Source: Petroclostridium xylanilyticum (GTDB taxonomy: Bacteria; Bacillota; Clostridia; SK-Y3). From it: a DNA stretch of 64,000 nucleotides. How positions within the stretch are numbered: position 1 is the stretch's first letter; the number at the start of each line of letters is the position of its first letter. Where the stretch lies: the NCBI RefSeq assembly GCF_002252565.1, contig NZ_NPML01000003.1, positions 62,001-126,000 on the forward strand. Reading direction: 5' to 3'. This document shows positions 1-64,000 of this stretch, piece after piece. Both the position numbers and the translations under genes were made by a program. The notes under the pieces are model-generated. The model was not told the origin of the DNA. It saw nothing but the letters and a program-made list of their open reading frames with translations, and searched no databases.

Positions 1-1
1 C

Positions 2-1156
2 AAGGCTCACGGAGGAATACTGTTCTTAGATGAAATAGGAGAATTGCATCCTATTCAAATGAATAAACTGTTAAAAGTCCTGGAGGATAGAAAGGTATTT
101 CTCGAAAGTGCTTACTACAGTTCAGAGGATAACAACATACCTTCACATATACATGAAATTTTTCAAAAAGGTTTGCCTGCTGACTTTAGGTTGGTTGGAG
201 CTACCACCCGCACGCCGGAAGATATACCCCCGGCCTTAAGATCAAGATGTGTAGAAATATTTTTTCGTTCGCTAACGGTTGAAGAAATTGCCAGGATCGC
301 TAGAAACGCATCGAAAAAAGGAAATTTTTCAATGGAAGAGGGAGTGGAGTACCTGGTAGCCAAGTATGCGACCAATGGCCGGGATGCTGTTAATATTGTA
401 CAGATTGCCGGCGGAGTTGCGTTGGTAGAAGGCAGGTCTAGTATCACGAAAAAAGATATAGAATGGGTAATTGAGTTTGGGCAATACAGTCCAAGAATTG
501 AGAAAAAAGTTGCTGCAGACAAACAGGTAGGATGTATTAATGGCCTGGCTGTTTTCGGCAGAAGTCAAGGGATGGTAATGGACATTGAGGCAACTGCAGT
601 TCCTTGTGAAAAAGGAAAAGGGACGTTTACTGTAACAGGTATTATAGAAGAAGAGGAAATGGACGGCAGGGGGCAGAAATTAAAACGCAATAGTACGGCA
701 AGGGCTTCGGTACAGAATATGTTAACAGTTATCAAAAAATTTCTTGGAGAGGATCCTGCTGACTATAATATTCATTTGAATTTTCCCGGCGGGATTCCGA
801 TAGATGGACCTTCTGCAGGAATAGCGATAATGACTGCAGTATATTCAGCGATTAAAAATATTCCTTTGGATGGAACCTTAGCTATGACAGGTGAAATTTC
901 TATAAGAGGAAAGGTAAAGCCGGTAGGTGGGGTAGTAGCAAAAGTGGAAGCAGCACGGCAGGCAGGTGTGAAAAAGGTATTAATACCCAAAGAGAATTGG
1001 CAGGAACTGTTTGAAACAATGGATATAGAAGTAATTGCCGTTGAGGATATACACCAGGTAATGGATATTGTTTTTGGTATCAAACAAGAAAAAGAAGGAG
1101 TCGCTATATCTAACCAGGCGGATACTGTTAGTGTACTCACTGCATCTAGCCTTTGA
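2..1156 (+). CDS. lonB: ATP-dependent protease LonB, 3' part
   Basis: The reading frame is open from base 2, so the gene begins outside the window; the Walker A region is missing. The visible part starts at the Walker B motif (LFLDEIGEL), followed by the AAA+ lid with sensor-like arginines (ALRSRC). The C-terminal Lon-type protease domain carries the catalytic serine in DGPSAGIAI and a GEISIRGKVKPVGG segment leading to the catalytic lysine. This is the LonB form, an ATPase with an S16 protease domain and no long N-terminal substrate domain. It degrades proteins in the cytosol and in spore formers is often forespore-linked. It lies directly upstream of lon, the usual Firmicute order. It is followed by a degenerate repeat and no clear terminator. 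Confidence 0.93.
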   Translation, partial: KAHGGILFLDEIGELHPIQMNKLLKVLEDRKVFLESAYYSSEDNNIPSHIHEIFQKGLPADFRLVGATTRTPEDIPPALRSRCVEIFFRSLTVEEIARIARNASKKGNFSMEEGVEYLVAKYATNGRDAVNIVQIAGGVALVEGRSSITKKDIEWVIEFGQYSPRIEKKVAADKQVGCINGLAVFGRSQGMVMDIEATAVPCEKGKGTFTVTGIIEEEEMDGRGQKLKRNSTARASVQNMLTVIKKFLGEDPADYNIHLNFPGGIPIDGPSAGIAIMTAVYSAIKNIPLDGTLAMTGEISIRGKVKPVGGVVAKVEAARQAGVKKVLIPKENWQELFETMDIEVIAVEDIHQVMDIVFGIKQEKEGVAISNQADTVSVLTASSL

Positions 1157-1165
1157 TCAGGTATA

Positions 1166-1300
1166 TAGTTCACAGTTCACGGTTCACGGTTCACAGTTCA
1201 CAGTAATCGGTGCATTGTGGGGAGTTTTTTTGAATTGAGAATTGACAATTGAGAATAGAGAATATAAAGTAGGTACAGATAAAGATAAACGCATAATAAA
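1166..1300. repeat. Dispersed TTCACRG heptamer repeat, copy 1
   Basis: Tandem heptamers of the TTCACAG/TTCACGG type run from about 1169 to 1202. They are followed by a CGGTGCATTGTGG block, a GAATTGAGAATTGACAATTGAGAAT block, and an AAAGATAAAGATAAA block ending ATAATAAAT. The same blocks in the same order recur at 18401-18496. The rest of the lonB-lon gap (to 1456) holds inverted copies of the GATAAAGATA motif near 1277-1366 and no gene. Confidence 0.75.
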
Positions 1301-1456
1301 TTCATTACAAAAATCTACACTATATCTTTATCTGTATCTTTATCTTATCTGTATCTTTATCTATGTCTATGTCACATTACACTGACCAGTTGTATAAAAT
1401 CTTTAATCTAATTTATATAAATTCATTATTATCCCTATAATACCAAATAAAGAATA

Positions 1457-1485
1457 TTGAAAAAAATCTTATGTAACGTTATAAT
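1457..1485 (+). promoter_or_regulatory. Sigma-A promoter of lon
   Basis: TTGAAA at 1457-1462 and a perfect TATAAT at 1480-1485 are separated by 17 bases, 64 bases before the lon start codon. No CIRCE or CtsR-like operator was recognised next to it. Confidence 0.75.
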
Positions 1486-1548
1486 TAATGAAAGTTGAAT
1501 TATTGATTGCATTGTATTGTATAGGTTTATTATTAAGGAGTTGATATA

Positions 1549-3999
1549 ATGGCAGAAGGGAAAAAGGTAATAAAAAAGCAAATATTGCCATTGCTCCCGC
1601 TAAGAGGTTTAACCGTATTTCCATATATGATATTACATTTTGATGTGGGCAGGACAAAATCTATTAAAGCTCTGGAAGAAGCAATGATTAACAACCAGTT
1701 GATTTTTTTGGTTTCTCAAAAAGATGTACAAATAGATGACCCTCAAGAAGAAGACGTATATAGGGTAGGAACTATTTCCAGAGTTAAGCAGCTTTTAAAG
1801 CTGCCGGGTGATACCATCAGGGTTTTGGTAGAGGGCTTGAGCAGGGCAGAAATTACTGAAATCACTCAAACTGAACCGTTTATTATGAGTGAAGTTATGG
1901 AAAAGATTAGTTTAGAGCCTGTTTATGACGAAGTAGAAATGGAAGCTATCATTCGAAAGGTCCATGCTGTATTTGAAGAGTACTTCCAGTTAAGCAACAA
2001 AATTTCACCGGATACAATGGTTTCCTTAATGGCAATAGAAGATCCTGGACAGCTTGCTGATGTTATTGCGGCAAATATTATATTAAAGCAGGAAAGTAAG
2101 CAGGAAATACTTAATGAATTTGATCCAAAGGCTCGTTTAGAACAACTAATCGTAATACTTAGCAAAGAGATTGAAATTTTAGAAGTTGAAAAAAGTATTA
2201 GTGCGAGAGTAAAGAAGCAAATAGACAAAAATCAACGGGAATATTATTTAAGAGAACAGTTAAAAGCTATTCAAAGTGAACTGGGTGATAAGGATGGTAT
2301 TACTGCTGAAGTAGAGGAATATAAGGAGAAAATTGCCAAAGCAGCTTTGCCGGAAGAAGTTGAGAAAAAAGCATTAAAAGAAGTAGACAGGCTTTTAAAA
2401 ATGCCGGCCGGTTCAGCAGAGGGTTCAGTAGTAAGAAACTATTTAGATTGGATTTTGGACCTCCCATGGGATAAGACTACAGAAGAAAGGTTTGATCTAA
2501 AGCAGGCAGAGGAAATACTGGATGCAGATCATTACGGGTTGGAAAAAGTTAAAGAAAGGATACTGGAATATCTTGCAATAAGACAGTTAGCAAAAGATAT
2601 CAAAGGTCCCATTTTGTGCTTGGCTGGACCTCCGGGGGTAGGAAAGACATCTATAGCAAAATCCATCGCCAAGGCATTAAATAGAAATTATGTGAGAATG
2701 TCGCTCGGTGGAGTCCGGGATGAAGCTGAAATCAGAGGTCATAGGAGAACTTATGTAGGGTCTATGCCGGGAAGAATCATAAATGCTTTAAAGCAGGCAG
2801 GTTCTAAAAATGCTTTAATTCTTTTAGATGAAATAGATAAAATGAGCAGCGATTTTCGGGGTGACCCTGCTGCAGCGATGCTGGAAGTATTAGACGCAGA
2901 GCAAAACTATGCATTTAGAGACCATTACCTGGAAGTGCCCTTTGATTTGTCGCAAATTCTGTTTTTAACAACAGCAAATAATCTGGATACAATTCCAAGG
3001 CCTCTTCTTGATCGAATGGAAGTTTTGCATATTCCTGGATATACGGAAGAAGAGAAAGTTAATATTGCGACAAAGTATTTGTTACCTAAGCAGATGGAAA
3101 AACACGGACTAAGCAAGAATAATCTAAAACTAGATGAAAAAGTGATCAGGGATATCATTAATTACTATACAAGGGAAGCAGGAGTTAGAAACCTTGAGAG
3201 GGAAATTGCGAATATTTGTAGAAAGGCTGCAAGAATCCTCATTACAAATAATCAAAAGTCAGTAACTATAAATAGCAGGAATCTTGAAAAATATCTTGGT
3301 ATTAAAAAATACAGATATGATATGGCCAATGAAAAAGACGAGGTAGGTATTGCAACAGGCTTGGCATGGACTCCTGTGGGAGGAGATACGCTGTTTATAG
3401 AAGTTAATGTAATGGAAGGCAGTGGAAAAGTTGAACTTACCGGCCATCTCGGAGATGTAATGAAGGAATCTGCGAGGGCAGCCATAAGCTATATCCGCTC
3501 AAAAGCAGAAGATTTGGGTATCGATAAAGACTTTCATAAAAAGCTGGATATTCATATTCATGTTCCTGAAGGGGCTACACCTAAAGATGGGCCTTCAGCT
3601 GGTATTACAATGGCGACTGCATTGGTTTCTGCATTATCGGAAGTTCCTGTTAGAAAGAATGTAGCCATGACCGGAGAAATTACTTTGCGAGGGCGAGTAC
3701 TTGCAATTGGTGGATTAAAAGAAAAAGCATTAGCTGCCTATAGAGCTGGTATTTATACAATTATTGTGCCAATGGACAATAAGAAAGACCTTGATGAAAT
3801 CCCTGAAAATATTAGGAAGAAAGTCAAATTTGTATTAGCGGAGCATATGGATACTGTGCTTAAGACGGCGTTAAATGATAAACAAAAGAGAAAAAATTTA
3901 TATGATATAAAAGATAAGGGAAATGACCAGATTCAACAATCTTCTTTAGAGCATGTTTCTACAGGGATAAAAAGCAATTTGCCTACAATAGAGCAATAA
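1549..3999 (+). CDS. lon: ATP-dependent protease Lon (LonA)
   Basis: A full-length 816-residue LonA, the cytosolic hexameric AAA+ protease for misfolded and regulatory proteins. An N-terminal substrate-binding LON domain (about residues 12-205) is followed by a coiled-coil linker. The AAA+ module has Walker [10 protein letters not shown] and Walker [12 protein letters not shown]. The C-terminal S16 protease domain has catalytic Ser683 in KDGPSAGIT and Lys726 in GLKEKALAA, a 43-residue spacing that matches the E. coli enzyme. ATG 1549 follows AAGGAG by 8 bases, with a consensus promoter upstream and a strong terminator just after the stop codon. The tail after the protease domain (about 40 residues) is low-complexity and longer than usual. 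Confidence 0.97.
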
Positions 4000-4001
4000 A
4001 G

Positions 4002-4033
4002 CTATAGCCCAAAATGGGGCTATAGTTTTTTTT
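4002..4033 (+). terminator. Rho-independent terminator of lon
   Basis: CTATAGCCC (4002-4010) pairs perfectly with GGGCTATAG (4017-4025) and is followed by eight T residues. It separates lon from the catabolic island. Confidence 0.9.
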
Positions 4034-4065
4034 AATTAAATATATATTTTATTTTAACAAAAATA

Positions 4066-4122
4066 TTTACTTGAGAAGAAAAATATGATAATATTAAAAC
4101 ATGATATACTTGTATATACATG
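4066..4122 (+). promoter_or_regulatory. Promoter and palindromic operator of the TRAP operon
   Basis: TTTACT (4066-4071) and TAATAT (4089-4094) are 17 bases apart. Downstream lies the palindrome TGTATATACA (4111-4120) inside CTTGTATATACATG. A half-similar TGTATATATA follows at 4131-4140. TGTATATACA has the GTnTAnAC form bound by HutC-type GntR regulators, and such a regulator is encoded at 13502. Nearly the same promoter-operator block recurs at 11458-11512. The leader to 4301 contains no gene. Confidence 0.65.
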
Positions 4123-4301
4123 TTAGAGCGTGTATATATATTTGGAGGGAGGTATATTTTATTGTAGCTAAATTTATATTTATTTTAAGGGGTAACTTGA
4201 ATAAAGATAGCGGCTGAAGGGGGAGGAGATTAATTAAGAATTACAAAATGAATGTAGGTGTAAAAAACTATTGATTAAAAAATAATGAGGAGGTCATTTT
4301 G

Positions 4302-5348
4302 ATGAAAAAAATAGTAGGCATTTTATTAGTATTGTCAATGCTTTGTTTAAGTTTAGCAGGTTGTGGTGCAAGTACTACTTCTAACAAACAAGTTTCTGAT
4401 AAACCAACTGGAAAAGAACAAGAAACAACAAAAACGTATAAAATAAAAGTTGCTAACATATTAGCGGCTGATCATCCTGAAACTCTTGCATTTAATAAAT
4501 TCAAAGAACTTGTTGAGACAAAGTCCGAAGGTAAAATAAAAGTTGAAGTTTATCCTAATTGTCAATTGGGATCATCAGAAACATATATTGATAGTATGAG
4601 ACAAGGAGCTATAGAAATTACTTCGCCTGGAACAGTAATGGCACAACTTCAGCCTCTTGTAGCCACTCCTGAAATGCCTTTACTTTTTAGAGATTGGGAC
4701 CATGTGAAAAAAACTCTTACAGGTCCTTTAGCTGAAGAAATGACTAAAGGTATGGTTGAAAAGTTGGGTGTAAGACATCTGGGATTTGCACCAATAAGTT
4801 TCAGGGTTATTACATCGAATTTTGAAATTAAAAAATTTGAGGATTTAAAAGGAATGCGTTTAAGGGTTCCCAATATTCCTTTCTATATAGAATTTGCCAA
4901 AGGAGTTGGGGCTAATCCGATTGCTATGGCATTTAGTGAATTGTTTACTGGATTGGAACAAAAAGTTGTAGATGGTCAGGAGAATCCATATGCGACAATA
5001 AAAGCTAATAAATTTTATGAGGTACAGCCTTATATACTTGATTCTAGGCATATATTTACAGTACATGGCTGGTACATAAATGAAAAATTTTATCAAAGTC
5101 TTCCAGAAAAATATCAAAAAATAGTTGCAGACTCTGCTAAGGAAGCTATCGAATATTGTTATGAGATTTCAATAAAGGCAGAAGAAGAAGCAATTCAGTT
5201 CTTGAAAGATAAAGGTATAAAAATACACTTCCCTGATGAAACTTTCAAAGAAAAATTAAAAGAGTCCCAAAAAGATGTTCGGGAGTTTTTCTATAAACAA
5301 TATCCTGGTAGTAAAGAACTTGCTGAAAAAATAGAAAAAGTACAATAA
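4302..5348 (+). CDS. TRAP transporter solute-binding lipoprotein (DctP family)
   Basis: A 348-residue extracytoplasmic binding protein that delivers a carboxylate-bearing substrate to a TRAP symporter. The N-terminus is a lipoprotein signal (MKKIVGILLVLS then LSLAGC, lipid-modified Cys21), and a Ser/Thr/Lys-rich linker precedes the DctP fold. Family landmarks include the LRVPNIPFY segment, which carries the substrate-carboxylate arginine of DctP proteins, and the AFSELFTGLEQKVVDGQENP segment. ATG 4302 follows GAGGAGG (4287-4293) by 8 bases; the TTG just before it is a poorer start. It is the first gene of the island, and a long stem-loop follows it. The ligand cannot be read from sequence; the neighbours suggest a sugar acid. 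Confidence 0.93.
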   Translation: MKKIVGILLVLSMLCLSLAGCGASTTSNKQVSDKPTGKEQETTKTYKIKVANILAADHPETLAFNKFKELVETKSEGKIKVEVYPNCQLGSSETYIDSMRQGAIEITSPGTVMAQLQPLVATPEMPLLFRDWDHVKKTLTGPLAEEMTKGMVEKLGVRHLGFAPISFRVITSNFEIKKFEDLKGMRLRVPNIPFYIEFAKGVGANPIAMAFSELFTGLEQKVVDGQENPYATIKANKFYEVQPYILDSRHIFTVHGWYINEKFYQSLPEKYQKIVADSAKEAIEYCYEISIKAEEEAIQFLKDKGIKIHFPDETFKEKLKESQKDVREFFYKQYPGSKELAEKIEKVQ

Positions 5349-5366
5349 AGAAAAAGAAATGGTTTA

Positions 5367-5410
5367 TTACTATAAAACTGCTTGTAATATTACAAGTAGT
5401 TTTATAGTAA
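5367..5410 (+). terminator. Intercistronic stem-loop after dctP
   Basis: A 20-base stem (5367-5386 with 5391-5410, one G-T pair) lies between the binding-protein gene and the permease genes. It lacks a clean T-run, so it is more likely an mRNA stabiliser or partial terminator that keeps binding-protein expression above permease expression. Confidence 0.55.
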
Positions 5411-5540
5411 ATCTTAACATGATGTAAGTCTAAAAAAACCGGGTACAGATTCTATTTTTTACACCTAAATTAATTTGTGGGAAAGTTATAAAATATTTTT
5501 GAGATCTAAGTACAGGTGGTTACTTAAGGAGGTTGTGAGC

Positions 5541-6026
5541 GTGAAAGAAAAACAGTACTTAAAAATAATGCAAAAGATATTTAACGGATTTGTAGTTATA
5601 TCTTTATCTATAATGGTAACGTTGGTATTCATTAATGTTATAATGAGGTATGTATTTAATACTAGTATCCCAGAAGCAGAGGAGTTGTCACGGTTTTTCT
5701 TTATATGGACAATCTTCCTGGGAATAATCGTTGCATATAAAGATAACGAACATGTAGCAGTTACACTACTTGTTGACAAATTAAAAGGCATACCTAAATT
5801 GATTTTTAATGTGATTTCTTATATAGCCGTATTATTTACAATGGGAGTTATTCTTATAGGAGGTATTAATTATACCAAACTTGCTTATACGTATAAAACA
5901 GCAGCTACGGGAACTAATTTTGCTTTCATATCCATTTCTATTGTAGTTATGGCAATAGCTATAATTGGCATAATTTTTCGCAATATATACAAATCGCTTC
6001 AAAAGAAAAGGGAAGGGGGATATTAA
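5541..6026 (+). CDS. TRAP transporter small permease (DctQ family)
   Basis: A 161-residue membrane protein with four predicted hydrophobic helices, the DctQ layout, and the conserved block PEAEELSRFFFIWTIFLG after the first helix. It pairs with the large permease to form the sodium-driven TRAP symporter. GTG 5541 is chosen because AAGGAGG (5526-5532) lies 8 bases upstream; the frame stays open further upstream but without a ribosome site. The large permease begins 3 bases after the stop, so the two are translationally coupled. Confidence 0.88.
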   Translation: MKEKQYLKIMQKIFNGFVVISLSIMVTLVFINVIMRYVFNTSIPEAEELSRFFFIWTIFLGIIVAYKDNEHVAVTLLVDKLKGIPKLIFNVISYIAVLFTMGVILIGGINYTKLAYTYKTAATGTNFAFISISIVVMAIAIIGIIFRNIYKSLQKKREGGY

Positions 6027-6029
6027 TCT

Positions 6030-7313
6030 ATGGAATTGCTTATATTTGTAGTAAGTTTATTTTGTTTATTGGCTTTTGGTATTCCGATAGCGATCGTGCT
6101 AGCTTTATGTGCGATTATATTAATGCTTTTTATGGGACAATGGGATCCTCTTACAATTAGTCAATCAATGGTAATGGGTACTAATAATTTTCCATTAATG
6201 GCAATACCCTTCTTTATGTTGGCGGGCGAAATTATGGCTCAAGGAGGGTTGTCTGAAAGAATTGTTAAATTAGCTAATTTAGTAGTAGGAAGAATAAAGG
6301 GAGGACTTGGATATGCTGCTATTTTAGCCAGTATCCTTTTTGCAGGTCTATCAGGCAGTGCTGTTGCTGATGCAGCAGCATTAGGGAGTATTTTAGTACC
6401 TCTTATGCAATCAAGCGGGTATAAAGTTGAACGTGCTGCTGGATTTATTTGTGCGGGTTCAATTATTGCTCCAATTATTCCCCCTAGTATTCCCATGATT
6501 GTGTTAGGTACAACTGTAAGTATTTCCATTACTAGGTTATTTATGGCTGGAATAGTTCCAGGACTTATGCTTGGTATAGCATTAATGATAGTATGGAAAT
6601 TCATTGTTAAAATAGATGGATATACAGATGTAGTGACGTTTTCACGAGAAGAAGCAAAACAAATAGTGAAAGATTCCTTACCAGCTTTGTTTATGCCTGT
6701 ATTAATTGTTGGTGGTATCCGTTTAGGCATATTCACACCTACAGAAGCGGGTGCTTTTGCAGTAGTATATGCTTTAATAGTTTGTACATTAGTGTATAAG
6801 GAACTTAATTTAAGTAAAATAGTTGATATCTGTATTAATTCAGCAAAAAGCACTTCATTAGTTATGTTTATTGTAGCTTCTGCCTCAGCGGTTGGTTGGT
6901 TTATTACTATTGCTCAGATTCCCAATCAAGTGGCTTCGCTTTTAGGGGGGTTAATCGATAAACCTGTTGCACTGCTGCTAGTAATAAATGTTTTTCTTTT
7001 CTTGATAGGGATGGTAATGGATTTAACCCCTAATATTTTGATTTTTGCTCCAGTATTATTCCCTGTTATTATACAAGCCGGAATTGACCCATACTTCTTT
7101 GCTTTAGTTATGATTTTAAATCTTTGTATTGGTCTGGTGACACCGCCAGTGGGAACAGTTTTATATGTTGGATGTAGTGTTGCTAAAATTAGTTTTGCTA
7201 AATTAGTTAAGGGAATACTGCCGTTTATAATAGTGGAACTGGTAATTTTATTAATTTGTATAATTTTCCCACAATTAGTTATTGTGCCTGTTAAATTTAT
7301 AATGGGATCGTAA
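6030..7313 (+). CDS. TRAP transporter large permease (DctM family)
   Basis: A 427-residue polytopic membrane protein, the usual DctM length, and the transport channel of the TRAP symporter. Typical signatures are FPLMAIPFFMLAGEIM near the N-terminus, AGLSGSAVADAAALGSILVP, IIPPSIPMIVLGT, and the C-terminal LCIGLVTPPVGTVLYV loop that contributes to sodium and substrate sites. It follows the small permease after 3 bases and precedes the LarA-like gene by 47 bases in one transcription unit. Confidence 0.94.
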   Translation: MELLIFVVSLFCLLAFGIPIAIVLALCAIILMLFMGQWDPLTISQSMVMGTNNFPLMAIPFFMLAGEIMAQGGLSERIVKLANLVVGRIKGGLGYAAILASILFAGLSGSAVADAAALGSILVPLMQSSGYKVERAAGFICAGSIIAPIIPPSIPMIVLGTTVSISITRLFMAGIVPGLMLGIALMIVWKFIVKIDGYTDVVTFSREEAKQIVKDSLPALFMPVLIVGGIRLGIFTPTEAGAFAVVYALIVCTLVYKELNLSKIVDICINSAKSTSLVMFIVASASAVGWFITIAQIPNQVASLLGGLIDKPVALLLVINVFLFLIGMVMDLTPNILIFAPVLFPVIIQAGIDPYFFALVMILNLCIGLVTPPVGTVLYVGCSVAKISFAKLVKGILPFIIVELVILLICIIFPQLVIVPVKFIMGS

Positions 7314-7360
7314 AAATGTTTAATATCTCAGAAATCTTTATAAAAGGAGATTGTTGATAA

Positions 7361-8602
7361 ATGAATATTCCTAAAATGATTAAAATCAAACAATACTTTA
7401 ACAATGAAAAGTTAGAAAATGTGGATCAGACTGTAAAAGAAGAAATAAAGCATGCAGGTCTTCAAATAAAACCTGGTGCGAAAATAGCGATAGCTGTAGG
7501 AAGTAGAGGCATTGCAAATTTAAGTATTATTGTTAAAGCACTTGTAGAAAGTATCAAAAAAATTGGAGGAAATCCATTTATTGTACCAGCGATGGGGAGT
7601 CATGGAGGTGCTACTGCTGAAGGACAGAGAGAAGTATTAGAATCTTATGGCATTACTGAACAATATGTAGGAGCACCTATAAAATCTTCTATGGAAGTGA
7701 TGGAACTTCCAGGGGATGGATTAGAAAATAAGGTATATATGGATAAGTATGCTTATGAAGCAGATGGAACAATTGTTGTAAACAGAATAAAGGTACATAC
7801 TGATTTTCATGGCCCTACTGAAAGTGGGTTATTTAAAATGTTAGTTATTGGATTAGGAAAACATAAACAGGCAATTGAAATTCACCGTTATGGCGTGTAT
7901 GGATTAAAAGAACTTATTCCTTTGACAGCAAGACAAATATTAAAACACGGCAATATAATTATGGGATTAGGAATTGTAGAGAATGCTTATGATGAGACAA
8001 TGATTGTCAAGGCAATAAGACCGGAAGTGCTTGAACAAGAAGAAATAAAGCTCATGGATATTGCAAGAAAGAATATGCCAAGCCTACCTGTAGACAGATT
8101 AGATGTTCTTATTGTAGATACAATAGGAAAAGATATCAGTGGAACTGGTATGGATACTAACATTGTTGGTCGCATCAAAATTAATACAGAACAAGATCCT
8201 CCAAAGCCTAAAATTACAAGGATTGTAGCTACTGATTTGAGCGAGGGGTCTCATGGAAATGCGGTAGGAATGGGAATTGCGGATGTGATAACCGAACGAC
8301 TTAGAAGTAAAATTGATTTTAGGGCAACTTATGAAAATGTTCTTACTGCTACCTTTTTGGAAAGAGGAAAAATGCCGGTAGTTGCACAAACAGACAGGCA
8401 AGCATTGGAATATGCATTTAAAACCTGTGGTCCTATAGAACCGGAAGATGCAAAAGTGATAAGAATTAAAGATACGCTGCATTTAGGAGAGATGTATGTA
8501 TCTCAAGCGGTACTCAATGAGATACAGCATTTACCTAATATAGAGGTTATAGGCGAGTTTGTGGATATAATAAATGACCGAAATGAGTTAATTAAAGAAT
8601 AA
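7361..8602 (+). CDS. LarA-family (DUF2088) nickel-pincer racemase/epimerase homologue
   Basis: A 413-residue protein with the LarA N-terminal domain. In lactate racemase the nickel-pincer nucleotide is held by a lysine and a histidine 16 residues apart. Lys159 and His175 here have that spacing, and His81 (GSHGGA) and His150 (VHTDFHGP) stand where the catalytic histidines of LarA are expected. The family racemises or epimerises alpha-hydroxy acids, including aldonates. Placement behind a TRAP carboxylate transporter suggests C2-epimerisation of an imported sugar acid. No cofactor-synthesis genes (larB, larC, larE) are in the window, so these must lie elsewhere. The substrate is unknown. The ribosome site AAAAGGAG precedes ATG 7361. 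Confidence 0.82.
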   Translation: MNIPKMIKIKQYFNNEKLENVDQTVKEEIKHAGLQIKPGAKIAIAVGSRGIANLSIIVKALVESIKKIGGNPFIVPAMGSHGGATAEGQREVLESYGITEQYVGAPIKSSMEVMELPGDGLENKVYMDKYAYEADGTIVVNRIKVHTDFHGPTESGLFKMLVIGLGKHKQAIEIHRYGVYGLKELIPLTARQILKHGNIIMGLGIVENAYDETMIVKAIRPEVLEQEEIKLMDIARKNMPSLPVDRLDVLIVDTIGKDISGTGMDTNIVGRIKINTEQDPPKPKITRIVATDLSEGSHGNAVGMGIADVITERLRSKIDFRATYENVLTATFLERGKMPVVAQTDRQALEYAFKTCGPIEPEDAKVIRIKDTLHLGEMYVSQAVLNEIQHLPNIEVIGEFVDIINDRNELIKE

Positions 8603-8732
8603 TTTGATATAATTTCATAAGATCTTTATAGCAAAATTTTTTAAACTTATAATAAGGAGTGCGTCATTTAAATGAAGCGACATATAAGCAACTATTTCCC
8701 ATAGAAAATATTAAAAAAATTTTTAGCAGTAC

Positions 8733-8744
8733 ATGTATATACAT
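8733..8744. promoter_or_regulatory. Palindromic operator upstream of the rpiB-like gene
   Basis: ATGTATATACAT is a perfect 12-base palindrome sharing the TGTATATACA core with the sites at 4111 and 11503. It lies 43 bases before the RpiB-like start, suggesting a second regulated promoter inside the island. A very short frame near 8671 (about 10 codons) is not considered a gene. Confidence 0.5.
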
Positions 8745-8787
8745 ATAAATACATATTATATCATAAAAATGTGAAAGGGGAATCAAG

Positions 8788-9243
8788 ATGGTAATTGCTA
8801 TAGGATGTGATCATTTAGGGTTAGAACTTAAGAAAAAAGTTATGGAGGAATTTTCTAAGCAGGGTTATGAATTTAAGGATTTTGGAACATATAGCCATGA
8901 CCCTGTGGATTATCCTGATATTGCTTATTCAGTCGCAACGAGTATTGCTGAAGGTAAATGTCAGAGAGGTATATTGATTTGTGGTACTGGTATAGGTATG
9001 GCAATAGCTGCAAACAAAGTAAAAGGTGTATTTGCAGCTGTGTGCCATGATATTTACTCCACAGAAAGATCAATATTAAGTAACAATATACAAATTATGT
9101 GTCTTGGTGCTCTGGTAATAGGAAGTTCAACGGCAATTACATTAGTTGATAAATGGTTAGGACTCCAATTCAAGGAAAGTCCATCTCTTAAGAAAATTGA
9201 AAAGATCAAATTCATTGAAAATCAAGTATTGGGGGTGAAGTAG
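8788..9243 (+). CDS. RpiB/LacAB-family sugar-phosphate isomerase
   Basis: A 151-residue aldose-ketose isomerase of the RpiB family. It begins with the phosphate-binding GCDHLGLELK motif and has the catalytic cysteine in LICGTGIGMAIAANK and the LSNNIQIMCLGALVIG block. The Ala-Gly usually following GCDH is replaced by Leu-Gly, which suggests a substrate other than ribose 5-phosphate; family members also act on allose, galactose and erythrulose phosphates. The two-subunit transketolase follows after one base, so the product probably enters the pentose phosphate pool. A palindromic operator lies upstream. Confidence 0.88.
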   Translation: MVIAIGCDHLGLELKKKVMEEFSKQGYEFKDFGTYSHDPVDYPDIAYSVATSIAEGKCQRGILICGTGIGMAIAANKVKGVFAAVCHDIYSTERSILSNNIQIMCLGALVIGSSTAITLVDKWLGLQFKESPSLKKIEKIKFIENQVLGVK

Positions 9244-9244
9244 A

Positions 9245-10093
9245 ATGTCCCCATTGTCGCACTGTGATAGTGAATTTCTAGAAAAAAAAGCTTTCAAGAT
9301 ACGACATCACATTATTAATACGATAATTAAGAACGGTGAAGGACATGTAGCTTCAGCTTTATCTTGTGCAGATATCCTTTCTGTTTTATATATGAAGATT
9401 ATGAATATTAATCCTAAAAATCCGGAATGGGATGAACGGGATAAGTTTATACTTAGTGCAGGACATAAGTGTCTTGCTTTATATGGGGCTCTCGTAGAGA
9501 GAGGATTTGTAGAGGAAGAAGTTTTGAATACATATAACAAATTAGGTTCTCCTATACCAGGACATCCTGATATGAAGAAGTTGAAAGGTGTCGAATTTAG
9601 TACCGGGTCTTTAGGGCATGGCTTGTCAATTGGTTGTGGCATGGCACTTGCTGCAAAACTGGATAAAAAAAATTATAAAGTGTATGTATTGATGGGAGAT
9701 GGCGAACAGGGAGAAGGCTCTGTATGGGAGGCTGCTGCGTATGCTTCACATAACAAGCTTGACAATCTGGTTGCTATCATAGACCGAAATGGTCTTCAGA
9801 TTAATGGAACCACAAAAGAAATTTTAAATACAGCACCACTTGAAGAGAAGTATTCTGCTTTTGGTTGGTCGGTAAAGGTGATAGATGGACACTCTATTCA
9901 AGAGATCTATGATACGCTTGTATCAGTACCCTTTGATCAAGGTAAACCAAACATGATCATTGCAAATACCATAAAAGGTAAAGGTTTGTCTTTTGCTGAA
10001 AATAATCGTCTGTACCATCACTGGCATCCTGATAAAGAGGAAGTTGAAAAAGCTATAGCGGAACTAAATGAATATGAACGGAGGTGGCTGTAA
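9245..10093 (+). CDS. Transketolase, N-terminal (thiamine-binding) subunit
   Basis: A 282-residue protein matching the first half of transketolase. The thiamine diphosphate-magnesium motif starts at GDGEQGEGSVWEAA and ends with the Asn of IDRNGLQ. HVASALSCADILSVLY and GSLGHGLSIGCGMALA are family blocks. Split transketolases of this kind move two-carbon units between sugar phosphates, and some act on branched sugars such as apulose 4-phosphate. The stop overlaps the next start (TAATG), so both subunits are made together. It starts one base after the RpiB-like gene. Confidence 0.93.
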   Translation: MSPLSHCDSEFLEKKAFKIRHHIINTIIKNGEGHVASALSCADILSVLYMKIMNINPKNPEWDERDKFILSAGHKCLALYGALVERGFVEEEVLNTYNKLGSPIPGHPDMKKLKGVEFSTGSLGHGLSIGCGMALAAKLDKKNYKVYVLMGDGEQGEGSVWEAAAYASHNKLDNLVAIIDRNGLQINGTTKEILNTAPLEEKYSAFGWSVKVIDGHSIQEIYDTLVSVPFDQGKPNMIIANTIKGKGLSFAENNRLYHHWHPDKEEVEKAIAELNEYERRWL

Positions 10094-11034
10094 TGGGAAA
10101 TATGTCAAAAGACCCCAGAAAAATATTCGCAAAAACAATGTTGGATATAGGAGAAAAAAATCCTAGAATTCTTGCCGTCTCCTGTGATTCTGCTAGTGGT
10201 GGCGGTATGGGAGATTTTATAAAAGCATTTCCGGAAAGATACATTGAGGCAGGGATAAGCGAACAAAATGCTATAGGAATCTGTGCAGGTGCAGCAAAAC
10301 AAGGATTTATACCTGTGATTGTAGCAATAACACCCTTTATAACCATGAGATGTTATGAACAAATTAGAAACGATATAGGATATTCTAATATGAATGTTAA
10401 AATCATTGGCTCGGGTGGTGGATTAGCATACAGTACGTTAGGTTCCTCCCATGAAGCAATAGAAGATATTTGTGTTATGAGATCTATTCCCAATATGACG
10501 ATTCTGGTTCCCGGTGATGCATATGAAGTTGATATGGCGCTGAGAGAAGCAGTTGAACACAAAGGTCCGGTATATATAAGAATGCCCAGACACCCTTTAG
10601 ATGATATTGTAGATTCAAGTAAACGTTGTTTTAAAATAGGCGATGCAGAAATGATAGAATCCGGTGATGATATTACGATATTTGCAAGTGGAACAATGGT
10701 TAAAGAGGCACAGCAGGCTTCAAAGATTTTAAGAAGCAGAGGAATAAATGCAGCAGTAATTGATGTTCATACTATCAAGCCGATTGATATAAAAATGGTA
10801 AAAAGTTTATATGAAAAAAGTAAAATGTTTGTGACCGTAGAAGAACATTCAGTTATAGGTGGATTAGGTAGTGCCATTGCAGAAATTATAGCTCCTGTTA
10901 AGAAGGCTACTCCTCTACATATAATGGGAGTGAGCGATGGTGCGACGAATACAGGTCCCTATAGAGAGTTACTTGAAAGTTATTCTCTTACTGGTGAAAA
11001 ATTAGCCGTGAGAATATATGAGTTATATGTATAA
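10093..11034 (+). CDS. Transketolase, C-terminal subunit
   Basis: A 313-residue partner supplying the pyrimidine-binding domain (EAGISEQNAIGICAGAAKQG, with the catalytic Glu that activates thiamine diphosphate) and the C-terminal transketolase domain (VTVEEHSVIGGLGSAIAE). ATG 10093 overlaps the preceding stop and follows GGAGG (10080-10084) by 8 bases; a GTG at 10084 lies inside that ribosome site and is rejected. It ends the first block of the island. About 520 bases of non-coding, repeat-containing DNA follow before the aldolase. Confidence 0.93.
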   Translation: MGNMSKDPRKIFAKTMLDIGEKNPRILAVSCDSASGGGMGDFIKAFPERYIEAGISEQNAIGICAGAAKQGFIPVIVAITPFITMRCYEQIRNDIGYSNMNVKIIGSGGGLAYSTLGSSHEAIEDICVMRSIPNMTILVPGDAYEVDMALREAVEHKGPVYIRMPRHPLDDIVDSSKRCFKIGDAEMIESGDDITIFASGTMVKEAQQASKILRSRGINAAVIDVHTIKPIDIKMVKSLYEKSKMFVTVEEHSVIGGLGSAIAEIIAPVKKATPLHIMGVSDGATNTGPYRELLESYSLTGEKLAVRIYELYV

Positions 11035-11217
11035 GTGTGAATATAAATTGGATGTTCATCTGTTGCTACCTTTGAGAGCTATGTGGATACCGCCTGAAAA
11101 ACAGATGTTTATCCCTGCTCTGAGAAACAATTAGAAAAACGTCTGCGAATAAAACTATTATTATTGCCAAATACATATATATGTTGCAAAAAAGATTTTA
11201 CAGAATCGTTCAGGAAC

Positions 11218-11351
11218 GTGACATGAGGACGGTTCGAAACCACTGAAAAAGTACTAATTTTTAAAAAATGCTAACGGAGTTATGCAGGTTTTAGACCTCA
11301 ATTTTCAGAAAAACATGACTTTTTCATTGGTTTCGGACGGTTCTCAGTCAC
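11218..11351. repeat. MITE-like inverted-repeat element with GGACGGTTC core
   Basis: The left arm begins GTGACATGAGGACGGTTCG and the right arm ends CGGACGGTTCTCAGTCAC. The arms are imperfect inverted copies over about 36 bases, continuing with AAACCACTGAAAAAGT on the left and its near complement on the right. A further degenerate copy (GCCCGTCCCTAAGTCACA) lies at 11372-11389. It occupies the gap between the transketolase and aldolase genes (11035-11457), which otherwise shows no gene. The core is shared with the palindromes at 61817 and 63088. Confidence 0.65.
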
Positions 11352-11457
11352 ATTAAAAAGCAAATGTGCATGATGCCCGTCCCTAAGTCACATTCTTTCT
11401 TACGTGCTTTCATGTAATATCTTTAATGCAACTTATATAGATTTTTTGTCGAAAATA

Positions 11458-11512
11458 TTTACTTATTAAAAAAAATATGATAATATTAAAGCGCGATGTA
11501 CTTGTATATACA
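11458..11512 (+). promoter_or_regulatory. Second copy of the island promoter and operator
   Basis: TTTACT (11458-11463), a 17-base spacer, TAATAT (11481-11486), then TGTATATACA (11503-11512). The spacing and most flanking bases match the block at 4066-4120, so the aldolase-to-kinase half of the island appears to respond to the same regulator as the transporter half. Confidence 0.65.
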
Positions 11513-11553
11513 TGTTATTGCAGGAGCATATGAATTTGAAAGGAAGGCTGCAT

Positions 11554-12408
11554 ATGGCTTACGTGAATATGAAACAAATGCTGGAAAAAGCCAGAAAAGA
11601 AAGATATGCTGTTGGTGCTTTTAATATTGTGAACTATTTAACTGCTCAGGCTGTTATAGATGCAGCTGAGGAATTAAACTCACCGTTAATCCTTCAGACC
11701 TCTGCTTCAACAGTGAAACAAATTGGAGTAAAGGAACTGGCAGATATGTTAATACCCATGGCAAAAAGGGCAAAGATACCCGTGGCAATTCATTTAGACC
11801 ACTGTACGGATATTGAACTTGTCAAAAAATGCATTGATGCCGGATGGTCTTCGGTTATGATTGATGCATCTAAGCTACCTTTAGAAGAAAATATTAAACA
11901 GACAAAGGAAGTTAAGGAATATGCTGAAGGTAAGGATGTAACCGTCGAAGGAGAACTGGGAGCTATCGTGGGGGTAGAGGATGATATTGTTGTAGAGGAA
12001 GGAGAAGAAGCTCTCGCAAGTGTAGAAAAATCCAAGATATACCTGGAAGCAACAAACATTGATGCTTTTGCCCCGGCTATAGGAACTGCCCATGGTTTGT
12101 ATAAAGGTGAGCCGCGTATAGATTTTGACCGTTTTACAGAAATAGAAAAACTTTCTTCCTGTCCATTAGTAATACATGGTGGTACAGGGCTTGCAGCGGA
12201 TGTATTTAAAAAACTTATTGCTCTAGGAGGAGCCAAAATTAATATATCCACTGCCATTAAAATTGCGTACTGTGGTGGAATGAATGAGTATACAGTCCAA
12301 CGTCCTGCAGAAAATAATCCTTTAAAATTAGATAAGTATGTAAGTGACGCTGTAAAACGAATTGCAAAAGAACATATTGAATTATTTGGTTCAGTAAATC
12401 GAGCATAA
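11554..12408 (+). CDS. Class II ketose-bisphosphate aldolase (FbaA/GatY family)
   Basis: A 284-residue zinc aldolase that splits a ketose (bis)phosphate to dihydroxyacetone phosphate and an aldehyde. It has the zinc-binding HLDHCTD motif, the GELGAIVGVEDD block, the IGTAHGLYKG loop with a second zinc histidine, and the phosphate-binding VIHGGTGLA and INISTAIK segments. ATG 11554 is preferred because AAAGGAAGG lies just upstream; earlier in-frame starts lack a site and overlap the operator. It opens the second half of the island. Context suggests a dedicated substrate rather than glycolytic fructose 1,6-bisphosphate. Confidence 0.9.
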   Translation: MAYVNMKQMLEKARKERYAVGAFNIVNYLTAQAVIDAAEELNSPLILQTSASTVKQIGVKELADMLIPMAKRAKIPVAIHLDHCTDIELVKKCIDAGWSSVMIDASKLPLEENIKQTKEVKEYAEGKDVTVEGELGAIVGVEDDIVVEEGEEALASVEKSKIYLEATNIDAFAPAIGTAHGLYKGEPRIDFDRFTEIEKLSSCPLVIHGGTGLAADVFKKLIALGGAKINISTAIKIAYCGGMNEYTVQRPAENNPLKLDKYVSDAVKRIAKEHIELFGSVNRA

Positions 12409-12476
12409 TCTTGCTATCATTTATCTGAATATAATATTTGAGAATATCAGAATGGGTAAAGAATAGGAGAGAAATT

Positions 12477-13436
12477 ATGTTATACAAACCTGCGTATTTA
12501 TGTGATTTGCACTGTCATACCAATTTATCCGATGGCAATGATACCTACCAGCAACTCATTGATAAAGCGGCAGAAATTGGTATGAAAGTTATTGCAATTA
12601 CTGACCATGATATAGTACCCAGTGAAAAAATGGAGATAGACGGCAAAATACTAACCCCTGAAGAGTATGGACGTGAGAAAAATGTTAATGTACTGTTAGG
12701 TATTGAATATTCTTGCGATACCGATGTGGATGATGTTCATATTATAGGTTTGGGATGTAATTGGAAAGATGAGAACTTCAAGATTGAAGAAGAAAATATG
12801 AAACGAAGCAAAATAGAAGGTTATAGAAAATTAACTGAAGTATTATCACAAAATGGAATAAATATATCATGGCAAGAATTATTAGAAAATAATGGGGATT
12901 ATCGTAAGCCTGAAGATATTCAGAGGAAGCATATCTTCGAAGCTATAGCCAGGAAAGGTTATACTTCTACATGGCAAGAAGCCAAGATTATGGTAAGAGA
13001 TAATCCAGTATATAATATAAAAAGGGAAAAAATTAATCCGTTAAGAGCCATTGAGCTTATTCACAAAGCAGGAGGACTGGCCATTTTAGCACACCCCTAT
13101 TTGATAGATGAAGTGGTGAAGAAAGAAAAAAAAGAAATAACAAGAAAAGAATATATACACAAATTGATTGATGCAGGCCTTGATGGAATAGAGGCAGCCT
13201 ATACCTATTCAAAAACTAGCTATAAGGGTAGTTTAACACCTGAAGAAATTGAAAAAGAAGTAAGAGACATGTACAAAGATAAGGTAAAAATTATCTCCGG
13301 TGGTTCCGATTATCATAACGATACTAAAAAAGGTGTAAAAAATGCTAGAATGATTGGAGAAAAAGGAATTACGTGGAAATATTTCAAGGAGAATAAGTAT
13401 TTGAATGCATTAATTGCAAAAACGGATTTAAAATAA
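12477..13436 (+). CDS. PHP-domain metal-dependent phosphoesterase
   Basis: A 319-residue PHP-superfamily protein. Metal-ligand motifs appear in order: DLHCHTNLSDG (residues about 9-19), ITDHDI, a central Glu in GIEYSCD, AILAHPYLI, and the C-terminal GGSDYHND. Homologues (TrpH/RNase AM, cyclic phosphodiesterases, histidinol-phosphatase-like enzymes) hydrolyse phosphomonoesters or nucleotide 3' phosphates. Here it lies between an aldolase and a GntR regulator, so it may remove phosphate from a pathway intermediate; this is inference. ATG 12477 follows AGGAG (12465-12469). Confidence 0.8.
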   Translation: MLYKPAYLCDLHCHTNLSDGNDTYQQLIDKAAEIGMKVIAITDHDIVPSEKMEIDGKILTPEEYGREKNVNVLLGIEYSCDTDVDDVHIIGLGCNWKDENFKIEEENMKRSKIEGYRKLTEVLSQNGINISWQELLENNGDYRKPEDIQRKHIFEAIARKGYTSTWQEAKIMVRDNPVYNIKREKINPLRAIELIHKAGGLAILAHPYLIDEVVKKEKKEITRKEYIHKLIDAGLDGIEAAYTYSKTSYKGSLTPEEIEKEVRDMYKDKVKIISGGSDYHNDTKKGVKNARMIGEKGITWKYFKENKYLNALIAKTDLK

Positions 13437-13501
13437 TCAACGTATATTGTTTATGGTAAAATATTGCATAAACGTAAGAAGGTTAGTAAGGAGGTTATCT
13501 A

Positions 13502-14230
13502 TTGAGTTTAGATCGCTCTAGTCCAAAGCCCCTGCACTTACAGTTGGAAGAGATCTTAAGACATAAAATAGAAAATAAAGAACTTATACCTCATCAGGCA
13601 ATACCATCAGAGAATGAATTGAGCAGGCAGTTTAATCTTAGCAGAATGACAGTAAGGAATGTCATTACACGTCTTGTAAGTGATGGAATGCTGTATCGCG
13701 TACCCGGAAAAGGTACTTTTGTGACGGAACCTAAAATTACGACTGCACCTATTACTCAGATGGGTATTCGAGAACAACTAGAAGCAATGGGATATGAGAC
13801 AGATACAGCTGTTGTAGATAAAAGGGTGGAAAAAGCTACAAAAAAGATTGCAGATTTCTTGAATATATCTGAAGGTGATCCTATTTATATTTTAGAAAGA
13901 TTAAGATACGCCAATAATGAGCCTTTAAGCTTGCATACCTCATATATACCTGCTGAACTTTGTAATAGACTTTTTGAAAAGGATATAGAAAGAATACCAT
14001 TATGTAATATACTGGATAAGGATTATAAGATAGTTGCAAAAAGAGGTATAGAGACATTAGAAAGCATAGGAGCAGGTACAAGGGAATCCAAACTTTTGGA
14101 AGTAAAAAAAGGCTTTCCTCTGTTACTGTTGAGGTACGTTATGTACTCACAAAATGAAGTACCTTTTGAATATGCGGAGGTCATCTTCAGAGGAGACAGA
14201 ATAAAATTAAAATTTGAATTCCATAGATGA
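13502..14230 (+). CDS. GntR/HutC-family transcriptional regulator
   Basis: A 242-residue regulator with an N-terminal winged helix-turn-helix (IPSENELSRQFNLSRMTVRNVI, then the GKGTFVTEP wing) and a C-terminal UTRA ligand domain (about residues 95-235). The TTG start follows AAGGAGG (13488-13494) by 7 bases. HutC-type proteins bind palindromes of the GTnTAnAC type; TGTATATACA sites occur at 4111, 8734 and 11503, and a related inverted repeat lies at 14279-14314 just downstream. It is therefore the probable local regulator, most likely a repressor relieved by a pathway intermediate. Binding is inferred, not shown. Confidence 0.9.
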   Translation: MSLDRSSPKPLHLQLEEILRHKIENKELIPHQAIPSENELSRQFNLSRMTVRNVITRLVSDGMLYRVPGKGTFVTEPKITTAPITQMGIREQLEAMGYETDTAVVDKRVEKATKKIADFLNISEGDPIYILERLRYANNEPLSLHTSYIPAELCNRLFEKDIERIPLCNILDKDYKIVAKRGIETLESIGAGTRESKLLEVKKGFPLLLLRYVMYSQNEVPFEYAEVIFRGDRIKLKFEFHR

Positions 14231-14278
14231 AATCAAGGATTACAAATAATAAATTATTTTACCAAGCAAAGGAATGGA

Positions 14279-14314
14279 ATTGTATAGAGGTGTGTAAATG
14301 CATACCTATACAAT
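14279..14314. promoter_or_regulatory. Inverted repeat upstream of the DapA-family gene
   Basis: ATTGTATAG (14279-14287) pairs exactly with CTATACAAT (14306-14314), and the interior (GGTGTG and CATACC) continues the symmetry imperfectly. It contains TGTATA half-sites like those of the other island operators and lies 30 bases before the next gene. Confidence 0.5.
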
Positions 14315-14343
14315 GATATATTAAAAATAAGGAGGATCTATGT

Positions 14344-15231
14344 ATGAAAGAAAAATTAAGAGGGGTATTTGCACCCATTACTACACCTTTTAAAAGCGAC
14401 GGCAAGGTGGATTATGATGGTTTAAAAATGAATATGGAGAAGTATGCCAGCAGTCCTATTCATGGATATTTAGCTTTAGGCTCAAATGGCGAAAATAAGA
14501 GCTTAACAAATAAGGAAAAAGAAGAAGTATTAAAGCTTATTATAGATAATAAAGCACCGCATCAAATTGTTATGGCGGGTTGTATCTTTGAATCTACGCT
14601 GGAAACAATTGAATTTGCTTTAAAAGCGCAAGAAATGGGTGCAGACTTTATTACACTTCTACCGCCCTCCTACTTTAAGAAACAAATGACAGATGCAGTA
14701 CTTATTAAATATTTTACTGATGTTGCCAGTGCCGTTTCTACTCCCTGTCTGGTATATTGTGCTCCTCAATTTTCGGGCGGTCTTACCATATCAGTAGATG
14801 TAATTAAAGAAATATCCAAACATCCTAATATTGTAGGAATGAAGGATTCCTCGGTAGGTAACATAGAGAATTATCTCATGGCGGCAGATGAAGACTTTGC
14901 AGTAATGGCAGGATCTGCAAACTTCTTCTTTAATGCTGTTTTAATGGGAGCGAGTGGAGGCGTAATATCCCTGGCAAATGCTTTTCCAGATATAACAGTA
15001 GAACTTTATGAATGTGCAGTTAAAGTTGATATGGAAAAAGGAATAGATCTCAATAAAAAGATATTAAGAGTCAATAAGGCTGTCTCCGGAAAAGGCGGCG
15101 TGGCAGCGGTTAAAGCTGCAATGGATTTGGCAGGCTTTGTGGGTGGTGCCCCTCGATTACCTCTTTTACCTATCAAGCAAGAAGATATTGAAACCATGAA
15201 AAAGACATTGGAAAAAGAGGGGTTATTATGA
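14344..15231 (+). CDS. DapA-family (class I) aldolase/dehydratase
   Basis: A 295-residue TIM-barrel lyase of the dihydrodipicolinate synthase/N-acetylneuraminate lyase family. The Schiff-base lysine is Lys167 (VGMKDSS) and the catalytic tyrosine Tyr138 (LVYCAP), matching Lys161 and Tyr133 of E. coli DapA. The pyruvate-binding GTTGE loop of true DapA is GSNGE here, so it is more likely a 2-keto-3-deoxy sugar-acid aldolase, a 4-hydroxy-2-ketoacid aldolase or a related dehydratase than a lysine-pathway enzyme. ATG 14344 follows GGAGG by 8 bases. The stop overlaps the next start (ATGA). Confidence 0.86.
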   Translation: MKEKLRGVFAPITTPFKSDGKVDYDGLKMNMEKYASSPIHGYLALGSNGENKSLTNKEKEEVLKLIIDNKAPHQIVMAGCIFESTLETIEFALKAQEMGADFITLLPPSYFKKQMTDAVLIKYFTDVASAVSTPCLVYCAPQFSGGLTISVDVIKEISKHPNIVGMKDSSVGNIENYLMAADEDFAVMAGSANFFFNAVLMGASGGVISLANAFPDITVELYECAVKVDMEKGIDLNKKILRVNKAVSGKGGVAAVKAAMDLAGFVGGAPRLPLLPIKQEDIETMKKTLEKEGLL

Positions 15232-16181
15232 AAAAGGTACTTTTAGCACAACCTATTCATAGTGCAGCAATGGATTTATTAAAACAATATACTCAAGTTG
15301 TACTAATAAAAGAAGGTAATATGGATGAGTTTAAGGAGCATCTTAAGGATACCTATGCAGTGATTTTAGGAACCTCTGTTAAATTTACAAGTGATTTAAT
15401 GGACATTGCTCCTGAATTAAAAGTAATAAGTCGAACCGGAGTAGGTGTAGATAATGTGGATGTAAAAGCGGCCACTCAAAGGGGTATATATGTATTAAAT
15501 ACTCCCGAAGCTAATTCATTATCTGTAGCCGAACATACGGTAATGATGATTTGTGCGTTGGCAAAGCATGCTATTTTTTTGGATAACCAGTTGAGAAACA
15601 ATAATTATGGCGTACGGCGGTTATACCTCCCGGTAGATCTCCAGGGAAAAATACTGGGGCTTGTAGGATGCGGCCGTATAGGTACTATGGTAGCACAAAA
15701 ATGTATAAAAGCATTTGATATGAATGTAATCGCCTATGATCCGGTTTTAAAAGTGGCACCTGAGGAAATTACATTGGCAGAATCAATAGATGAAGTTTTT
15801 CAAACAGCAGATTTCATTTCTTTACATATTCCACTTGTTGAAAGCACACGTAATCTTGTAAATGAAAGATTACTTTCTCTGATGAAACCTTCTGCATTCT
15901 TAATCAACACAGCACGAGGCGGCATTGTAGATGAAAAGGCGTTAATAGCAAAATTGAAAGAGAAAAAAATTGCAGGGGCTGCTTTGGATGTATTTTTGAA
16001 AGAGCCGCCAGATCCTGCTGATGAACTGTTAACTCTCCCTAATATCATATTAACACCTCATACTGCTGCATTAACTCAAGAATGTACAGCCAGGGTGGCG
16101 ATGGAGGCAGTAAAGGGGGTTATTGATTTCATTCAAGGGAAAACACCAAGATTTGTATATAACAAGGAGGTGCTTTCGTGA
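15228..16181 (+). CDS. D-isomer-specific 2-hydroxyacid dehydrogenase
   Basis: A 317-residue NAD-dependent dehydrogenase of the SerA/glyoxylate reductase family. The nucleotide-binding Rossmann motif is GLVGCGRIGTMVAQK. Substrate-side catalytic residues appear in INTARGGIVDE (Arg), a following Asp-Glu segment (LDVFLKEPP), and the catalytic His in LTPHTAAL. It interconverts a 2-keto acid and a D-2-hydroxy acid. It overlaps the DapA-family gene by 4 bases and the kinase by 4 bases, so the three form a tight unit. It may oxidise the imported hydroxy acid or reduce a keto product; direction and substrate are unknown. Confidence 0.88.
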   Translation: MKKVLLAQPIHSAAMDLLKQYTQVVLIKEGNMDEFKEHLKDTYAVILGTSVKFTSDLMDIAPELKVISRTGVGVDNVDVKAATQRGIYVLNTPEANSLSVAEHTVMMICALAKHAIFLDNQLRNNNYGVRRLYLPVDLQGKILGLVGCGRIGTMVAQKCIKAFDMNVIAYDPVLKVAPEEITLAESIDEVFQTADFISLHIPLVESTRNLVNERLLSLMKPSAFLINTARGGIVDEKALIAKLKEKKIAGAALDVFLKEPPDPADELLTLPNIILTPHTAALTQECTARVAMEAVKGVIDFIQGKTPRFVYNKEVLS

Positions 16182-17530
16182 AAAGGGAATTGATACTTGG
16201 GGTGGATGTAGGAACGTCTTCTGTAAAAATAGGAATTTTCGATCAGGATTTGAATGTATTAGCAGAAAATAAGCATTTTCATATGTATAGCACGGTAGGT
16301 AAGCATGTAGAAATGGATGGTGATGTACTCTTTCAATCTTTTCTGAGCGCACTTAAACCCCTGGAAAAATATCTTGGTGATGTAGTTGCAATGGGTTTTT
16401 CGGTACTATGTCCCGGAATGTTTTGTTTAACAGAAGAAGGGCAGCTTCTACGACCCGGTATTATTCATCTGGATAGGCGCAGTGAAAAACAAGGGCTTGA
16501 AATAGTAGAGAAAATCGGAGAAGAAGAATTCCTTAAAATTACCGGAAATCTACCTTATCCAGGCGGTATGAGTGTTACCAGTATGCTATGGGTGAAGGAA
16601 AATGAGCCTGAAATTTATGAAAAGACATATAAATTTGGACATACCAATACCTTATTTATCAAGAGATTAACCAATGTATGGGGAGTTGATCCCACAAATG
16701 CGTCTTTTACAGGACTATATGATACGGTAGGATTTAGTGATTGGAACGACGAGTTATGTGAGAGGATAGGAATACCCAGGGAAAAACTTCCGCCTATCAT
16801 TGCTTCTGCCAATATAGCAGGTTATTTAACAGAGGAAGGTGCAAAACTTACCGGATTAAAACAAGGTATTCCCATTATTATGGGGGCAGGAGATACTGCT
16901 TGTGCCACTTATGGTGCTGGAGTAGTGGAAGATGGGCAATTAATGAATTCTACAGGGACTGTGGAAGTAATGGTACTCTGTACAGATAAACCCTATTACA
17001 GCAGACAGTTTTTATTAAGAACCCATGTAATTCCCGGCAAGTGGATTATAATGAACATTATTGGGGCTGGAGGAGAAAGCCTGAACTGGTTCTATAAAGT
17101 GTTTTGTAAAGATATGAGCAAACAGCAATTTTTTGAAGAATATCTCCCAAAGGTGCTGGCTGAATATGATAGAGGAAGTGTTAGCTTTACGCCTTATCTT
17201 GCAGGGGATAGGAATAGCATAAAGGATAAAGCCGCATCTTTAACAGGACTTACTCTCAGTGCTACCAGAGAACATATATTATATGCAGTGGTACACGGAG
17301 TTATTAAACAACTAGAAGACGGTATGGATACGTTTAGAAAGATTAGTAACATTAGTGACACCATTTATTATACAGGTGGAGGCTCAAACGCCTTAAGTCG
17401 ATATAAGGAGAGAGTGTTCGCAGATTTTAAATTTAAAATGGTAGATAATTGTGCAATGAAAGGTATAGCCAAGCTAATTAAATTGGCTGTAGATCATCAA
17501 AAATGCATTAAAGCTGATACAGGCTTCTAG
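16178..17530 (+). CDS. FGGY-family carbohydrate kinase
   Basis: A 450-residue sugar kinase of the xylulokinase/gluconokinase type. The N-terminal ATPase fold starts GVDVGTSSVKIGIFD, and the C-terminal half has GAGDTACATYGAG (catalytic Asp) and the adenosine motif YYTGGGSNALSRYKE. It is shorter than typical xylulokinases (about 490-500). FGGY kinases phosphorylate C3-C7 sugars, polyols or aldonates. GTG 16178 follows AAGGAGG and overlaps the preceding stop. It ends the island and is followed by a strong terminator. It probably phosphorylates the island's ketose or sugar acid for the aldolase or transketolase. Confidence 0.9.
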   Translation: MKRELILGVDVGTSSVKIGIFDQDLNVLAENKHFHMYSTVGKHVEMDGDVLFQSFLSALKPLEKYLGDVVAMGFSVLCPGMFCLTEEGQLLRPGIIHLDRRSEKQGLEIVEKIGEEEFLKITGNLPYPGGMSVTSMLWVKENEPEIYEKTYKFGHTNTLFIKRLTNVWGVDPTNASFTGLYDTVGFSDWNDELCERIGIPREKLPPIIASANIAGYLTEEGAKLTGLKQGIPIIMGAGDTACATYGAGVVEDGQLMNSTGTVEVMVLCTDKPYYSRQFLLRTHVIPGKWIIMNIIGAGGESLNWFYKVFCKDMSKQQFFEEYLPKVLAEYDRGSVSFTPYLAGDRNSIKDKAASLTGLTLSATREHILYAVVHGVIKQLEDGMDTFRKISNISDTIYYTGGGSNALSRYKERVFADFKFKMVDNCAMKGIAKLIKLAVDHQKCIKADTGF

Positions 17531-17548
17531 CATTGTTTATAACGACTG

Positions 17549-17591
17549 CGAAAGAAAAACCTGATCCCTTGTGGGTCAGGTTTTTCTTTCG
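17549..17591 (+). terminator. Rho-independent terminator ending the catabolic island
   Basis: CGAAAGAAAAACCTGA (from 17549) pairs with TCAGGTTTTTCTTTCG (to 17591) around a CCC/GGG-closed loop with one bulged T. It marks the right end of the island before engB. Confidence 0.88.
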
Positions 17592-17660
17592 TATAAAGTT
17601 TCATCAAAATCTACTGTTTAAAGACTAAGAGGCTTGCCTCGAAGAATAAAATCGAAGATT

Positions 17661-17691
17661 TTGATATATTTAAAAATAGATATGGTATAAT
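17661..17691 (+). promoter_or_regulatory. Promoter of engB
   Basis: A perfect TATAAT (17686-17691) carries a TG extended -10 element (ATGGTATAAT). A TTGATA at 17661 sits 19 bases upstream, a long spacer compatible with an extended -10 promoter. Confidence 0.55.
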
Positions 17692-17781
17692 AGTATAAAA
17701 AACAACAACTATCCAAAAGCTATGTCTTATTGTATAATATTTCAAAGTTACAGCTTTATTTTGATGTAGGAGGATAAGTAT

Positions 17782-18396
17782 ATGAATGCCAATAATGTAA
17801 GTTTGAAAATATCTGCTGTTAGTGCTGAACAATATCCCAAAGACAATAAGCCGGAAATAGCTTTCGCCGGTAGGTCTAATGTTGGTAAATCTTCACTTAT
17901 TAATAGATTGGTTAATAGAAAAAGTCTGGCAAGAGTAAGCTCCAAGCCGGGAAAGACTAGTACAATAAATTTCTATGATATTGAAAATAAAATATATTTC
18001 GTGGATTTACCCGGTTATGGTTTTGCAAAGGTATCCAAAAGTGAAAAACAAAAATGGGCTAAAATGATTGAAGAATATCTCAACACGAGGGAGCAGTTGC
18101 TTCAGGTAATTTTATTAGTGGACAGCCGGCACAGCCCTACGGAAGATGATATTATGATGCTAAATTGGATCAGACAATTTAATGATAATGCAGTTGTTGT
18201 GGCTACAAAATGGGATAAGCTTTCGAGTAAAGAGAGACAAGAAAATTTGGAAAAGATTAAAAGCACTTTACAGTTGACTGAAGAAGATAAAATCATTCCG
18301 TTTTCTGCACAAAGTGGAGAGGGGAAAGAAGGACTATGGGAGATAATAGACGATATAATAGGAAGTGACGAAATAGGGGCAGGGGATGTTTCGTGA
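17782..18396 (+). CDS. engB: Ribosome biogenesis GTPase YsxC/EngB
   Basis: A 204-residue TrmE-Era-type GTPase needed for large-subunit ribosome assembly. G1 is GRSNVGKSS, G2 is in KPGKTST, G3 is DLPGYGFA and G4 is TKWDK, followed by a SAQ G5 segment. ATG 17782 follows GGAGG. In Firmicutes this gene normally sits right after lon; here 13.5 kb of catabolic genes separates them. The stop is followed directly by a dispersed repeat. Confidence 0.96.
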   Translation: MNANNVSLKISAVSAEQYPKDNKPEIAFAGRSNVGKSSLINRLVNRKSLARVSSKPGKTSTINFYDIENKIYFVDLPGYGFAKVSKSEKQKWAKMIEEYLNTREQLLQVILLVDSRHSPTEDDIMMLNWIRQFNDNAVVVATKWDKLSSKERQENLEKIKSTLQLTEEDKIIPFSAQSGEGKEGLWEIIDDIIGSDEIGAGDVS

Positions 18397-18400
18397 AAAA

Positions 18401-18496
18401 AGTTCACGGTTCACAGTAAGCGGTGCGTTGCGGAGAGTTTTTGAACTGAGAATTGAGAATGGAGAATTATAAAGATAAAGATAAAGATATAATAAA
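18401..18496. repeat. Dispersed TTCACRG repeat, copy 2
   Basis: GTTCACGGTTCACAGT, then CGGTGCGTTGCGGAGAG, GAACTGAGAATTGAGAATGG, and AAAGATAAAGATAAAGATAT before ATAATAAAT. Block order and sequence match 1166-1300 with fewer heptamers. The two copies flank the lon-to-engB region. Confidence 0.72.
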
Positions 18497-18514
18497 TGAA
18501 GTGGGGGAATTTAT

Positions 18515-19267
18515 ATGAAGTATGTTAGATTTGAAAAAAACAATGAAATTTCTTATGGGATTCTGGAAAATGAGAAAGTTACAAAAGTAGAAGGGAATAT
18601 ATATGGAGAATACAAAGCTACTGATAGTTTATATGATTTAAGTGAAGTTACCCTTCTTGCTCCGTGTGAACCTTCCAAAATAGTTGCAGTTGGGCTAAAT
18701 TACAGGGACCATGCAAGAGAAATGGGAGAACCTATCCCTGCTGCCCCTAAGCTATTCATTAAACCATCTACGTGTGTGATAGGACCTGAACAAAAGATTA
18801 TATTACCTCCTATGTCCAAAAGAGTTGACTATGAGGCTGAAATTGCAGCAGTTATTAAAAAGACCGCAAAGAATATTGCTGTTGATGAAGTTAAAGAATA
18901 CGTACTTGGATATACATGCCTAAATGATGTTACAGCAAGAGATTTACAGAAAGCTGATGGACAGTGGACTAGAGCAAAAGGGTTTGACACTTTTGGACCT
19001 ATAGGCCCGTGGATTACAGATGAGATAGATGCTAATCATGTTGATGTTAAATTGCTATTAAATGGGGAACAAAAGCAACACTCACATACATCTAACTTTA
19101 TATGGAAAATTGAGGAGCTTATCAGCTTCATTTCACAAGTAATGACTTTGCTGCCGGGAGACGTAGTGACAACAGGTACACCATCAGGTATTGGACCTAT
19201 GAAACCAGGCGATTGTGTGGAAGTGGTAATTGAGGGTATAGGGACCTTAAGAAATTATGCTGAATAA
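18515..19267 (+). CDS. Fumarylacetoacetate hydrolase (FAH) family protein
   Basis: A 250-residue FAH-fold enzyme. VAVGLNYRDHAREMG carries the catalytic His, the YEAEIAAVI segment the metal-binding glutamates, and NDVTARDLQ the third ligand; the terminal TTGTPSGIGP loop is typical. The family includes oxaloacetate decarboxylase/tautomerase, acylpyruvate hydrolase and 2-keto-3-deoxy acid dehydratases. No pathway partner is adjacent; a small membrane protein overlaps its 3' end. It may clear enol-oxaloacetate as a housekeeping function. Confidence 0.88.
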   Translation: MKYVRFEKNNEISYGILENEKVTKVEGNIYGEYKATDSLYDLSEVTLLAPCEPSKIVAVGLNYRDHAREMGEPIPAAPKLFIKPSTCVIGPEQKIILPPMSKRVDYEAEIAAVIKKTAKNIAVDEVKEYVLGYTCLNDVTARDLQKADGQWTRAKGFDTFGPIGPWITDEIDANHVDVKLLLNGEQKQHSHTSNFIWKIEELISFISQVMTLLPGDVVTTGTPSGIGPMKPGDCVEVVIEGIGTLRNYAE

Positions 19268-19529
19268 TGTTTTAATTGTATATCTGATTTTAATAAATCT
19301 TTTATCTGCAAGTGTTATGTGGGTTGATAAACGAAAAGCAAAGAAAAATCGGTGGAGAGTAAAAGAGAGAAATTTATTTATATTGGCATTGATAGGCGGG
19401 GCTCCAGGAATATATCTTGGAATGAATCTTTTTAAGCATAAAACAAAACATCTGAAATTTACTTTAGGTATTCCTATAACATTGATAATTAATATTATAA
19501 CAATTTATTGGCTTACTCAAATATTCTAA
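19257..19529 (+). CDS. DUF1294-family small membrane protein
   Basis: A 90-residue protein with hydrophobic helices at about residues 3-20, 40-56 and 72-88. The VDKRKAKKNRWRVKE and LIGGAPGIYLGMNLFKHKT blocks are the DUF1294 pattern. It overlaps the FAH gene by 11 bases, so it is probably translationally coupled. Its function is unknown. Confidence 0.75.
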   Translation: MLNNVLIVYLILINLLSASVMWVDKRKAKKNRWRVKERNLFILALIGGAPGIYLGMNLFKHKTKHLKFTLGIPITLIINIITIYWLTQIF

Positions 19530-19537
19530 TAGGGGGT

Positions 19538-19591
19538 GCATAGACCAGTTAGCCTCTAGGGAGTATGATTCCCTAGAGGGAACAACTATGC
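19538..19591 (+). promoter_or_regulatory. Nested stem-loop in the HD-GYP 5' leader
   Basis: An outer stem GCATAG/CTATGC (19538-19543 with 19586-19591) encloses an internal loop. Inside is a perfect 10-base stem CCTCTAGGGA/TCCCTAGAGG (19553-19562 with 19570-19579) with a 7-base loop. It ends 4 bases before the GGAGG of the HD-GYP gene, so it could control translation. It does not match the GEMM-I or GEMM-II consensus as I know them. There is no T-run, so it is not a terminator. Confidence 0.45.
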
Positions 19592-19606
19592 AAGTGGAGG
19601 TTGACA

Positions 19607-21118
19607 ATGATTGACAAGAGAATCAGTACATTGTTGAAATCTTTAAAGTTTAAAGCATTTTTACTTATGGCATTGGCTTTTGTTGGTATATTAATCATTA
19701 TTTCTATAGGGGCGTATATAAGAGTTGAAGATGATATATATTTGCTTAGATTCATAGTGGTTGGTGTTTCAATAATATGTATTGTTATTATTTCCTTATT
19801 ACTATATTTTTTGATTAAAACAATTATTATTCCCATCAATAAAGTGTCAAAAGCGATGGTGAAAATGGCGGAAGGCGATTTCAGACAACAGCTCTTAATT
19901 TCCGGTGACAATGAAATTGGGGTCATGGAAAAAAGCTTCAATTTGCTTTCACAAAAGTTATTGTCCATGTATGATCTTATCGAAAAAGTAAACAGTGGAG
20001 AAAGTTTTGAACATACTTTTGAATACGTATTTGAGGTATTCAAACAATTTATACCTTATCATCGTATCGGTATGGCGCTAGTAGATGAAAGAGAAGGAAG
20101 AATCCGGGCTGAAATTGCCCGGAGTGACAGCCAAAACATCCGATTGATAAATGGATACTCTCTACCTTTGGCCAAAACAAGTCTAATGGCAGTAATAGAG
20201 TCGGGACAACCGAGGATTATCAATGATCTTGAGAAATATCTGGAGCAGCATCCCCATTCTGAATCTACACGTCTAATTATTGAAGAGGGGATGAAGGCCA
20301 GCTTAACCTTACCCCTCAAAGTGAATAATACGGTTATTGGAGTTTTATTTTTCTCCAGCATTCAAAAAAATATTTATAATGATTCCCATATCGTCTTTTT
20401 AAAACAAATTGCCAACCATTTAGCACTAAGTTTTGAAAAAAGTATTTTAGTGGGAGATCTGGTATTAGCGTCTATCACTGCTATTGTTAAATTGGCGGAG
20501 TCAAGAGATAATGATACCGGCAGGCACATAGAGAGAATGAGGAATTATTCAGTTGCTATAGCAAGAAAACTTGCTCATAATCCCAAATATTCTGAAATCA
20601 TTACTGAAAAATACATAAGAGAAATATATAATTTTAGTCCACTGCACGATATTGGGAAGGTTGGAATACAGGATAGTATTTTATTAAAACCGGGGAGACT
20701 TACTCCGGAAGAATTTGAAATTATGAAAACCCATACACTTATTGGGGCAGAAGTTTTGGAAAAAGCGCAGGAAACGCTAAAAAACAGAAATAAGCTTTTT
20801 TTTAATACCGGGATAGAAATAGCTTTATGCCATCATGAAAAATACAATGGTGAAGGCTATCCATATGGTTTACAGGGCGAACAAATTCCACTATCTGCAA
20901 GGATCGTTACGGTAGCCGATGTATTTGATGCGTTAACGTCAAAAAGGCCATATAAAAATCCAATGACTGTAGAACAGTCCATGGAAATTATTATACAAGA
21001 TAGAGGAAAAAGCTTTGATCCGGATGTAGTAGATGCATTCTTACAAGGTAAAAATGAAATAATGAAGATATATCAACATTTATCTGATCATTACCAGGAA
21101 TTAATAATGTCTGGTTAA
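19607..21118 (+). CDS. HAMP-GAF-HD-GYP membrane protein, probable c-di-GMP phosphodiesterase
   Basis: A 503-residue signalling protein. Two transmembrane helices (about residues 17-37 and 46-70) have almost no extracellular loop between them. A HAMP linker follows (IIIPINKVSKAMVKMAEGDF), then a GAF-like sensor (about 135-280) and a C-terminal HD-GYP domain. The HD metal pair is His347-Asp348 (LHDIGK), and the HHEKYNGEGYP signature is complete, so hydrolysis of cyclic dinucleotides is expected. ATG 19607 has GGAGG 6 bases upstream; a TTG at 19601 touches that site and is rejected. A structured leader precedes it and a strong terminator follows. Confidence 0.9.
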   Translation: MIDKRISTLLKSLKFKAFLLMALAFVGILIIISIGAYIRVEDDIYLLRFIVVGVSIICIVIISLLLYFLIKTIIIPINKVSKAMVKMAEGDFRQQLLISGDNEIGVMEKSFNLLSQKLLSMYDLIEKVNSGESFEHTFEYVFEVFKQFIPYHRIGMALVDEREGRIRAEIARSDSQNIRLINGYSLPLAKTSLMAVIESGQPRIINDLEKYLEQHPHSESTRLIIEEGMKASLTLPLKVNNTVIGVLFFSSIQKNIYNDSHIVFLKQIANHLALSFEKSILVGDLVLASITAIVKLAESRDNDTGRHIERMRNYSVAIARKLAHNPKYSEIITEKYIREIYNFSPLHDIGKVGIQDSILLKPGRLTPEEFEIMKTHTLIGAEVLEKAQETLKNRNKLFFNTGIEIALCHHEKYNGEGYPYGLQGEQIPLSARIVTVADVFDALTSKRPYKNPMTVEQSMEIIIQDRGKSFDPDVVDAFLQGKNEIMKIYQHLSDHYQELIMSG

Positions 21119-21130
21119 GACATTATTATA

Positions 21131-21178
21131 AACAATAAAGGCTTTATTATTGCATTTATAATAAAGCCTTTATTGTTT
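21131..21178. terminator. Perfect 20-bp stem terminator
   Basis: AACAATAAAGGCTTTATTAT (21131-21150) is exactly complementary to 21159-21178. The A-rich and T-rich flanks allow termination on either strand; it lies after the HD-GYP gene. Confidence 0.85.
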
Positions 21179-21250
21179 GTATAATAATTATTTAGATGGT
21201 AATACTTGAAATAGTAGAGAAATAAGAACAATCTTTAAGGAGAATAGGTT

Positions 21251-21517
21251 ATGGTAGATTTTCAAGCGAGGATGAAACAAAACATCAGCCAGGCAAAAGA
21301 AAGGCTGGATAGTGATTTTATGGGGAGTAAAGAAGCAATGCTGTCATTGGCTGTAGAGAAGGTCAGACAATTTCAGATCGCTTCTGATACTGTTTTTGAA
21401 AACGAAGAAAAAGAAATTTTAACGTTATTAATTGTTGGAAGCATGTTTCAAGCTTTTTCTTACGGCTATGGAATAGGAAAAGTAGAAGGAGAAACTCTGC
21501 AAAAAGTAATATTATAA
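21251..21517 (+). CDS. Small hypothetical protein upstream of htrA
   Basis: An 88-residue protein with an amphipathic, probably helical N-terminal half rich in Lys, Gln and Glu, and a more hydrophobic Gly/Tyr-rich C-terminal part (FSYGYGIGKVEGE). No known domain is recognised, and it has no signal peptide. AAGGAG lies before ATG 21251. It ends 16 bases before the HtrA gene and is probably co-transcribed with it, so a link to envelope stress is possible but unproven. Confidence 0.65.
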   Translation: MVDFQARMKQNISQAKERLDSDFMGSKEAMLSLAVEKVRQFQIASDTVFENEEKEILTLLIVGSMFQAFSYGYGIGKVEGETLQKVIL

Positions 21518-21533
21518 GAAAAGGTGATAACAG

Positions 21534-22724
21534 ATGTATTCGCAAAAAAATGGTGGAGGCTTGTGGAGAGGACTATTAATTGCATTAACATCTTCCTTGC
21601 TCACCGGACTATTATTAATGCTTTTTATTCCTTCATATATTGATAGAAATTATAATCCGGAAAATATAAACAATAAATCTATTGGGTTACAGATACCGCA
21701 GGCGCAAAACATAGCACAAACTCAGCCGGCAAGAAAGATAACACAGCCGCCCAATGCTGAAATTCTTGATATAACTGCGATTGCAAGTAGAGTGATGCCA
21801 TCGGTAGTGGGTATATCAACAAGCAGTATTGACCAAGATTCATTGTTCCGGTCCAGCCAAGGGGAAAGCTGGAGTGTAGGTTCAGGAGTTATTGTTTCAG
21901 AAAATGGGTATATTCTTACAAACCATCATGTTGTAGGTCCTAACCCCAACAGAATTGTAGTAACACTGGCAAACGGTAAAACAATAAATGCTAGAAGTGA
22001 GTGGGCCGACCCTACTTTGGATTTGGCTATAATAAAGGTTAATGCAACAGGGTTGCCTGTTGCAGTTCTAGGCGATGCAGATCAATTAAAAGTTGGTGAG
22101 ACGGCAGTTGCTATAGGTAATCCTCTAGGTTTACAATTCCAAAGGACTGTAACTGCTGGAATCATAAGTGCCGTTAACAGGACTATCAGAGTTGCTACAG
22201 ATGGCAGAGAAAACTTTATGGAAGGTTTGATTCAGACCGATGCTTCCATAAATCCGGGTAACAGTGGCGGGCCGCTCATTAATTCCAGGGGAGAAGTAAT
22301 AGGGATTAATACGATAAAGGTTGCCAGTGCAGAAGGTATGGGGTTTGCAATACCTATTAATATTACAAAACCGGTTATAACAAGCTTTTTGGAAAAAGGT
22401 AGTTACTCTACACCTTATATGGGCTTATTTGCATATGACAGGGTAGTAGCAGAGTATGTCAATCAGGAAATGAACATACAAAAAGGAGTCTATGTAGCAC
22501 AAATCGATGTAAACAGTCCGGTATATAGAGCAGGAATAAGATCAGGGGATATTATTACCCATATGGATGATGTAGAAGTAAACACAATGATGCAGTTAAG
22601 AGAAGCAATGTTTAAATGTGGTCCGGGAAGTAACTGTACTTTAAGGTTTATCAGGGACGGAAGGGTAAGAGAAGTTAGCTTTACATTAGAAAATAGGACA
22701 AATGATGGTTTGATAACCAGATAG
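21534..22724 (+). CDS. HtrA/DegP-type membrane-anchored serine protease
   Basis: A 396-residue trypsin-like protease with one N-terminal transmembrane anchor (about residues 13-32), a low-complexity linker, the protease domain and one PDZ domain (about 290-385). The catalytic triad is His132 (TNHHVVG), Asp163 (TLDLAIIKV) and Ser244 (GNSGGPL). It works outside the membrane on misfolded proteins. The PDZ domain carries an extra cysteine (CGPGSNC). It follows a small hypothetical gene; a degenerate repeat lies downstream. Confidence 0.95.
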   Translation: MYSQKNGGGLWRGLLIALTSSLLTGLLLMLFIPSYIDRNYNPENINNKSIGLQIPQAQNIAQTQPARKITQPPNAEILDITAIASRVMPSVVGISTSSIDQDSLFRSSQGESWSVGSGVIVSENGYILTNHHVVGPNPNRIVVTLANGKTINARSEWADPTLDLAIIKVNATGLPVAVLGDADQLKVGETAVAIGNPLGLQFQRTVTAGIISAVNRTIRVATDGRENFMEGLIQTDASINPGNSGGPLINSRGEVIGINTIKVASAEGMGFAIPINITKPVITSFLEKGSYSTPYMGLFAYDRVVAEYVNQEMNIQKGVYVAQIDVNSPVYRAGIRSGDIITHMDDVEVNTMMQLREAMFKCGPGSNCTLRFIRDGRVREVSFTLENRTNDGLITR

Positions 22725-22762
22725 TAAAAACATTAAAAGTGATATAGTTAGCAATACAATTT

Positions 22763-22842
22763 ATAGTTCGTAGTTTGTAGTTCGTAGTCCATAGAAAAAC
22801 GTGTTTATAATTTCTATGCACTATGAACCATTAACTACGGAC
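22763..22842. repeat. Degenerate heptamer repeat with inverted second half
   Basis: TAGTTCGTAGTTTGTAGTTCG and a following TAGTCCATAG form tandem heptamers. After about 20 bases, CTATGCACTATGAACC and AACTACGGAC mirror them in reverse. It resembles the TTCACRG repeats in period but not in bases. The remaining gap to 22953 holds a weak promoter (TATAAT at 22911). Confidence 0.5.
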
Positions 22843-22952
22843 ATTTTATTATATGCGGCATAAAAATTATTGATAACAGAGCAGACATTTATTACTTTTA
22901 TAGAGTATATTATAATGACAACAATTTAAGTAGAATAGGGTGAAGATAAAAT

Positions 22953-23615
22953 ATGGAACAAAACAGACAAAAAGGTATTGTACCAGGAGTCATTTTAATA
23001 GGTTTAGGTATTTTATTCCTGCTTAATAACTATAATATTGATATTGGTGACTGGTTCGTCCTTGGAGTTGGTGTAGCGTTTATTATAGCTTATTTTACTA
23101 AGAGAAAGACAGGATTTCTTATTGCAGGCTTAATTCTGTCATACCTGGGAAGTCTGATTTTTTTAAACAACACGCGTCTTATTGATGAAGAATTATTTGG
23201 ATCTCTTGTTATCATAATGCTTGGCCTGGCATTTTTGACAGTGTACTTTGTAAAGAAAAAGACGGGGTTTGTTTTTCCCGGATTTATCCTTCCTGCAATT
23301 GGAATATATAACTATGTAATGAGCCTGGAAAATGTGAAACAATCAGAAGTTTGGCCTTTAATATTTATGACTCTCGCAATGGCCTTTCTACTAATTTTTA
23401 TATTTGAATTTAAAACTTTGGGGTATAAGCCTCTTATTCCTTCAGTCATATTGTTTGCTGCTGGTTCATTAGCCTTTATGACGATAAGAGGTATTATAGA
23501 TAAAGAAATGTGGGTAGTTTTCTTACGCTGGATGCGAAACTTCTGGCCTTTATTATTAATTCTTGCAGGTATATTGGTAATATTTAAAAATTTATCATTT
23601 AAAAAAGCAAATTAG
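22953..23615 (+). CDS. Multipass membrane protein with repeated helix pairs (LiaF-N/DUF5668-like)
   Basis: A 220-residue integral membrane protein built from short repeats. GVILIGLGILFLLNNYNID and two later blocks with the same plan (helix, short loop, KRKTGF or KKKTGF, helix) give about eight helices. The LiaF/DUF5668 N-terminal region of clostridia has this look. No catalytic motif is seen. It may sense or respond to envelope stress, in line with the upstream htrA, but this is inference. Confidence 0.65.
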   Translation: MEQNRQKGIVPGVILIGLGILFLLNNYNIDIGDWFVLGVGVAFIIAYFTKRKTGFLIAGLILSYLGSLIFLNNTRLIDEELFGSLVIIMLGLAFLTVYFVKKKTGFVFPGFILPAIGIYNYVMSLENVKQSEVWPLIFMTLAMAFLLIFIFEFKTLGYKPLIPSVILFAAGSLAFMTIRGIIDKEMWVVFLRWMRNFWPLLLILAGILVIFKNLSFKKAN

Positions 23616-23631
23616 TTTCTTTAGCACATAC

Positions 23632-23660
23632 TTGACACAGCAGTATATAACAGTTAAAAT
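23632..23660 (+). promoter_or_regulatory. Sigma-A promoter of the hisS-aspS T-box transcript
   Basis: A perfect TTGACA (23632-23637), a 17-base spacer and TAAAAT (23655-23660). Transcription would begin near 23667, just before the T-box stem I. Confidence 0.8.
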
Positions 23661-23680
23661 ATAGCTGAATAATGGAAATA

Positions 23681-23962
23681 GCGATGATAGAGAGAAGTAG
23701 GCTGGACTGTCATACAGGGAGAAAGCACCTTGACTGTAAGTGCTTTTATGAACAAGCAGCTGAATAACACTCTGGAGTTGACTGGCCCAACGCACCGTTG
23801 CCAGTAGGTTAGTCCGTTGCCGGCGTTAACGGGAATGAGTGGAATGTAACCATTCAAGAAAACATAGGATTTTCTGCTATGCTAATCTTGAAGTTGCATT
23901 CAATAAGGGTGGCACCGCGAATCAATTACCTTTCGTCCCTGACTTGGGATGAGAGGTTTTTT
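23681..23962 (+). ncRNA. T-box leader of hisS-aspS with an AAC (Asn) specifier
   Basis: Stem I is formed by AGAG/CTCT and GCTG/CAGC around a specifier loop that has AGTA on the 5' side and TGAATAACACTC on the 3' side. Aligned with B. subtilis glyQS (CGAA-A-GGC-A) and the tyrS leader below (TGAA-T-TAC-C), the specifier is AAC at 23766-23768; a CAC overlaps it at 23768-23770. The apical hairpin AAAGCAC/GTGCTTT carries the GACTGTAAG loop. The T-box sequence AGGGTGGCACCGCG is at 23906-23919; its TGGC would pair with a tRNA whose discriminator base is G, as in tRNA-Asn or tRNA-Asp but not tRNA-His. A terminator stem ends in six T residues at 23962. Confidence 0.9.
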
Positions 23963-23991
23963 GTTGTAAAAATAGTTAAGGAGTGAACAGA

Positions 23992-25248
23992 ATGTTAACA
24001 AAAGCGCCGAAAGGTACAAAAGATGTAATTCCGGACGAATCATATAAATGGCAATATATAGAAAATATGATAAGAAAAATATGTGACAGCTACGGCTATA
24101 AAGAAATAAGAACCCCGGTTTTTGAGCATACTGAGCTTTTTGAAAGGGGTATGGGAGATACTACTGATGTTGTCCAAAAAGAGATGTATACCTTTGAGGA
24201 CAAGGGAGGGAGGAGTATTACCTTAAGGCCGGAAGGTACAGCGTCTGCGGTAAGAAGTTATCTGGAAAACAGCCTCTATGCAGCGCCGCAGCCCACTAAG
24301 ATGTACTATATCATTTCATGTTATAGATATGAGAAGCCTCAGGCAGGAAGATTGAGAGAATTTCATCAGTTTGGTGTTGAGGCATTTGGTTCTGAGAAAC
24401 CGTCAATTGATGCTGAAATTATTTCTATGGCAATGACGCTGTTAAATAAATTAGGAGTAAAAGGTCTTGAGCTTAATATTAACAGCATCGGTTGTCCTAA
24501 ATGCCGTAAAGAATATAATTCTAAGTTAAAAGAGTATTTGAAACAGTATTTAGATGAATTGTGTGAAACCTGCAACAGCAGGTATGAAAGAAATCCATTA
24601 AGAATCCTTGATTGTAGAAATAGCCGGTGTAAAGAAATTGGAAAAAATACGCCTGTTTTGTTAGAAAGTTTATGTGATGACTGTAAGGCTCACTTTGATA
24701 GTCTTAAAAATTACTTAGACAGCATGAATATTAAGTATAATGTGGATCCTTATATTGTAAGAGGACTGGATTATTATACCCGTACTGTATTTGAATTTGT
24801 TTCAAAAGATATAGGAGCACAAGGTACCGTTTGCGGTGGTGGAAGGTACGATGGACTAATAGAAGAGCTGGGTGGCTCGCCAACACCGGGTATAGGTTTC
24901 GGAATGGGTATAGAGCGGCTAATGTTAACATTGGAAGGCCAGGGAATAGAAATTCCCCGGCCGGACCCTGTAAAACTATTCATTGCAAATATAGGGGAAA
25001 AGGCTGAAATAAAAGCCCAATCACTGGTTTATGAATTAAGGCAGCAGGATATCAGTGCTGAGAAAGATCATATGGGAAAAAGTTTAAAAGCACAGATGAA
25101 ATATGCTGATAAACTTGGAGCACAGTATACGATGGTATTAGGTGAGGATGAAATCAATAATAATAAAGCTGTTTTAAAGAATATGAAGACTGGAGAAACG
25201 ATTGAGGTGGACCTGGAATATCTAGGTAATATATTAAAAAAAATATAA
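23992..25248 (+). CDS. hisS: Histidyl-tRNA synthetase
   Basis: A 418-residue class II synthetase that charges tRNA-His. Motif 2 surrounds YRYEKPQAGRLREFHQFGVE, the histidine-binding motifs are VRGLDYYTRTVFEF and VCGGGRYDGLIEELGG, and motif 3 is GIGFGMGIERLML; a C-terminal anticodon-binding domain follows. ATG 23992 has AAGGAG 8 bases upstream; the GTG at 23983 is inside that site. It is the first gene behind the T-box leader and aspS follows 24 bases later, so both are controlled by the leader. Confidence 0.97.
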   Translation: MLTKAPKGTKDVIPDESYKWQYIENMIRKICDSYGYKEIRTPVFEHTELFERGMGDTTDVVQKEMYTFEDKGGRSITLRPEGTASAVRSYLENSLYAAPQPTKMYYIISCYRYEKPQAGRLREFHQFGVEAFGSEKPSIDAEIISMAMTLLNKLGVKGLELNINSIGCPKCRKEYNSKLKEYLKQYLDELCETCNSRYERNPLRILDCRNSRCKEIGKNTPVLLESLCDDCKAHFDSLKNYLDSMNIKYNVDPYIVRGLDYYTRTVFEFVSKDIGAQGTVCGGGRYDGLIEELGGSPTPGIGFGMGIERLMLTLEGQGIEIPRPDPVKLFIANIGEKAEIKAQSLVYELRQQDISAEKDHMGKSLKAQMKYADKLGAQYTMVLGEDEINNNKAVLKNMKTGETIEVDLEYLGNILKKI

Positions 25249-25272
25249 GATAAAAGTTTGGAGGTAACAAAA

Positions 25273-27054
25273 ATGGCAGAAACAATACAGGGTTTAAAGC
25301 GTACTCATATGTGCGCTGATTTAGGATTAGAAAATGTTGGACAAGAAGTAGTCCTGATGGGTTGGGCTCAGAGAAGAAGAGACTTAGGTGGAGTTATTTT
25401 TGTTGACTTAAGAGACAGGTCGGGCATTATTCAAATTGTATTTGATGTTGGAATAAGCAAGGAAGTATTTGAAAAGGCAGAGGCTATAAGAAATGAATAT
25501 GTCCTTGCGGTAGTAGGTAATGTAGTAAAAAGAGATGCGGAAGCTGTAAATCCAAAGTTAAAGACCGGTGAAATAGAAGTAAAGATTACCGAACTGAGAA
25601 TCTTAAGCAAAGCAGAGACACCTCCTTTCTATATTGAGGAAGATTCTGATGTTAATGAACAGGTTAGGCTTAAATATAGATATCTTGACCTTAGAAGGCC
25701 GGACATGCAGAAAAATATTATTCTAAGGCACAAGGTAACTAAAATTGTCAGGGATTATTTTGATGAGAATGGTTTTCTGGAAATAGAAACACCTATGCTT
25801 ACCAAGAGTACTCCGGAAGGTGCAAGGGATTACCTGGTACCCAGCCGTGTGCATCCGGGCAAATTTTTTGCTCTACCGCAATCGCCACAGCTATACAAAC
25901 AATTGTTGATGTTATCGGGGATGGATAGGTATTTTCAGATTGTAAGGTGTTTCAGAGATGAAGATTTAAGGGCCGACAGGCAGCCTGAATTCACCCAGAT
26001 AGACATTGAAATGTCTTTTGTAAATGTTGAGGACGTATTAAGCATAAATGAGAAGTTAATCGCCAAAATTTTCAAAGAGACCCTTGGCATTGAATTAACT
26101 ACTCCTTTCTTACGTCTTCCCTACCAGGAAGCAATGGATAGGTTTGGCTCGGATAAGCCGGATATACGTTTCGGGTTTGAACTGAAGAACCTGTCAGATA
26201 TTGTTGCTAACAGCGAGTTTAAAGTATTTGCTGATACTGTAGCTAAAGGCGGCAGCGTAAGAGCAATTAATGCTAAAAATTGTGTAGATAAGTTTAGCAG
26301 AAGAGATTTGGACAGTCTTGTAGACTTCGTAAAGATATATAAAGCAAAGGGAATGGCCTGGATTGTAGTAACTAAAAATGAGCTTAAGTCACCTATTACA
26401 AAATTCTTTACTGATAACGAGATTAAGGCGATTTTAAGTAGAATGGAAGCTGAGCCTGGAGATATCATCATGATGGTAGCTGATAAAAATGAAATTGTCT
26501 ATGATGCGCTAGGCCATTTAAGATTGGAACTTGCAAGAAGGCTAGATATGGTGAAAAAAGATGATTATAAATTTTTATGGGTTACTGAATTCCCGCTTTT
26601 AGAGTATGATGAAGAAGAAAAGAGATATGTTGCAAAACACCATCCTTTTACTTCCCCCATGGATGAGGATATTGCATTGTTAGACAGTGACCCGTCCAAG
26701 GTTAGGGCAAAAGCCTACGATATTGTTTTAAACGGTGTGGAAATCGGTGGTGGAAGCATAAGAATACACAGTACCGAACTACAGCAGAAAATGTTTGAAA
26801 CCCTTGGATTCAGTAAAGAAGCAGCATGGGAGAGATTTGGCTTCTTAATGGAAGCCTTCAAATATGGTACGCCTCCACATGGTGGAATGGCTTACGGGTT
26901 GGACAGATTGGTCATGCTTATTGCCGGAAAAGACAGTATAAGAGATGTAATCGCTTTTCCAAAAGTACAGAATGCATCGGAATTAATGACCAATGCTCCT
27001 TCGGAAGTAGAACCAAAACAACTAAAAGAGCTTCACATAAAATTGGATATTTGA
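25273..27054 (+). CDS. aspS: Aspartyl-tRNA synthetase, bacterial type
   Basis: A 593-residue class II synthetase with an N-terminal OB fold for the anticodon, the bacterial GAD insertion domain (about 290-420), motif 2 (FRDEDLRADRQPEFTQID) and motif 3 (AYGLDRLVMLI). It charges tRNA-Asp; non-discriminating forms also charge tRNA-Asn. The marker residue after RRRD is Leu38, as in discriminating enzymes, whereas characterised non-discriminating forms carry His. This sits awkwardly with the Asn-type specifier upstream. ATG 25273 has GGAGG (25260-25264) 8 bases upstream. Confidence 0.97.
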   Translation: MAETIQGLKRTHMCADLGLENVGQEVVLMGWAQRRRDLGGVIFVDLRDRSGIIQIVFDVGISKEVFEKAEAIRNEYVLAVVGNVVKRDAEAVNPKLKTGEIEVKITELRILSKAETPPFYIEEDSDVNEQVRLKYRYLDLRRPDMQKNIILRHKVTKIVRDYFDENGFLEIETPMLTKSTPEGARDYLVPSRVHPGKFFALPQSPQLYKQLLMLSGMDRYFQIVRCFRDEDLRADRQPEFTQIDIEMSFVNVEDVLSINEKLIAKIFKETLGIELTTPFLRLPYQEAMDRFGSDKPDIRFGFELKNLSDIVANSEFKVFADTVAKGGSVRAINAKNCVDKFSRRDLDSLVDFVKIYKAKGMAWIVVTKNELKSPITKFFTDNEIKAILSRMEAEPGDIIMMVADKNEIVYDALGHLRLELARRLDMVKKDDYKFLWVTEFPLLEYDEEEKRYVAKHHPFTSPMDEDIALLDSDPSKVRAKAYDIVLNGVEIGGGSIRIHSTELQQKMFETLGFSKEAAWERFGFLMEAFKYGTPPHGGMAYGLDRLVMLIAGKDSIRDVIAFPKVQNASELMTNAPSEVEPKQLKELHIKLDI

Positions 27055-27077
27055 TATGAGAATAGTGAGGAGTGGAT

Positions 27078-27099
27078 AGTGGAGAGTGGGGAGTAAAAC
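27078..27099 (+). repeat. 22-bp repeat upstream of pfkA
   Basis: AGTGGAGAGTGGGGAGTAAA plus AC matches the sequence at 28311-28332 in 20 of 22 positions; the two copies flank pfkA in direct orientation. Confidence 0.55.
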
Positions 27100-27130
27100 C
27101 CATGTCGCATAATAGGACCGATACAGCTGT

Positions 27131-27248
27131 GTACCATCATATGTGGAATGTTGCAGCCGGAAAATCGCCATGGATGGCGATTTTAGGCTTATCCCGGCGC
27201 GTATGCCGGTATAAGCCGACGGCAAGATATAGAAATATATGATGGTAC
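27131..27248. repeat. 118-bp multi-stem palindromic element upstream of pfkA
   Basis: The outer stem GTACCATCATAT/ATATGATGGTAC (27131-27142 with 27237-27248) is perfect. Inside are a TTGC/GCAA-type second stem, a hairpin AAAATCGCC-ATGGAT-GGCGATTTT (about 27171-27184) and a hairpin GGCTTATCCCGGC/GCCGGTATAAGCC with one mismatch. It looks like a REP or MITE-like element or a structured RNA. The rest of the 27055-27329 gap shows only short heptamer repeats. Confidence 0.65.
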
Positions 27249-27329
27249 TCATTTTGTGTCGAGCAGCCCAGAGTTTAAACTAAAACAGCTTAGAACATTA
27301 AATTATACAGATGAGATAAGGGGGATAAT

Positions 27330-28301
27330 ATGAAGAGGATAGGTGTTCTTACAAGCGGAGGAGATTCTCCCGGAATGAACGCTTGTATTAGAGCGATTGT
27401 GAAGGCGGCAAAAGTTAACAACATAGAAACCATAGGGATCTATGAGGGCTATAAAGGGTTAATGGAAGGCAAGATGCAGGTACTTACTGCAAATTATGTA
27501 GATGATATTATTGAATTAAGCGGTACCATATTAAAAAGTGCCCGTAGTAAGCTTTTTAAAACAGAAGAAGGTTTGCGTATGGCCAAAGAGCAAGCTGAAA
27601 AGAATGGTATTGAAGGATTAATTGTTATTGGGGGAGACGGTTCGTTTAGGGGAGCTTGTGATGTGTCAAAATACGGGTTGCCTGTAATTGGTATTCCAGG
27701 AACTATTGATAATGATATCGCAGGGACAGAGTATTCAATCGGCGCTGACACTGCAGTTAATATTGTCACCGATACCATATCCAAAATTCATGATACTGCC
27801 AGGTCATTAATTGTAGACACTCCAAGAGTGTTCCTTGTTGAGGTTATGGGAAGAGGCTGTGGTTATATTGCTATCACTTCCGCAATAGCAGGCGGGGCTG
27901 ATTATTGTCTTGTTCCGGAAGTACCTTATGATATAAATAAGATGTGCTCCCATCTTCAGACAAAGTTTGAAAACGGCAAGGTGTATAGTGTAGTAATTGT
28001 TGCCGAAGGTGCAACCAGTGTAAATGAATTAAAAAAGCAGGTAGATTCTATTCTTAACATTGACTCGAGAACATGTGTTTTAGGCCATTTGCAAAGAGGA
28101 GGGGCTCCTACGGCCTTTGACCGGCTCATTGCAAGTCAAATGGCTGTAAGGGCTGTTGAATTATTAATTGAAGGCAAAACAAACCGTATGGTAGGTGTAG
28201 TAGCCGGTAAAGCAGTCGACTGCGATATATTCAAAGGGATTAATGATAAAAATAAAATAACTGAAGAAATTGTGAAATTAAATAATATTTTAATTAGCTA
28301 A
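27330..28301 (+). CDS. pfkA: ATP-dependent 6-phosphofructokinase
   Basis: A 323-residue PfkA that phosphorylates fructose 6-phosphate with ATP at the committed step of glycolysis. It has the ATP-binding LTSGGDSPGMNACIRA, the GGDGSFRGA motif and the catalytic GIPGTIDNDIAGTEYSIG loop with its essential Asp. The PRVFLVEVMGRGCG and HLQRGGAPTAFDR segments bind sugar phosphate. Gly in GGDGS favours ATP over pyrophosphate. ATG 27330 follows AAGGGGG. Two 22-bp direct repeats flank the gene. Confidence 0.96.
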   Translation: MKRIGVLTSGGDSPGMNACIRAIVKAAKVNNIETIGIYEGYKGLMEGKMQVLTANYVDDIIELSGTILKSARSKLFKTEEGLRMAKEQAEKNGIEGLIVIGGDGSFRGACDVSKYGLPVIGIPGTIDNDIAGTEYSIGADTAVNIVTDTISKIHDTARSLIVDTPRVFLVEVMGRGCGYIAITSAIAGGADYCLVPEVPYDINKMCSHLQTKFENGKVYSVVIVAEGATSVNELKKQVDSILNIDSRTCVLGHLQRGGAPTAFDRLIASQMAVRAVELLIEGKTNRMVGVVAGKAVDCDIFKGINDKNKITEEIVKLNNILIS

Positions 28302-28310
28302 TATAAAAAT

Positions 28311-28332
28311 AGTGGACAGTGGGAAGTAAAAC
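28311..28332 (+). repeat. 22-bp repeat downstream of pfkA
   Basis: Second copy of the 27078-27099 repeat, with two mismatches, starting 10 bases after the pfkA stop. Confidence 0.55.
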
Positions 28333-28457
28333 TGAAACCACTAAAAAAGTCCGGTTTGGCAGGAAGAAAAATTCATAATTTATTTACATTTTATTTAAAA
28401 TGTTATGTTATTATATAAGGAGCCAATGAAAGAAAAATAAAAAACAGGAGGGAAATT

Positions 28458-29399
28458 ATGATAGAGATAAAGAATTTGACCAAGACATACGGGCATAACG
28501 TGGCAGTAGACAATATCAGTTTTACTGTAGAAAAAGGTGAAATTCTTGGATTCCTTGGTCCAAATGGTGCCGGCAAATCAACGACTATGAACATTATTAC
28601 CGGATATATGCCATCTACCCAGGGAACAGTAAAAGTTGGAGGGTACGATATATTAGAACAACCGGCTGAAGCGAAAAAGAGAATTGGCTATCTTCCTGAG
28701 CAGCCACCTCTTTACATGGATATGACTGTAAGGGAATACCTCGGTTTTGTATATGAAATTAAAAAGGTTAAACAAAATCGAAAATCCCATATTGATGATG
28801 TAATGGGACTGGTAAAAATCGGAGATGTACAAAATCGGTTGATTAAAAATCTTTCTAAAGGATACAAACAAAGAGTAGGACTGGCCCAGGCGCTATTAGG
28901 AAGTCCGGAAGTGCTTATCCTGGATGAACCTACTGTTGGACTTGACCCAAAACAGATTATTGAAATACGAAATGTAATTAAAGACCTGGGAAAAGAGCAC
29001 ACTATCATCTTAAGTTCACATATATTGCCAGAAGTAAGCGCTATTTGTGAAAGAGTAATCATTATTAACAAAGGAAAGATTGCTGCAATTGACACACCGG
29101 ACAACCTTTCAAGAATTTTAACAAATGAAAGTAAACTGGTAGTCCGAATTGCAGGTGATGAGTCAAAAGTGCTTAAATGCATAAAAGAATTAGATGGAGT
29201 AAAGTATGTAGATGTCCAGGGACAGAAGGAGCCAAATACAATTGATTATATCATAGAAGCAGAACCTAATGTAGATGTCAGAAAGCCATTATTTTATGCA
29301 TTAAGTAAAAACCAGTATCCAATCCTTATGTTAAAGTCGCTGGATCTAAGCCTGGAAGACATATTCTTACAGCTTACAACTTCAGAAAAGGAGGAATAA
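28458..29399 (+). CDS. ABC transporter ATP-binding protein (GldA-like)
   Basis: A 313-residue nucleotide-binding subunit. Walker A is GPNGAGKST, the signature is NLSKGYKQRVGLAQAL, Walker B is VLILDEPTVGLD, and the switch histidine is in ILSSHILPE; a C-terminal extension of about 80 residues follows. With the next three genes it matches the GldA/GldF/GldG-DUF4340 arrangement, named for gliding motility but widespread in non-gliding bacteria, where the substrate is unknown. CAGGAGGG precedes the start, and the permease begins 3 bases after the stop. Confidence 0.93.
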   Translation: MIEIKNLTKTYGHNVAVDNISFTVEKGEILGFLGPNGAGKSTTMNIITGYMPSTQGTVKVGGYDILEQPAEAKKRIGYLPEQPPLYMDMTVREYLGFVYEIKKVKQNRKSHIDDVMGLVKIGDVQNRLIKNLSKGYKQRVGLAQALLGSPEVLILDEPTVGLDPKQIIEIRNVIKDLGKEHTIILSSHILPEVSAICERVIIINKGKIAAIDTPDNLSRILTNESKLVVRIAGDESKVLKCIKELDGVKYVDVQGQKEPNTIDYIIEAEPNVDVRKPLFYALSKNQYPILMLKSLDLSLEDIFLQLTTSEKEE

Positions 29400-29402
29400 T
29401 CC

Positions 29403-30107
29403 ATGGTTGCAATATTAAAGAGAGAGTTAAAGGCATACTTTTTTTCTCCAATAGGTTATATCTTTATAGGATTCTTTTTACTATTATCAGGATATTTTTT
29501 TGCAGCATCCAACCTATTTTCAATGGTTGCCGACATGAAAATGGTATTTGGAAATCTAAGTATTGTATTTTTATTCCTTGTACCCATTCTTACCATGAGA
29601 TTAATTTCGGAAGAAAAAAAGGCTAAGACCGACCAACTTTTGTTAACTTCTCCGGTAAGCCTTACAGGGATTGTAATAGGAAAATACCTGGCAGCGGTAT
29701 CCGTATTTCTTATATCACTATTAATTACAGGTATTTATCCAATTATTTTATTTGTTTTTAGCAAGCCTTCAATCGGGGAGATCCTGGCAGGCTACCTGGG
29801 CTTTTTTTTGATGGGAGCAGCTTTTATCGCTGTAGGATTGTTTGTATCTTCACTAACTGAAAATCAAATCACTGCTGCTGTTGCAAGTTTTGGCACACTG
29901 CTTTTATTATGGCTTATTGATTGGATTGTACCATTTATGCAAAATCCGTTTATAGCGAAAATGCTGGAATGGTTTTCTATACTTAAACGGTTTCAAGATT
30001 TTACAATAGGAATACTAAGCTTAAGTCCTATCGTTTATTACATTAGTTTTTCGGCAGCTTTTATATTTTTAACCATTAGAGTACTTGAAAAGAGACGTTG
30101 GAGCTAA
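29403..30107 (+). CDS. ABC-2 type permease (GldF-like)
   Basis: A 234-residue membrane subunit with six predicted helices. RELKAYFFSPIGYIF and the RLISEEKKAKTDQLLLTSPVS cytoplasmic loop are typical of ABC-2 permeases of the GldF group. It pairs with the preceding ATPase and is probably the channel on which the GldG-like protein acts. Confidence 0.9.
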   Translation: MVAILKRELKAYFFSPIGYIFIGFFLLLSGYFFAASNLFSMVADMKMVFGNLSIVFLFLVPILTMRLISEEKKAKTDQLLLTSPVSLTGIVIGKYLAAVSVFLISLLITGIYPIILFVFSKPSIGEILAGYLGFFLMGAAFIAVGLFVSSLTENQITAAVASFGTLLLLWLIDWIVPFMQNPFIAKMLEWFSILKRFQDFTIGILSLSPIVYYISFSAAFIFLTIRVLEKRRWS

Positions 30108-30120
30108 GGGGGGATAGAAA

Positions 30121-31551
30121 ATGAAAAAGTTTGCACAAACTTTAGGCAATATTTTCAGTGGGAAAAAAGTAAAATACGGAACAAATGCAGCAATCATAAC
30201 AGCAGCTTTTATAGCCATACTGATTGTCATTAACCTTATTGTCGGAAGTTTTCCGCTAAAAGCAGACCTGACAAAAAATAAAATATTTACTTTTCAGGAG
30301 CAGACCTTAGATGTATTAAAGAATTTAAAACAACCGGTTAACGTATATGCACTTTTTCCCCAGGGAAATGAACAACCCATGGTAAAGGAAATACTGGACC
30401 GTTATGCAAGAAAGTCCGACAAGATAAAGGTAGAGGTTATAGACCCGGTTAAAAACCCTGCTTTCGTAAAGAAATATGACAAAGAAGGAAATGGCGTTCC
30501 ACAAGGTTCAATCATCTTTGAAAGCGGTGAAAAGTTTAAAGTTGTCAACCCGTATGACCTGTTTAATTATAATTACCAGATGCAAAGTGTTGATTCAATT
30601 GCGGCAGAACAAAGATTTACATCCGCAATTATGTTTGTAACCAGTGAAAAGGTGCCTGCGGTATACTTTACACAGGGACATGGTGAAACAGATCTTCCGG
30701 GGGCAAAAGAAATCCTGGAGAGGGAGAACTTTAAATCAGGAAATGTTAACCTCTTTACAGAAGAAATACCTGAAGATGCAGAATTGATTATTATATCATC
30801 ACCTAAGAGGGATTTTGATGCATCTGAAATCGAGAAACTGGATAAATATTTTGATAAAGGCGGCAGAGCGGCGTTCTTGTTCGATGTTGCCAAAGATGAA
30901 CTGCCTAAACTGGAAGCTTATATGAAGGAGTGGGGGATAGCGCTCCGCAAAGACCTGGTTATTGAAAGTAATAAAAAGAATTATTCACAGAATCCTACCT
31001 ATCTCATACCGGATATGCAAAGTCATGACATTACAGGAAGGCTAAAAAGCAACGAGCTTATGATGCTGGTTCCGGTTGCAAGAAGCCTGGAGGTGTTGTT
31101 TACCGAACAGAATGGAATAAAAGTGACACCTTTGCTGAAATCCTCCGGCCAATCCTGGGGTAAGGTTAACCTTGAATCAAAAACAGCGCAAAAACAACCG
31201 GAAGATACTGCCGGACCATTGGATATTGCAGTAGCAATAGAAAGGGCAAATTATGGAGATAATAAGAAACTGAAAGATACCAAAATTCTTGTAATGGGCA
31301 ACGCTGCGTTTTTAGATAGCCAGATGCTTTCCATACCCGGAATTGCCAATGTTGACTTTTTCATGAACAGCGTAAACTGGGCACAGGATAAGGAAGAAAA
31401 TATAACCATCAGGCCCAAGAGTTTGGAGTCGGAAAGAATGGCTATTTCACAAGTTCAAGTTCTCCTTAATGCAGCTTTAGTAATACTTGTGATTCCTTTT
31501 GCTGTATTTATCCTGGGAGGCGTTGTTTGGATGAGGAGGAGGCATCTATGA
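30121..31551 (+). CDS. GldG-family ABC-associated membrane protein
   Basis: A 476-residue protein with one N-terminal helix (about 21-42), a large extracytoplasmic GldG/DUF4350-like domain and a C-terminal helix (about 446-470). The family is recognised by the start of the extracellular region (LTKNKIFTFQEQTLDVLKNL), the long YxFTQGHGETDL segment, and a late NSVNWAQDKEENITIRPKS block. It has no known catalytic site. It ends in an ATGA overlap with the DUF4340 gene, so the four genes form one operon. Confidence 0.88.
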   Translation: MKKFAQTLGNIFSGKKVKYGTNAAIITAAFIAILIVINLIVGSFPLKADLTKNKIFTFQEQTLDVLKNLKQPVNVYALFPQGNEQPMVKEILDRYARKSDKIKVEVIDPVKNPAFVKKYDKEGNGVPQGSIIFESGEKFKVVNPYDLFNYNYQMQSVDSIAAEQRFTSAIMFVTSEKVPAVYFTQGHGETDLPGAKEILERENFKSGNVNLFTEEIPEDAELIIISSPKRDFDASEIEKLDKYFDKGGRAAFLFDVAKDELPKLEAYMKEWGIALRKDLVIESNKKNYSQNPTYLIPDMQSHDITGRLKSNELMMLVPVARSLEVLFTEQNGIKVTPLLKSSGQSWGKVNLESKTAQKQPEDTAGPLDIAVAIERANYGDNKKLKDTKILVMGNAAFLDSQMLSIPGIANVDFFMNSVNWAQDKEENITIRPKSLESERMAISQVQVLLNAALVILVIPFAVFILGGVVWMRRRHL

Positions 31552-32909
31552 AACTTTATAGAAATGCCATCGTCCTGGTGCTTGTCCTTGCAGTTTTAGG
31601 TGGTGTATATTACTTCATTAGTACTAATAAAAAGAATGAGGAAAAGAAGGATGATACCGTTACAATTTTTGAAACGGAAAAGGACAAGATAAGTGAAATC
31701 AATATTGTCACCCAGGGAAGCAATCTTGTTTTCTACAAAGATGGAGACACATGGAAGGAAAAAACATCGGGCAATGTGAAATTGGTCCAGTCAAAAATTG
31801 ACAGCCTGGTTTATGATGTTTCAAATATAAAAGCCGAGCAGGTTGTGGAAGAAAAGGCGAAAGACCTCAAGCAATATGGATTGGAGACTCCTAAGAGCAT
31901 AGTTAACGTTAAACTGACCGATGGCAAAATCAAAACTTTTTATGTAGGGGACCAGACACCTTCTAAAACAGCATACTATTTTAAAGATAAGGATAAAGAA
32001 GCGGTATATACCATTTATTCCTCTAAAGGTGAAACGCTTTCAAGCAGTCTGGAGAATTTTAGAGATAGGACTCTAGTTGCTTTAAAACCGGAAGAGATAA
32101 CGTCTTTTACAATTGAAGGTAAAAACCGTGAACGGATTGTAGTAAAGGCAAAAACTGAAACTACTAATGACCAAACCGGTGCATTATCTACCTGGGATGT
32201 AATTGAGCCGTATAAAAAAGATGGAGACAATCAAAATATCAATGAGATGGTTTTATCAAAATTACCTGAAATTACTGTGAAGGATTTTGTTGAAGACAAA
32301 CCGGATGATCTTGGGAAATACGGACTATCTTCACCAAGTTATGTCATCCAGGTAACTGATAAAAATAATAATAGCGTTAAGCTGCTATTAGGGGATAGTA
32401 AAGATGACGCCATATATCTAAAGGTTGAAGGTAGTGATCCGGTATATACGGTAGATGCAAAAAAACTGGAATTTAAAGACGTGACTGCTTTTATGCTGGC
32501 AGAGAAATTTGCATACATTGTGAATATTGATAAGGTAGATAAATTCGTCATTAATCATGAAGGCAGGCAATCAACCTTTGAAATCATAAGAAAAGGTGAC
32601 AAGACGGAATACAAGGTAAACGGCAAAGAAGCAAGTGAAGACCTCTTTAAGAAGTTCTACCAGGAGGTCATCGGACTTACTGTTGACGGCGTTAATGTCC
32701 AGAAGGTTGAAGGTACTCCGGCAGTAAGTTATACTTTCTACCATAACGGTGGAATTGAAGATGTTAAAATGGAATATGTCAGCATGGACGATAGAAATTA
32801 CGCCGTTTTCAAAAATGGCAAAAGTGAGTTTTATATAAAGAAAAAGAAAGTAGAAAAAATGCTTGAGGCACTGAAAAATTTTGAACAAAATCCTGTAAAG
32901 AAAGAATAG
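31548..32909 (+). CDS. DUF4340-domain protein of the Gld-like ABC operon
   Basis: A 453-residue protein with an N-terminal membrane anchor (about 6-22) and repeated DUF4340 units. Each unit contains a YGLETPKSIVNVKLTDGK-like strand and a LGD or VGDQTPSK turn, appearing near residues 100-130 and 250-290. It is expected outside the membrane as a partner of the GldG-like protein. ATG 31548 overlaps the previous stop and follows GAGGAGG. A terminator begins at its stop codon. Confidence 0.87.
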   Translation: MKLYRNAIVLVLVLAVLGGVYYFISTNKKNEEKKDDTVTIFETEKDKISEINIVTQGSNLVFYKDGDTWKEKTSGNVKLVQSKIDSLVYDVSNIKAEQVVEEKAKDLKQYGLETPKSIVNVKLTDGKIKTFYVGDQTPSKTAYYFKDKDKEAVYTIYSSKGETLSSSLENFRDRTLVALKPEEITSFTIEGKNRERIVVKAKTETTNDQTGALSTWDVIEPYKKDGDNQNINEMVLSKLPEITVKDFVEDKPDDLGKYGLSSPSYVIQVTDKNNNSVKLLLGDSKDDAIYLKVEGSDPVYTVDAKKLEFKDVTAFMLAEKFAYIVNIDKVDKFVINHEGRQSTFEIIRKGDKTEYKVNGKEASEDLFKKFYQEVIGLTVDGVNVQKVEGTPAVSYTFYHNGGIEDVKMEYVSMDDRNYAVFKNGKSEFYIKKKKVEKMLEALKNFEQNPVKKE

Positions 32910-32953
32910 CATAAAAAAGCTGTCCCAAATTAATAAGGGGCAGCTTTTTATGC
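32909..32953. terminator. Bidirectional terminator between the Gld operon and the LUD gene
   Basis: AAAAAAGCTGTCCC on the left pairs with GGGGCAGCTTTTT on the right, with GCAT/ATGC closing the base. A- and T-runs on both sides suit the convergent genes. Confidence 0.85.
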
Positions 32954-33005
32954 TTGTCTAAAAGTATATCAAAAAACAAAAGCGCAATTGTTTTTTTAAT
33001 AATAC

Positions 33006-33620
33006 TTAGTACCCTAAAGATTCTCCTACTAAAAAGATATGAATATCTTTACCGGCAGGTGGACGATCAAGCTTTACAGTGATATTACACATTCTTTCAC
33101 TGACATTACAATCGTAACACTTGTCTGTCTTAGCACAGGGTGTATTTAGTTTTAACCTTTTTGCATTTGCAGGACAGGCAACAGTTTTTATCCTGTCGAT
33201 CGCTGATTCAAAATCTTTTACAATTTTATTGATACCGCAAACAATGATAACTTTTCCAGGCCCGAAAAACATGGCACTCACCCTGTTGCCGATGCCGTCA
33301 ATATTAACAAGTTCTCCATTCATCGTTATTGCATTGCTGCTGGATAGATATACATCGGCGGTGGAAGCCTTTTCTCTTACGGCATTCCTTTCAGCAGGTT
33401 CAACCAGCCAGTGCCAAAATACCTGGTGCCCTTTTGCCTGAAGTTCCTTATGGATTTCCATATCGTATATGGTCATAGAGCCGCCTATACCAACAGTTTC
33501 TCCAGGTGTAATTTCATTTAGTACAGCAGTCTTGGCTTCATGAGCATTAGAAAAATAGTTGGCTTTAAAGTTCTTTTTTTTCAGGTTTTCTATGAGTTGC
33601 TCAACATTAAAATTGTCCAT
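33006..33620 (-). CDS. LUD-domain (LutC/DUF162-like) protein
   Basis: A 204-residue protein of the LUD superfamily, to which LutC of the lactate-oxidising LutABC complex belongs. GETVGIGGSMTIYDM, a SSSNAITMNGELVNIDGIGNRVSAM block and VIIVCGINKIV are the family core. Four cysteines near the C-terminus (KTDKCYDC, SERMC and an upstream Cys) could hold a metal or cluster. No lutA or lutB lies nearby, so the role is uncertain. It is transcribed towards the Gld operon and has GGAGG before its start. Confidence 0.85.
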   Translation of the reverse strand: MDNFNVEQLIENLKKKNFKANYFSNAHEAKTAVLNEITPGETVGIGGSMTIYDMEIHKELQAKGHQVFWHWLVEPAERNAVREKASTADVYLSSSNAITMNGELVNIDGIGNRVSAMFFGPGKVIIVCGINKIVKDFESAIDRIKTVACPANAKRLKLNTPCAKTDKCYDCNVSERMCNITVKLDRPPAGKDIHIFLVGESLGY

Positions 33621-33860
33621 TCTGTAACCTCCTTAACATTAAAAAATTTTTTGACATCTATAAATATTATTATATATTGTTATTCCAATATGTTAAAGTC
33701 AATATCAAAATTTTCATCCAGAGATATATATCTAAAAATTCAGCAATTATTAATTTTCGGTTTTAAAATTTTTAAATATTCAATCTTTTAAGAAATGAAA
33801 TTGTAAAAATTCTATAGGTACAAGCACCAAAAGCGGCTTTAAGCAATATTAATATAGAAG

Positions 33861-33918
33861 GATGATAAATGATAATCAAAATCATCAATAATATTTACTC
33901 ATTTCAATTATCATTTAT
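33861..33918. promoter_or_regulatory. Fur-box-like and inverted-repeat region
   Basis: GATGATAAATGATAATCAAA (33861-33880) followed by ATCATC resembles a Fur/PerR-type box. In addition ATAAATGATAAT (33865-33876) is exactly complementary to ATTATCATTTAT (33907-33918). It lies 45 bases before the two-P-loop ATPase. The rest of the divergent gap 33621-33860 is AT-rich with no gene. Confidence 0.45.
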
Positions 33919-33962
33919 AGAAATTACAACACAATAATTATCAACAAGGGGGTTGATTTATT

Positions 33963-35084
33963 ATGTCTAGCAAAGGCGCTATCAAACACGTATTTCCGGG
34001 TGGAAATACATCCAAAGGCTTTTATTCTTATTACCAGTACATATTAGGTCAGGAAGAAGCAACAAGGATTATCTGCGTCAAAGGCGGCCCAGGAGTAGGT
34101 AAGTCGACATTCATGAAAAGTATAGGGATGCAAATGGTAGACAGGGGATATGATGTAGAGTTTATGCATTGTTCTTCTGATAACAGTTCACTTGATGGAG
34201 TAGTTATCAAAGATATTAAGGTAGCGTTACTTGATGGTACGGCACCTCATGTAGTGGACCCTAAAAATCCTGGAGCGGTTGATGAAATTCTACACTTGGG
34301 GGACTTCTGGAATGAAGACGGTTTAAGGAAAAATAAACAGCAGATATTGGAGAGCAATGCTATGGTAGGCAAATTATTTGCAAGAGCATATAAATACCTT
34401 GCAGCGGCTAAATGTATTTATGATGATATTGTTACAATTCATAAAGAAGCGGTGAATCCTGCAGGAGTTAACTTGGAAGCAGAGAAAATTATTCAACAAG
34501 AATTTGGTGGAATCTCGGTTAATAATAAGGTAGGCAATATAAGAAAATTATTTGGCAGTGCAATTACTCCTAACGGCTTATGTAATTATCTCGAAACAGT
34601 CATTAATGTAAATAGCAATGTATATATAGTAAAAGGAGCACCTGGAACAGGAACAGAAATACTACTTTCAAAAGTGATTGATGCAGCAGTACAAAGAGGA
34701 TTAAATGTAGAAGCATATTACTGTCCTATGGAGCCTGAAAATAGAGTTGAACATGTAGTCATTTCACAGTTGGGTTTGGCTTTTACTACTTCAAATAAAT
34801 ATCATGTTTCTACTATAAACACAGATTCTTGTATTGATCTGGATAGTTATTTAGATAAAGCTGTTCTGGAAAAATACAGTGCTGAGCTGGCATATGATGC
34901 AGAAATGTTTGATATGCTGCTTGATAAAACAATTGCTACCATTAAGAAAGCGAAGAAAACACATGACGTTATGGAAACCTACTATATACCGAATATGAAA
35001 TTTGATAAGGTACAGGTTTGCTGGGAAAAAACACTACAAAGAATACTCAAATATGCGGAAGAATATAAAAAACTAAAAATATAG
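33963..35084 (+). CDS. ATPase with duplicated P-loop domains (PRK06851-like)
   Basis: A 373-residue protein with two related P-loop halves. The first has a complete Walker A (KGGPGVGKSTF, Lys47). The second, near residues 222-240, reads KGAPGTGTEILLSK, so the catalytic lysine is replaced by Thr and this site is probably inactive. This family is common in clostridia and is annotated only as an ATPase or nucleotide kinase; the function is unknown. The HCSSDNSSLDGVVI and CPMEPENRVEHVVI segments are the matching sensor regions of the two halves. A Fur-like box lies upstream. ATG 33963 follows AAGGGGG. Confidence 0.82.
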   Translation: MSSKGAIKHVFPGGNTSKGFYSYYQYILGQEEATRIICVKGGPGVGKSTFMKSIGMQMVDRGYDVEFMHCSSDNSSLDGVVIKDIKVALLDGTAPHVVDPKNPGAVDEILHLGDFWNEDGLRKNKQQILESNAMVGKLFARAYKYLAAAKCIYDDIVTIHKEAVNPAGVNLEAEKIIQQEFGGISVNNKVGNIRKLFGSAITPNGLCNYLETVINVNSNVYIVKGAPGTGTEILLSKVIDAAVQRGLNVEAYYCPMEPENRVEHVVISQLGLAFTTSNKYHVSTINTDSCIDLDSYLDKAVLEKYSAELAYDAEMFDMLLDKTIATIKKAKKTHDVMETYYIPNMKFDKVQVCWEKTLQRILKYAEEYKKLKI

Positions 35085-35198
35085 AAATTTTAAATGGATA
35101 CATCTGTTTTTTAATAAAAAAATGATTATGACAGAAATTTTGTGGTATATGAATACTATGCTAAGTCATAACAACATATGAGTAGAGGAGGAAAAATC

Positions 35199-35456
35199 AT
35201 GGCAAAAGTAATAATGGGTATTGAGATTGGATCTAGAGGTACTGCTGCTTTAGCAGTACAAAAGCTGCTTTCTGAGAATGGATGTATTATTAAAACGAGA
35301 TTGGGACTTCATGAAGCTGGTAAAGACCTTAATGCTTGCAGCAAGAAAGGTTTAGTTATACTAGAATTCATTGAAGATGTTGACGAAGAAATTAATAGCC
35401 TGGAAAATGAATTAAAGAAAATCGAAAGTGTGATTGTAAAAAGAATGGAATTCTAA
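35199..35456 (+). CDS. TM1266-like iron-only hydrogenase system regulator
   Basis: An 85-residue ACT/NikR-C-like small protein. The pattern of an N-terminal strand, helix (VQKLLSENGCIIKTRLGL) and C-terminal strand matches the TM1266 family encoded near iron-only hydrogenase genes. A usual DNA-binding helix is absent, so it may act as a ligand-binding or partner protein. ATG 35199 follows AGAGGAGG; an ATG at 35178 lies before that site and is rejected. A palindromic terminator follows at once. Confidence 0.65.
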   Translation: MAKVIMGIEIGSRGTAALAVQKLLSENGCIIKTRLGLHEAGKDLNACSKKGLVILEFIEDVDEEINSLENELKKIESVIVKRMEF

Positions 35457-35482
35457 TTTATCTTATTCAACGGTATTACTTT

Positions 35483-35509
35483 ACTCCCGGATATCCGGGA
35501 GTTTTTTTT
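35483..35509 (+). terminator. Rho-independent terminator, perfect palindrome
   Basis: ACTCCCGGATATCCGGGAGT (35483-35502) is a perfect 20-base palindrome followed by a run of T residues to 35509. Confidence 0.9.
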
Positions 35510-35522
35510 GGAAATAATTTCT

Positions 35523-35779
35523 ATGAATGCTTTTGCGGCTCCAAAGTCTGGTAGTGTTGCAACAATTGAGAATGGCGTGCAGATAGTAAAAACCATTGTA
35601 ACTGCTAACAGGTATTTACCAGATACTATTGTGCTGCAAAAGGGTGTGCCGGTGCGCTGGATTATTTTAGTGACAAAGATATTAAAGCCTTCAATGATGA
35701 AAGCCCAAGAAAAGGAATTTTAGGGGGAGGCGGCTGTTGCAGTACAGGCTCCGGTTTGAATGGAAGCAGTTGCCATTAA
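35523..35779 (+). pseudogene. Remnant of a cupredoxin-domain metal-handling protein
   Basis: The first part (35523 to about 35660) reads MNAFAAPKSGSVATIENGVQ and onward to IVLQKGVPVRW, the start of a cupredoxin domain as in TauE/SafE-cupredoxin fusion proteins. The next block lies in another frame and reads ALDYFSDKDIKAFNDESP, then ILGGGGCCSTGSG, a Gly-Cys tail seen at the C-terminus of such proteins, ending at a stop at 35777. The copper-site half of the domain between them is missing. So this is a deleted, frameshifted gene fragment, now partly upstream of the tyrS leader. Confidence 0.6.
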
Positions 35780-35840
35780 AAAAAGCTGAGGATACTCTTG
35801 CGTACACAAGTAAAATTATGATAGAATACACAAAAGACGA

Positions 35841-36093
35841 TGAAGGAGTTTTAGTAGTAGTCCATGGTTACAATGCAGAGAGAAGTCCGGGTGGTGCAAG
35901 GGCTTCAGTACATGGTCATATGAATTACCCTCCGGAGTTGCGCACTGAAGAATAAGTAGTAGGTGTAGACGGTTGCCGGCCGTTACAGCGGTAAATTATG
36001 AATGAGGTATACCTGGCGCTAGGGCGCAGGTGTATGAATTAAGGTGGTACCACGAGCTTTCTCGTCCTTATGCTGGGTGAGAAAGTTTTTTGT
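35841..36093 (+). ncRNA. T-box leader of tyrS with a UAC (Tyr) specifier
   Basis: Stem I pairs CCATG with CATGG and has an apical hairpin GAAGTCC/GGGCTTC carrying the GGTGCAA loop. The specifier loop 3' strand is TGAATTACCCTC, with TAC at 35926-35928, the tyrosine codon. GTAGACGG with CCGTTA forms the stem III region. The T-box AAGGTGGTACCACG is at 36041-36054; TGGT matches the A discriminator of tRNA-Tyr. A CTTTCTC/GAGAAAG terminator with a T-run ends at 36091. Its stem I overlaps a spurious 72-codon frame. Confidence 0.92.
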
Positions 36094-36128
36094 TTTTAAT
36101 TTAGTAAATATAAACAGGAGGTATTCGT

Positions 36129-37358
36129 ATGAGCAGCGTATTTGATACATTAAAAGAAAGAGGGCTGTTGGCCCAGGTTACTCATGAAGAACAAGTTAGG
36201 GAAATACTTGAGAAAGAAAAGGTAACATTTTATATCGGGTTTGACCCTACTGCAGACAGCTTGCATGTAGGACATTTTCTGCAGATGATGGTGATGGCAC
36301 ATATGCAGAGGGCTGGACACCGGCCTATTGCCATCATAGGCGGGGGAACTGCCATGGTAGGAGATCCTACCGGTAAGACCGATATGAGAAGAATGATGAC
36401 CCGTGAAGAAATTCAGCATAATGCCAATAATTTTAAGAAACAATTGTCCAAATTCATTGATTTCGGTGAAGGAAAGGCCTTAATGATAGACAATGCCGAA
36501 TGGCTGCTGGAGCTGAACTATGTTCAATTTTTAAGGGAAATCGGTGTGCATTTTTCGGTAAACAGGATGCTTACAGCCGAGTGCTTTAAATCAAGGTTGG
36601 AGAGAGGTCTTTCTTTTATAGAGTTTAACTACATGCTCATGCAAAGCTACGATTTTCTTAAGTTATTCCAAAAATATAATTGTACATTCCAATTAGGAGG
36701 AGACGACCAGTGGTCAAATATCCTTGGAGGAATTGACCTCATTAGAAGAGTAGAAGGCAAGGAAGCCTATGGAATGACATTTACCCTATTAACTACAAGT
36801 GAAGGTAAAAAGATGGGCAAGACTGAAAAGGGAGCCCTATGGCTGGATGCTGAAAAGACATCTCCTTACGAATTTTATCAATACTGGAGAAACGTACATG
36901 ATGACGATGTAATAAAATGTTTGAAACTGATTACGTTCTTGCCGCTGGAAGAAATAGAAAAGCTGGCTCAGTTAAAAGACCAGGAAATTAATAAAGCAAA
37001 AAAAATATTGGCTTATGAGGTTACCAAGCTGGTTCACGGAGAAGAAGAAGCAATTAAGGCTCAGCAGGCGGCAGAATCTCTTTTTGGAAAAGGCGGAAAT
37101 GCCGTAGATATGCCGACTACTGAAATAACTACAGACGAATTAGGAGAAGGTATGAATGTTTTAGACCTGCTGGTTAAGACTAATCTAATCCCTTCAAAAG
37201 GAGAAGGGCGGCGTTTGATCACTCAAGGCGGCCTATATATAAACGACAGCAGAGTTGAAACCGTTGATCTGGTGATAGGAACTCAAGACTTTAAAGAAAA
37301 TCAGTTAATGGTTCGAAAGGGTAAAAAAGTATATCATAAGATAGCACTGAAAAAATAA
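36129..37358 (+). CDS. tyrS: Tyrosyl-tRNA synthetase (TyrZ type)
   Basis: A 409-residue class I synthetase charging tRNA-Tyr. The HIGH motif appears as DSLHVGH and the KMSKS motif as KKMGKTEKG, typical of the TyrZ subgroup. The tyrosine-binding block [15 protein letters not shown] is present, and an S4-like RNA-binding domain forms the C-terminus (about 345-405). It is controlled by the Tyr-specific T-box leader. GGAGG lies 7 bases before ATG 36129. No clear terminator follows; a half-stem GAAGCTG-like remnant lies near 37398. Confidence 0.97.
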
Positions 37359-37746
37359 TTAATAGGAAAATATAAAAGTTACATTGTACTAAATAAAAAG
37401 CTGTAGAATTCATGAACTGACCTCTCTAAAGTAGATTAATACAAACGTTTTTATCTTTATCTACTTTAAGGGGTTCTGTTCACTTTTGGGACAGCCCTGT
37501 TTTTACGGACTTTACATGCCTTAATAACCCGTGATATAAAAATATCTTTTAAAGCCAGGAAATAAGTAGCCTATTTTCAAAGAATAATGAGATGTCATAA
37601 AAGTTATCAAAAACTTATTGGAATCGGTTTCGATAGTTTATTCACAATAAGCTGTAATATTTCAATAAACTGAGGACAATTTCCTCAATAACTGGAGGTT
37701 ATATCAATAGAATTTGTGAAATTTTGTACAAAATTTATAAATTCTA

Positions 37747-37775
37747 TTGACTTTACCTAAAAAATGGTATATTAT
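37747..37775 (+). promoter_or_regulatory. Consensus promoter with LacI-type half sites, distant from any gene
   Basis: TTGACT (37747-37752), a 17-base spacer and TATTAT (37770-37775). CGAAAACGCTCCCG at about 37781 would overlap the start site, and ATCGGTTTCGAT lies near 37623; both resemble LacI-family operators. The nearest gene downstream is the LacI regulator, about 830 bases away, past an IS remnant. Confidence 0.55.
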
Positions 37776-38206
37776 ATATACGAAAACGCTCCCGACTTAA
37801 ACGATATAACCTATTTAATTGTTATTTTGTTTATCTGTAATTAGTTATATTTTTTGGTTATAGTGACTTATATAGTGTTCTTATTGGTATAATAAAATAC
37901 AACTTCTAACTAGTAGTACAAACTATCTTCTAAGCAATATTTTTTTAAATTTCCCTTATAAACTTTTAAAGTAGCTATTTTTCTAAATTTGTTAGATATA
38001 CTTTTTAAAGTGGCTTTCTAAACTTCACTAAAAATATTTTAAAGTATGCATATGGTATATCTTTAGTTTTCAATAAAACATAATATGAAACGTAGTCTTG
38101 CCTGAAACTACCGGTTTTCAGACAAAAAAAGGCCACATCTTATTAAACCGTAAGAATTACGGTTATAAGTTAACAATAATATTTATTATTATGTGAACCT
38201 TGATAG

Positions 38207-38449
38207 CTAAATAGCGTTTTTTTCAATGACAGTGTAACCGAGGGATTCAAGACGTTTTTTCATGCTTTTTGCTGCATTTTTGCCAACCTCGTCATGCTTT
38301 AATGCTATGGAATTTGGATGCTAAATACGTATTCTTGGTATGCGAAGTTGCATGGGCGCATTGACATGTTAAGGTTTGCATTTTTCTTCAATCTTTTTAT
38401 CCAGCTCTGCAATTTGTTGATTAATAAATGCCAAGTGATTTAGTACCAT
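38207..38449 (-). pseudogene. Remnant of an IS110-family transposase
   Basis: Read on the minus strand, three pieces of an IS110-type transposase occur in different frames. MVLNHLAFINQQIAELDKKI is the helix before the second domain, CAHATSHTKNTYLASKFHSI is the conserved CAWAAxRTKNTYL-like block, and MKKRLESLGYTVIEKNAI is the C-terminus followed by a stop. The N-terminal DEDD catalytic domain is missing and there are frameshifts and deletions, so it is inactive. Confidence 0.72.
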
Positions 38450-38610
38450 TTAATATCACTGGGTGTCTATTTATATTATCTTATATTATTGGCATGATTG
38501 GCAATACGTTTCATCATTATTTGTGCCGGGTGTGCCCGGTGTGGCAGTTAGTATGAATTTAGCTGTTACTTATTTGTTGTAATGGAAATGATTCCGGAGG
38601 AGATGAGCAA

Positions 38611-39648
38611 ATGGCTGCCGTCAATATAAATGATATAGCAAAAGTTGCAAATGTTTCTAGAGCAACTGTCTCAAGAGTATTAAATAACAGTCCAGAGGTT
38701 AGTGAAACAACAAAGCAAAAAGTATTAAAAGTGATAGAGGAATTAAATTATGTTCCCAATGCAGCAGCCAGGACTTTGGTGCGTAGAAAAACTGATATTA
38801 TTGGTGTATTGGTAAATAATGTAGCAGATGCTTTCTGGGGGCGCATCATAAGAGGTATTGAGACCAATATTTTAAAGACGCGATATAATGCAATATTTGT
38901 AAACTGTAAAACTGCTTTGGATGATTGGGCATATAAACCAAAATTTAAAGAGAACATAAGGCTCCTTACCGAAGGAAGGGTAGATGGTATTATAATAGCG
39001 ACCACAAATGAGTTAGAACAAGAAGATATTGAATTTCTGACAGATAGAAATATTCCTTTTGTAGTGATACAGGATATGTTACAAGATAAAAGGGTTAATT
39101 TTGTAAATATAGATAATTTTAAAGGGGCTTATACTGCTACTAAGTATTTAATCAATCTTGGCCATAGGGATATCGTTCATATAACAGGGCCTTTAGAAAG
39201 CCGAATTGCGGTCGAAAGATCTCAAGGTTTTGAAAAGGCTCTGTTGGACCATGGAATTCCGTTAAACAATCAAAATATACTCAGGGGGAATTTCCGCTAT
39301 AATGATGGATATTGGCGTATGAAACAGATTCTATCGTGGGGTAGAAAGCCAACTGCGATATTTTTTGGTAATGATCTTATGGCCTATGGCGGTATGCAGG
39401 CTGCTAAAGAAGCTAATGTAAGAATTCCTGAAGATATGTCCATTATAGGTTTTGATGGGTTGGCCGGAGAATTTGAGTTTGCTGGTTTAATGCCTCCTTT
39501 AACCACTATGCATCAACCAATGATAAAAATAGGAGAATGTGCTGCACAAATTATCATAGATAAAATAGATGGAGTGAGTGAAGAGGTACAGCATATATTT
39601 TTTGATGTAGAGTTAATTAAAAGAGATTCTTGTAGGAGTCTTAAATAA
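38611..39648 (+). CDS. LacI-family transcriptional regulator
   Basis: A 345-residue regulator. The N-terminal helix-turn-helix and hinge helix read INDIAKVANVSRATVSRVLN and ARTLVRRKTDIIG, followed by a periplasmic-binding-like sugar domain (about 60-340) ending in a dimerisation region (DSCRSLK). It probably controls the downstream sugar importer and glycosidases in response to a sugar ligand. GGAGGAG precedes ATG 38611. A matching operator close to the binding-protein gene was not identified with certainty; candidate half sites lie near 37623 and 37781. Confidence 0.93.
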   Translation: MAAVNINDIAKVANVSRATVSRVLNNSPEVSETTKQKVLKVIEELNYVPNAAARTLVRRKTDIIGVLVNNVADAFWGRIIRGIETNILKTRYNAIFVNCKTALDDWAYKPKFKENIRLLTEGRVDGIIIATTNELEQEDIEFLTDRNIPFVVIQDMLQDKRVNFVNIDNFKGAYTATKYLINLGHRDIVHITGPLESRIAVERSQGFEKALLDHGIPLNNQNILRGNFRYNDGYWRMKQILSWGRKPTAIFFGNDLMAYGGMQAAKEANVRIPEDMSIIGFDGLAGEFEFAGLMPPLTTMHQPMIKIGECAAQIIIDKIDGVSEEVQHIFFDVELIKRDSCRSLK

Positions 39649-39740
39649 AAATTTATTTAACTTTGGATTAAGGCTTTCAGGGATTAATCCTAAAGAGCTT
39701 TGGTCAATAAAAATATTTTAGACTTAAAGGAGGTTTTTAA

Positions 39741-41087
39741 ATGAAAAAGTTTGTGTCAATTCTGCTGGCAGTTGTGATGGTAATATCTTTATCGGCTTGT
39801 GGCACATCTAATAAACCAGCAGACCAATCAAAAGAACAATCTAAAGCAGAGGAAAAGAAAGCTACTGAAGACAACAAGCCTGCAGCCGAGAAGAAAAAGA
39901 TCTCATTGTGGCACATCCAGGTGGCTAAATCAACCGGAGAGGTTGTAAATGATGCAGTTGCAAGGTTTATGAAGGACAATCCAGATGTAGAAGTAGAAAA
40001 TGTTGCCAGCGAAAATGACCCATATAAAACCAAGTTAAAGGTTGCTATGGGCAGCGGTAACCCGCCGGATGTATTCCATTCCTGGGGTGGTGGATGGTTG
40101 GAAGCTTTTGTTAAGGAAGGTATGGTTGAAGATATCACCGCAGATTTAGATAAAGGTGGATGGAGAGATACTTTCTACCAAGCTTATCTGGATATGGCAA
40201 AATTCAATGGTAAGAACTATGGCGTACCTGCTGAAATGAGTTCCGTTTTGGTATATTACAATAAAGAATTATTTAAGAAATATAATATCGAAGTGCCAAA
40301 AACATATGAAGAGTTCAAAAAAGCAATAAAGACATTGAAGGACAACAATATCATTCCAATCGCTATTGGAAATAAGAGTAGATGGCCAGGTGCTTTAACT
40401 TTCATCTATTTATCAATGCGTATAGGCGGTTATGATGTGTTCCAAAACGCTTATCAGAGAAAACCTGGTTTTACCTTTGAAGATCCTTCTTTCATAGAAG
40501 CAGGTAAAAAGATTCAGGAATTAGTAGATATGGGAGCGTATCCAGAAGGCATGAACGGTATTAACTATGATACCGGCGGATCCAGAATGTTAATCTATAC
40601 TGGTAAGGCGGCCATGATCATACAAACTTCAGGATTTTTATCTTTCGCTAAATCGGAAGCTCCGGATTTCTTTAATAATAATTTAGGATTCTTCCCATTC
40701 CCAGCGGTTGAAGGCGGAAAAGGGGATCCAACGGATATCGTAGGCGGAGTAAATGCGTATTCAGTATCCAGTAAGACCAAACATAGAGATGCTGCTGTAA
40801 CACTTTTAAAGTATCTTAGTGATAAAACTTATGGTCAAATGATGACGGACAATGCAGCTAGACTTTCTCCAGTACACGGTATTGAGATTAAAGACCCGAT
40901 GCAAAAAGAATTGGCCGCAATCTTAAGTAAAGCGAAGCATGTTCAGTTGTATTATGACCAATTCTTGCCACCTGAATTGGGTGAACTTCATAAGGACACA
41001 ACCCAAGCTCTATTCGGCAAAACGATAACTCCTGAAGAAGCTGCTAAGAAAATGGAAGAAAAGGCGAAACAAGTATTCGGGAAATAA
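39741..41087 (+). CDS. Carbohydrate ABC transporter substrate-binding lipoprotein
   Basis: A 448-residue family 1 extracellular sugar-binding protein. The lipoprotein signal is MKKFVSILLAVVMVISLSAC with lipid-modified Cys20, followed by a charged Lys/Glu/Gln linker. Aromatic residues in FHSWGGGWLEAF are typical for oligosaccharide binding. AAAGGAGG precedes the ATG. A perfect 15-bp stem-loop follows the stop, and the two permeases come next. No ATPase subunit is encoded here, so a shared MsmK-like ATPase encoded elsewhere is assumed. Confidence 0.93.
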   Translation: MKKFVSILLAVVMVISLSACGTSNKPADQSKEQSKAEEKKATEDNKPAAEKKKISLWHIQVAKSTGEVVNDAVARFMKDNPDVEVENVASENDPYKTKLKVAMGSGNPPDVFHSWGGGWLEAFVKEGMVEDITADLDKGGWRDTFYQAYLDMAKFNGKNYGVPAEMSSVLVYYNKELFKKYNIEVPKTYEEFKKAIKTLKDNNIIPIAIGNKSRWPGALTFIYLSMRIGGYDVFQNAYQRKPGFTFEDPSFIEAGKKIQELVDMGAYPEGMNGINYDTGGSRMLIYTGKAAMIIQTSGFLSFAKSEAPDFFNNNLGFFPFPAVEGGKGDPTDIVGGVNAYSVSSKTKHRDAAVTLLKYLSDKTYGQMMTDNAARLSPVHGIEIKDPMQKELAAILSKAKHVQLYYDQFLPPELGELHKDTTQALFGKTITPEEAAKKMEEKAKQVFGK

Positions 41088-41097
41088 TAAAGTTAAT

Positions 41098-41132
41098 AGA
41101 TATACTGAAAGGGGCTGCCTTTCAGTATATCT
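41098..41132 (+). terminator. Intercistronic stem-loop after the sugar-binding protein
   Basis: AGATATACTGAAAGG (41098-41112) is exactly complementary to CCTTTCAGTATATCT (41118-41132) with a 5-base loop and no long T-run. Like the stem after dctP, it probably lowers permease relative to binding-protein expression. Confidence 0.65.
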
Positions 41133-41194
41133 AAATATTCTTTATATAACTGAATACAGTTAACTTCTGAAAGGAGCAGGGGGTAACATAGATT

Positions 41195-42142
41195 ATGGAA
41201 AAGTTGATAATAGAAAACCAACCTGCACAGCAGGCTAGGTTAAAGGAGAAAAGGAAGTCACAAATTAAATACGGAATGATGGTTTTATTATTCTTATTAC
41301 CTGCACTTGCTGTATATAGCACATTTAATGTTTATGGTGTTATCATGACTTTTTATTATAGTACTTTAAAATGGACAGGGATAGGTTCGAACGTCCAATC
41401 TATTGGTTTTGGAAATTTTGTACGTCTTTTGGGAGATTCGATGCTGTGGTATGCACTAAAGAACAACCTAATACTGGTAGTTGTTTCTATTGCTGTTCAA
41501 CTTCCGATGGGCTTAATCATGGCATTAATGATTAATGCCAAGATTAAAGGAGTTAAGTTTTTTAGAACAGTTTACTTCATGCCTATGTTATTATCGACGG
41601 TTGCTACCGGCATACTGTGGACACTAATTTATGACCCTAATTTCGGTATGCTAAATGCATTCTTGGATGCGGTAGGATTAGGTAATCTAAAACAAGGATG
41701 GCTAGGCCTAGAGAGGACAGCCATGATTTCAGTACTGATCACGATATGTTGGCAGTATACACCATTTTATATGATACTTATGAAGGCAGGGTTAACAAAT
41801 ATACCTACAGAGTTATATGAATCGGCAAATATAGATGGTGCTACAGGGTTAAGAGCTTTTTGGAGCATAACACTTCCATTGATGTTGGAAACAATCAAAA
41901 CTGCAGCAATTCTGTCCTTAGTTGGTTCTTTGAAATATTTTGATTTGATCTACGTAATGACTGGTGGCGGGCCGAATGGTGCGACTGAATTAATGGCAAC
42001 CTACATGTATAAGAAAGGTTTTATTGAATTTGATATGGGATATGGAAGTTCTATTGCAGCCTTTATGTTTATTGTAGCATTAACCATTACAGCAACCGTT
42101 CAATATTTTACTCGTCAAAGCAAATCTGAAATGGAGGTGTAG
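41195..42142 (+). CDS. Sugar ABC transporter permease (MalF/LacF type)
   Basis: A 315-residue membrane protein with six predicted helices after a positively charged N-terminus. The inner-membrane EAA loop reads ELYESANIDGATGLRAFWSITLPLM, the site that contacts the ATPase. It forms the channel together with the next gene. It follows the binding protein after an intercistronic stem-loop and ends 3 bases before its partner. Confidence 0.94.
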   Translation: MEKLIIENQPAQQARLKEKRKSQIKYGMMVLLFLLPALAVYSTFNVYGVIMTFYYSTLKWTGIGSNVQSIGFGNFVRLLGDSMLWYALKNNLILVVVSIAVQLPMGLIMALMINAKIKGVKFFRTVYFMPMLLSTVATGILWTLIYDPNFGMLNAFLDAVGLGNLKQGWLGLERTAMISVLITICWQYTPFYMILMKAGLTNIPTELYESANIDGATGLRAFWSITLPLMLETIKTAAILSLVGSLKYFDLIYVMTGGGPNGATELMATYMYKKGFIEFDMGYGSSIAAFMFIVALTITATVQYFTRQSKSEMEV

Positions 42143-42145
42143 TAG

Positions 42146-42967
42146 ATGAACAATATATTCAAAAAAATAGGCTTGTACTTTGTAGCAGTTATATTTCTAA
42201 TTACTACCGGTTATCCCTTTGTTTTTGTTCTACAGACCTCATTTAAATCGCAAATGGAGTATTTAATGAATATATGGGCGTTTCCACAGCAATTATTCCT
42301 TGAAAATTATGCAAGAGTATTATCGCCCGATTTCTTAAGATACTTTTTAAACAGCTTGATAGTTGCTTCCATTTCTGTAACCATTGTTATTTTTATAGCA
42401 TCTCTGGCAAGCTATGCGTTCGCTAAATTGGAATTTAAGCTAAACAAATATTTATTTATAATTTTTGTGGCAGGGATGATGATTCCGGTTCACACTACAT
42501 TGATTCCTGTGTATGTATTGGTTAATAAAGTAGGATTATTTGATTCTTTGTCTGGCCTTATAGGTCCTTATACCAGTTTTAGTTTACCTATTGCAGTTTT
42601 TATCATGACAGGATTTTTTAAAGAAGTACCTAAGGAACTTGAAGAGGCGGCTACAATCGACGGTTGTTCGCATTTTATGATTTATAGGAAAATTATGTTT
42701 CCCCTTTCCACACCTGCCATTGCTACTGTCGCAATTTATAACTTTTTGCATACCTGGAATGAGTTTATCTATGCGTTGGTACTGATAAACAGTACGGAAA
42801 AAAAGACATTGCCTTTAGGTATAAGAGAGTTTTATGGTTTGGAAACAGTGAATATTCCTGCTGTTATCACAGCCATTACTGTTGGAACACTTCCTGTACT
42901 TCTATTCTATTTCTTTGCACAAGAGAAAGTTATTAACGGATTGGTGTCTGGAGCAGTAAAAGGCTAA
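42146..42967 (+). CDS. Sugar ABC transporter permease (MalG/LacG type)
   Basis: A 273-residue membrane protein with six helices and an EAA loop (ELEEAATIDGCSHFMIYRKI). It is the partner permease of the preceding gene. ATG 42146 follows GGAGG. The glycosidase gene begins 63 bases later, so importer and enzyme are probably co-transcribed. Confidence 0.94.
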   Translation: MNNIFKKIGLYFVAVIFLITTGYPFVFVLQTSFKSQMEYLMNIWAFPQQLFLENYARVLSPDFLRYFLNSLIVASISVTIVIFIASLASYAFAKLEFKLNKYLFIIFVAGMMIPVHTTLIPVYVLVNKVGLFDSLSGLIGPYTSFSLPIAVFIMTGFFKEVPKELEEAATIDGCSHFMIYRKIMFPLSTPAIATVAIYNFLHTWNEFIYALVLINSTEKKTLPLGIREFYGLETVNIPAVITAITVGTLPVLLFYFFAQEKVINGLVSGAVKG

Positions 42968-43030
42968 ATGATTGCTAAGAGGATTTGTATGAACTGGATA
43001 TAGTTAAGCTTTTATAAGGGGAGAGCAGAA

Positions 43031-45013
43031 ATGATAGGAGTTAGTAATAAAGGCTTGCATTTGGATGGGAAATTATTGCCTCTCTATAGTGGTACAATTC
43101 ATTATTGGAGGCTTGAAAGAAAACTTTGGAACGGTATACTGGATAATGTTATCAAAATGGGTTTTGAAATTATTGAAACCTATATTCCATGGGCTGTTCA
43201 CGAGATTGAAAAAGAAAAATATGATTTTGGTGAGATAGATAAAAATAAGGATTTAGATGCTTTTTTATCTCTTTGTGAAGAGAAAGGTTTGAAGATTTTA
43301 GTCAGGCCTGGTCCGCATATTAACGCTGAAATTACATATTTTGGTTATCCGGAAAGAATATTATATGATAAAGAGATACAAGCGCTTACTAATTATAATA
43401 CGCCTTGTATCTATGCAGCTTTTCACAAGCAGTTTCCTATTCCCAGCTATGCGAGTCAAAAGTTTTATGCTGAAACAGGAGAATATTTTGATGCTTTGAT
43501 GCCTATTTTATTAAAGCATCAATATCCTAAAGGAGGGATTATTGCAATACAATCCGACAATGAAACGTGCTATTTTTTCAAAGATAAAGCGTACGCTGTT
43601 GACTATAATAAGGATTCTATTCAATTATATAGAGATTTCTTAAAAGATAAATATATTGATATTGAAAGTCTAAATAAATGCTATAGAAGTAAGTATAAAT
43701 CTTTTAGCGAGATTGAGCCACCTAGATCTTTTAATGGAAAGACAAAAGAAGAACTGCCTTATTACTTTGATTGGATCAGGTACAAAGAATATCAAATTAT
43801 GTACTCCTTAAAGAGAATAGCAAGGATGTGGAAAGATAGAGAAATCAATGTACCAGTGTTCCACAATATTGCATTCCAATATTATACGCCTGTTGATATG
43901 ATTAATACAGAGGCCATGGATGAAATTGATATTGCTGGAATCGATATCTATAGAAATAAAGAAGATTATAATCCTCTAAAGATTACTGCAAAATATCTGT
44001 CTGGTTCCAGCATATTGCCTTTTATACCTGAGTTTGGTTCTGGGGCATGGTATGATTTTGGAAAGACATTTACCCCTGAGGATGAGGAGTTTACTACACT
44101 TTATACTTTTATGCACGGCATTAAAGCGATTAATTACTATATGATCGTTGAAAGAGAACGATGGCAAGGGTCGCCTATTACTAGGGATAATCGAGTAAGA
44201 GAAGGATACTTTAATTTTTATAAAAAGTTCAATGAATTTTTGAAAGAATATCGGTTTAATGAAATGGATAAGTCCAGGAAGGTGCTGGTTTTAAGGAATT
44301 ATGATAAATCACGTTTTCATTCGCTCTATTCTATGTTGGATTTTGTCCTTATGAATATCCCTTATAAGTTATCCAAACCAAGCGTGGATTTAAGTTTCAA
44401 ATATATTAATACAGATGTAGACCATTGGAAACGGGATGAATGGGTGGATGAAGTGAGCAAAGCCCTTGATGAGATGGGCTTTGATTATGACTATTCGGAT
44501 ACACATTTGCCTCTTCAAAAGATGAAAAAATATGAAGTAATATTTGCTTCTACATATGATTTTATGGATAGAGATGAACAAGAAAAATTGATTCAATATG
44601 TTGAAGATGGCGGTCACTTGATTATTGGCCCTGGAGTTCCTTACATAGATACCAATATGGATTCTTGCACAGTCTTATTGGATTTTATTAACTTTAATAG
44701 AGAAGAATTAAAAGGAAGCGTTACCTTGATAGAACATCCAGCTGAATCTGAAAAATATTTAAATAAAATTGGATTGAACAAAGAATTTGATGTTTCACAA
44801 AAAGAAGTAGAATTGGTAGTGTATGAAGGGAATGGTAGGAAACTACTGTTCATGGCTAATCCTACTAATAATAATTTCTATGATGTGACTCTTTTGTTTA
44901 ATGGGGATAAAGTGTTAAAAGCGGTCTTAAATGCTTCTGATGTTTTTGGTAAGGGCGCAGTAAGTATATCAATAGCCCCATATAAGGTGATGGTATGGGA
45001 GGTGCAGAGATGA
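43031..45013 (+). CDS. GH35/GH42-like beta-galactosidase-type glycoside hydrolase
   Basis: A 660-residue clan GH-A hydrolase with no signal peptide, so it acts in the cytosol. The acid/base is probably Glu178 (IAIQSDNETCYFF) and the nucleophile Glu334 (PFIPEFGSGAWYDF). The N-terminal YSGTIHYWRLER and VRPGPHINAE segments resemble GH35 (SGSIHYxR, RPGPYICAE) but differ enough that the exact family and substrate are unclear. A C-terminal trimerisation-like domain (about 410-580) is followed by a beta domain. It overlaps the next gene by 4 bases. The likely role is cutting a beta-linked oligosaccharide brought in by the ABC importer. Confidence 0.82.
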   Translation: MIGVSNKGLHLDGKLLPLYSGTIHYWRLERKLWNGILDNVIKMGFEIIETYIPWAVHEIEKEKYDFGEIDKNKDLDAFLSLCEEKGLKILVRPGPHINAEITYFGYPERILYDKEIQALTNYNTPCIYAAFHKQFPIPSYASQKFYAETGEYFDALMPILLKHQYPKGGIIAIQSDNETCYFFKDKAYAVDYNKDSIQLYRDFLKDKYIDIESLNKCYRSKYKSFSEIEPPRSFNGKTKEELPYYFDWIRYKEYQIMYSLKRIARMWKDREINVPVFHNIAFQYYTPVDMINTEAMDEIDIAGIDIYRNKEDYNPLKITAKYLSGSSILPFIPEFGSGAWYDFGKTFTPEDEEFTTLYTFMHGIKAINYYMIVERERWQGSPITRDNRVREGYFNFYKKFNEFLKEYRFNEMDKSRKVLVLRNYDKSRFHSLYSMLDFVLMNIPYKLSKPSVDLSFKYINTDVDHWKRDEWVDEVSKALDEMGFDYDYSDTHLPLQKMKKYEVIFASTYDFMDRDEQEKLIQYVEDGGHLIIGPGVPYIDTNMDSCTVLLDFINFNREELKGSVTLIEHPAESEKYLNKIGLNKEFDVSQKEVELVVYEGNGRKLLFMANPTNNNFYDVTLLFNGDKVLKAVLNASDVFGKGAVSISIAPYKVMVWEVQR

Positions 45014-45840
45014 TTTATAAAGATATTCAAATGGTAGACTTTGAACCATATAGATGGAGAAATTTAGGAGAGGTCTTAGATTTAGGAAAGTACCCACGGA
45101 CTACTCTTTATATTCTTCATGAAAATGGAACTATTCTAAATGCATATGATACAGTCAGGGGAATTATAAAAAATATTAAAAGTCCAATATCCAATGAAGC
45201 TCAACTGGTACAAGAACTATTTGAGCAATATAAGGATTTGCAAGAGATACATATCTACGATAAACAAAGTCTTGAGAATTTCAATATTCAAGCACAAAAA
45301 TCAGCTTATCCTGATTTGGATGGTGATGAATATAGAAATTTTGTAAGAAAATTATTAAAAAACTATAAAGGGTTAAATATTTATTCCAAGAACCGCGAAC
45401 CCAAAAAAGATTTCTATGATGATATGGTGTATTTCGTAGAAAATCAATTACCTGATAAAAGTGTTGTTTTTATAGGCATATTTAAAGATAATGCATTATT
45501 CTTTGAGGTTATATGGGGACTTAATAAGGGAAAAGCTGAATTAGTTACCACATTGGATGTTCTTCATCAGTATAATCTAGAAACCGTTACTATGACTAAT
45601 ATAGATACTATTACGCAGCTTTTAAGAGATCATTTTCAAATGCCTGCCTACACAGTATTTATTGATTATCAAGCCTATGAAAGATTGTTTACTGAATGGG
45701 ATAAAGAGGCTTTTATTATGAAGGCGATTGCACAAGATAAGATTAAATATAGAGTAACAGATGACATAAATCCAAATATTATCCCTACGTTTATTCCTGG
45801 ATTTATAGATATATTTAGAAGATTAACCTATAACAGTTAG
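45010..45840 (+). CDS. Unknown protein coupled to the GH35-like enzyme
   Basis: A 276-residue soluble protein with no signal peptide or membrane segment and no motif I recognise. The N-terminal part (to about residue 60) looks like a small beta domain; the rest is alternating helix and strand with many acidic residues and a late VFIDYQAYERLF segment. ATG 45010 follows GGGAGG (44997-45002) and overlaps the glycosidase stop (ATGA), a strong sign of a joint role, possibly a regulatory or accessory subunit. Confidence 0.6.
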   Translation: MIYKDIQMVDFEPYRWRNLGEVLDLGKYPRTTLYILHENGTILNAYDTVRGIIKNIKSPISNEAQLVQELFEQYKDLQEIHIYDKQSLENFNIQAQKSAYPDLDGDEYRNFVRKLLKNYKGLNIYSKNREPKKDFYDDMVYFVENQLPDKSVVFIGIFKDNALFFEVIWGLNKGKAELVTTLDVLHQYNLETVTMTNIDTITQLLRDHFQMPAYTVFIDYQAYERLFTEWDKEAFIMKAIAQDKIKYRVTDDINPNIIPTFIPGFIDIFRRLTYNS

Positions 45841-46172
45841 TCGAAGGGTTTTTTATTGTTTATAAATTCTTATGTAGATTTTATATTGTTAAATGATTTG
45901 AAAATTGATTCGAATTGATTCAGCACCATTATGAGCAAAAAGAACTTGAAATGAATGAAAATGAGACAATGAGACCTGTAAAAAGAGCAGTATTAGAGTC
46001 AAGTGTTTAAACAACTAAAAGATGCAATTATAAGAGAAATATCTGGTAAGAACTATCACAAAATTATCATAGAAAAAGTATAGTATTACTTATAATACAA
46101 CTTATATTTTATAACTTACAGAATATGAGCAGGTTAACAAGTAATGTAATTTTTAAAGGAGGTTTAAGTATA
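45841..46172. other. Gap with a decayed reading frame
   Basis: AT-rich DNA. From about 45910 the plus strand can be read as IQHHYEQKELEMNENETMRP, then KRAVLESS, and in another frame FKQLKDAIIREISGKNYH to a stop at about 46082. This may be the remains of a small gene, but I recognise no family. AAAGGAGG at its end serves the dehydrogenase. Confidence 0.3.
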
Positions 46173-47213
46173 ATGAAAGCAGTAGTAAAGTATGATAACG
46201 TTGACGGGGCAACAGAATTAAGAGAGGTACCTATTCCTGAAATAGGGCCGGATGATGTACTGGTAAAAGTAGCATATATCGGGATATGTGGCAGCGACCC
46301 ACATATGCATCATAATAAGGTAACTTATAAGGTTAATGTCCCGTTAATTCTGGGACATGAATTTTCGGGAACTATAGAAAAGATAGGTGAAAACGTAAAA
46401 GGTTATCAGATTGGTGATAGGGTAACGGCAGAAACCCATGCAGACTATTGTGGCAAATGTATCCTGTGCCGTACAAACAATTACCATGTATGTCGGGAAC
46501 GAAAAGGATACGGATTTCAAACAGATGGTGCCTTTGCAAAATATGTTAGAGTACCAAGCAGGATACTCCACAAGGTACCTGAGAATGTAAGCCTTAAAGA
46601 AGCTTGCCTTACGGAGCCACTATGCGTGGCATACAGTTCGTTAGTAAAGCACTCAAATATGAAGCCGGGAGATTTGGTAGTGATTATTGGTCCCGGTCCT
46701 ATCGGTTTACTCTGTACAAAGGTTGCAAGCTTAATAGGTGCTTCGGATATCATTGTAATAGGAACTGACGGAGACGAAGGAAGACTGGAAAAAGCAAAAG
46801 AACTTGGCGCCACTCTAACAATCAGTAGTTCTAAAGAAAATCCTGTCCCGATTATTATGGGGATGAGGGATGGATATGGTGCCGATATCGTTGTAGATAC
46901 GGCTGGCTTTTCTCCTACTCTTAAACTATCCATGGACGTGGTAAGACCCTGCGGCCAAATCAATAAAATAGGCTGGGGACCAAAGCCGGTTGATTTCTCA
47001 TTAGACCCATTAATCTCAAAGGCTGTAACAGTAAATTTTACTTTCAGTCACAACTGGGATATATGGGAACAGTGCCTGGTGCTCATGAATAAAAAAGCTG
47101 TGGACCTTAACCAACTCATTACCCATGAACTTCCTTTGGACAAATGGCAGGAAGGCTTTGAATTAATTGAATCTAAAAAAGGGCTAAAAGTAGTACTAAC
47201 ACCAATTGATTAA
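46173..47213 (+). CDS. Zinc-dependent medium-chain alcohol/sorbitol dehydrogenase
   Basis: A 346-residue MDR-superfamily dehydrogenase. The catalytic zinc site is Cys in IGICGSDPHMH and the GHEFSG motif; the structural zinc uses CGKCILC and a following Cys. The Rossmann motif is VVIIGPGPIGLLC. Homologues oxidise sorbitol, threonine or butanediol with NAD. Lying between two glycosidases, it could oxidise a released sugar or polyol, but the substrate cannot be read. ATG 46173 follows AAAGGAGG; an ATG at 46125 lacks a site. Confidence 0.9.
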   Translation: MKAVVKYDNVDGATELREVPIPEIGPDDVLVKVAYIGICGSDPHMHHNKVTYKVNVPLILGHEFSGTIEKIGENVKGYQIGDRVTAETHADYCGKCILCRTNNYHVCRERKGYGFQTDGAFAKYVRVPSRILHKVPENVSLKEACLTEPLCVAYSSLVKHSNMKPGDLVVIIGPGPIGLLCTKVASLIGASDIIVIGTDGDEGRLEKAKELGATLTISSSKENPVPIIMGMRDGYGADIVVDTAGFSPTLKLSMDVVRPCGQINKIGWGPKPVDFSLDPLISKAVTVNFTFSHNWDIWEQCLVLMNKKAVDLNQLITHELPLDKWQEGFELIESKKGLKVVLTPID

Positions 47214-47570
47214 AACATAGCAAACCACATCATGGAACTTCGAGAGCAGGCGTCTTCAATAGAGTAATCAATAAACATTTTTTTGCTACAGTGCTCTATA
47301 GAAGTCTTGGTTTTAAATTTATCCTTGAAAGCTTGGGAATTACGAGATATAGGTGTAAACATTCTTAGGGTCATAGTCAGATTAATACAAATGTTTTTGC
47401 TAATATAATTAAATTATAGTAAAATTTGTAGATTAATTACTGGAAATTTTAATGGTAAGGTAGATGTAAAAAGTAGGGGTGAAGCAAAAATGCTACACCT
47501 TGAAATATACAATTTTAAAGTTCTTGGATTTTTCGAGAGCGTACTTTTATTCTAAAAGGGGTGTCATAAG
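47214..47570. other. Intergenic region upstream of the GH5 gene
   Basis: No gene is seen. An imperfect inverted repeat GGTGAAGC/GCTACACC lies near 47478-47499. GATTAATACAAATGTTTTT at 47381 resembles GATTAATACAAACGTTTTT at 37434, a possible shared insertion remnant. TCGAGAGCGTAC near 47534 could be a LacI-type half site. The GH5 gene may have its own promoter here. Confidence 0.4.
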
Positions 47571-49040
47571 ATGGATTTGCTTCAAGTAAAGGGAAACAAA
47601 ATTATTGATTCAAATGGAAAGCCTGTCCAATTAAGGGGTACATGTGTAGGCGGCTGGATGAACATGGAGAATTTTATTAATGGATATCCTGGTACGGAAA
47701 CAGGTATACGTCAAGCTGTTGCTAAAGTACTTGGAAAAGAAAAAGGAGAGTTTCTTTTTGACCGCATGTTGGATTATTTCTTTAATGAAAATGACATTAA
47801 GTTTTTAAAAGACTGCGGTGCAAATGTAGTTCGACTCCCGTTAAATTATCGTCATTTTGAAGATGATCAAAAACCTTTTGTATATAAAGAAAAAGGATTT
47901 GAACGTCTGAATAAAGTGCTTAATTGGTGTGAAAAACATGGCATTTATGCAATTCTTGATATGCATGCAGTTCAGGGGTGGCATAACGCTCATTGGCATA
48001 GTGACAATAGTAGAGGTATTAGTCTCTTCTGGAGTAATGTTCACTTTCAAGATCGTTTCGTGGCACTTTGGGAAGAATTTGCCCGCCGTTACAAAGACAG
48101 AGCAGTCGTTGCAGGGTATAATATTATGAATGAACCTTGTGTAAATGTTCCGGATGGTGATTATCCTTATACTTTTTATGAGAATTATACTCCTGACTGG
48201 GACTGTATGAATCGCATATATCGCCGTGTTGTAGGTGCTATACGAACAATCGATCCTGATCACATTATTTTTATAGAAGGAGATAACTATTCTCATAATT
48301 TTAATGGATTAGAGGCTCCGTTTGCAAAAAATCTGGTGTACAGCAGTCATAACTACAATGTAGCCGGCTTTGGCCCCGGCGCTTATCCAGGTGAATTCAA
48401 GACTCATAGAATTGACAGGTACCATGAGAATGGGTATTGGGATAGAAATAAACAGGTAGAAGAATACAAACATCATGAAGGTACTAGATATGCAGAAAAG
48501 TATAATGTGCCTTTATGGATAGGAGAATTCGGATCTCAATATAACGGACCTGTTGAGGAAATTCCGTATCGGTTGCGTGCGATGGATGATCAGATTGATG
48601 TTTTTGAAGAATTTAGTGCTCACTGGACTACATGGACTTATAAAGATGTTGGAGTAATGGGCTGGGTAATGCTTGACCCTGAATCTGAATACATGAAACT
48701 TATCGCTCCAATTCAGGAAAAAAAGAAGATACTTGGCGCTGAAAACTTTACATATAGATATGCCACTCCACCAGCTAAAAAGATGGTTTCTGACCTTGCG
48801 ACTCTAATAGAGGAGACATTAGGGGACCCGAACATAAACCATACAACTAATACTATATGCCTTAGTCAAGCTGCACTGACGGGGTATGCTGCAGCGTTAT
48901 TGCAACCTGTATATGCAAATTTATTTAAAGATATGTCAGAAGAACAAATTGATAAGATAATGCAGTCCTTCGACATTCAGAACTGTAAGATTAATGAGGG
49001 CTTGGTCGAAGTACTCAAAAAGCACATGAATAAGAAATAA
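47571..49040 (+). CDS. Glycoside hydrolase family 5-type enzyme, intracellular
   Basis: A 489-residue GH5-type TIM-barrel hydrolase. The acid/base is Glu188 (GYNIMNEPC) and the nucleophile Glu319 (PLWIGEFGS); [26 protein letters not shown] and [12 protein letters not shown] are typical of the family. There is no signal peptide and no carbohydrate-binding module, so it should act on imported oligosaccharides such as beta-glucans or mannans. A C-terminal extension of about 80 residues (after about 405) is unrelated to the barrel. AAAGGGG precedes the ATG. A bidirectional terminator follows. Confidence 0.9.
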
Positions 49041-49145
49041 GTAAATTACATCTGGTACCATCCCAAGGTTCATATTGAAGTTACGTTGGCCGTATTGTTG
49101 AAACCGGTAAAAATATACATGTTGAAAAGTTAGAATGTATAGATA

Positions 49146-49177
49146 AAAAGCTGTAGTATTAAGTAACTACAGCTTTT
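49146..49177. terminator. Bidirectional terminator
   Basis: AAAAGCTGTAGT (49146-49157) pairs exactly with ACTACAGCTTTT (49166-49177). It separates the GH5 gene from the convergent minus-strand operon and overlaps the stop codon of the latter's last gene. Confidence 0.85.
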
Positions 49178-49790
49178 ACTTATATGCACAGATTTCTTCA
49201 ATGTCCTTTAATTCAAGGGATTTTGTCTTAATTACTGTTTGTCCGATAAAATCATTTATGAATAGAACATATTTAAAAGTAGAAACCTTATCATGCTCTT
49301 CTTGAAAATGACCATTAAATACCCGTTGAATAAGTTTTGGATCAAACTGCTGTTCATAAGGTACATATATTTGGCAGCCTATTTGAAGTAAAGGTGTTAA
49401 AAAGTCTTTATCATCAAAATGCTGCTTAAGGCCGAAGGTAATTATTTGGTGCACTTCCTGCCTTTTTTCAGATTGAAGCGGGATGCCTAGAATATTTGGA
49501 CCGGCATTACTGGCTTTAAAAGTCCTATATTCAAAGTCAATTGCCAAGGCACTTAATGTATTTCTGAATTGATCTATACTGTTTTTAACTTCTAACTGGG
49601 TATTAAAGCATAACGAAGTATCTATATGAACAATAATGCTGTCATATTTAAGTATATTTTGGAGTATGTTTACACCAATTGGGACAATACTTCCCTTTTT
49701 TTTAGGGTAAATAATAGTGAAATTCTTTATTGAATCATTAATAGAAGTATTAATTTTAAGTTCACTGTTTAAAAAATCCAAGAGTCCCAT
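49176..49790 (-). CDS. Unknown protein at the end of the methyl-transfer operon
   Basis: A 204-residue soluble protein with no signal peptide, membrane helix or recognised motif. Alternating strands and helices and a single Cys-poor chain suggest an alpha/beta fold. GGGAGG lies before ATG 49790. It is downstream of the CobW GTPase on the same strand with an 84-bp gap and may share its transcript. Its role in corrinoid or methyl metabolism is only suggested by position. Confidence 0.6.
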   Translation of the reverse strand: MGLLDFLNSELKINTSINDSIKNFTIIYPKKKGSIVPIGVNILQNILKYDSIIVHIDTSLCFNTQLEVKNSIDQFRNTLSALAIDFEYRTFKASNAGPNILGIPLQSEKRQEVHQIITFGLKQHFDDKDFLTPLLQIGCQIYVPYEQQFDPKLIQRVFNGHFQEEHDKVSTFKYVLFINDFIGQTVIKTKSLELKDIEEICAYK

Positions 49791-49874
49791 GACATTCCTC
49801 CCGAAAATGTATTTTACACAATTACTTTAGATTGTGCTTTTATTATATCATATTCTCACCATAATACAATGCCG

Positions 49875-50969
49875 TTATTTCATCCTATATTTAGGTTGGG
49901 GTCTGCCTGGTTTGAAACACTCGGTTTTTATGTCACTGATAACAACATTTATTTCAGTGCAAAGTTCCCTTAGAGTATCCTCGACAAGAGGTTTAAGCTT
50001 TTCCGGTTCTATATTGATGCGGGCATTAATGATTAAATTAGCCTGGTTTATACTTTTTTTCATTGTTCTGTTAAAATCAACGTTATCAAAAATACTTGTT
50101 AAACTTGCCTTTGCCCAGTCATCTTCAGCAATACCGTAAATTTTCAAATGAGCAATTTCAATATTCTGTTGTTTCAGCTTTTCTCTTAGATTTTCCATCA
50201 GGTTTTTGATAAAAGCATTCATATCAATAAATTGATGGGTATTTAACAAAACGGAACTGTTTAGCCATCCTAGATATTCTTCTGCCGCAGCATAGGTCTC
50301 ATAATCTATATCTAAAGTGTTTTTCATTGATGACTGTCTTTTGATGACCATCGCTGCCCATTTATCGATATCTACATTTTCTTTGGCTGAAACAGTCAAA
50401 ACATCTACACCTTTAAATTCCTGTTTTAGGAAAGCGCATATAGAACTTATCTCATCTTGAGAAAGCGTATCAATTTTGTTAAGGATGATAAGGTCAGCTT
50501 CTTCCAACTGCTTACGAAATAAGTAGTTAATCTCATTGGAAAAGAGGGATGAGTTTTTTTCTATCATCAATTTTTTTACCCTTTTGGGGTCCACAACAAT
50601 GGATAGGGGGCTAAGGGTGAACTGCCGGGTATAGCTCAATTGTAAGGGTTTAAAAATAGTAGCAATAAGGTCAGTACAGCTGCCTACGGGTTCTGCAAGT
50701 ATGATATCCGGCATTTCGTTTTCAGCAAGCTGGTTAACTTTTTGGGTAAATTCGTCAAAATTACAGCAAAAGCAGCCGCCGGTAACTTCAAGGACAGGCA
50801 GCCCCTCCTTGGCCAAAAAATTTGTGTCAACCAGCTGGCTGCCTTGGTCATTGGTCACAATACCGATTTTTTTCTCTATGCTTAAAAGGTACTTTGCCAT
50901 GTTTAGTATAGAAGTAGTTTTACCGGCTCCTAAAAAACCGCCAATTACGACAAGGTTTGTTTTTATCAC
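49875..50969 (-). CDS. CobW/P47K-family GTPase
   Basis: A 364-residue G3E GTPase of the CobW group, metal or cofactor chaperones. Walker A is GGFLGAGKTTS, the metal-binding CxCC-type motif is GGCFCC, and the base-specificity motif is LNKID; a CobW-C-like domain occupies the C-terminal third. GTG 50969 follows GGAGG. It ends a tight minus-strand unit after the UroD-type methyltransferase and the thioredoxin-like protein, so it probably serves metal or corrinoid loading, or corrinoid reactivation, for the methyl-transfer system. Confidence 0.9.
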   Translation of the reverse strand: MIKTNLVVIGGFLGAGKTTSILNMAKYLLSIEKKIGIVTNDQGSQLVDTNFLAKEGLPVLEVTGGCFCCNFDEFTQKVNQLAENEMPDIILAEPVGSCTDLIATIFKPLQLSYTRQFTLSPLSIVVDPKRVKKLMIEKNSSLFSNEINYLFRKQLEEADLIILNKIDTLSQDEISSICAFLKQEFKGVDVLTVSAKENVDIDKWAAMVIKRQSSMKNTLDIDYETYAAAEEYLGWLNSSVLLNTHQFIDMNAFIKNLMENLREKLKQQNIEIAHLKIYGIAEDDWAKASLTSIFDNVDFNRTMKKSINQANLIINARINIEPEKLKPLVEDTLRELCTEINVVISDIKTECFKPGRPQPKYRMK

Positions 50970-50972
50970 CTA

Positions 50973-51260
50973 TTATGCACCTCCGGTTTGAATCATTGAA
51001 ATTAACTGCTGCTTTGAAGGGAGTGAACCTGCAGTAACCTGTTCGTCATTTATAAGGATGGCTGGAAATTTTTCAACTTCCAGCCCTTTGACTAAATGAG
51101 CTTGTTTTGGGTGTTCCAGCTCAATGATTTCAACTTCTACGTTATTATATTCTTTTTGTATCTTTGCAAGGATTTCTTTAATCAGCCCGTCTATGATTAT
51201 ACAAGCAGTACATGGTTCTTTAAGGGAAACCACTTTTACATTTACTTTTTGATGTACCAT
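50973..51260 (-). CDS. Small thioredoxin-like protein
   Basis: A 95-residue thioredoxin-fold protein with the active-site motif PCTAC and the cis-Pro region KFPAILIND. It resembles the C-terminal domain of the adjacent UroD-type methyltransferase (motif SCAPC) in length and layout, so the two may share an ancestor. It may deliver electrons or keep thiols reduced for the corrinoid system. It overlaps neither neighbour but lies 35 and 3 bases from them. Confidence 0.82.
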   Translation of the reverse strand: MVHQKVNVKVVSLKEPCTACIIIDGLIKEILAKIQKEYNNVEVEIIELEHPKQAHLVKGLEVEKFPAILINDEQVTAGSLPSKQQLISMIQTGGA

Positions 51261-51295
51261 GCTTGTACCCTCCTAATAAACCATTAGAGTTTGAA

Positions 51296-52651
51296 CTATA
51301 GATTCTTGGCATCCACAGCTTCTTGTATGCTCTTTTTCAATTGCTCAACATCAGGAATAATACTTACATATTTAATTACACCATCAATACAGATGGTTGG
51401 AATATTTTGAACACCAAGCTGTAACATACAAACAACTGCTTCTTTTTGTTTTACCTTGTGTTCTATATACCTTACTTTATCTCCAAAACCTGCAGCAGCA
51501 GCCCTCACAGCTTCCATCATATACTGGCAGGGGGCACAGGATTCAGAATCCAGGGTGATAACATCAATAATAACCTGTTTTTCCTTAGCGTAGTCGGGAA
51601 GCTTTACTTCTATACCTTCCAGGACATTGGTATATTCAAGGAATTCTGCAACTTCTCCATGAACAAGGCTGGTTATTGCTTTTACATTTTCTACCGGAGT
51701 TGCAAAAGGCATATCACATCCTGGAGAAAGAATATAACCTTTAGTACCACCGATTGCCATACAATTTTTGGCATCATTAATATTATCTACTGGGGTACCG
51801 AAAAGCATGGTAACAGTAAGTTTGATGTTACCCCCAAAAGAAACGCCGTATTTTTGGCAGACTTCTTTTACATATTCCAAAGGAATATTTTCATCAATGG
51901 ATACATTATGGGGTTTGCATTTACACATTTCTTCAATATTATTCTTAGCATTACCGCATACAAAGAATGAGCAGCCTTTATCCCTAGATTTAACATAATC
52001 AAATATAGCAGTAGCGTAGGGAGATACAAACTCTGCAAAATTATCCGGCGAAATCTGAGAAGTCATTGGGTCGACAACAGCTATAATATCTACACCGGCA
52101 TCCAGATACATCCTGGATGTATTAATACACACCTTTTTACAGAATTGCATTAATTTATGGACGTTTTCAGGTTCATCAATCATTTCATAGAATATATCGG
52201 TACCCATTAAGTGGAGGGCTAATGTGAAAGGTCCGGTTATAAGTCCATATATGGCGATTTTATCGCCTAATTCTTTACAAATCCTTCGTGTTGCATCCAG
52301 TACAACTGGAAATCTTCCATCCTGTTCACCAGGAATTTTTAAATCTTCTAACTTCTTACCCTGTTCCAGGGGGTGAGTTGTAACAGATGGGGGATTGGTT
52401 TCAGCATATTTTAATTCGCATCCCATTGCTTCTGCTTCAACCTGCAAATCAAATAAAGCCGGCAGTCCATCCGGACGGTAAAGTTCATAGGCTTTTAATA
52501 CTCCCTTTACAATATTGTCACTGCTTTTAAAAAAATCTTCTGCGCTTACACCAATTAAAGACGCGGCGTGGCAGCCGACAAAAGGCACCCAGGGAGCGCG
52601 CTCAACCCCTTTATTATAAAGTGCATCTAAAACTAACTGCTTTGAATTCAT
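51296..52651 (-). CDS. UroD-family corrinoid methyltransferase with a C-terminal thioredoxin-like domain
   Basis: A 451-residue fusion. Residues about 1-345 form a uroporphyrinogen decarboxylase-like TIM barrel of the MtaA/MtbA methyltransferase type, which moves methyl groups from corrinoid proteins to a thiol. In MtbA the zinc is held by His-x-Cys and a later Cys. Here Cys232 (FFVCGNAK) and Cys312 (SPGCDMPF) are kept but the His position is Phe230. Residues about 360-451 are a thioredoxin-like domain with SCAPC (Cys372, Cys375) that plain MtbA lacks. The start is ATG 52651, with AAGGAGG 8 bases upstream; an upstream ATG lies before that site. The substrate and acceptor are unknown. Confidence 0.82.
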   Translation of the reverse strand: MNSKQLVLDALYNKGVERAPWVPFVGCHAASLIGVSAEDFFKSSDNIVKGVLKAYELYRPDGLPALFDLQVEAEAMGCELKYAETNPPSVTTHPLEQGKKLEDLKIPGEQDGRFPVVLDATRRICKELGDKIAIYGLITGPFTLALHLMGTDIFYEMIDEPENVHKLMQFCKKVCINTSRMYLDAGVDIIAVVDPMTSQISPDNFAEFVSPYATAIFDYVKSRDKGCSFFVCGNAKNNIEEMCKCKPHNVSIDENIPLEYVKEVCQKYGVSFGGNIKLTVTMLFGTPVDNINDAKNCMAIGGTKGYILSPGCDMPFATPVENVKAITSLVHGEVAEFLEYTNVLEGIEVKLPDYAKEKQVIIDVITLDSESCAPCQYMMEAVRAAAAGFGDKVRYIEHKVKQKEAVVCMLQLGVQNIPTICIDGVIKYVSIIPDVEQLKKSIQEAVDAKNL

Positions 52652-52810
52652 AACATGTTCCTCCTTCATAACTTATAAATTCTTTATTAAATATTACTCT
52701 ATTTCAGATACAAGTTATATAAATCAATTTTGAAATGTTGTACTTTTTTATGAAATATATCGATAACCAATATCAAAATTATAAATAAATTAATGTAGTT
52801 ATCGATGAAA

Positions 52811-52854
52811 TTAACCAACTTTAAAACTAAATGTTTAATCTTAAAGTTGGTTAA
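52811..52854. promoter_or_regulatory. Inverted repeat in the divergent control region
   Basis: TTAACCAACTTTAA (52811-52824) is exactly complementary to TTAAAGTTGGTTAA (52841-52854). It sits between the minus-strand methyltransferase operon and the plus-strand PocR-AraC gene (gap 52652-53045) and may bind that regulator or act as a terminator. The remaining DNA in the gap is AT-rich, with no gene. Confidence 0.5.
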
Positions 52855-53045
52855 TTATAATATGGGATAAAACACGACTTGTATATGAAAGTGAAAAAGT
52901 ACAAAAAAGATAAATATTTTTCAATACCTTATGCTGCTAAAGTAGTACTATAAGAGTGTAATTCAATATCGTCCATTTACATAAAGAATTGATTTTGATA
53001 ATATATATGTATATATATACTGTATATACTGGAAAGAGTGATAAA

Positions 53046-54362
53046 ATGGGGGTAAATAAAGAACGAGATGATGTTGGATTTGATCTGGACAGGGCAAAAA
53101 GCTGCGCTCGTATCTATAGTCATTCAGTTGGTGTTGAATGTTTTATAATTGATACCTATGGAAATTTACTATATGATACGAACAATGACCAAAGCTTTTG
53201 TAAGTTTTGTAGGAAGGTACAGGGAGTTCTAAACCGGCAGCAGTCCTGTAAAAATGTCCATTTATATGGGAGTTACCAGGCTGAGAGGTTTGGTGGAAAA
53301 TATGTATTCTTCTGTCCGATGGGCCTTGTCCATTGGGCTTCCCCTATTACAAGCGATGGCATGATGAAAGGTGCAATTTTAGGTGGTCCTGCTTTGATGG
53401 TAGATCCTGAAGAATTTTTAATGGATGATATCATCAGAAAGAATAACATTGAAGAGGAATATGTAGAGCAGTTAAGGCAGTATGTTGATGAGGTCCCGAT
53501 TATACAACCTGATAAAGTAAACAGTTTGGCCGAGACGCTTTTTATATTTGCCACTCATATTTCTGATGTTCAGCCATCCCAGTACCTTGAAGAAAGGGAA
53601 TACCTTGAACAGCAGTCAGATATATCAGAGTATATACATTATATTAAAACAATGGGCGGGAGTGAGAGTGGGTTACGAAGTTATCCGCTTGAAAAGGAAA
53701 AAGAATTATTATCCCTTATATCACTTGGAGATAAAACGGGCTCACAAAAAATACTGAATGAAATATTTGGTCACATATTTTTTTCTACCGGAGGGAATTT
53801 TGAAATTATAAAAGCCAGGGTCCTTGAGCTGGTTGTTCTACTATCCAGGGCTGCCTTGGAAGGTGGTGCTGATGTAGAACAGATATTCGGTCTGAACTAT
53901 AAATATCTAAATCAGATACATGCCTTTAAGACGGTGGAAGAATTAACTTTTTGGCTGTCCAAAATTATGATACGGTTTACGGATTGCGTATTTAATCTTA
54001 CTGATGTAAAGCATGTGGATGTAATTTACAAGGCAATAGATTATGTAAAAAGAAACTATATGAAAAAGATCACTTTAGAAGAAGTCGCTTCCCACGTTTA
54101 TTTAAGCGTTTCATATTTTAGCAAAATATTTAAAGACGAGATGAAATGTAACTTTAATGTATACTTGAATAACGTAAGAATAGAAATGAGTAAGAAATTG
54201 TTAATGGATGATTCTGTTTCCCTGGTGGATATATCAAATCTGGTAGGGTATGAAGACCAAAGTTATTTTTCAAAAGTATTTAAGAAAATAGTTGGAGTCA
54301 GCCCAGGAAAGTTCAGAGAGTCCAGGGGACAAAATATAAAAAGCCTGCAGAATAATAGTTGA
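53046..54362 (+). CDS. PocR-domain AraC-family regulator
   Basis: A 438-residue regulator. The N-terminal PocR sensory domain (about 10-170) has the expected Cys-rich pattern (FCKFCRKVQGVLNRQQSC, then FFCPMGLVHWASPI). A linker is followed by the AraC DNA-binding domain (about 335-435) with two helix-turn-helix units ending VGYEDQSYFSKVFKKIVGVS. PocR proteins control propanediol or corrinoid methyltransferase genes. It probably senses a methylated substrate or corrinoid and controls both this side and the divergent operon. ATG 53046 has only a weak GGAAAGAG site; an earlier in-frame ATG at 52989 lacks one. Confidence 0.87.
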   Translation: MGVNKERDDVGFDLDRAKSCARIYSHSVGVECFIIDTYGNLLYDTNNDQSFCKFCRKVQGVLNRQQSCKNVHLYGSYQAERFGGKYVFFCPMGLVHWASPITSDGMMKGAILGGPALMVDPEEFLMDDIIRKNNIEEEYVEQLRQYVDEVPIIQPDKVNSLAETLFIFATHISDVQPSQYLEEREYLEQQSDISEYIHYIKTMGGSESGLRSYPLEKEKELLSLISLGDKTGSQKILNEIFGHIFFSTGGNFEIIKARVLELVVLLSRAALEGGADVEQIFGLNYKYLNQIHAFKTVEELTFWLSKIMIRFTDCVFNLTDVKHVDVIYKAIDYVKRNYMKKITLEEVASHVYLSVSYFSKIFKDEMKCNFNVYLNNVRIEMSKKLLMDDSVSLVDISNLVGYEDQSYFSKVFKKIVGVSPGKFRESRGQNIKSLQNNS

Positions 54363-54410
54363 TTATAGCCGTATAGGCTAATTAGATAAAAATGACAAGG
54401 GGGAATATGC

Positions 54411-55049
54411 GTGAGTATTTTAAATGAGATTTCTCAATACTTACAGCAAGGAAGAGCAAAAAATGTTAAGGAACTGGTTCAAAAGGCAATTGACGAGGGA
54501 ATAGATGCTAAAACTATTCTCGAAGAAGGGCTTTTATCTGGTATGAGCATCATTGGTGAAAAGTTTAAAAATAATGAGGTTTATGTTCCGGAAGTTCTTA
54601 TTGCAGCTAGAGCTATGAATGCAGGTACAGAGTTATTAAAGCCTTTATTGGTATCCAGCGGTGTTAAAGCTGTAGGAAAAGTTGTATTAGGTACTGTTAA
54701 AGGTGACCTCCATGATATCGGCAAGAATCTCGTTAGAATGATGATGGAAGGTAAGGGATTAGAGGTTATAGATTTAGGAATAGATGTTCCTGCCGAAAAA
54801 TTTATTGCTGCTGCTAAAGAACAGGGTGCTCAAATTATTGCTTGTTCAGCCTTGCTGACAACAACCATGAATGAAATGAAAAATGTTGTAGAAGCAGCTA
54901 AGGAAGCAGGAATTAGAGATAGCGTTACAATTATGGTAGGTGGAGCACCTGTAACTGATAATTTCTGTAAGAGCATTGGTGCTGATATCTATACTCCAGA
55001 CGCAGCTTCCGCCTCAGACGCAGCAGCTAATGTCTGCAAGGCTTCTTGA
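54411..55049 (+). CDS. Methyltransferase cognate corrinoid protein (MtbC/MttC type)
   Basis: A 212-residue two-domain protein. An N-terminal helical cap (about 1-85, with EVLIAARAMNAG) precedes the B12-binding Rossmann domain. The lower cobalt ligand is His101 in GDLHDIGKNLV, and GVDVP-like and IMVGGAPV loops follow. It accepts a methyl group on cobalt and passes it on. Its expected partner here is the divergent UroD-type methyltransferase. A methyltransferase that loads it (MttB/MtgB or similar) is not in the window. The GTG start has AAGGGGG upstream; a terminator follows the stop. Confidence 0.92.
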   Translation: MSILNEISQYLQQGRAKNVKELVQKAIDEGIDAKTILEEGLLSGMSIIGEKFKNNEVYVPEVLIAARAMNAGTELLKPLLVSSGVKAVGKVVLGTVKGDLHDIGKNLVRMMMEGKGLEVIDLGIDVPAEKFIAAAKEQGAQIIACSALLTTTMNEMKNVVEAAKEAGIRDSVTIMVGGAPVTDNFCKSIGADIYTPDAASASDAAANVCKAS

Positions 55050-55074
55050 ATTATTTGATTAACAAATATCATTA

Positions 55075-55116
55075 AATAAAAGGGTATGTAATTGCACATA
55101 TCCTTTTATTATTTTA
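55075..55116 (+). terminator. Terminator after the corrinoid protein gene
   Basis: AATAAAAGGGTATGT (from 55075) pairs with ACATATCCTTTTATT (to 55110), with one unpaired base, followed by a T-rich stretch. Confidence 0.8.
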
Positions 55117-55154
55117 CTTTCGTTATAATTTTCCATAAATCAAATAAATGTGCA

Positions 55155-55183
55155 TTGTTAACAAATAGAATAAGTGTTATAAT
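55155..55183 (+). promoter_or_regulatory. Sigma-A promoter of the hemA operon
   Basis: TTGTTA (55155-55160), a 17-base spacer, and perfect TATAAT (55178-55183), about 50 bases before hemA. No cobalamin riboswitch was recognised in the short leader. Confidence 0.75.
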
Positions 55184-55235
55184 TTCTAGGTATAAATAAA
55201 AGCAGAAAAAGATATAAAAGGAAAAGTGAGACGAA

Positions 55236-56483
55236 ATGAATGTAGTAGTGATGGGGATTGATCATTCAACGCCTATAGAAATTCGGGAAAAGGCTTCTTA
55301 TACTTCAGAAAAGTTCCAGCGCGCCTGTGAGTATTTGGCGGGACAGGATGTCATAAAAGAATTTATTATTTTATCTACTTGTAACCGCAGTGAGATCTAC
55401 TGCTGTACAGAAGAAGCAAGCCTATTACCAAAAATTCTTTTTGACTTTTTCGTCAATTTCCATGGGATTGACAGAGTTCACCTGAATAAATATGGGTATT
55501 TGGAAAGCGGGGAACGGGCAGTACTGCATCTTTTAAATGTTGCATCAGGGCTTAAATCATTAGTAATAGGTGAAGATCAGATATTAGGACAGATTAAGGC
55601 GGCTCATAGAACTGCCATGCATCGTAAAAGTACCGGTCCCATATTAAACCGATTATTTTTTACTGCGGTTTCTGCTGCGAAAGAGGTAAAAAATATTACA
55701 GGTATTTCCCAAAATTCTCTTTCTATCAGTTCAGTAGGAGTAAAGTTTATTGAAGAGTACTTTGGCGGGAAAATTCAGCATAAAAAAGTTTTGGTTATTG
55801 GCACTGGGAAGATGGGCAGGCTGGCAGTTAAAAAACTTATATCTGCAGGTGTGCATGATATTATTATGACGAATAGGACACATCATCATGCAGTAGAATT
55901 TCAAAAAGAAATTAAAGGGACAAAAATTATTTCATATGATGAAAGATATCACTATTTAGATGATATAGATGTAGTGATTTCGTCCACCAGCAGTCCCCAC
56001 TATACACTTACCTATGATAAATTTTGCATGGCTAGAAATAGCGGGAAAGAATTATGTATATTGGACCTTGCCGTGCCAAGGGACATCGAAAAAGAAATAG
56101 GAAATTTACAAGGTGTTCACCTTTTTACAATAGATGATCTTGATAAAGTAGTGCAACAAAATTTACAGAAAAGATTTGAACATTCAAAAGAAGCGCAAAA
56201 TATCTTGCAGAAATATTGCTGTGAATTTTTAGAGTGGATAAATGCTTATGATAGGCTTGAATCCATTAGAGCCATCCATGTATATGGCAAAGGCGTGTTG
56301 GAAAGGCAATACCATTATGCTATAAGAAAACTGAATATTAAAGATGAAAGAGAAAAGAAGATCATATATAAAATTTTGAAAAACTCTATTGATGCTGTCA
56401 TAAATCCTATTATAGAGAGTGCCAGGGAACAGGAACAGAATATGTCATGGGATGAGTTCATTAAAAAATCTTTTGAAAAATAG
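55236..56483 (+). CDS. hemA: Glutamyl-tRNA reductase
   Basis: A 415-residue NADPH-dependent enzyme that reduces glutamyl-tRNA to glutamate 1-semialdehyde, the first step of the C5 tetrapyrrole route. The catalytic cysteine is in LSTCNRSEIY. The Rossmann domain has VIGTGKMG, and a C-terminal dimerisation helix bundle follows. GEDQILGQIKAAH is a family signature. It heads an operon that continues through hemL and sits beside the corrinoid methyl-transfer genes. Confidence 0.96.
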   Translation: MNVVVMGIDHSTPIEIREKASYTSEKFQRACEYLAGQDVIKEFIILSTCNRSEIYCCTEEASLLPKILFDFFVNFHGIDRVHLNKYGYLESGERAVLHLLNVASGLKSLVIGEDQILGQIKAAHRTAMHRKSTGPILNRLFFTAVSAAKEVKNITGISQNSLSISSVGVKFIEEYFGGKIQHKKVLVIGTGKMGRLAVKKLISAGVHDIIMTNRTHHHAVEFQKEIKGTKIISYDERYHYLDDIDVVISSTSSPHYTLTYDKFCMARNSGKELCILDLAVPRDIEKEIGNLQGVHLFTIDDLDKVVQQNLQKRFEHSKEAQNILQKYCCEFLEWINAYDRLESIRAIHVYGKGVLERQYHYAIRKLNIKDEREKKIIYKILKNSIDAVINPIIESAREQEQNMSWDEFIKKSFEK

Positions 56484-56494
56484 AGGTGGGATAT

Positions 56495-57139
56495 ATGAAT
56501 TTCTATCCTGTGTTTATAGATATTACGAAAAAAAAATGCGTTGTAGTGGGAGGAGGGAGAGTTGCCTATAGAAAAATAGTAACACTGTGCGGCTATGGAG
56601 CTGTTGTTGAGGTGATTAGCCCTGAAGCGATTGAAGAGATAAAAAAATTATCAGAAAAGGGTAGCATTAACCTGAAAATAAAAAAATATTCAGAGGATGA
56701 CATTATAGACGCATTTATTGTATTTGCTGCTACTAATGATACTGAAGTAAATAATAAGATAACCGGGGATGCAAAAAAATTAAATATTTTAGTCAATTGT
56801 GCTGATAGCCCATACGACTCTTCATTTATTTCACCTGCTGTTTTCAATCAAGGTGATTTAACTATTGCCATATCTACCGGGGGGAAATTTCCTAAATTAT
56901 CCCAAAAGATTAAGGAGCAGTTAAAGAGTCAATACAGTACAGAATATCCCTTTATTATAGACGCTTTAGAACAATTAAGGCAAAAAGCTTTAATGGGGAT
57001 TAATGATGAAGAAACCAGAAAAAAATTGTTTGACAGGGTTGTAGAAGATGATATCATTCAAATTGCAATGAGTAAAGGTTGTGAAGCGTTTAAAGAGCGT
57101 ATAAACCGTATATATGAGGAGTATTGTCATGAAGAATAA
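56495..57139 (+). CDS. Precorrin-2 dehydrogenase/sirohydrochlorin ferrochelatase-type protein (SirC)
   Basis: A 214-residue Met8/CysG-N-type enzyme that oxidises precorrin-2 to sirohydrochlorin with NAD. The Rossmann motif is VVGGGRVAYRK and the Asp-containing active region NCADSPYDSSFISPAV. ATG 56495 follows GAGGTGGG; a GTG at 56486 is inside that site. Overlaps with the next gene by 11 bases suggest co-translation. It lies between hemA and hemC, as in many clostridia, and feeds siroheme or cobalamin. Confidence 0.9.
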   Translation: MNFYPVFIDITKKKCVVVGGGRVAYRKIVTLCGYGAVVEVISPEAIEEIKKLSEKGSINLKIKKYSEDDIIDAFIVFAATNDTEVNNKITGDAKKLNILVNCADSPYDSSFISPAVFNQGDLTIAISTGGKFPKLSQKIKEQLKSQYSTEYPFIIDALEQLRQKALMGINDEETRKKLFDRVVEDDIIQIAMSKGCEAFKERINRIYEEYCHEE

Positions 57140-58031
57140 ATTAGTTATAGGTTCCAGGGGAAGCGAGTTAGCTCTCAAACAGACCGAATGGGTCATTACA
57201 AAACTCAAAGAAAATTTTCCTGAAATGAAATATCAAATAAAAGTAATAAAAACAAAGGGTGACAGGATATTAGATGTTACGCTTAACAAAATCGGCGGTA
57301 AAGGTCTCTTTGTAAAAGAAATTGAGCAGGAACTTTTGCAAGGCTCAATTGATATGGCAGTACATAGCATGAAGGATGTTCCCACGGAAATACCGGATGA
57401 ACTGGAGATAGGTGCTGTTTCACAGCGTGAGGACCCGCGGGATGTGCTGGTATCCAGGGAAGGAAGGGATTTATACAGTTTGCCTGCCGGTGCTGTGGTA
57501 GGAACAAGCAGTCTCAGAAGGCAGGTCCAAATACTGCGACTGAGACCGGATTTAAATATTGTACCGCTAAGAGGAAATATATTAACACGACTTAACAAAG
57601 TGAAGACTGAATTTGATGCTATTGTTCTTGCTGCTGCCGGTTTAAAGCGTGCGGGGCTGGAAGCTAACATTACGCAATATTTTGCCCCAACAGAATTTGT
57701 TCCCGCTGTCGGACAGGGAATCCTGGGCATCGAAATAAGAAAGAATGACAATATTTCCCAGGAAATATTGAAGTGTCTTCATAACCCGCAAGCATTTACT
57801 TGTATACAGGCGGAAAGAGCCTTTTTAACCAGATTAAATGGAGGCTGCCATGTCCCCATTGGGGCGTATGCATGGATGGAAGGGGAAAAATTAAAAATGT
57901 ACGGCATGTTCTACCAGGGTAAGATGATAAGAGAATATGCGGAAGGCAGTGCTAATCATCCTCAGGAACTGGGAATAGCTTTGGCCGAAAAGATAATACA
58001 GCTTTATACTAATTGCCATTTGGAGGTGTAA
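57129..58031 (+). CDS. hemC: Porphobilinogen deaminase (hydroxymethylbilane synthase)
   Basis: A 300-residue enzyme joining four porphobilinogens into hydroxymethylbilane. The dipyrromethane cofactor Cys is in LNGGCHVPIGAY. The conserved RGSELALKQTEWV start, HSMKDVPTE and GTSSLRRQ (substrate-binding arginines) are present. ATG 57129 follows GAGGAG. It overlaps the previous gene and is followed at once by the cobA-hemD fusion. Confidence 0.97.
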   Translation: MKNKLVIGSRGSELALKQTEWVITKLKENFPEMKYQIKVIKTKGDRILDVTLNKIGGKGLFVKEIEQELLQGSIDMAVHSMKDVPTEIPDELEIGAVSQREDPRDVLVSREGRDLYSLPAGAVVGTSSLRRQVQILRLRPDLNIVPLRGNILTRLNKVKTEFDAIVLAAAGLKRAGLEANITQYFAPTEFVPAVGQGILGIEIRKNDNISQEILKCLHNPQAFTCIQAERAFLTRLNGGCHVPIGAYAWMEGEKLKMYGMFYQGKMIREYAEGSANHPQELGIALAEKIIQLYTNCHLEV

Positions 58032-58033
58032 AA

Positions 58034-59536
58034 GTGGAAAAAGGAAAAGTATATCTTGTAGGTGCCGGTCCGGGAGATTATAAATTAATAACTTTACGGG
58101 CTTTGGAACTAATACAAAAAGCTGATGTTTTGGTATATGATAGATTGGTAAACAAAAAGATTTTGAAATACCGGTCAAAAAGCTGCGAACTGGTTTATGT
58201 GGGAAAAGAGCCGGACCACCATACTTTAACCCAGGATGAAATCAATGATGTATTAATACAAAAAGCACAAGAGGGTAAAAATGTAGTTAGGTTAAAGGGG
58301 GGAGACCCTTTTATTTTTGGCCGGGGAGGAGAGGAAGCAGAATATATAAGACAGCACGGACTGGAATTTGAAATTGTTCCAGGAATCTCATCTTTTTATT
58401 CTTGTCCCGCATATGCCGGTATACCTGTTACCCATAGGGAATTTAGTACCTCGGTACATGTAATAACCGGACATGAAGAAGAAGGAAAAGAAGATGTTGA
58501 TTACCCTACCCTGGCAAAACTGGAAGGTACGTTGGTCTTCCTAATGGGAATGAAAAATATAGGAATGATAAGCCAAAAATTAATAGAGAATGGTAAAAGG
58601 CCTGATACACCTGCAGCAGTCATCCACTGGGGTACTACATCAAGACAAAGGACAGTGACAGCAGCGCTGGAGGATATTGAAAAGGTTGTACGGGAGAACA
58701 ATATAACTTCTCCTTCTGTGTTAGTAATAGGTAATGTAGTGACTTTGCAAAAAAAATTGGATTGGCTGTCATCCAGACCTTTATTTGGAAAAAGGATTCT
58801 TGTGACACGTACCTCTGCACAGGCAGGTACACTGGCAGATAAGATTGAAATGCTTGGTGGTGATGTTGTTGAATTTCCTACTATAAATATCACCAAGCCG
58901 GTAGATTATAGACCTTTAGATGAAGCATTAAATAACATTCATATGTATTCATGGATCGTATTTACCAGTGTTAACGGTGTAGAAGGCTTTTTTACAAGGA
59001 TGAAGGAGCTGAAAATAGATATAAGAAAATTGGCTGGAATAAAGATATTTTCGATAGGTCCTAAAACAAAAGAAAAAATTGAGGAATTGGGACTGAATAT
59101 CGATATTATACCTGAACAATTCAACAGTTATGGTGCTGAAAAAGTAATTAAGGAGCACATTCATGAAAAGGATAGGGTCTTAATACCTACTTCAAATATT
59201 GGAAGGGAAACCATTTATAATATTATTGCAGAAAAAGGTGCAACGGTTCATAAAGTAGAGGCTTACAGAACCCAGCCTAATGATGAGATAGACCTGGAGG
59301 TTTTAGAAGATTTGAGGAAGGGTGATATAGACATCATTACTTTTGCAAGTTCGTCGGCAGTAGAAAACTTTGTAAAAATTGTTGGTACTGACATTGGACA
59401 GACAAAAGTATGCTCTATTGGACCTGTGACCACTGAAACCGCCAATTCTCTTGGACTTGGGGTGGCTGGAACAGCTTCAAATGCAACGATAGACGAACTT
59501 GTAAATTGTGTTTTAAAAGTTTGCGGGGTGAAATAA
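58034..59536 (+). CDS. Uroporphyrinogen-III methyltransferase/synthase fusion (CobA-HemD)
   Basis: A 500-residue two-domain enzyme. Residues about 1-245 are SUMT/CobA, which methylates uroporphyrinogen III to precorrin-2 with S-adenosylmethionine (motifs [29 protein letters not shown]). Residues about 250-500 are HemD, which closes hydroxymethylbilane to uroporphyrinogen III ([13 protein letters not shown]). Fusion commits flux to siroheme and corrinoids. GTG 58034 follows GGAGGTG (58022-58028). It overlaps hemB by one base. Confidence 0.95.
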
Positions 59537-60525
59537 TGGACATTATCAAAAGGCCTAGAAGACTAAGATCAAGTGAAAACATAAGAAATCTGGTAAGAGA
59601 AACAGTTTTAACTTTAAATGATTTTATATATCCAATTTTTGTAGTTGAAGGAAATGGAATAAAAAATGAAATATCTTCTCTACCTGATAATTATCATCTC
59701 TCGATAGATATGCTAAAGAAAGAGATCGAAGAAATTTATAATTTAGGTATCCGGGCAGTATTACTTTTTGGAATACCCAAAGAAAAAGATGAAGCCGGAT
59801 CCGGAGCATATGCCATAGGTGGTATTGTGCAAAAAGCAATCAGAGAGATAAAGAGAATATGTAAAGAGATGATGGTAATAACCGATGTATGTTTATGTGA
59901 GTACACCAGCCACGGTCACTGCGGTCTTATTAGAAACGGAGATGTACATAATGATTCAACATTGGAACTAATTGCGACTACTGCATTGTCGCACGTGGAG
60001 GCCGGGGCGGATATGGTTGCTCCTTCTGACATGATGGATGGAAGGGTAGCCGCCATAAGAAAAAAATTGGATGAAAATGATTTTAACAATATTCCCATCA
60101 TGGCATATAGTGCAAAGTACGCTTCAGCATTTTATGGCCCTTTCAGGGAAGCTGCTTTTTCTGCGCCGCAGTTTGGAGACCGAAAGACATATCAAATGGA
60201 CCCTGCTAATAAGCTGGAAGCGTTAAGAGAAGTGGAATTAGACATTGAAGAAGGTGCTGATATTGTCATGATAAAACCTGCTCTGTCCTACCTTGATATT
60301 ATCAACGAGGTGAGAAATAAGTGTAATCTGCCGGTAGCAGCCTATAATGTAAGTGGTGAGTATGCGATGCTTAAAGCTGCAGTAAAAATGGGATGGCTGG
60401 ACGAAAAGAAAGCTGCTGTAGAAATGCTTACGTCTATAAAAAGAGCAGGTGCAAATATTATTATTTCTTACTATGCAAAAGATATTGCACGGTGGATGAA
60501 GGAGGATGGAATACATGCAATATAA
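59536..60525 (+). CDS. hemB: Porphobilinogen synthase
   Basis: A 329-residue TIM-barrel enzyme condensing two 5-aminolevulinates to porphobilinogen. The metal-binding cysteines are in [14 protein letters not shown], and the Schiff-base lysines in [18 protein letters not shown] and [14 protein letters not shown] 59536 overlaps the upstream stop (TAATG). Its 3' end overlaps hemL by 11 bases. Confidence 0.97.
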
Positions 60526-61801
60526 GCGTTCGTCCGAACTGTTTGAAGGAGCCAAAACATACATTCCCGGAGGGGTTAATAGCCCTGTAAGGGCATTTAA
60601 ATCGGTAGGGTTAATACCACCATTCATTAAAAGGGCGAAAGGCTCAAAAATATATGACGAGGATGGAAATGAATATATAGATTATGTTGGATCATGGGGA
60701 CCCATGATTCTGGGACATGCCCATGAGAGAGTGCTGGAGGCTATTAAAAATGCTGCTGAAAATGGTACAAGTTTTGGAGCCCCCACAGAATTAGAAGTAA
60801 AATTGGCCCAAATCATATGTGAGTTGGTCCCTTCTGTAGAAATGGTTAGAATGGTCAATTCCGGGACAGAAGCTACGATGAGTGCCATCAGACTTGCCAG
60901 AGGTTATACTGGAAGAAATAAAATCATTAAATTTGAAGGCTGCTACCATGGGCATTCCGATAGTTTGCTGATTAAAGCCGGGTCGGGTGCACTTACCTTT
61001 GGAATCCCGGATAGTCCTGGTGTTCCGGCTGATTTTGCAAAACACACCTTATCTGCATCCTATAATGATCTTGGAGAAGTAAAAGAACTGTTTAAAAAAT
61101 ATGGTGAAGATATTGCAGCAGTAATCGTCGAACCGGTAGCAGGAAATATGGGTGTGGTAGTTCCGGAAAAAGATTTTTTATTCGGGTTAAGAGAAATTAC
61201 GACGCAGTATGGTGCACTGCTTATTTTTGATGAGGTTATGACCGGATTCAGGGTATCTCTGCATTGTGCACAGGGATTATATAATATCACACCTGATTTA
61301 ACTACCTTCGGTAAAATTATTGGCGGAGGTCTTCCTGTTGGTGCTTATGGCGGGAGAAGAGAAATTATGGAAAAAATATCTCCGATAGGCCCGGTATACC
61401 AGGCAGGAACGCTATCAGGTAACCCTATTGCGATGGCTGCAGGTCTGGAAACCCTGACAATATTAAAAAATAATCCTGGAATCTATGAAGATCTGGAAAC
61501 TAAGTCTGCCAAGCTGGAAGATGGGCTGAAAAGCAATGTACAGAAGTTAGGAATACCAATGTTTTTTAATAGAGTTGGTTCTATGCTTTGTATGTTCTTT
61601 ACCAGGGAATTTGTAAGAGATTACAAGAGTGCCACTACTTCCAATACCCACAAATTTGCACAATATTTTAGAAAAATGTTGGAGTCAGGCATTTATATCG
61701 CACCTTCCCAATATGAAGCTATTTTTATTTCAAATGCACACACAATGGAAGACATAGAAAAAACAATAGAAAGTTCCTATCATGCCTTAAAAAATATATA
61801 A
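60515..61801 (+). CDS. hemL: Glutamate-1-semialdehyde 2,1-aminomutase
   Basis: A 428-residue class III aminotransferase making 5-aminolevulinate from glutamate 1-semialdehyde. The PLP lysine is in [19 protein letters not shown], and FDEVMTGFR and [16 protein letters not shown] are family motifs. ATG 60515 lies 9 bases after AAGGAGG (60499-60505); an ATG at 60506 touches that site. It ends the operon; a hairpin element follows. Confidence 0.96.
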
Positions 61802-61816
61802 GACAGCACACAAGGG

Positions 61817-61886
61817 GCATATCAAGGGGACGGTTCTTATGATATATGATATATTGTAATATATAAGAACCGTCCCCTTGATATGC
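61817..61886. repeat. Hairpin element with GGACGGTTCT core, copy A
   Basis: A 24-base arm starting GCATATCAAGGGGACGGTTC (61817-61840) is exactly complementary to 61863-61886. The 22-base centre is made of TATA-type bases. It sits between hemL and a truncated DeoR-type gene and may be an insertion. Related elements are at 63088 and 11218. Confidence 0.8.
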
Positions 61887-62079
61887 TCCTAAAAGAAAAA
61901 TGATTGAGGTGGCAAAAGAGATAATCTTACTGACTGACCACACTAAAGTAGGGAAAGTGTCATTTGGAAAATTTGCAGAATTAAATGAAATAGATAAATG
62001 TATAGTAGATGATGGTGTTTCGCAAAATATTGTTAAAGAAATGAAGAAAATGGGGATAGAGGTACATTTTGTAAAATGA
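61882..62079 (+). pseudogene. C-terminal fragment of a DeoR-family (FruR-like) regulator
   Basis: From ATG 61900 the frame encodes 59 residues (MIEVAKEIILLTDHTKVGKV, then SFGKFAELNEIDKCIVDDG and a stop at 62077). This is the terminal part of the DeoR sugar-phosphate sensor domain, as in FruR regulators that precede fruK. The DNA-binding domain and most of the sensor are missing; the break coincides with the hairpin element's right edge. Probably inactive. Confidence 0.72.
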
Positions 62080-62094
62080 TGGGAGGAAATAGAC

Positions 62095-63033
62095 ATGAAA
62101 ACATCTGTAGTTACAGTTACCCTCAATCCTGCATTAGATAAAACCGTAACAGTTAGTTCTTTAAAAACTGGGGGGTTGAATCGTGTTAAAGATATACGTA
62201 TGGATGCAGGCGGAAAAGGTATTAATGTTGCAAAAGTATTAAAGAAATTTGAAGTAGATGTTTTGGCTGCCGGATTGATTGCCGGTTTTCAAGGACAACT
62301 GCTTCTGGAGTATTTAGAAGCAGAAGGTATTAAAACTTCGTTTTTAAAAATACCAGGTGAGACTCGTACAAACTTAAAAATAGTTGAGGAAAAAACAAAA
62401 ATTACAACAGAAGTAAATGAAGCTGGTTTTTTAGTCACACAGGAAGATTTAAAAAGATTTAGCGATAATCTTTTACATTTAATGGATCAAACATGCATTT
62501 TGGTTCTCAGCGGTAGTTTGCCACCAGGTGTACCTGAAACGATATATAAAGATTATATTGAAATTGCAAATGCTAAAGGTATCAAGACCATATTGGACGC
62601 TGACGGCAAAGCGCTTGAGGAAGGTATTAAGGCTTTACCCTTTGCTATAAAACCTAATATTCATGAACTTGAAAATTTAGCAGGATGTAAACTGTTAGAA
62701 GAAAAAGATGTTGTTTTAGCCGGCCGACACCTCATTGAAAAAGGGATTAATTTGGTAGTAATTTCTATGGGCAGTGAAGGTGCTATTGTTTTAAATGACA
62801 AAGAGACTTATCGAGTAAAAACTTTTCCTATTAAGCGAGAAAGCACTGTTGGCGCAGGAGATTCTATGGTAGCAACTCTTGCTTATGCATTATTAAATAA
62901 TAAACCACTGGAAGAAATAGCAAAATGGATAACTACTGCAGGGACTATAACTGCATCAAAACCCGGGACCCAGGTATGTACCTTAGCTGAAGTCCAGCAA
63001 TCATTACATCAGGTGCATGCATTTAAAATATAA
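62095..63033 (+). CDS. fruK: 1-phosphofructokinase (PfkB family)
   Basis: A 312-residue PfkB-family kinase making fructose 1,6-bisphosphate from fructose 1-phosphate. The first PfkB signature is in MDAGGKGINVAKVLKKF and the second, with the catalytic Asp, is STVGAGDSMVATLAYAL. TLNPALDKTV at the start is typical of FruK/LacC; tagatose-6-phosphate kinase is an alternative. GGGAGG precedes the start. A truncated DeoR regulator lies just upstream, the usual fruR-fruK order; the fruA transporter is absent. Confidence 0.9.
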   Translation: MKTSVVTVTLNPALDKTVTVSSLKTGGLNRVKDIRMDAGGKGINVAKVLKKFEVDVLAAGLIAGFQGQLLLEYLEAEGIKTSFLKIPGETRTNLKIVEEKTKITTEVNEAGFLVTQEDLKRFSDNLLHLMDQTCILVLSGSLPPGVPETIYKDYIEIANAKGIKTILDADGKALEEGIKALPFAIKPNIHELENLAGCKLLEEKDVVLAGRHLIEKGINLVVISMGSEGAIVLNDKETYRVKTFPIKRESTVGAGDSMVATLAYALLNNKPLEEIAKWITTAGTITASKPGTQVCTLAEVQQSLHQVHAFKI

Positions 63034-63087
63034 ATCAATAAAAAAGGGTAGTGTCAAAAGTTCTATGAAAACATGAAGTTGAGCTAC

Positions 63088-63151
63088 CATATCAAAGGGA
63101 CGGTTCTTGTGATATATTATAATATATCACAAGAACCGTCCCTTTGATATG
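63088..63151. repeat. Perfect 64-nt palindrome with GGACGGTTCT core, copy B
   Basis: The left half (63088-63119, starting CATATCAAAGGGACGGTTCT) is exactly complementary to the right half (63120-63151) with no loop. The outer 24 bases match copy A at 61817 apart from a few bases. It lies 55 bases after fruK. Confidence 0.88.
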
Positions 63152-63201
63152 CATCCGCAGAGTTAGGGGTATTCCTTTCAAGGAGGAAATGTCCCCGGAT
63201 G
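63152..63201 (+). other. Nested hairpin next to the palindrome
   Basis: CATCCG/CGGATG (63152-63157 with 63196-63201) encloses GGGG/CCCC and a TCCTT/AAGGA stem. It abuts the 64-nt palindrome. Between it and the promoter, GAGGCTTCGCCCC and a T-run near 63247-63266 could be a weak terminator. No gene is seen from 63034 to 63395. Confidence 0.4.
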
Positions 63202-63308
63202 ATAAATTTAAAGAGGCTTCGCCCCTTAAACCCCATAAGCTGGTAATTTTTTTAGTATTTTTTTTATAAAAAAGTGCTACAAAGCAAAAAGCTTCTAAAG
63301 AATTCATT

Positions 63309-63336
63309 TTTACTTTTTCTCTAAATATGGTATAAT
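63309..63336 (+). promoter_or_regulatory. Extended -10 promoter before the small membrane protein
   Basis: Perfect TATAAT (63331-63336) with TG one base upstream (ATGGTATAAT) and a TTTACT 16 bases before it. Confidence 0.65.
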
Positions 63337-63395
63337 TTCAATATAGGATTGATAACTTGTTTTTAATACATTATGATAAGGCGAGGGTAATTTAC

Positions 63396-63542
63396 TTGAG
63401 ATTAAACAGGTTGAAGAAATATAAGTTAGAAAAAGAAATCAGGATGAACATATTTATTTGCTTTTTTATCATTATTCCAATTATTTCGATGATTTTAGGA
63501 TATATCATTACAAGGGTTTTTATAACACCTTATTTTAAGTAG
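63396..63542 (+). CDS. Small single-pass membrane protein
   Basis: Forty-eight residues with a basic N-terminus (LNRLKKYKLEKEIR) and one hydrophobic helix (IFICFFIIIPIISMILGYII). The TTG start follows a GCGAGGG site by 8 bases; earlier starts lack one. It is not assigned to a family. It lies behind a good promoter and before the DRTGG gene. Confidence 0.5.
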   Translation: MRLNRLKKYKLEKEIRMNIFICFFIIIPIISMILGYIITRVFITPYFK

Positions 63543-63585
63543 ATAAGTTTGTATCGATAACCAATATTTTGGAAGGGTTGTTTTT

Positions 63586-63933
63586 ATGAGGTTGGATAAA
63601 ATAAAAGAAATTTTAGATGCAGAAGTATTAACGGGAGAGGAATTTCTAGATATTGAAGTAGTATCAGCCTGTGGTTCTGATTTAATGAGTGATGTGCTTG
63701 CTTTTGTAAAGGATCAGGCACTTTTGCTTACCGGTTTGGTCAATCCTCAGGTGGTAAGGACTGCGGAAATGATGGATATAAGGGTTATCGCTTTTGTAAG
63801 AGGAAAAGTACCAGATAAAGAGATAATAAAACTGGCAAAAGAAAAAGATATGGTCCTTCTTACTACAAAACATCCTTTATATATTGCATGCGGGCTTCTA
63901 TACAGTGCTGGACTTACTGGCAAGGAGGCTTGA
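63586..63933 (+). CDS. DRTGG-domain protein
   Basis: A 115-residue protein matching the DRTGG domain, a regulatory module found in phosphotransacetylases and as free proteins beside clostridial iron-iron hydrogenase genes. VVSACGSDLMSDVLAFVKDQ and LLTGLVNPQVVRTAEMMDI are typical. GGAAGGG lies before ATG 63586. The next gene starts 10 bases after its stop, so it probably begins a hydrogenase-linked operon that continues beyond the window. Confidence 0.85.
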   Translation: MRLDKIKEILDAEVLTGEEFLDIEVVSACGSDLMSDVLAFVKDQALLLTGLVNPQVVRTAEMMDIRVIAFVRGKVPDKEIIKLAKEKDMVLLTTKHPLYIACGLLYSAGLTGKEA

Positions 63934-63942
63934 TGATTAGAT

Positions 63943-64000
63943 ATGACAGATGAAAAGAATGTAATCTCTTTACATTATGAGGTAGATGGAGAAGATTTTT
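63943..64000 (+). CDS. Start of a gene downstream of the DRTGG protein, truncated by the window edge
   Basis: ATG 63943 opens a frame of 19 codons to the edge (MTDEKNVISLHYEVDGEDF). In clostridia the gene after a DRTGG protein in hydrogenase operons is often an anti-sigma-like ATP-binding protein, and this start fits that, but too little is visible. AAGGAGG (63922-63928) is rather far upstream at 14 bases. Confidence 0.45.
   Translation, partial: MTDEKNVISLHYEVDGEDF

Follow-up and report, generated by a model that had tools for sequence, protein, structure and literature searches.

How can a corrinoid methyl-transfer system work when the genes around it include no dedicated enzyme for taking the methyl group from a substrate? 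This question is raised by a locus in a window of 64,000 nt (the whole stretch of DNA that was analysed) from Petroclostridium xylanilyticum (GCF_002252565.1, contig NZ_NPML01000003.1, positions 62,001-126,000 of the forward strand). The original prediction described six ORFs as a corrinoid module, in which a UroD-type protein fused to a thioredoxin-like domain (UroD-Trx) may itself take methyl from a donor, or a distant partner supplies it. All six ORFs are present, and Pfam searches bore out their descriptions. The module genes and two operator-like sites, in window positions, are:

49875-50969, minus strand: CobW/COG0523 G3E GTPase, a predicted metal chaperone (PF02492 1e-30; GGCFCC motif)
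50973-51260, minus strand: free thioredoxin-like protein (CTAC motif; Thioredoxin_3 2e-9)
51296-52669, minus strand: UroD-Trx, an MtaA/UroD fold (residues 9-337) with a C-terminal thioredoxin-like domain (C378-A-P-C381)
52735-52756, plus strand: operator-like site 1, ATGTTGTACTTTTTTATGAAAT, upstream of UroD-Trx in the UroD/PocR gap
52886-52907, minus strand: operator-like site 2, weaker and uncertain (13.9 bits, within the null-maximum range), upstream of PocR
52989-54362, plus strand: PocR-domain AraC-type regulator, divergent from UroD-Trx (PF10114 9e-29 plus HTH_18)
54411-55049, plus strand: free-standing corrinoid protein (GDLHDIGK motif; B12-binding, PF02310 9e-27; B12-binding_2, PF02607 2e-20)

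Comparison with homologues places the start of UroD-Trx probably near 52651 and that of PocR, whose ORF is listed from a TTG at 52989, probably near 53046. The sixth ORF encodes a 204-aa protein with no Pfam match, and its place in the module did not hold up: close homologues sit away from any UroD-Trx, either beside hemA in Petroclostridium or beside a homologue of the window gene at 63586-63933 in a genome (G052) that gave no UroD-Trx match. Judged by gene order, it belongs to the conserved surroundings of the heme operon. That tetrapyrrole operon does directly follow the module, as had been described, with hemA, a sirC-like gene, hemC, cobA/hemD, hemB and hemL at 55236-61801. An Rfam search of 42000-64000 returned no riboswitch and no other match. 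A selenoprotein lead (NCBIfam names TsoC, HUIPC and CobW-related selenoprotein) was dropped; the scores were far under the cut-off and a review offered no link.

The unusual part of the module is the UroD-Trx fusion. Pfam matches were URO-D (4e-70) and a C-terminal Thioredoxin_3 (4e-6). The closest folds to its AF2 model (pLDDT 90.6, pTM 0.85) were, in order, MtaA (4ay7; Foldseek E 8e-24, target TM 0.91), UroD and MetE, and by Foldseek the protein has the UroD/MtaA fold of the MtaA/CmuA family; its PDB matches were MtaA (the best) and UroD, and CdmB (9rui) was not among them at E 0.001. The score against TIGR01463, the profile of the MtaA/CmuA family, was 179.3 bits, below the curated cut-off of 235.4. 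In place of the His-x-Cys...Cys zinc site of TIGR01463, all aligned members have F236-x-C238 and C318, so that an invariant Phe replaces the MtaA zinc His and both Cys ligands are retained. Invariant across 39 aligned members are F236-V237-C238-G239, C318, C84, H34, H153 and the CxxC pair C378 and C381, and D259-E260 is invariant in the MtaA-like barrel. There are four PF01208 matches in the whole genome, over three contigs, with one UroD protein in the window cluster.

The same gene set was sought in other genomes, and its UroD-Trx/CobW pair recurs in several phyla. UroD-Trx forms one family, found in Clostridia, Kiritimatiellota, Verrucomicrobiota and others, gut-associated bacteria included. 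CobW is the next gene downstream in 38 of 50 loci, and the free thioredoxin-like gene lies between the two in 10 of the 50, all Clostridia. The window CobW carries both the CobW nucleotide-binding domain and the CxCC metal motif of COG0523 proteins. The fusion, accompanied by CobW, is conserved in many anaerobes and matched no named enzyme. No literature was found that links UroD, CobW, corrinoid and Kiritimatiellota together. A PocR gene adjoining or near a corrinoid gene likewise recurs in many clostridial genomes. In two related Clostridia (L009 and L011) a single cluster holds RACo, corrinoid, PocR, DUF2284, CobT, MtaB, CobW2, UroD-Trx, Trx, CobW and a second PocR.

The claimed absence of a substrate methyltransferase stands for the window, as does the absence of the activator RACo, but neither holds for the genome. 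Contig C19 encodes an MtaB (PF12176 1.5e-182, above cut-off) with mtaC directly downstream, the gene pairing of an MtaBC system, although MtaB scored below the NCBIfam equivalog cut-off (434 vs 720). It carries the motifs SIESIGG, DTACGF and HKDCGY, which we take to be those carrying the MtaB zinc ligands. A PocR paralogue, 70% identical to that of the window, lies upstream of cobalt-uptake genes on C19. Contig C7 encodes the activator RACo, adjoining cobT, and also DUF1638. An MTTB-type substrate enzyme was considered as the missing partner and rejected, a search finding no MTTB-family protein in this genome. The window corrinoid protein is 66% identical to the MtaC beside mtaB; a tree groups it with UroD-linked, not MtaB-linked, corrinoid proteins (support 97/93). 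Both of its B12-binding Pfam domains are above cut-offs, and its TIGR02370 score (199.1 bits) is below the curated cut-off of 215.3. In two other genomes (G001 and G003) mtaB is solitary, and one free window-type corrinoid protein was found, near a PocR gene.

A shared motif points to a connection between the window and mtaB. A matrix for a 22-bp operator-like motif, built from other genomes only, was scanned over some 40% of this genome (1.53 Mb). Its best match, at 24.9 bits, was site 1, between the UroD-Trx and PocR genes, and the second best lay 127 bp upstream of mtaB (C19 position 110052; L076:9843). These two sites alone matched the motif exactly in the first 135.6 kb of the genome to be examined. 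Site 1 also has an exact 20-mer in common with the region upstream of UroD-Trx in locus L005. When 211 clostridial upstream regions were ranked, the top six were those of UroD-Trx in four genomes, one corrinoid gene and mtaB of this genome; below them the score fell to 15.6 bits from 22.8, and the regions that came next included those of RACo in G002 and G001. The motif was first seen when the UroD/PocR gap was set against the sequence upstream of mtaB, and the training sites were then chosen by resemblance to it, which makes the test only partly independent. A third site in the scan was nearly as high (21.9 vs 22.5), the mtaB site is opposite in orientation to most others, and scores were weak upstream of mtaB in G003 and upstream of RACo/cobT in this genome; together with the partial circularity, these points were counted against the explanation we favour below. 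As a candidate operator of hemA, RACo/cobT, cbiM, PocR2 or DUF1638 the motif was rejected on weak scores. The motif predicts a dispersed, PocR-controlled methanol-type regulon, with PocR the putative binding protein.

The distant-partner option of the original prediction is supported by mtaB-mtaC and RACo-cobT elsewhere in the genome, and by finding before mtaB a motif conserved before the UroD-Trx genes of relatives. The prediction was to yield should a substrate methyltransferase co-regulated elsewhere explain the system as a standard one. MtaB comes close to this, but the system is not quite standard because no Pterin_bind-type folate methyltransferase accompanies MtaB: Pterin_bind matches were only DHPS and MetH in this genome and in G003, and only DHPS and/or MetH in G002, G005, G007 and G010. 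As a whole, the earlier interpretation is partly supported.

The explanation we favour is that the window encodes the regulator, corrinoid carrier, UroD-type methyltransferase and helpers of a scattered corrinoid methyl-transfer regulon. PocR would sense an inducer and activate UroD-Trx/Trx/CobW, the PocR-corrinoid genes and mtaBC. MtaB would transfer the methyl group of methanol, the probable substrate in this organism, to a corrinoid protein, whose Co(I) state would be regenerated by ATP-dependent RACo. UroD-Trx, as an MtaA-like acceptor-side enzyme, would pass the methyl to a small thiol, candidates being homocysteine and sulfide. Its CxxC domain and the free thioredoxin-like protein may maintain the active-site Cys pair in the reduced state, and CobW may supply metal, most likely Zn, to UroD-Trx and/or MtaB. 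We give this scheme an even chance of being correct as proposed. Counted against it were the finding of MtaB in 12 of the 50 UroD-Trx genomes, many of which are incomplete MAGs, the close relative G002, where UroD-Trx, PocR-corrinoid and RACo are present but searches gave neither an MtaB nor an MTTB match, and the grouping of the window corrinoid protein with UroD-linked ones.

The last two observations speak for a reading in which UroD-Trx acts as the substrate methyltransferase, or as an MtsA-like two-way enzyme. It would carry a methyl group from some donor, such as a methylated thiol, to the window corrinoid protein, and MtaBC would serve methanol separately while answering to the same regulator. 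The absence of MttB/MtaB-like genes from the neighbourhood does not imply that a substrate methyltransferase is lacking, because UroD-superfamily proteins serve as such (MtvB, OdmB, VdmB, MtoB, CdmB, CmuA and MecE/MecC, PMC13222342; MtsA is bifunctional, PMC8630106). Pontiella (G023) resembles G002 in having UroD-Trx, corrinoid and RACo but a match to neither MtaB nor MTTB. In Kiritimatiellales clusters UroD-Trx lies beside a PF02574 methyltransferase, and in some also with a MetF-pterin fusion and FTHFS; such partners could form the acceptor side. However, UroD-Trx is clustered with MtaB or an MtmB-family protein in L009/L011 and in Desulfocicer (L052), where that protein would already be the substrate enzyme, and neither the window nor the C19 context indicates a methylated-thiol substrate. 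We judge this reading possible but somewhat unlikely.

That UroD-Trx accompanies varied substrate enzymes, or none, could also mean that it is no methyltransferase at all but an accessory factor that acts with CobW and the thioredoxins to mature, metallate or repair either the corrinoid protein or MtaB. The Phe in place of the zinc His throughout the aligned members, and CobW as the most constant neighbour, are consistent with this, whereas C238, C318, the MtaA-like barrel and D259-E260 are kept throughout the family and look catalytic, and a separate corrinoid activator, RACo, is encoded in 44 of 51 genomes; we regard such a role as improbable. Chance adjacency of unrelated genes does describe the 204-aa protein and the heme operon, and in L006 UroD-Trx has no adjoining Trx or CobW. 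For the module it is disfavoured by conservation, and the frequency of CobW after UroD-Trx, the recurrence of PocR-corrinoid pairs and the motif common to UroD-Trx and mtaB make it extremely improbable.

The system resembles MtaA/MtbA/MtsA (TIGR01463) in fold, the Cys-Cys of the zinc site, a corrinoid partner and mtaB in the genome, but differs in the sub-threshold score, Phe for the His of HxCG and the fused thioredoxin domain. Coenzyme M, the MtaA-type acceptor, is not expected in a bacterium. The O-demethylase and chloromethane systems (MtvB, MtoB, CdmB) likewise combine a UroD-fold methyltransferase with a free corrinoid protein; here the best PDB match is MtaA, not CdmB, and a Pterin_bind partner is absent from the genome. 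In Clostridia, type 1 mlp clusters (Kountz and Balskus, PMC10418091) have UroD-superfamily proteins, a corrinoid protein and an activator without a folate methyltransferase, and thiol/selenol chemistry has been proposed for them. They encode two or three Mlps, His-Cys-Cys except for some Mlps1, and CobW is not mentioned in that paper. A type 1 cluster encodes at least Mlp2 and Mlp3 along with the corrinoid protein and activator, whereas the window cluster, judged by gene content, has a single UroD protein, of Phe-Cys-Cys type and carrying a Trx domain, alongside CobW and PocR. COG0523 subfamily 13 clusters with mtaA/mtaB/mtaC/ramM, in a Clostridium among others (Haas et al., PMC2770081); the gene linkage is alike, but here it extends over several contigs with UroD-Trx replacing MtaA. 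Metal loading by CobW would fit that published linkage.

A more far-reaching proposal, which we consider unlikely and put forward tentatively, is that UroD-Trx defines a new class of thiol methyltransferases dependent on a corrinoid, whose His-less Cys-Cys metal site would be served or gated by the built-in thioredoxin domain, and that non-acetogenic anaerobes may use it to move methanol methyl to a thiol (e.g. homocysteine) without folate or coenzyme M. The module comes with a predicted PocR operator sequence and hints at a route by which bacteria that have no known folate methyltransferase could rid themselves of the methyl groups of methanol, a product of pectin breakdown.

The original prediction, of a corrinoid methyl-transfer module without a substrate methyltransferase, placed six genes correctly in both position and named type. 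Five of these make up the module (window 49875-55049): a MtaA/UroD-fold protein with a C-terminal thioredoxin-like domain (UroD-Trx), a free thioredoxin-like protein (Trx) and a COG0523 GTPase (CobW) on one strand, and PocR and a corrinoid protein on the other. The sixth, a 204-aa protein, matched no Pfam or NCBIfam model, and its inclusion in the module was not upheld. A homologue (46%) adjoins hemA in Petroclostridium, and another (41%) in genome G052 adjoins a homologue of window gene 63586-63933, whilst G052 gave no match to UroD-Trx. Because its close homologues keep this company, the 204-aa protein is an older neighbour, which the module separates from the heme operon.

The absence of a substrate methyltransferase holds for the window but not for the genome, since contig C19 carries an mtaB gene (PF12176 profile match). 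Directly 3′ of mtaB lies a corrinoid gene, MtaC, whose product shares 66% identity with the corrinoid protein of the window. Similarly, the noted lack of a RamA-type activator is true of the window, whereas the genome encodes one RACo, adjoining CobT on contig C7. C7 also encodes a DUF1638 protein, 70% identical to that of a cluster in genome G062 that specifies corrinoid protein, PocR, RACo, CobW and UroD-Trx as well. No MTTB protein was found in the organism's own genome. C19 also carries another PocR-AraC gene, whose product shares 70% identity with the window PocR, directly 5′ of cobalt uptake genes encoding CbiM, a PDGLE-domain protein, CbiQ and an ABC ATPase (L205:7522-11883, ∼307.5-311.9 kb). 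Elsewhere on C7 (L223:1820-2342), short, regularly spaced direct repeats, evident from peptides that recur in two reading frames, look like a CRISPR array.

Co-regulation of the window module with mtaB on C19 is predicted from a shared upstream motif, derived by comparing the UroD/PocR gap, the mtaB upstream region and the regions upstream of UroD-Trx in relatives, and found in all three. TTGTACTTTTTNATGA is matched exactly at just two places in 135.6 kb of the genome: window 52738 and a point 146 bp upstream of mtaB. When 1.53 Mb of the genome was scanned with a matrix built from other genomes only, the UroD/PocR-gap and mtaB sites ranked as the top two (24.9 and 22.5 bits; next site 21.9), although mtaB was part of the comparison in which the pattern was first noticed, and the training sites were then picked by likeness to that pattern. 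The six highest-scoring of 211 upstream regions from Clostridia belonged to UroD-Trx (four genomes), a corrinoid gene of genome G003 and the organism's own mtaB, with a drop in score after them. A 20-mer common to the window and the relative's locus L005 is independent of mtaB. The orientation of the motif before mtaB is unlike that at most other sites. The third-best site, close in score at 21.9 bits (L202:16339, C19), has a gene for a GntR-like regulator on one side and transketolase-like genes on the other, and may be either chance or a further member of the predicted regulon.

Clustering of CobW with mta genes has already been published (PMC2770081). Seventy loci with UroD-Trx were fetched, about fifty of them containing full-length relatives; CobW lies directly downstream of UroD-Trx in 38 of 50 loci and Trx in 10. 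Gene content in selected relatives is as follows.

L009 and L011, one cluster: RACo, corrinoid, PocR, DUF2284, CobT, MtaB, CobW2, UroD-Trx, Trx, CobW, PocR
Kiritimatiellales, gene order: corrinoid, RACo, DUF1638, UroD-Trx, CobW, often PF02574; some clusters also with MetF-pterin and FTHFS
Desulfocicer, L052:2433-7569: corrinoid, then an MtmB-family protein gene, UroD-Trx in two pieces, CobW

The Desulfocicer genome also has 23 MTTB matches. In Petroclostridium (L014/L134) the UroD-Trx gene is split, with in-frame stops near the 5′ part breaking the match, and may be a decaying copy.

No description of the UroD-Trx/CobW family was found in the open-access literature. The AF2 model of UroD-Trx is confident, and its closest structure is MtaA (4ay7). 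Invariant or nearly so across the family are F236, C238, C318, C84, H34, H153, D259-E260, C378 and C381. MtaA, MetE (metal ligands from PMC7857596) and the organism's own C7 UroD have His at the position where the UroD-Trx family has Phe. Kountz and Balskus (PMC10418091) tie His-Cys-Cys sites to S- or Se-methyl transfer; no discussion of a Phe-Cys-Cys site was found in the sections consulted. In a tree with modest deep support and long branches, the UroD-Trx rows group together and do not mix with the remaining UroD methyltransferases included. The C7 gene (L077:8123-9232) resembles a further UroD family that retains HxCG, found at L126, L128, L129 and L158. There this family adjoins corrinoid proteins that fall within the window clade or close to it, and at L129 it is also accompanied by RACo and DUF2284.

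UroD-Trx might itself take methyl from a donor, as in MtsA. UroD-superfamily substrate enzymes have already been published (PMC13222342, PMC8630106), and genomes lacking MtaB, such as G002, keep this reading alive. A role on the acceptor side is suggested by the Pterin_bind matches in the genome, which are DHPS and MetH only. Folate-less corrinoid clusters of Clostridia are already described (PMC10418091). Since the genome has no Pterin_bind-type folate methyltransferase, UroD-Trx emerges as the leading candidate to carry out the acceptor-side step, together with the C7 UroD, which retains HxCG and is of a type absent from several relatives. Given the relation of UroD-Trx to MtaA and MetE, we infer that its methyl acceptor would be a thiol.
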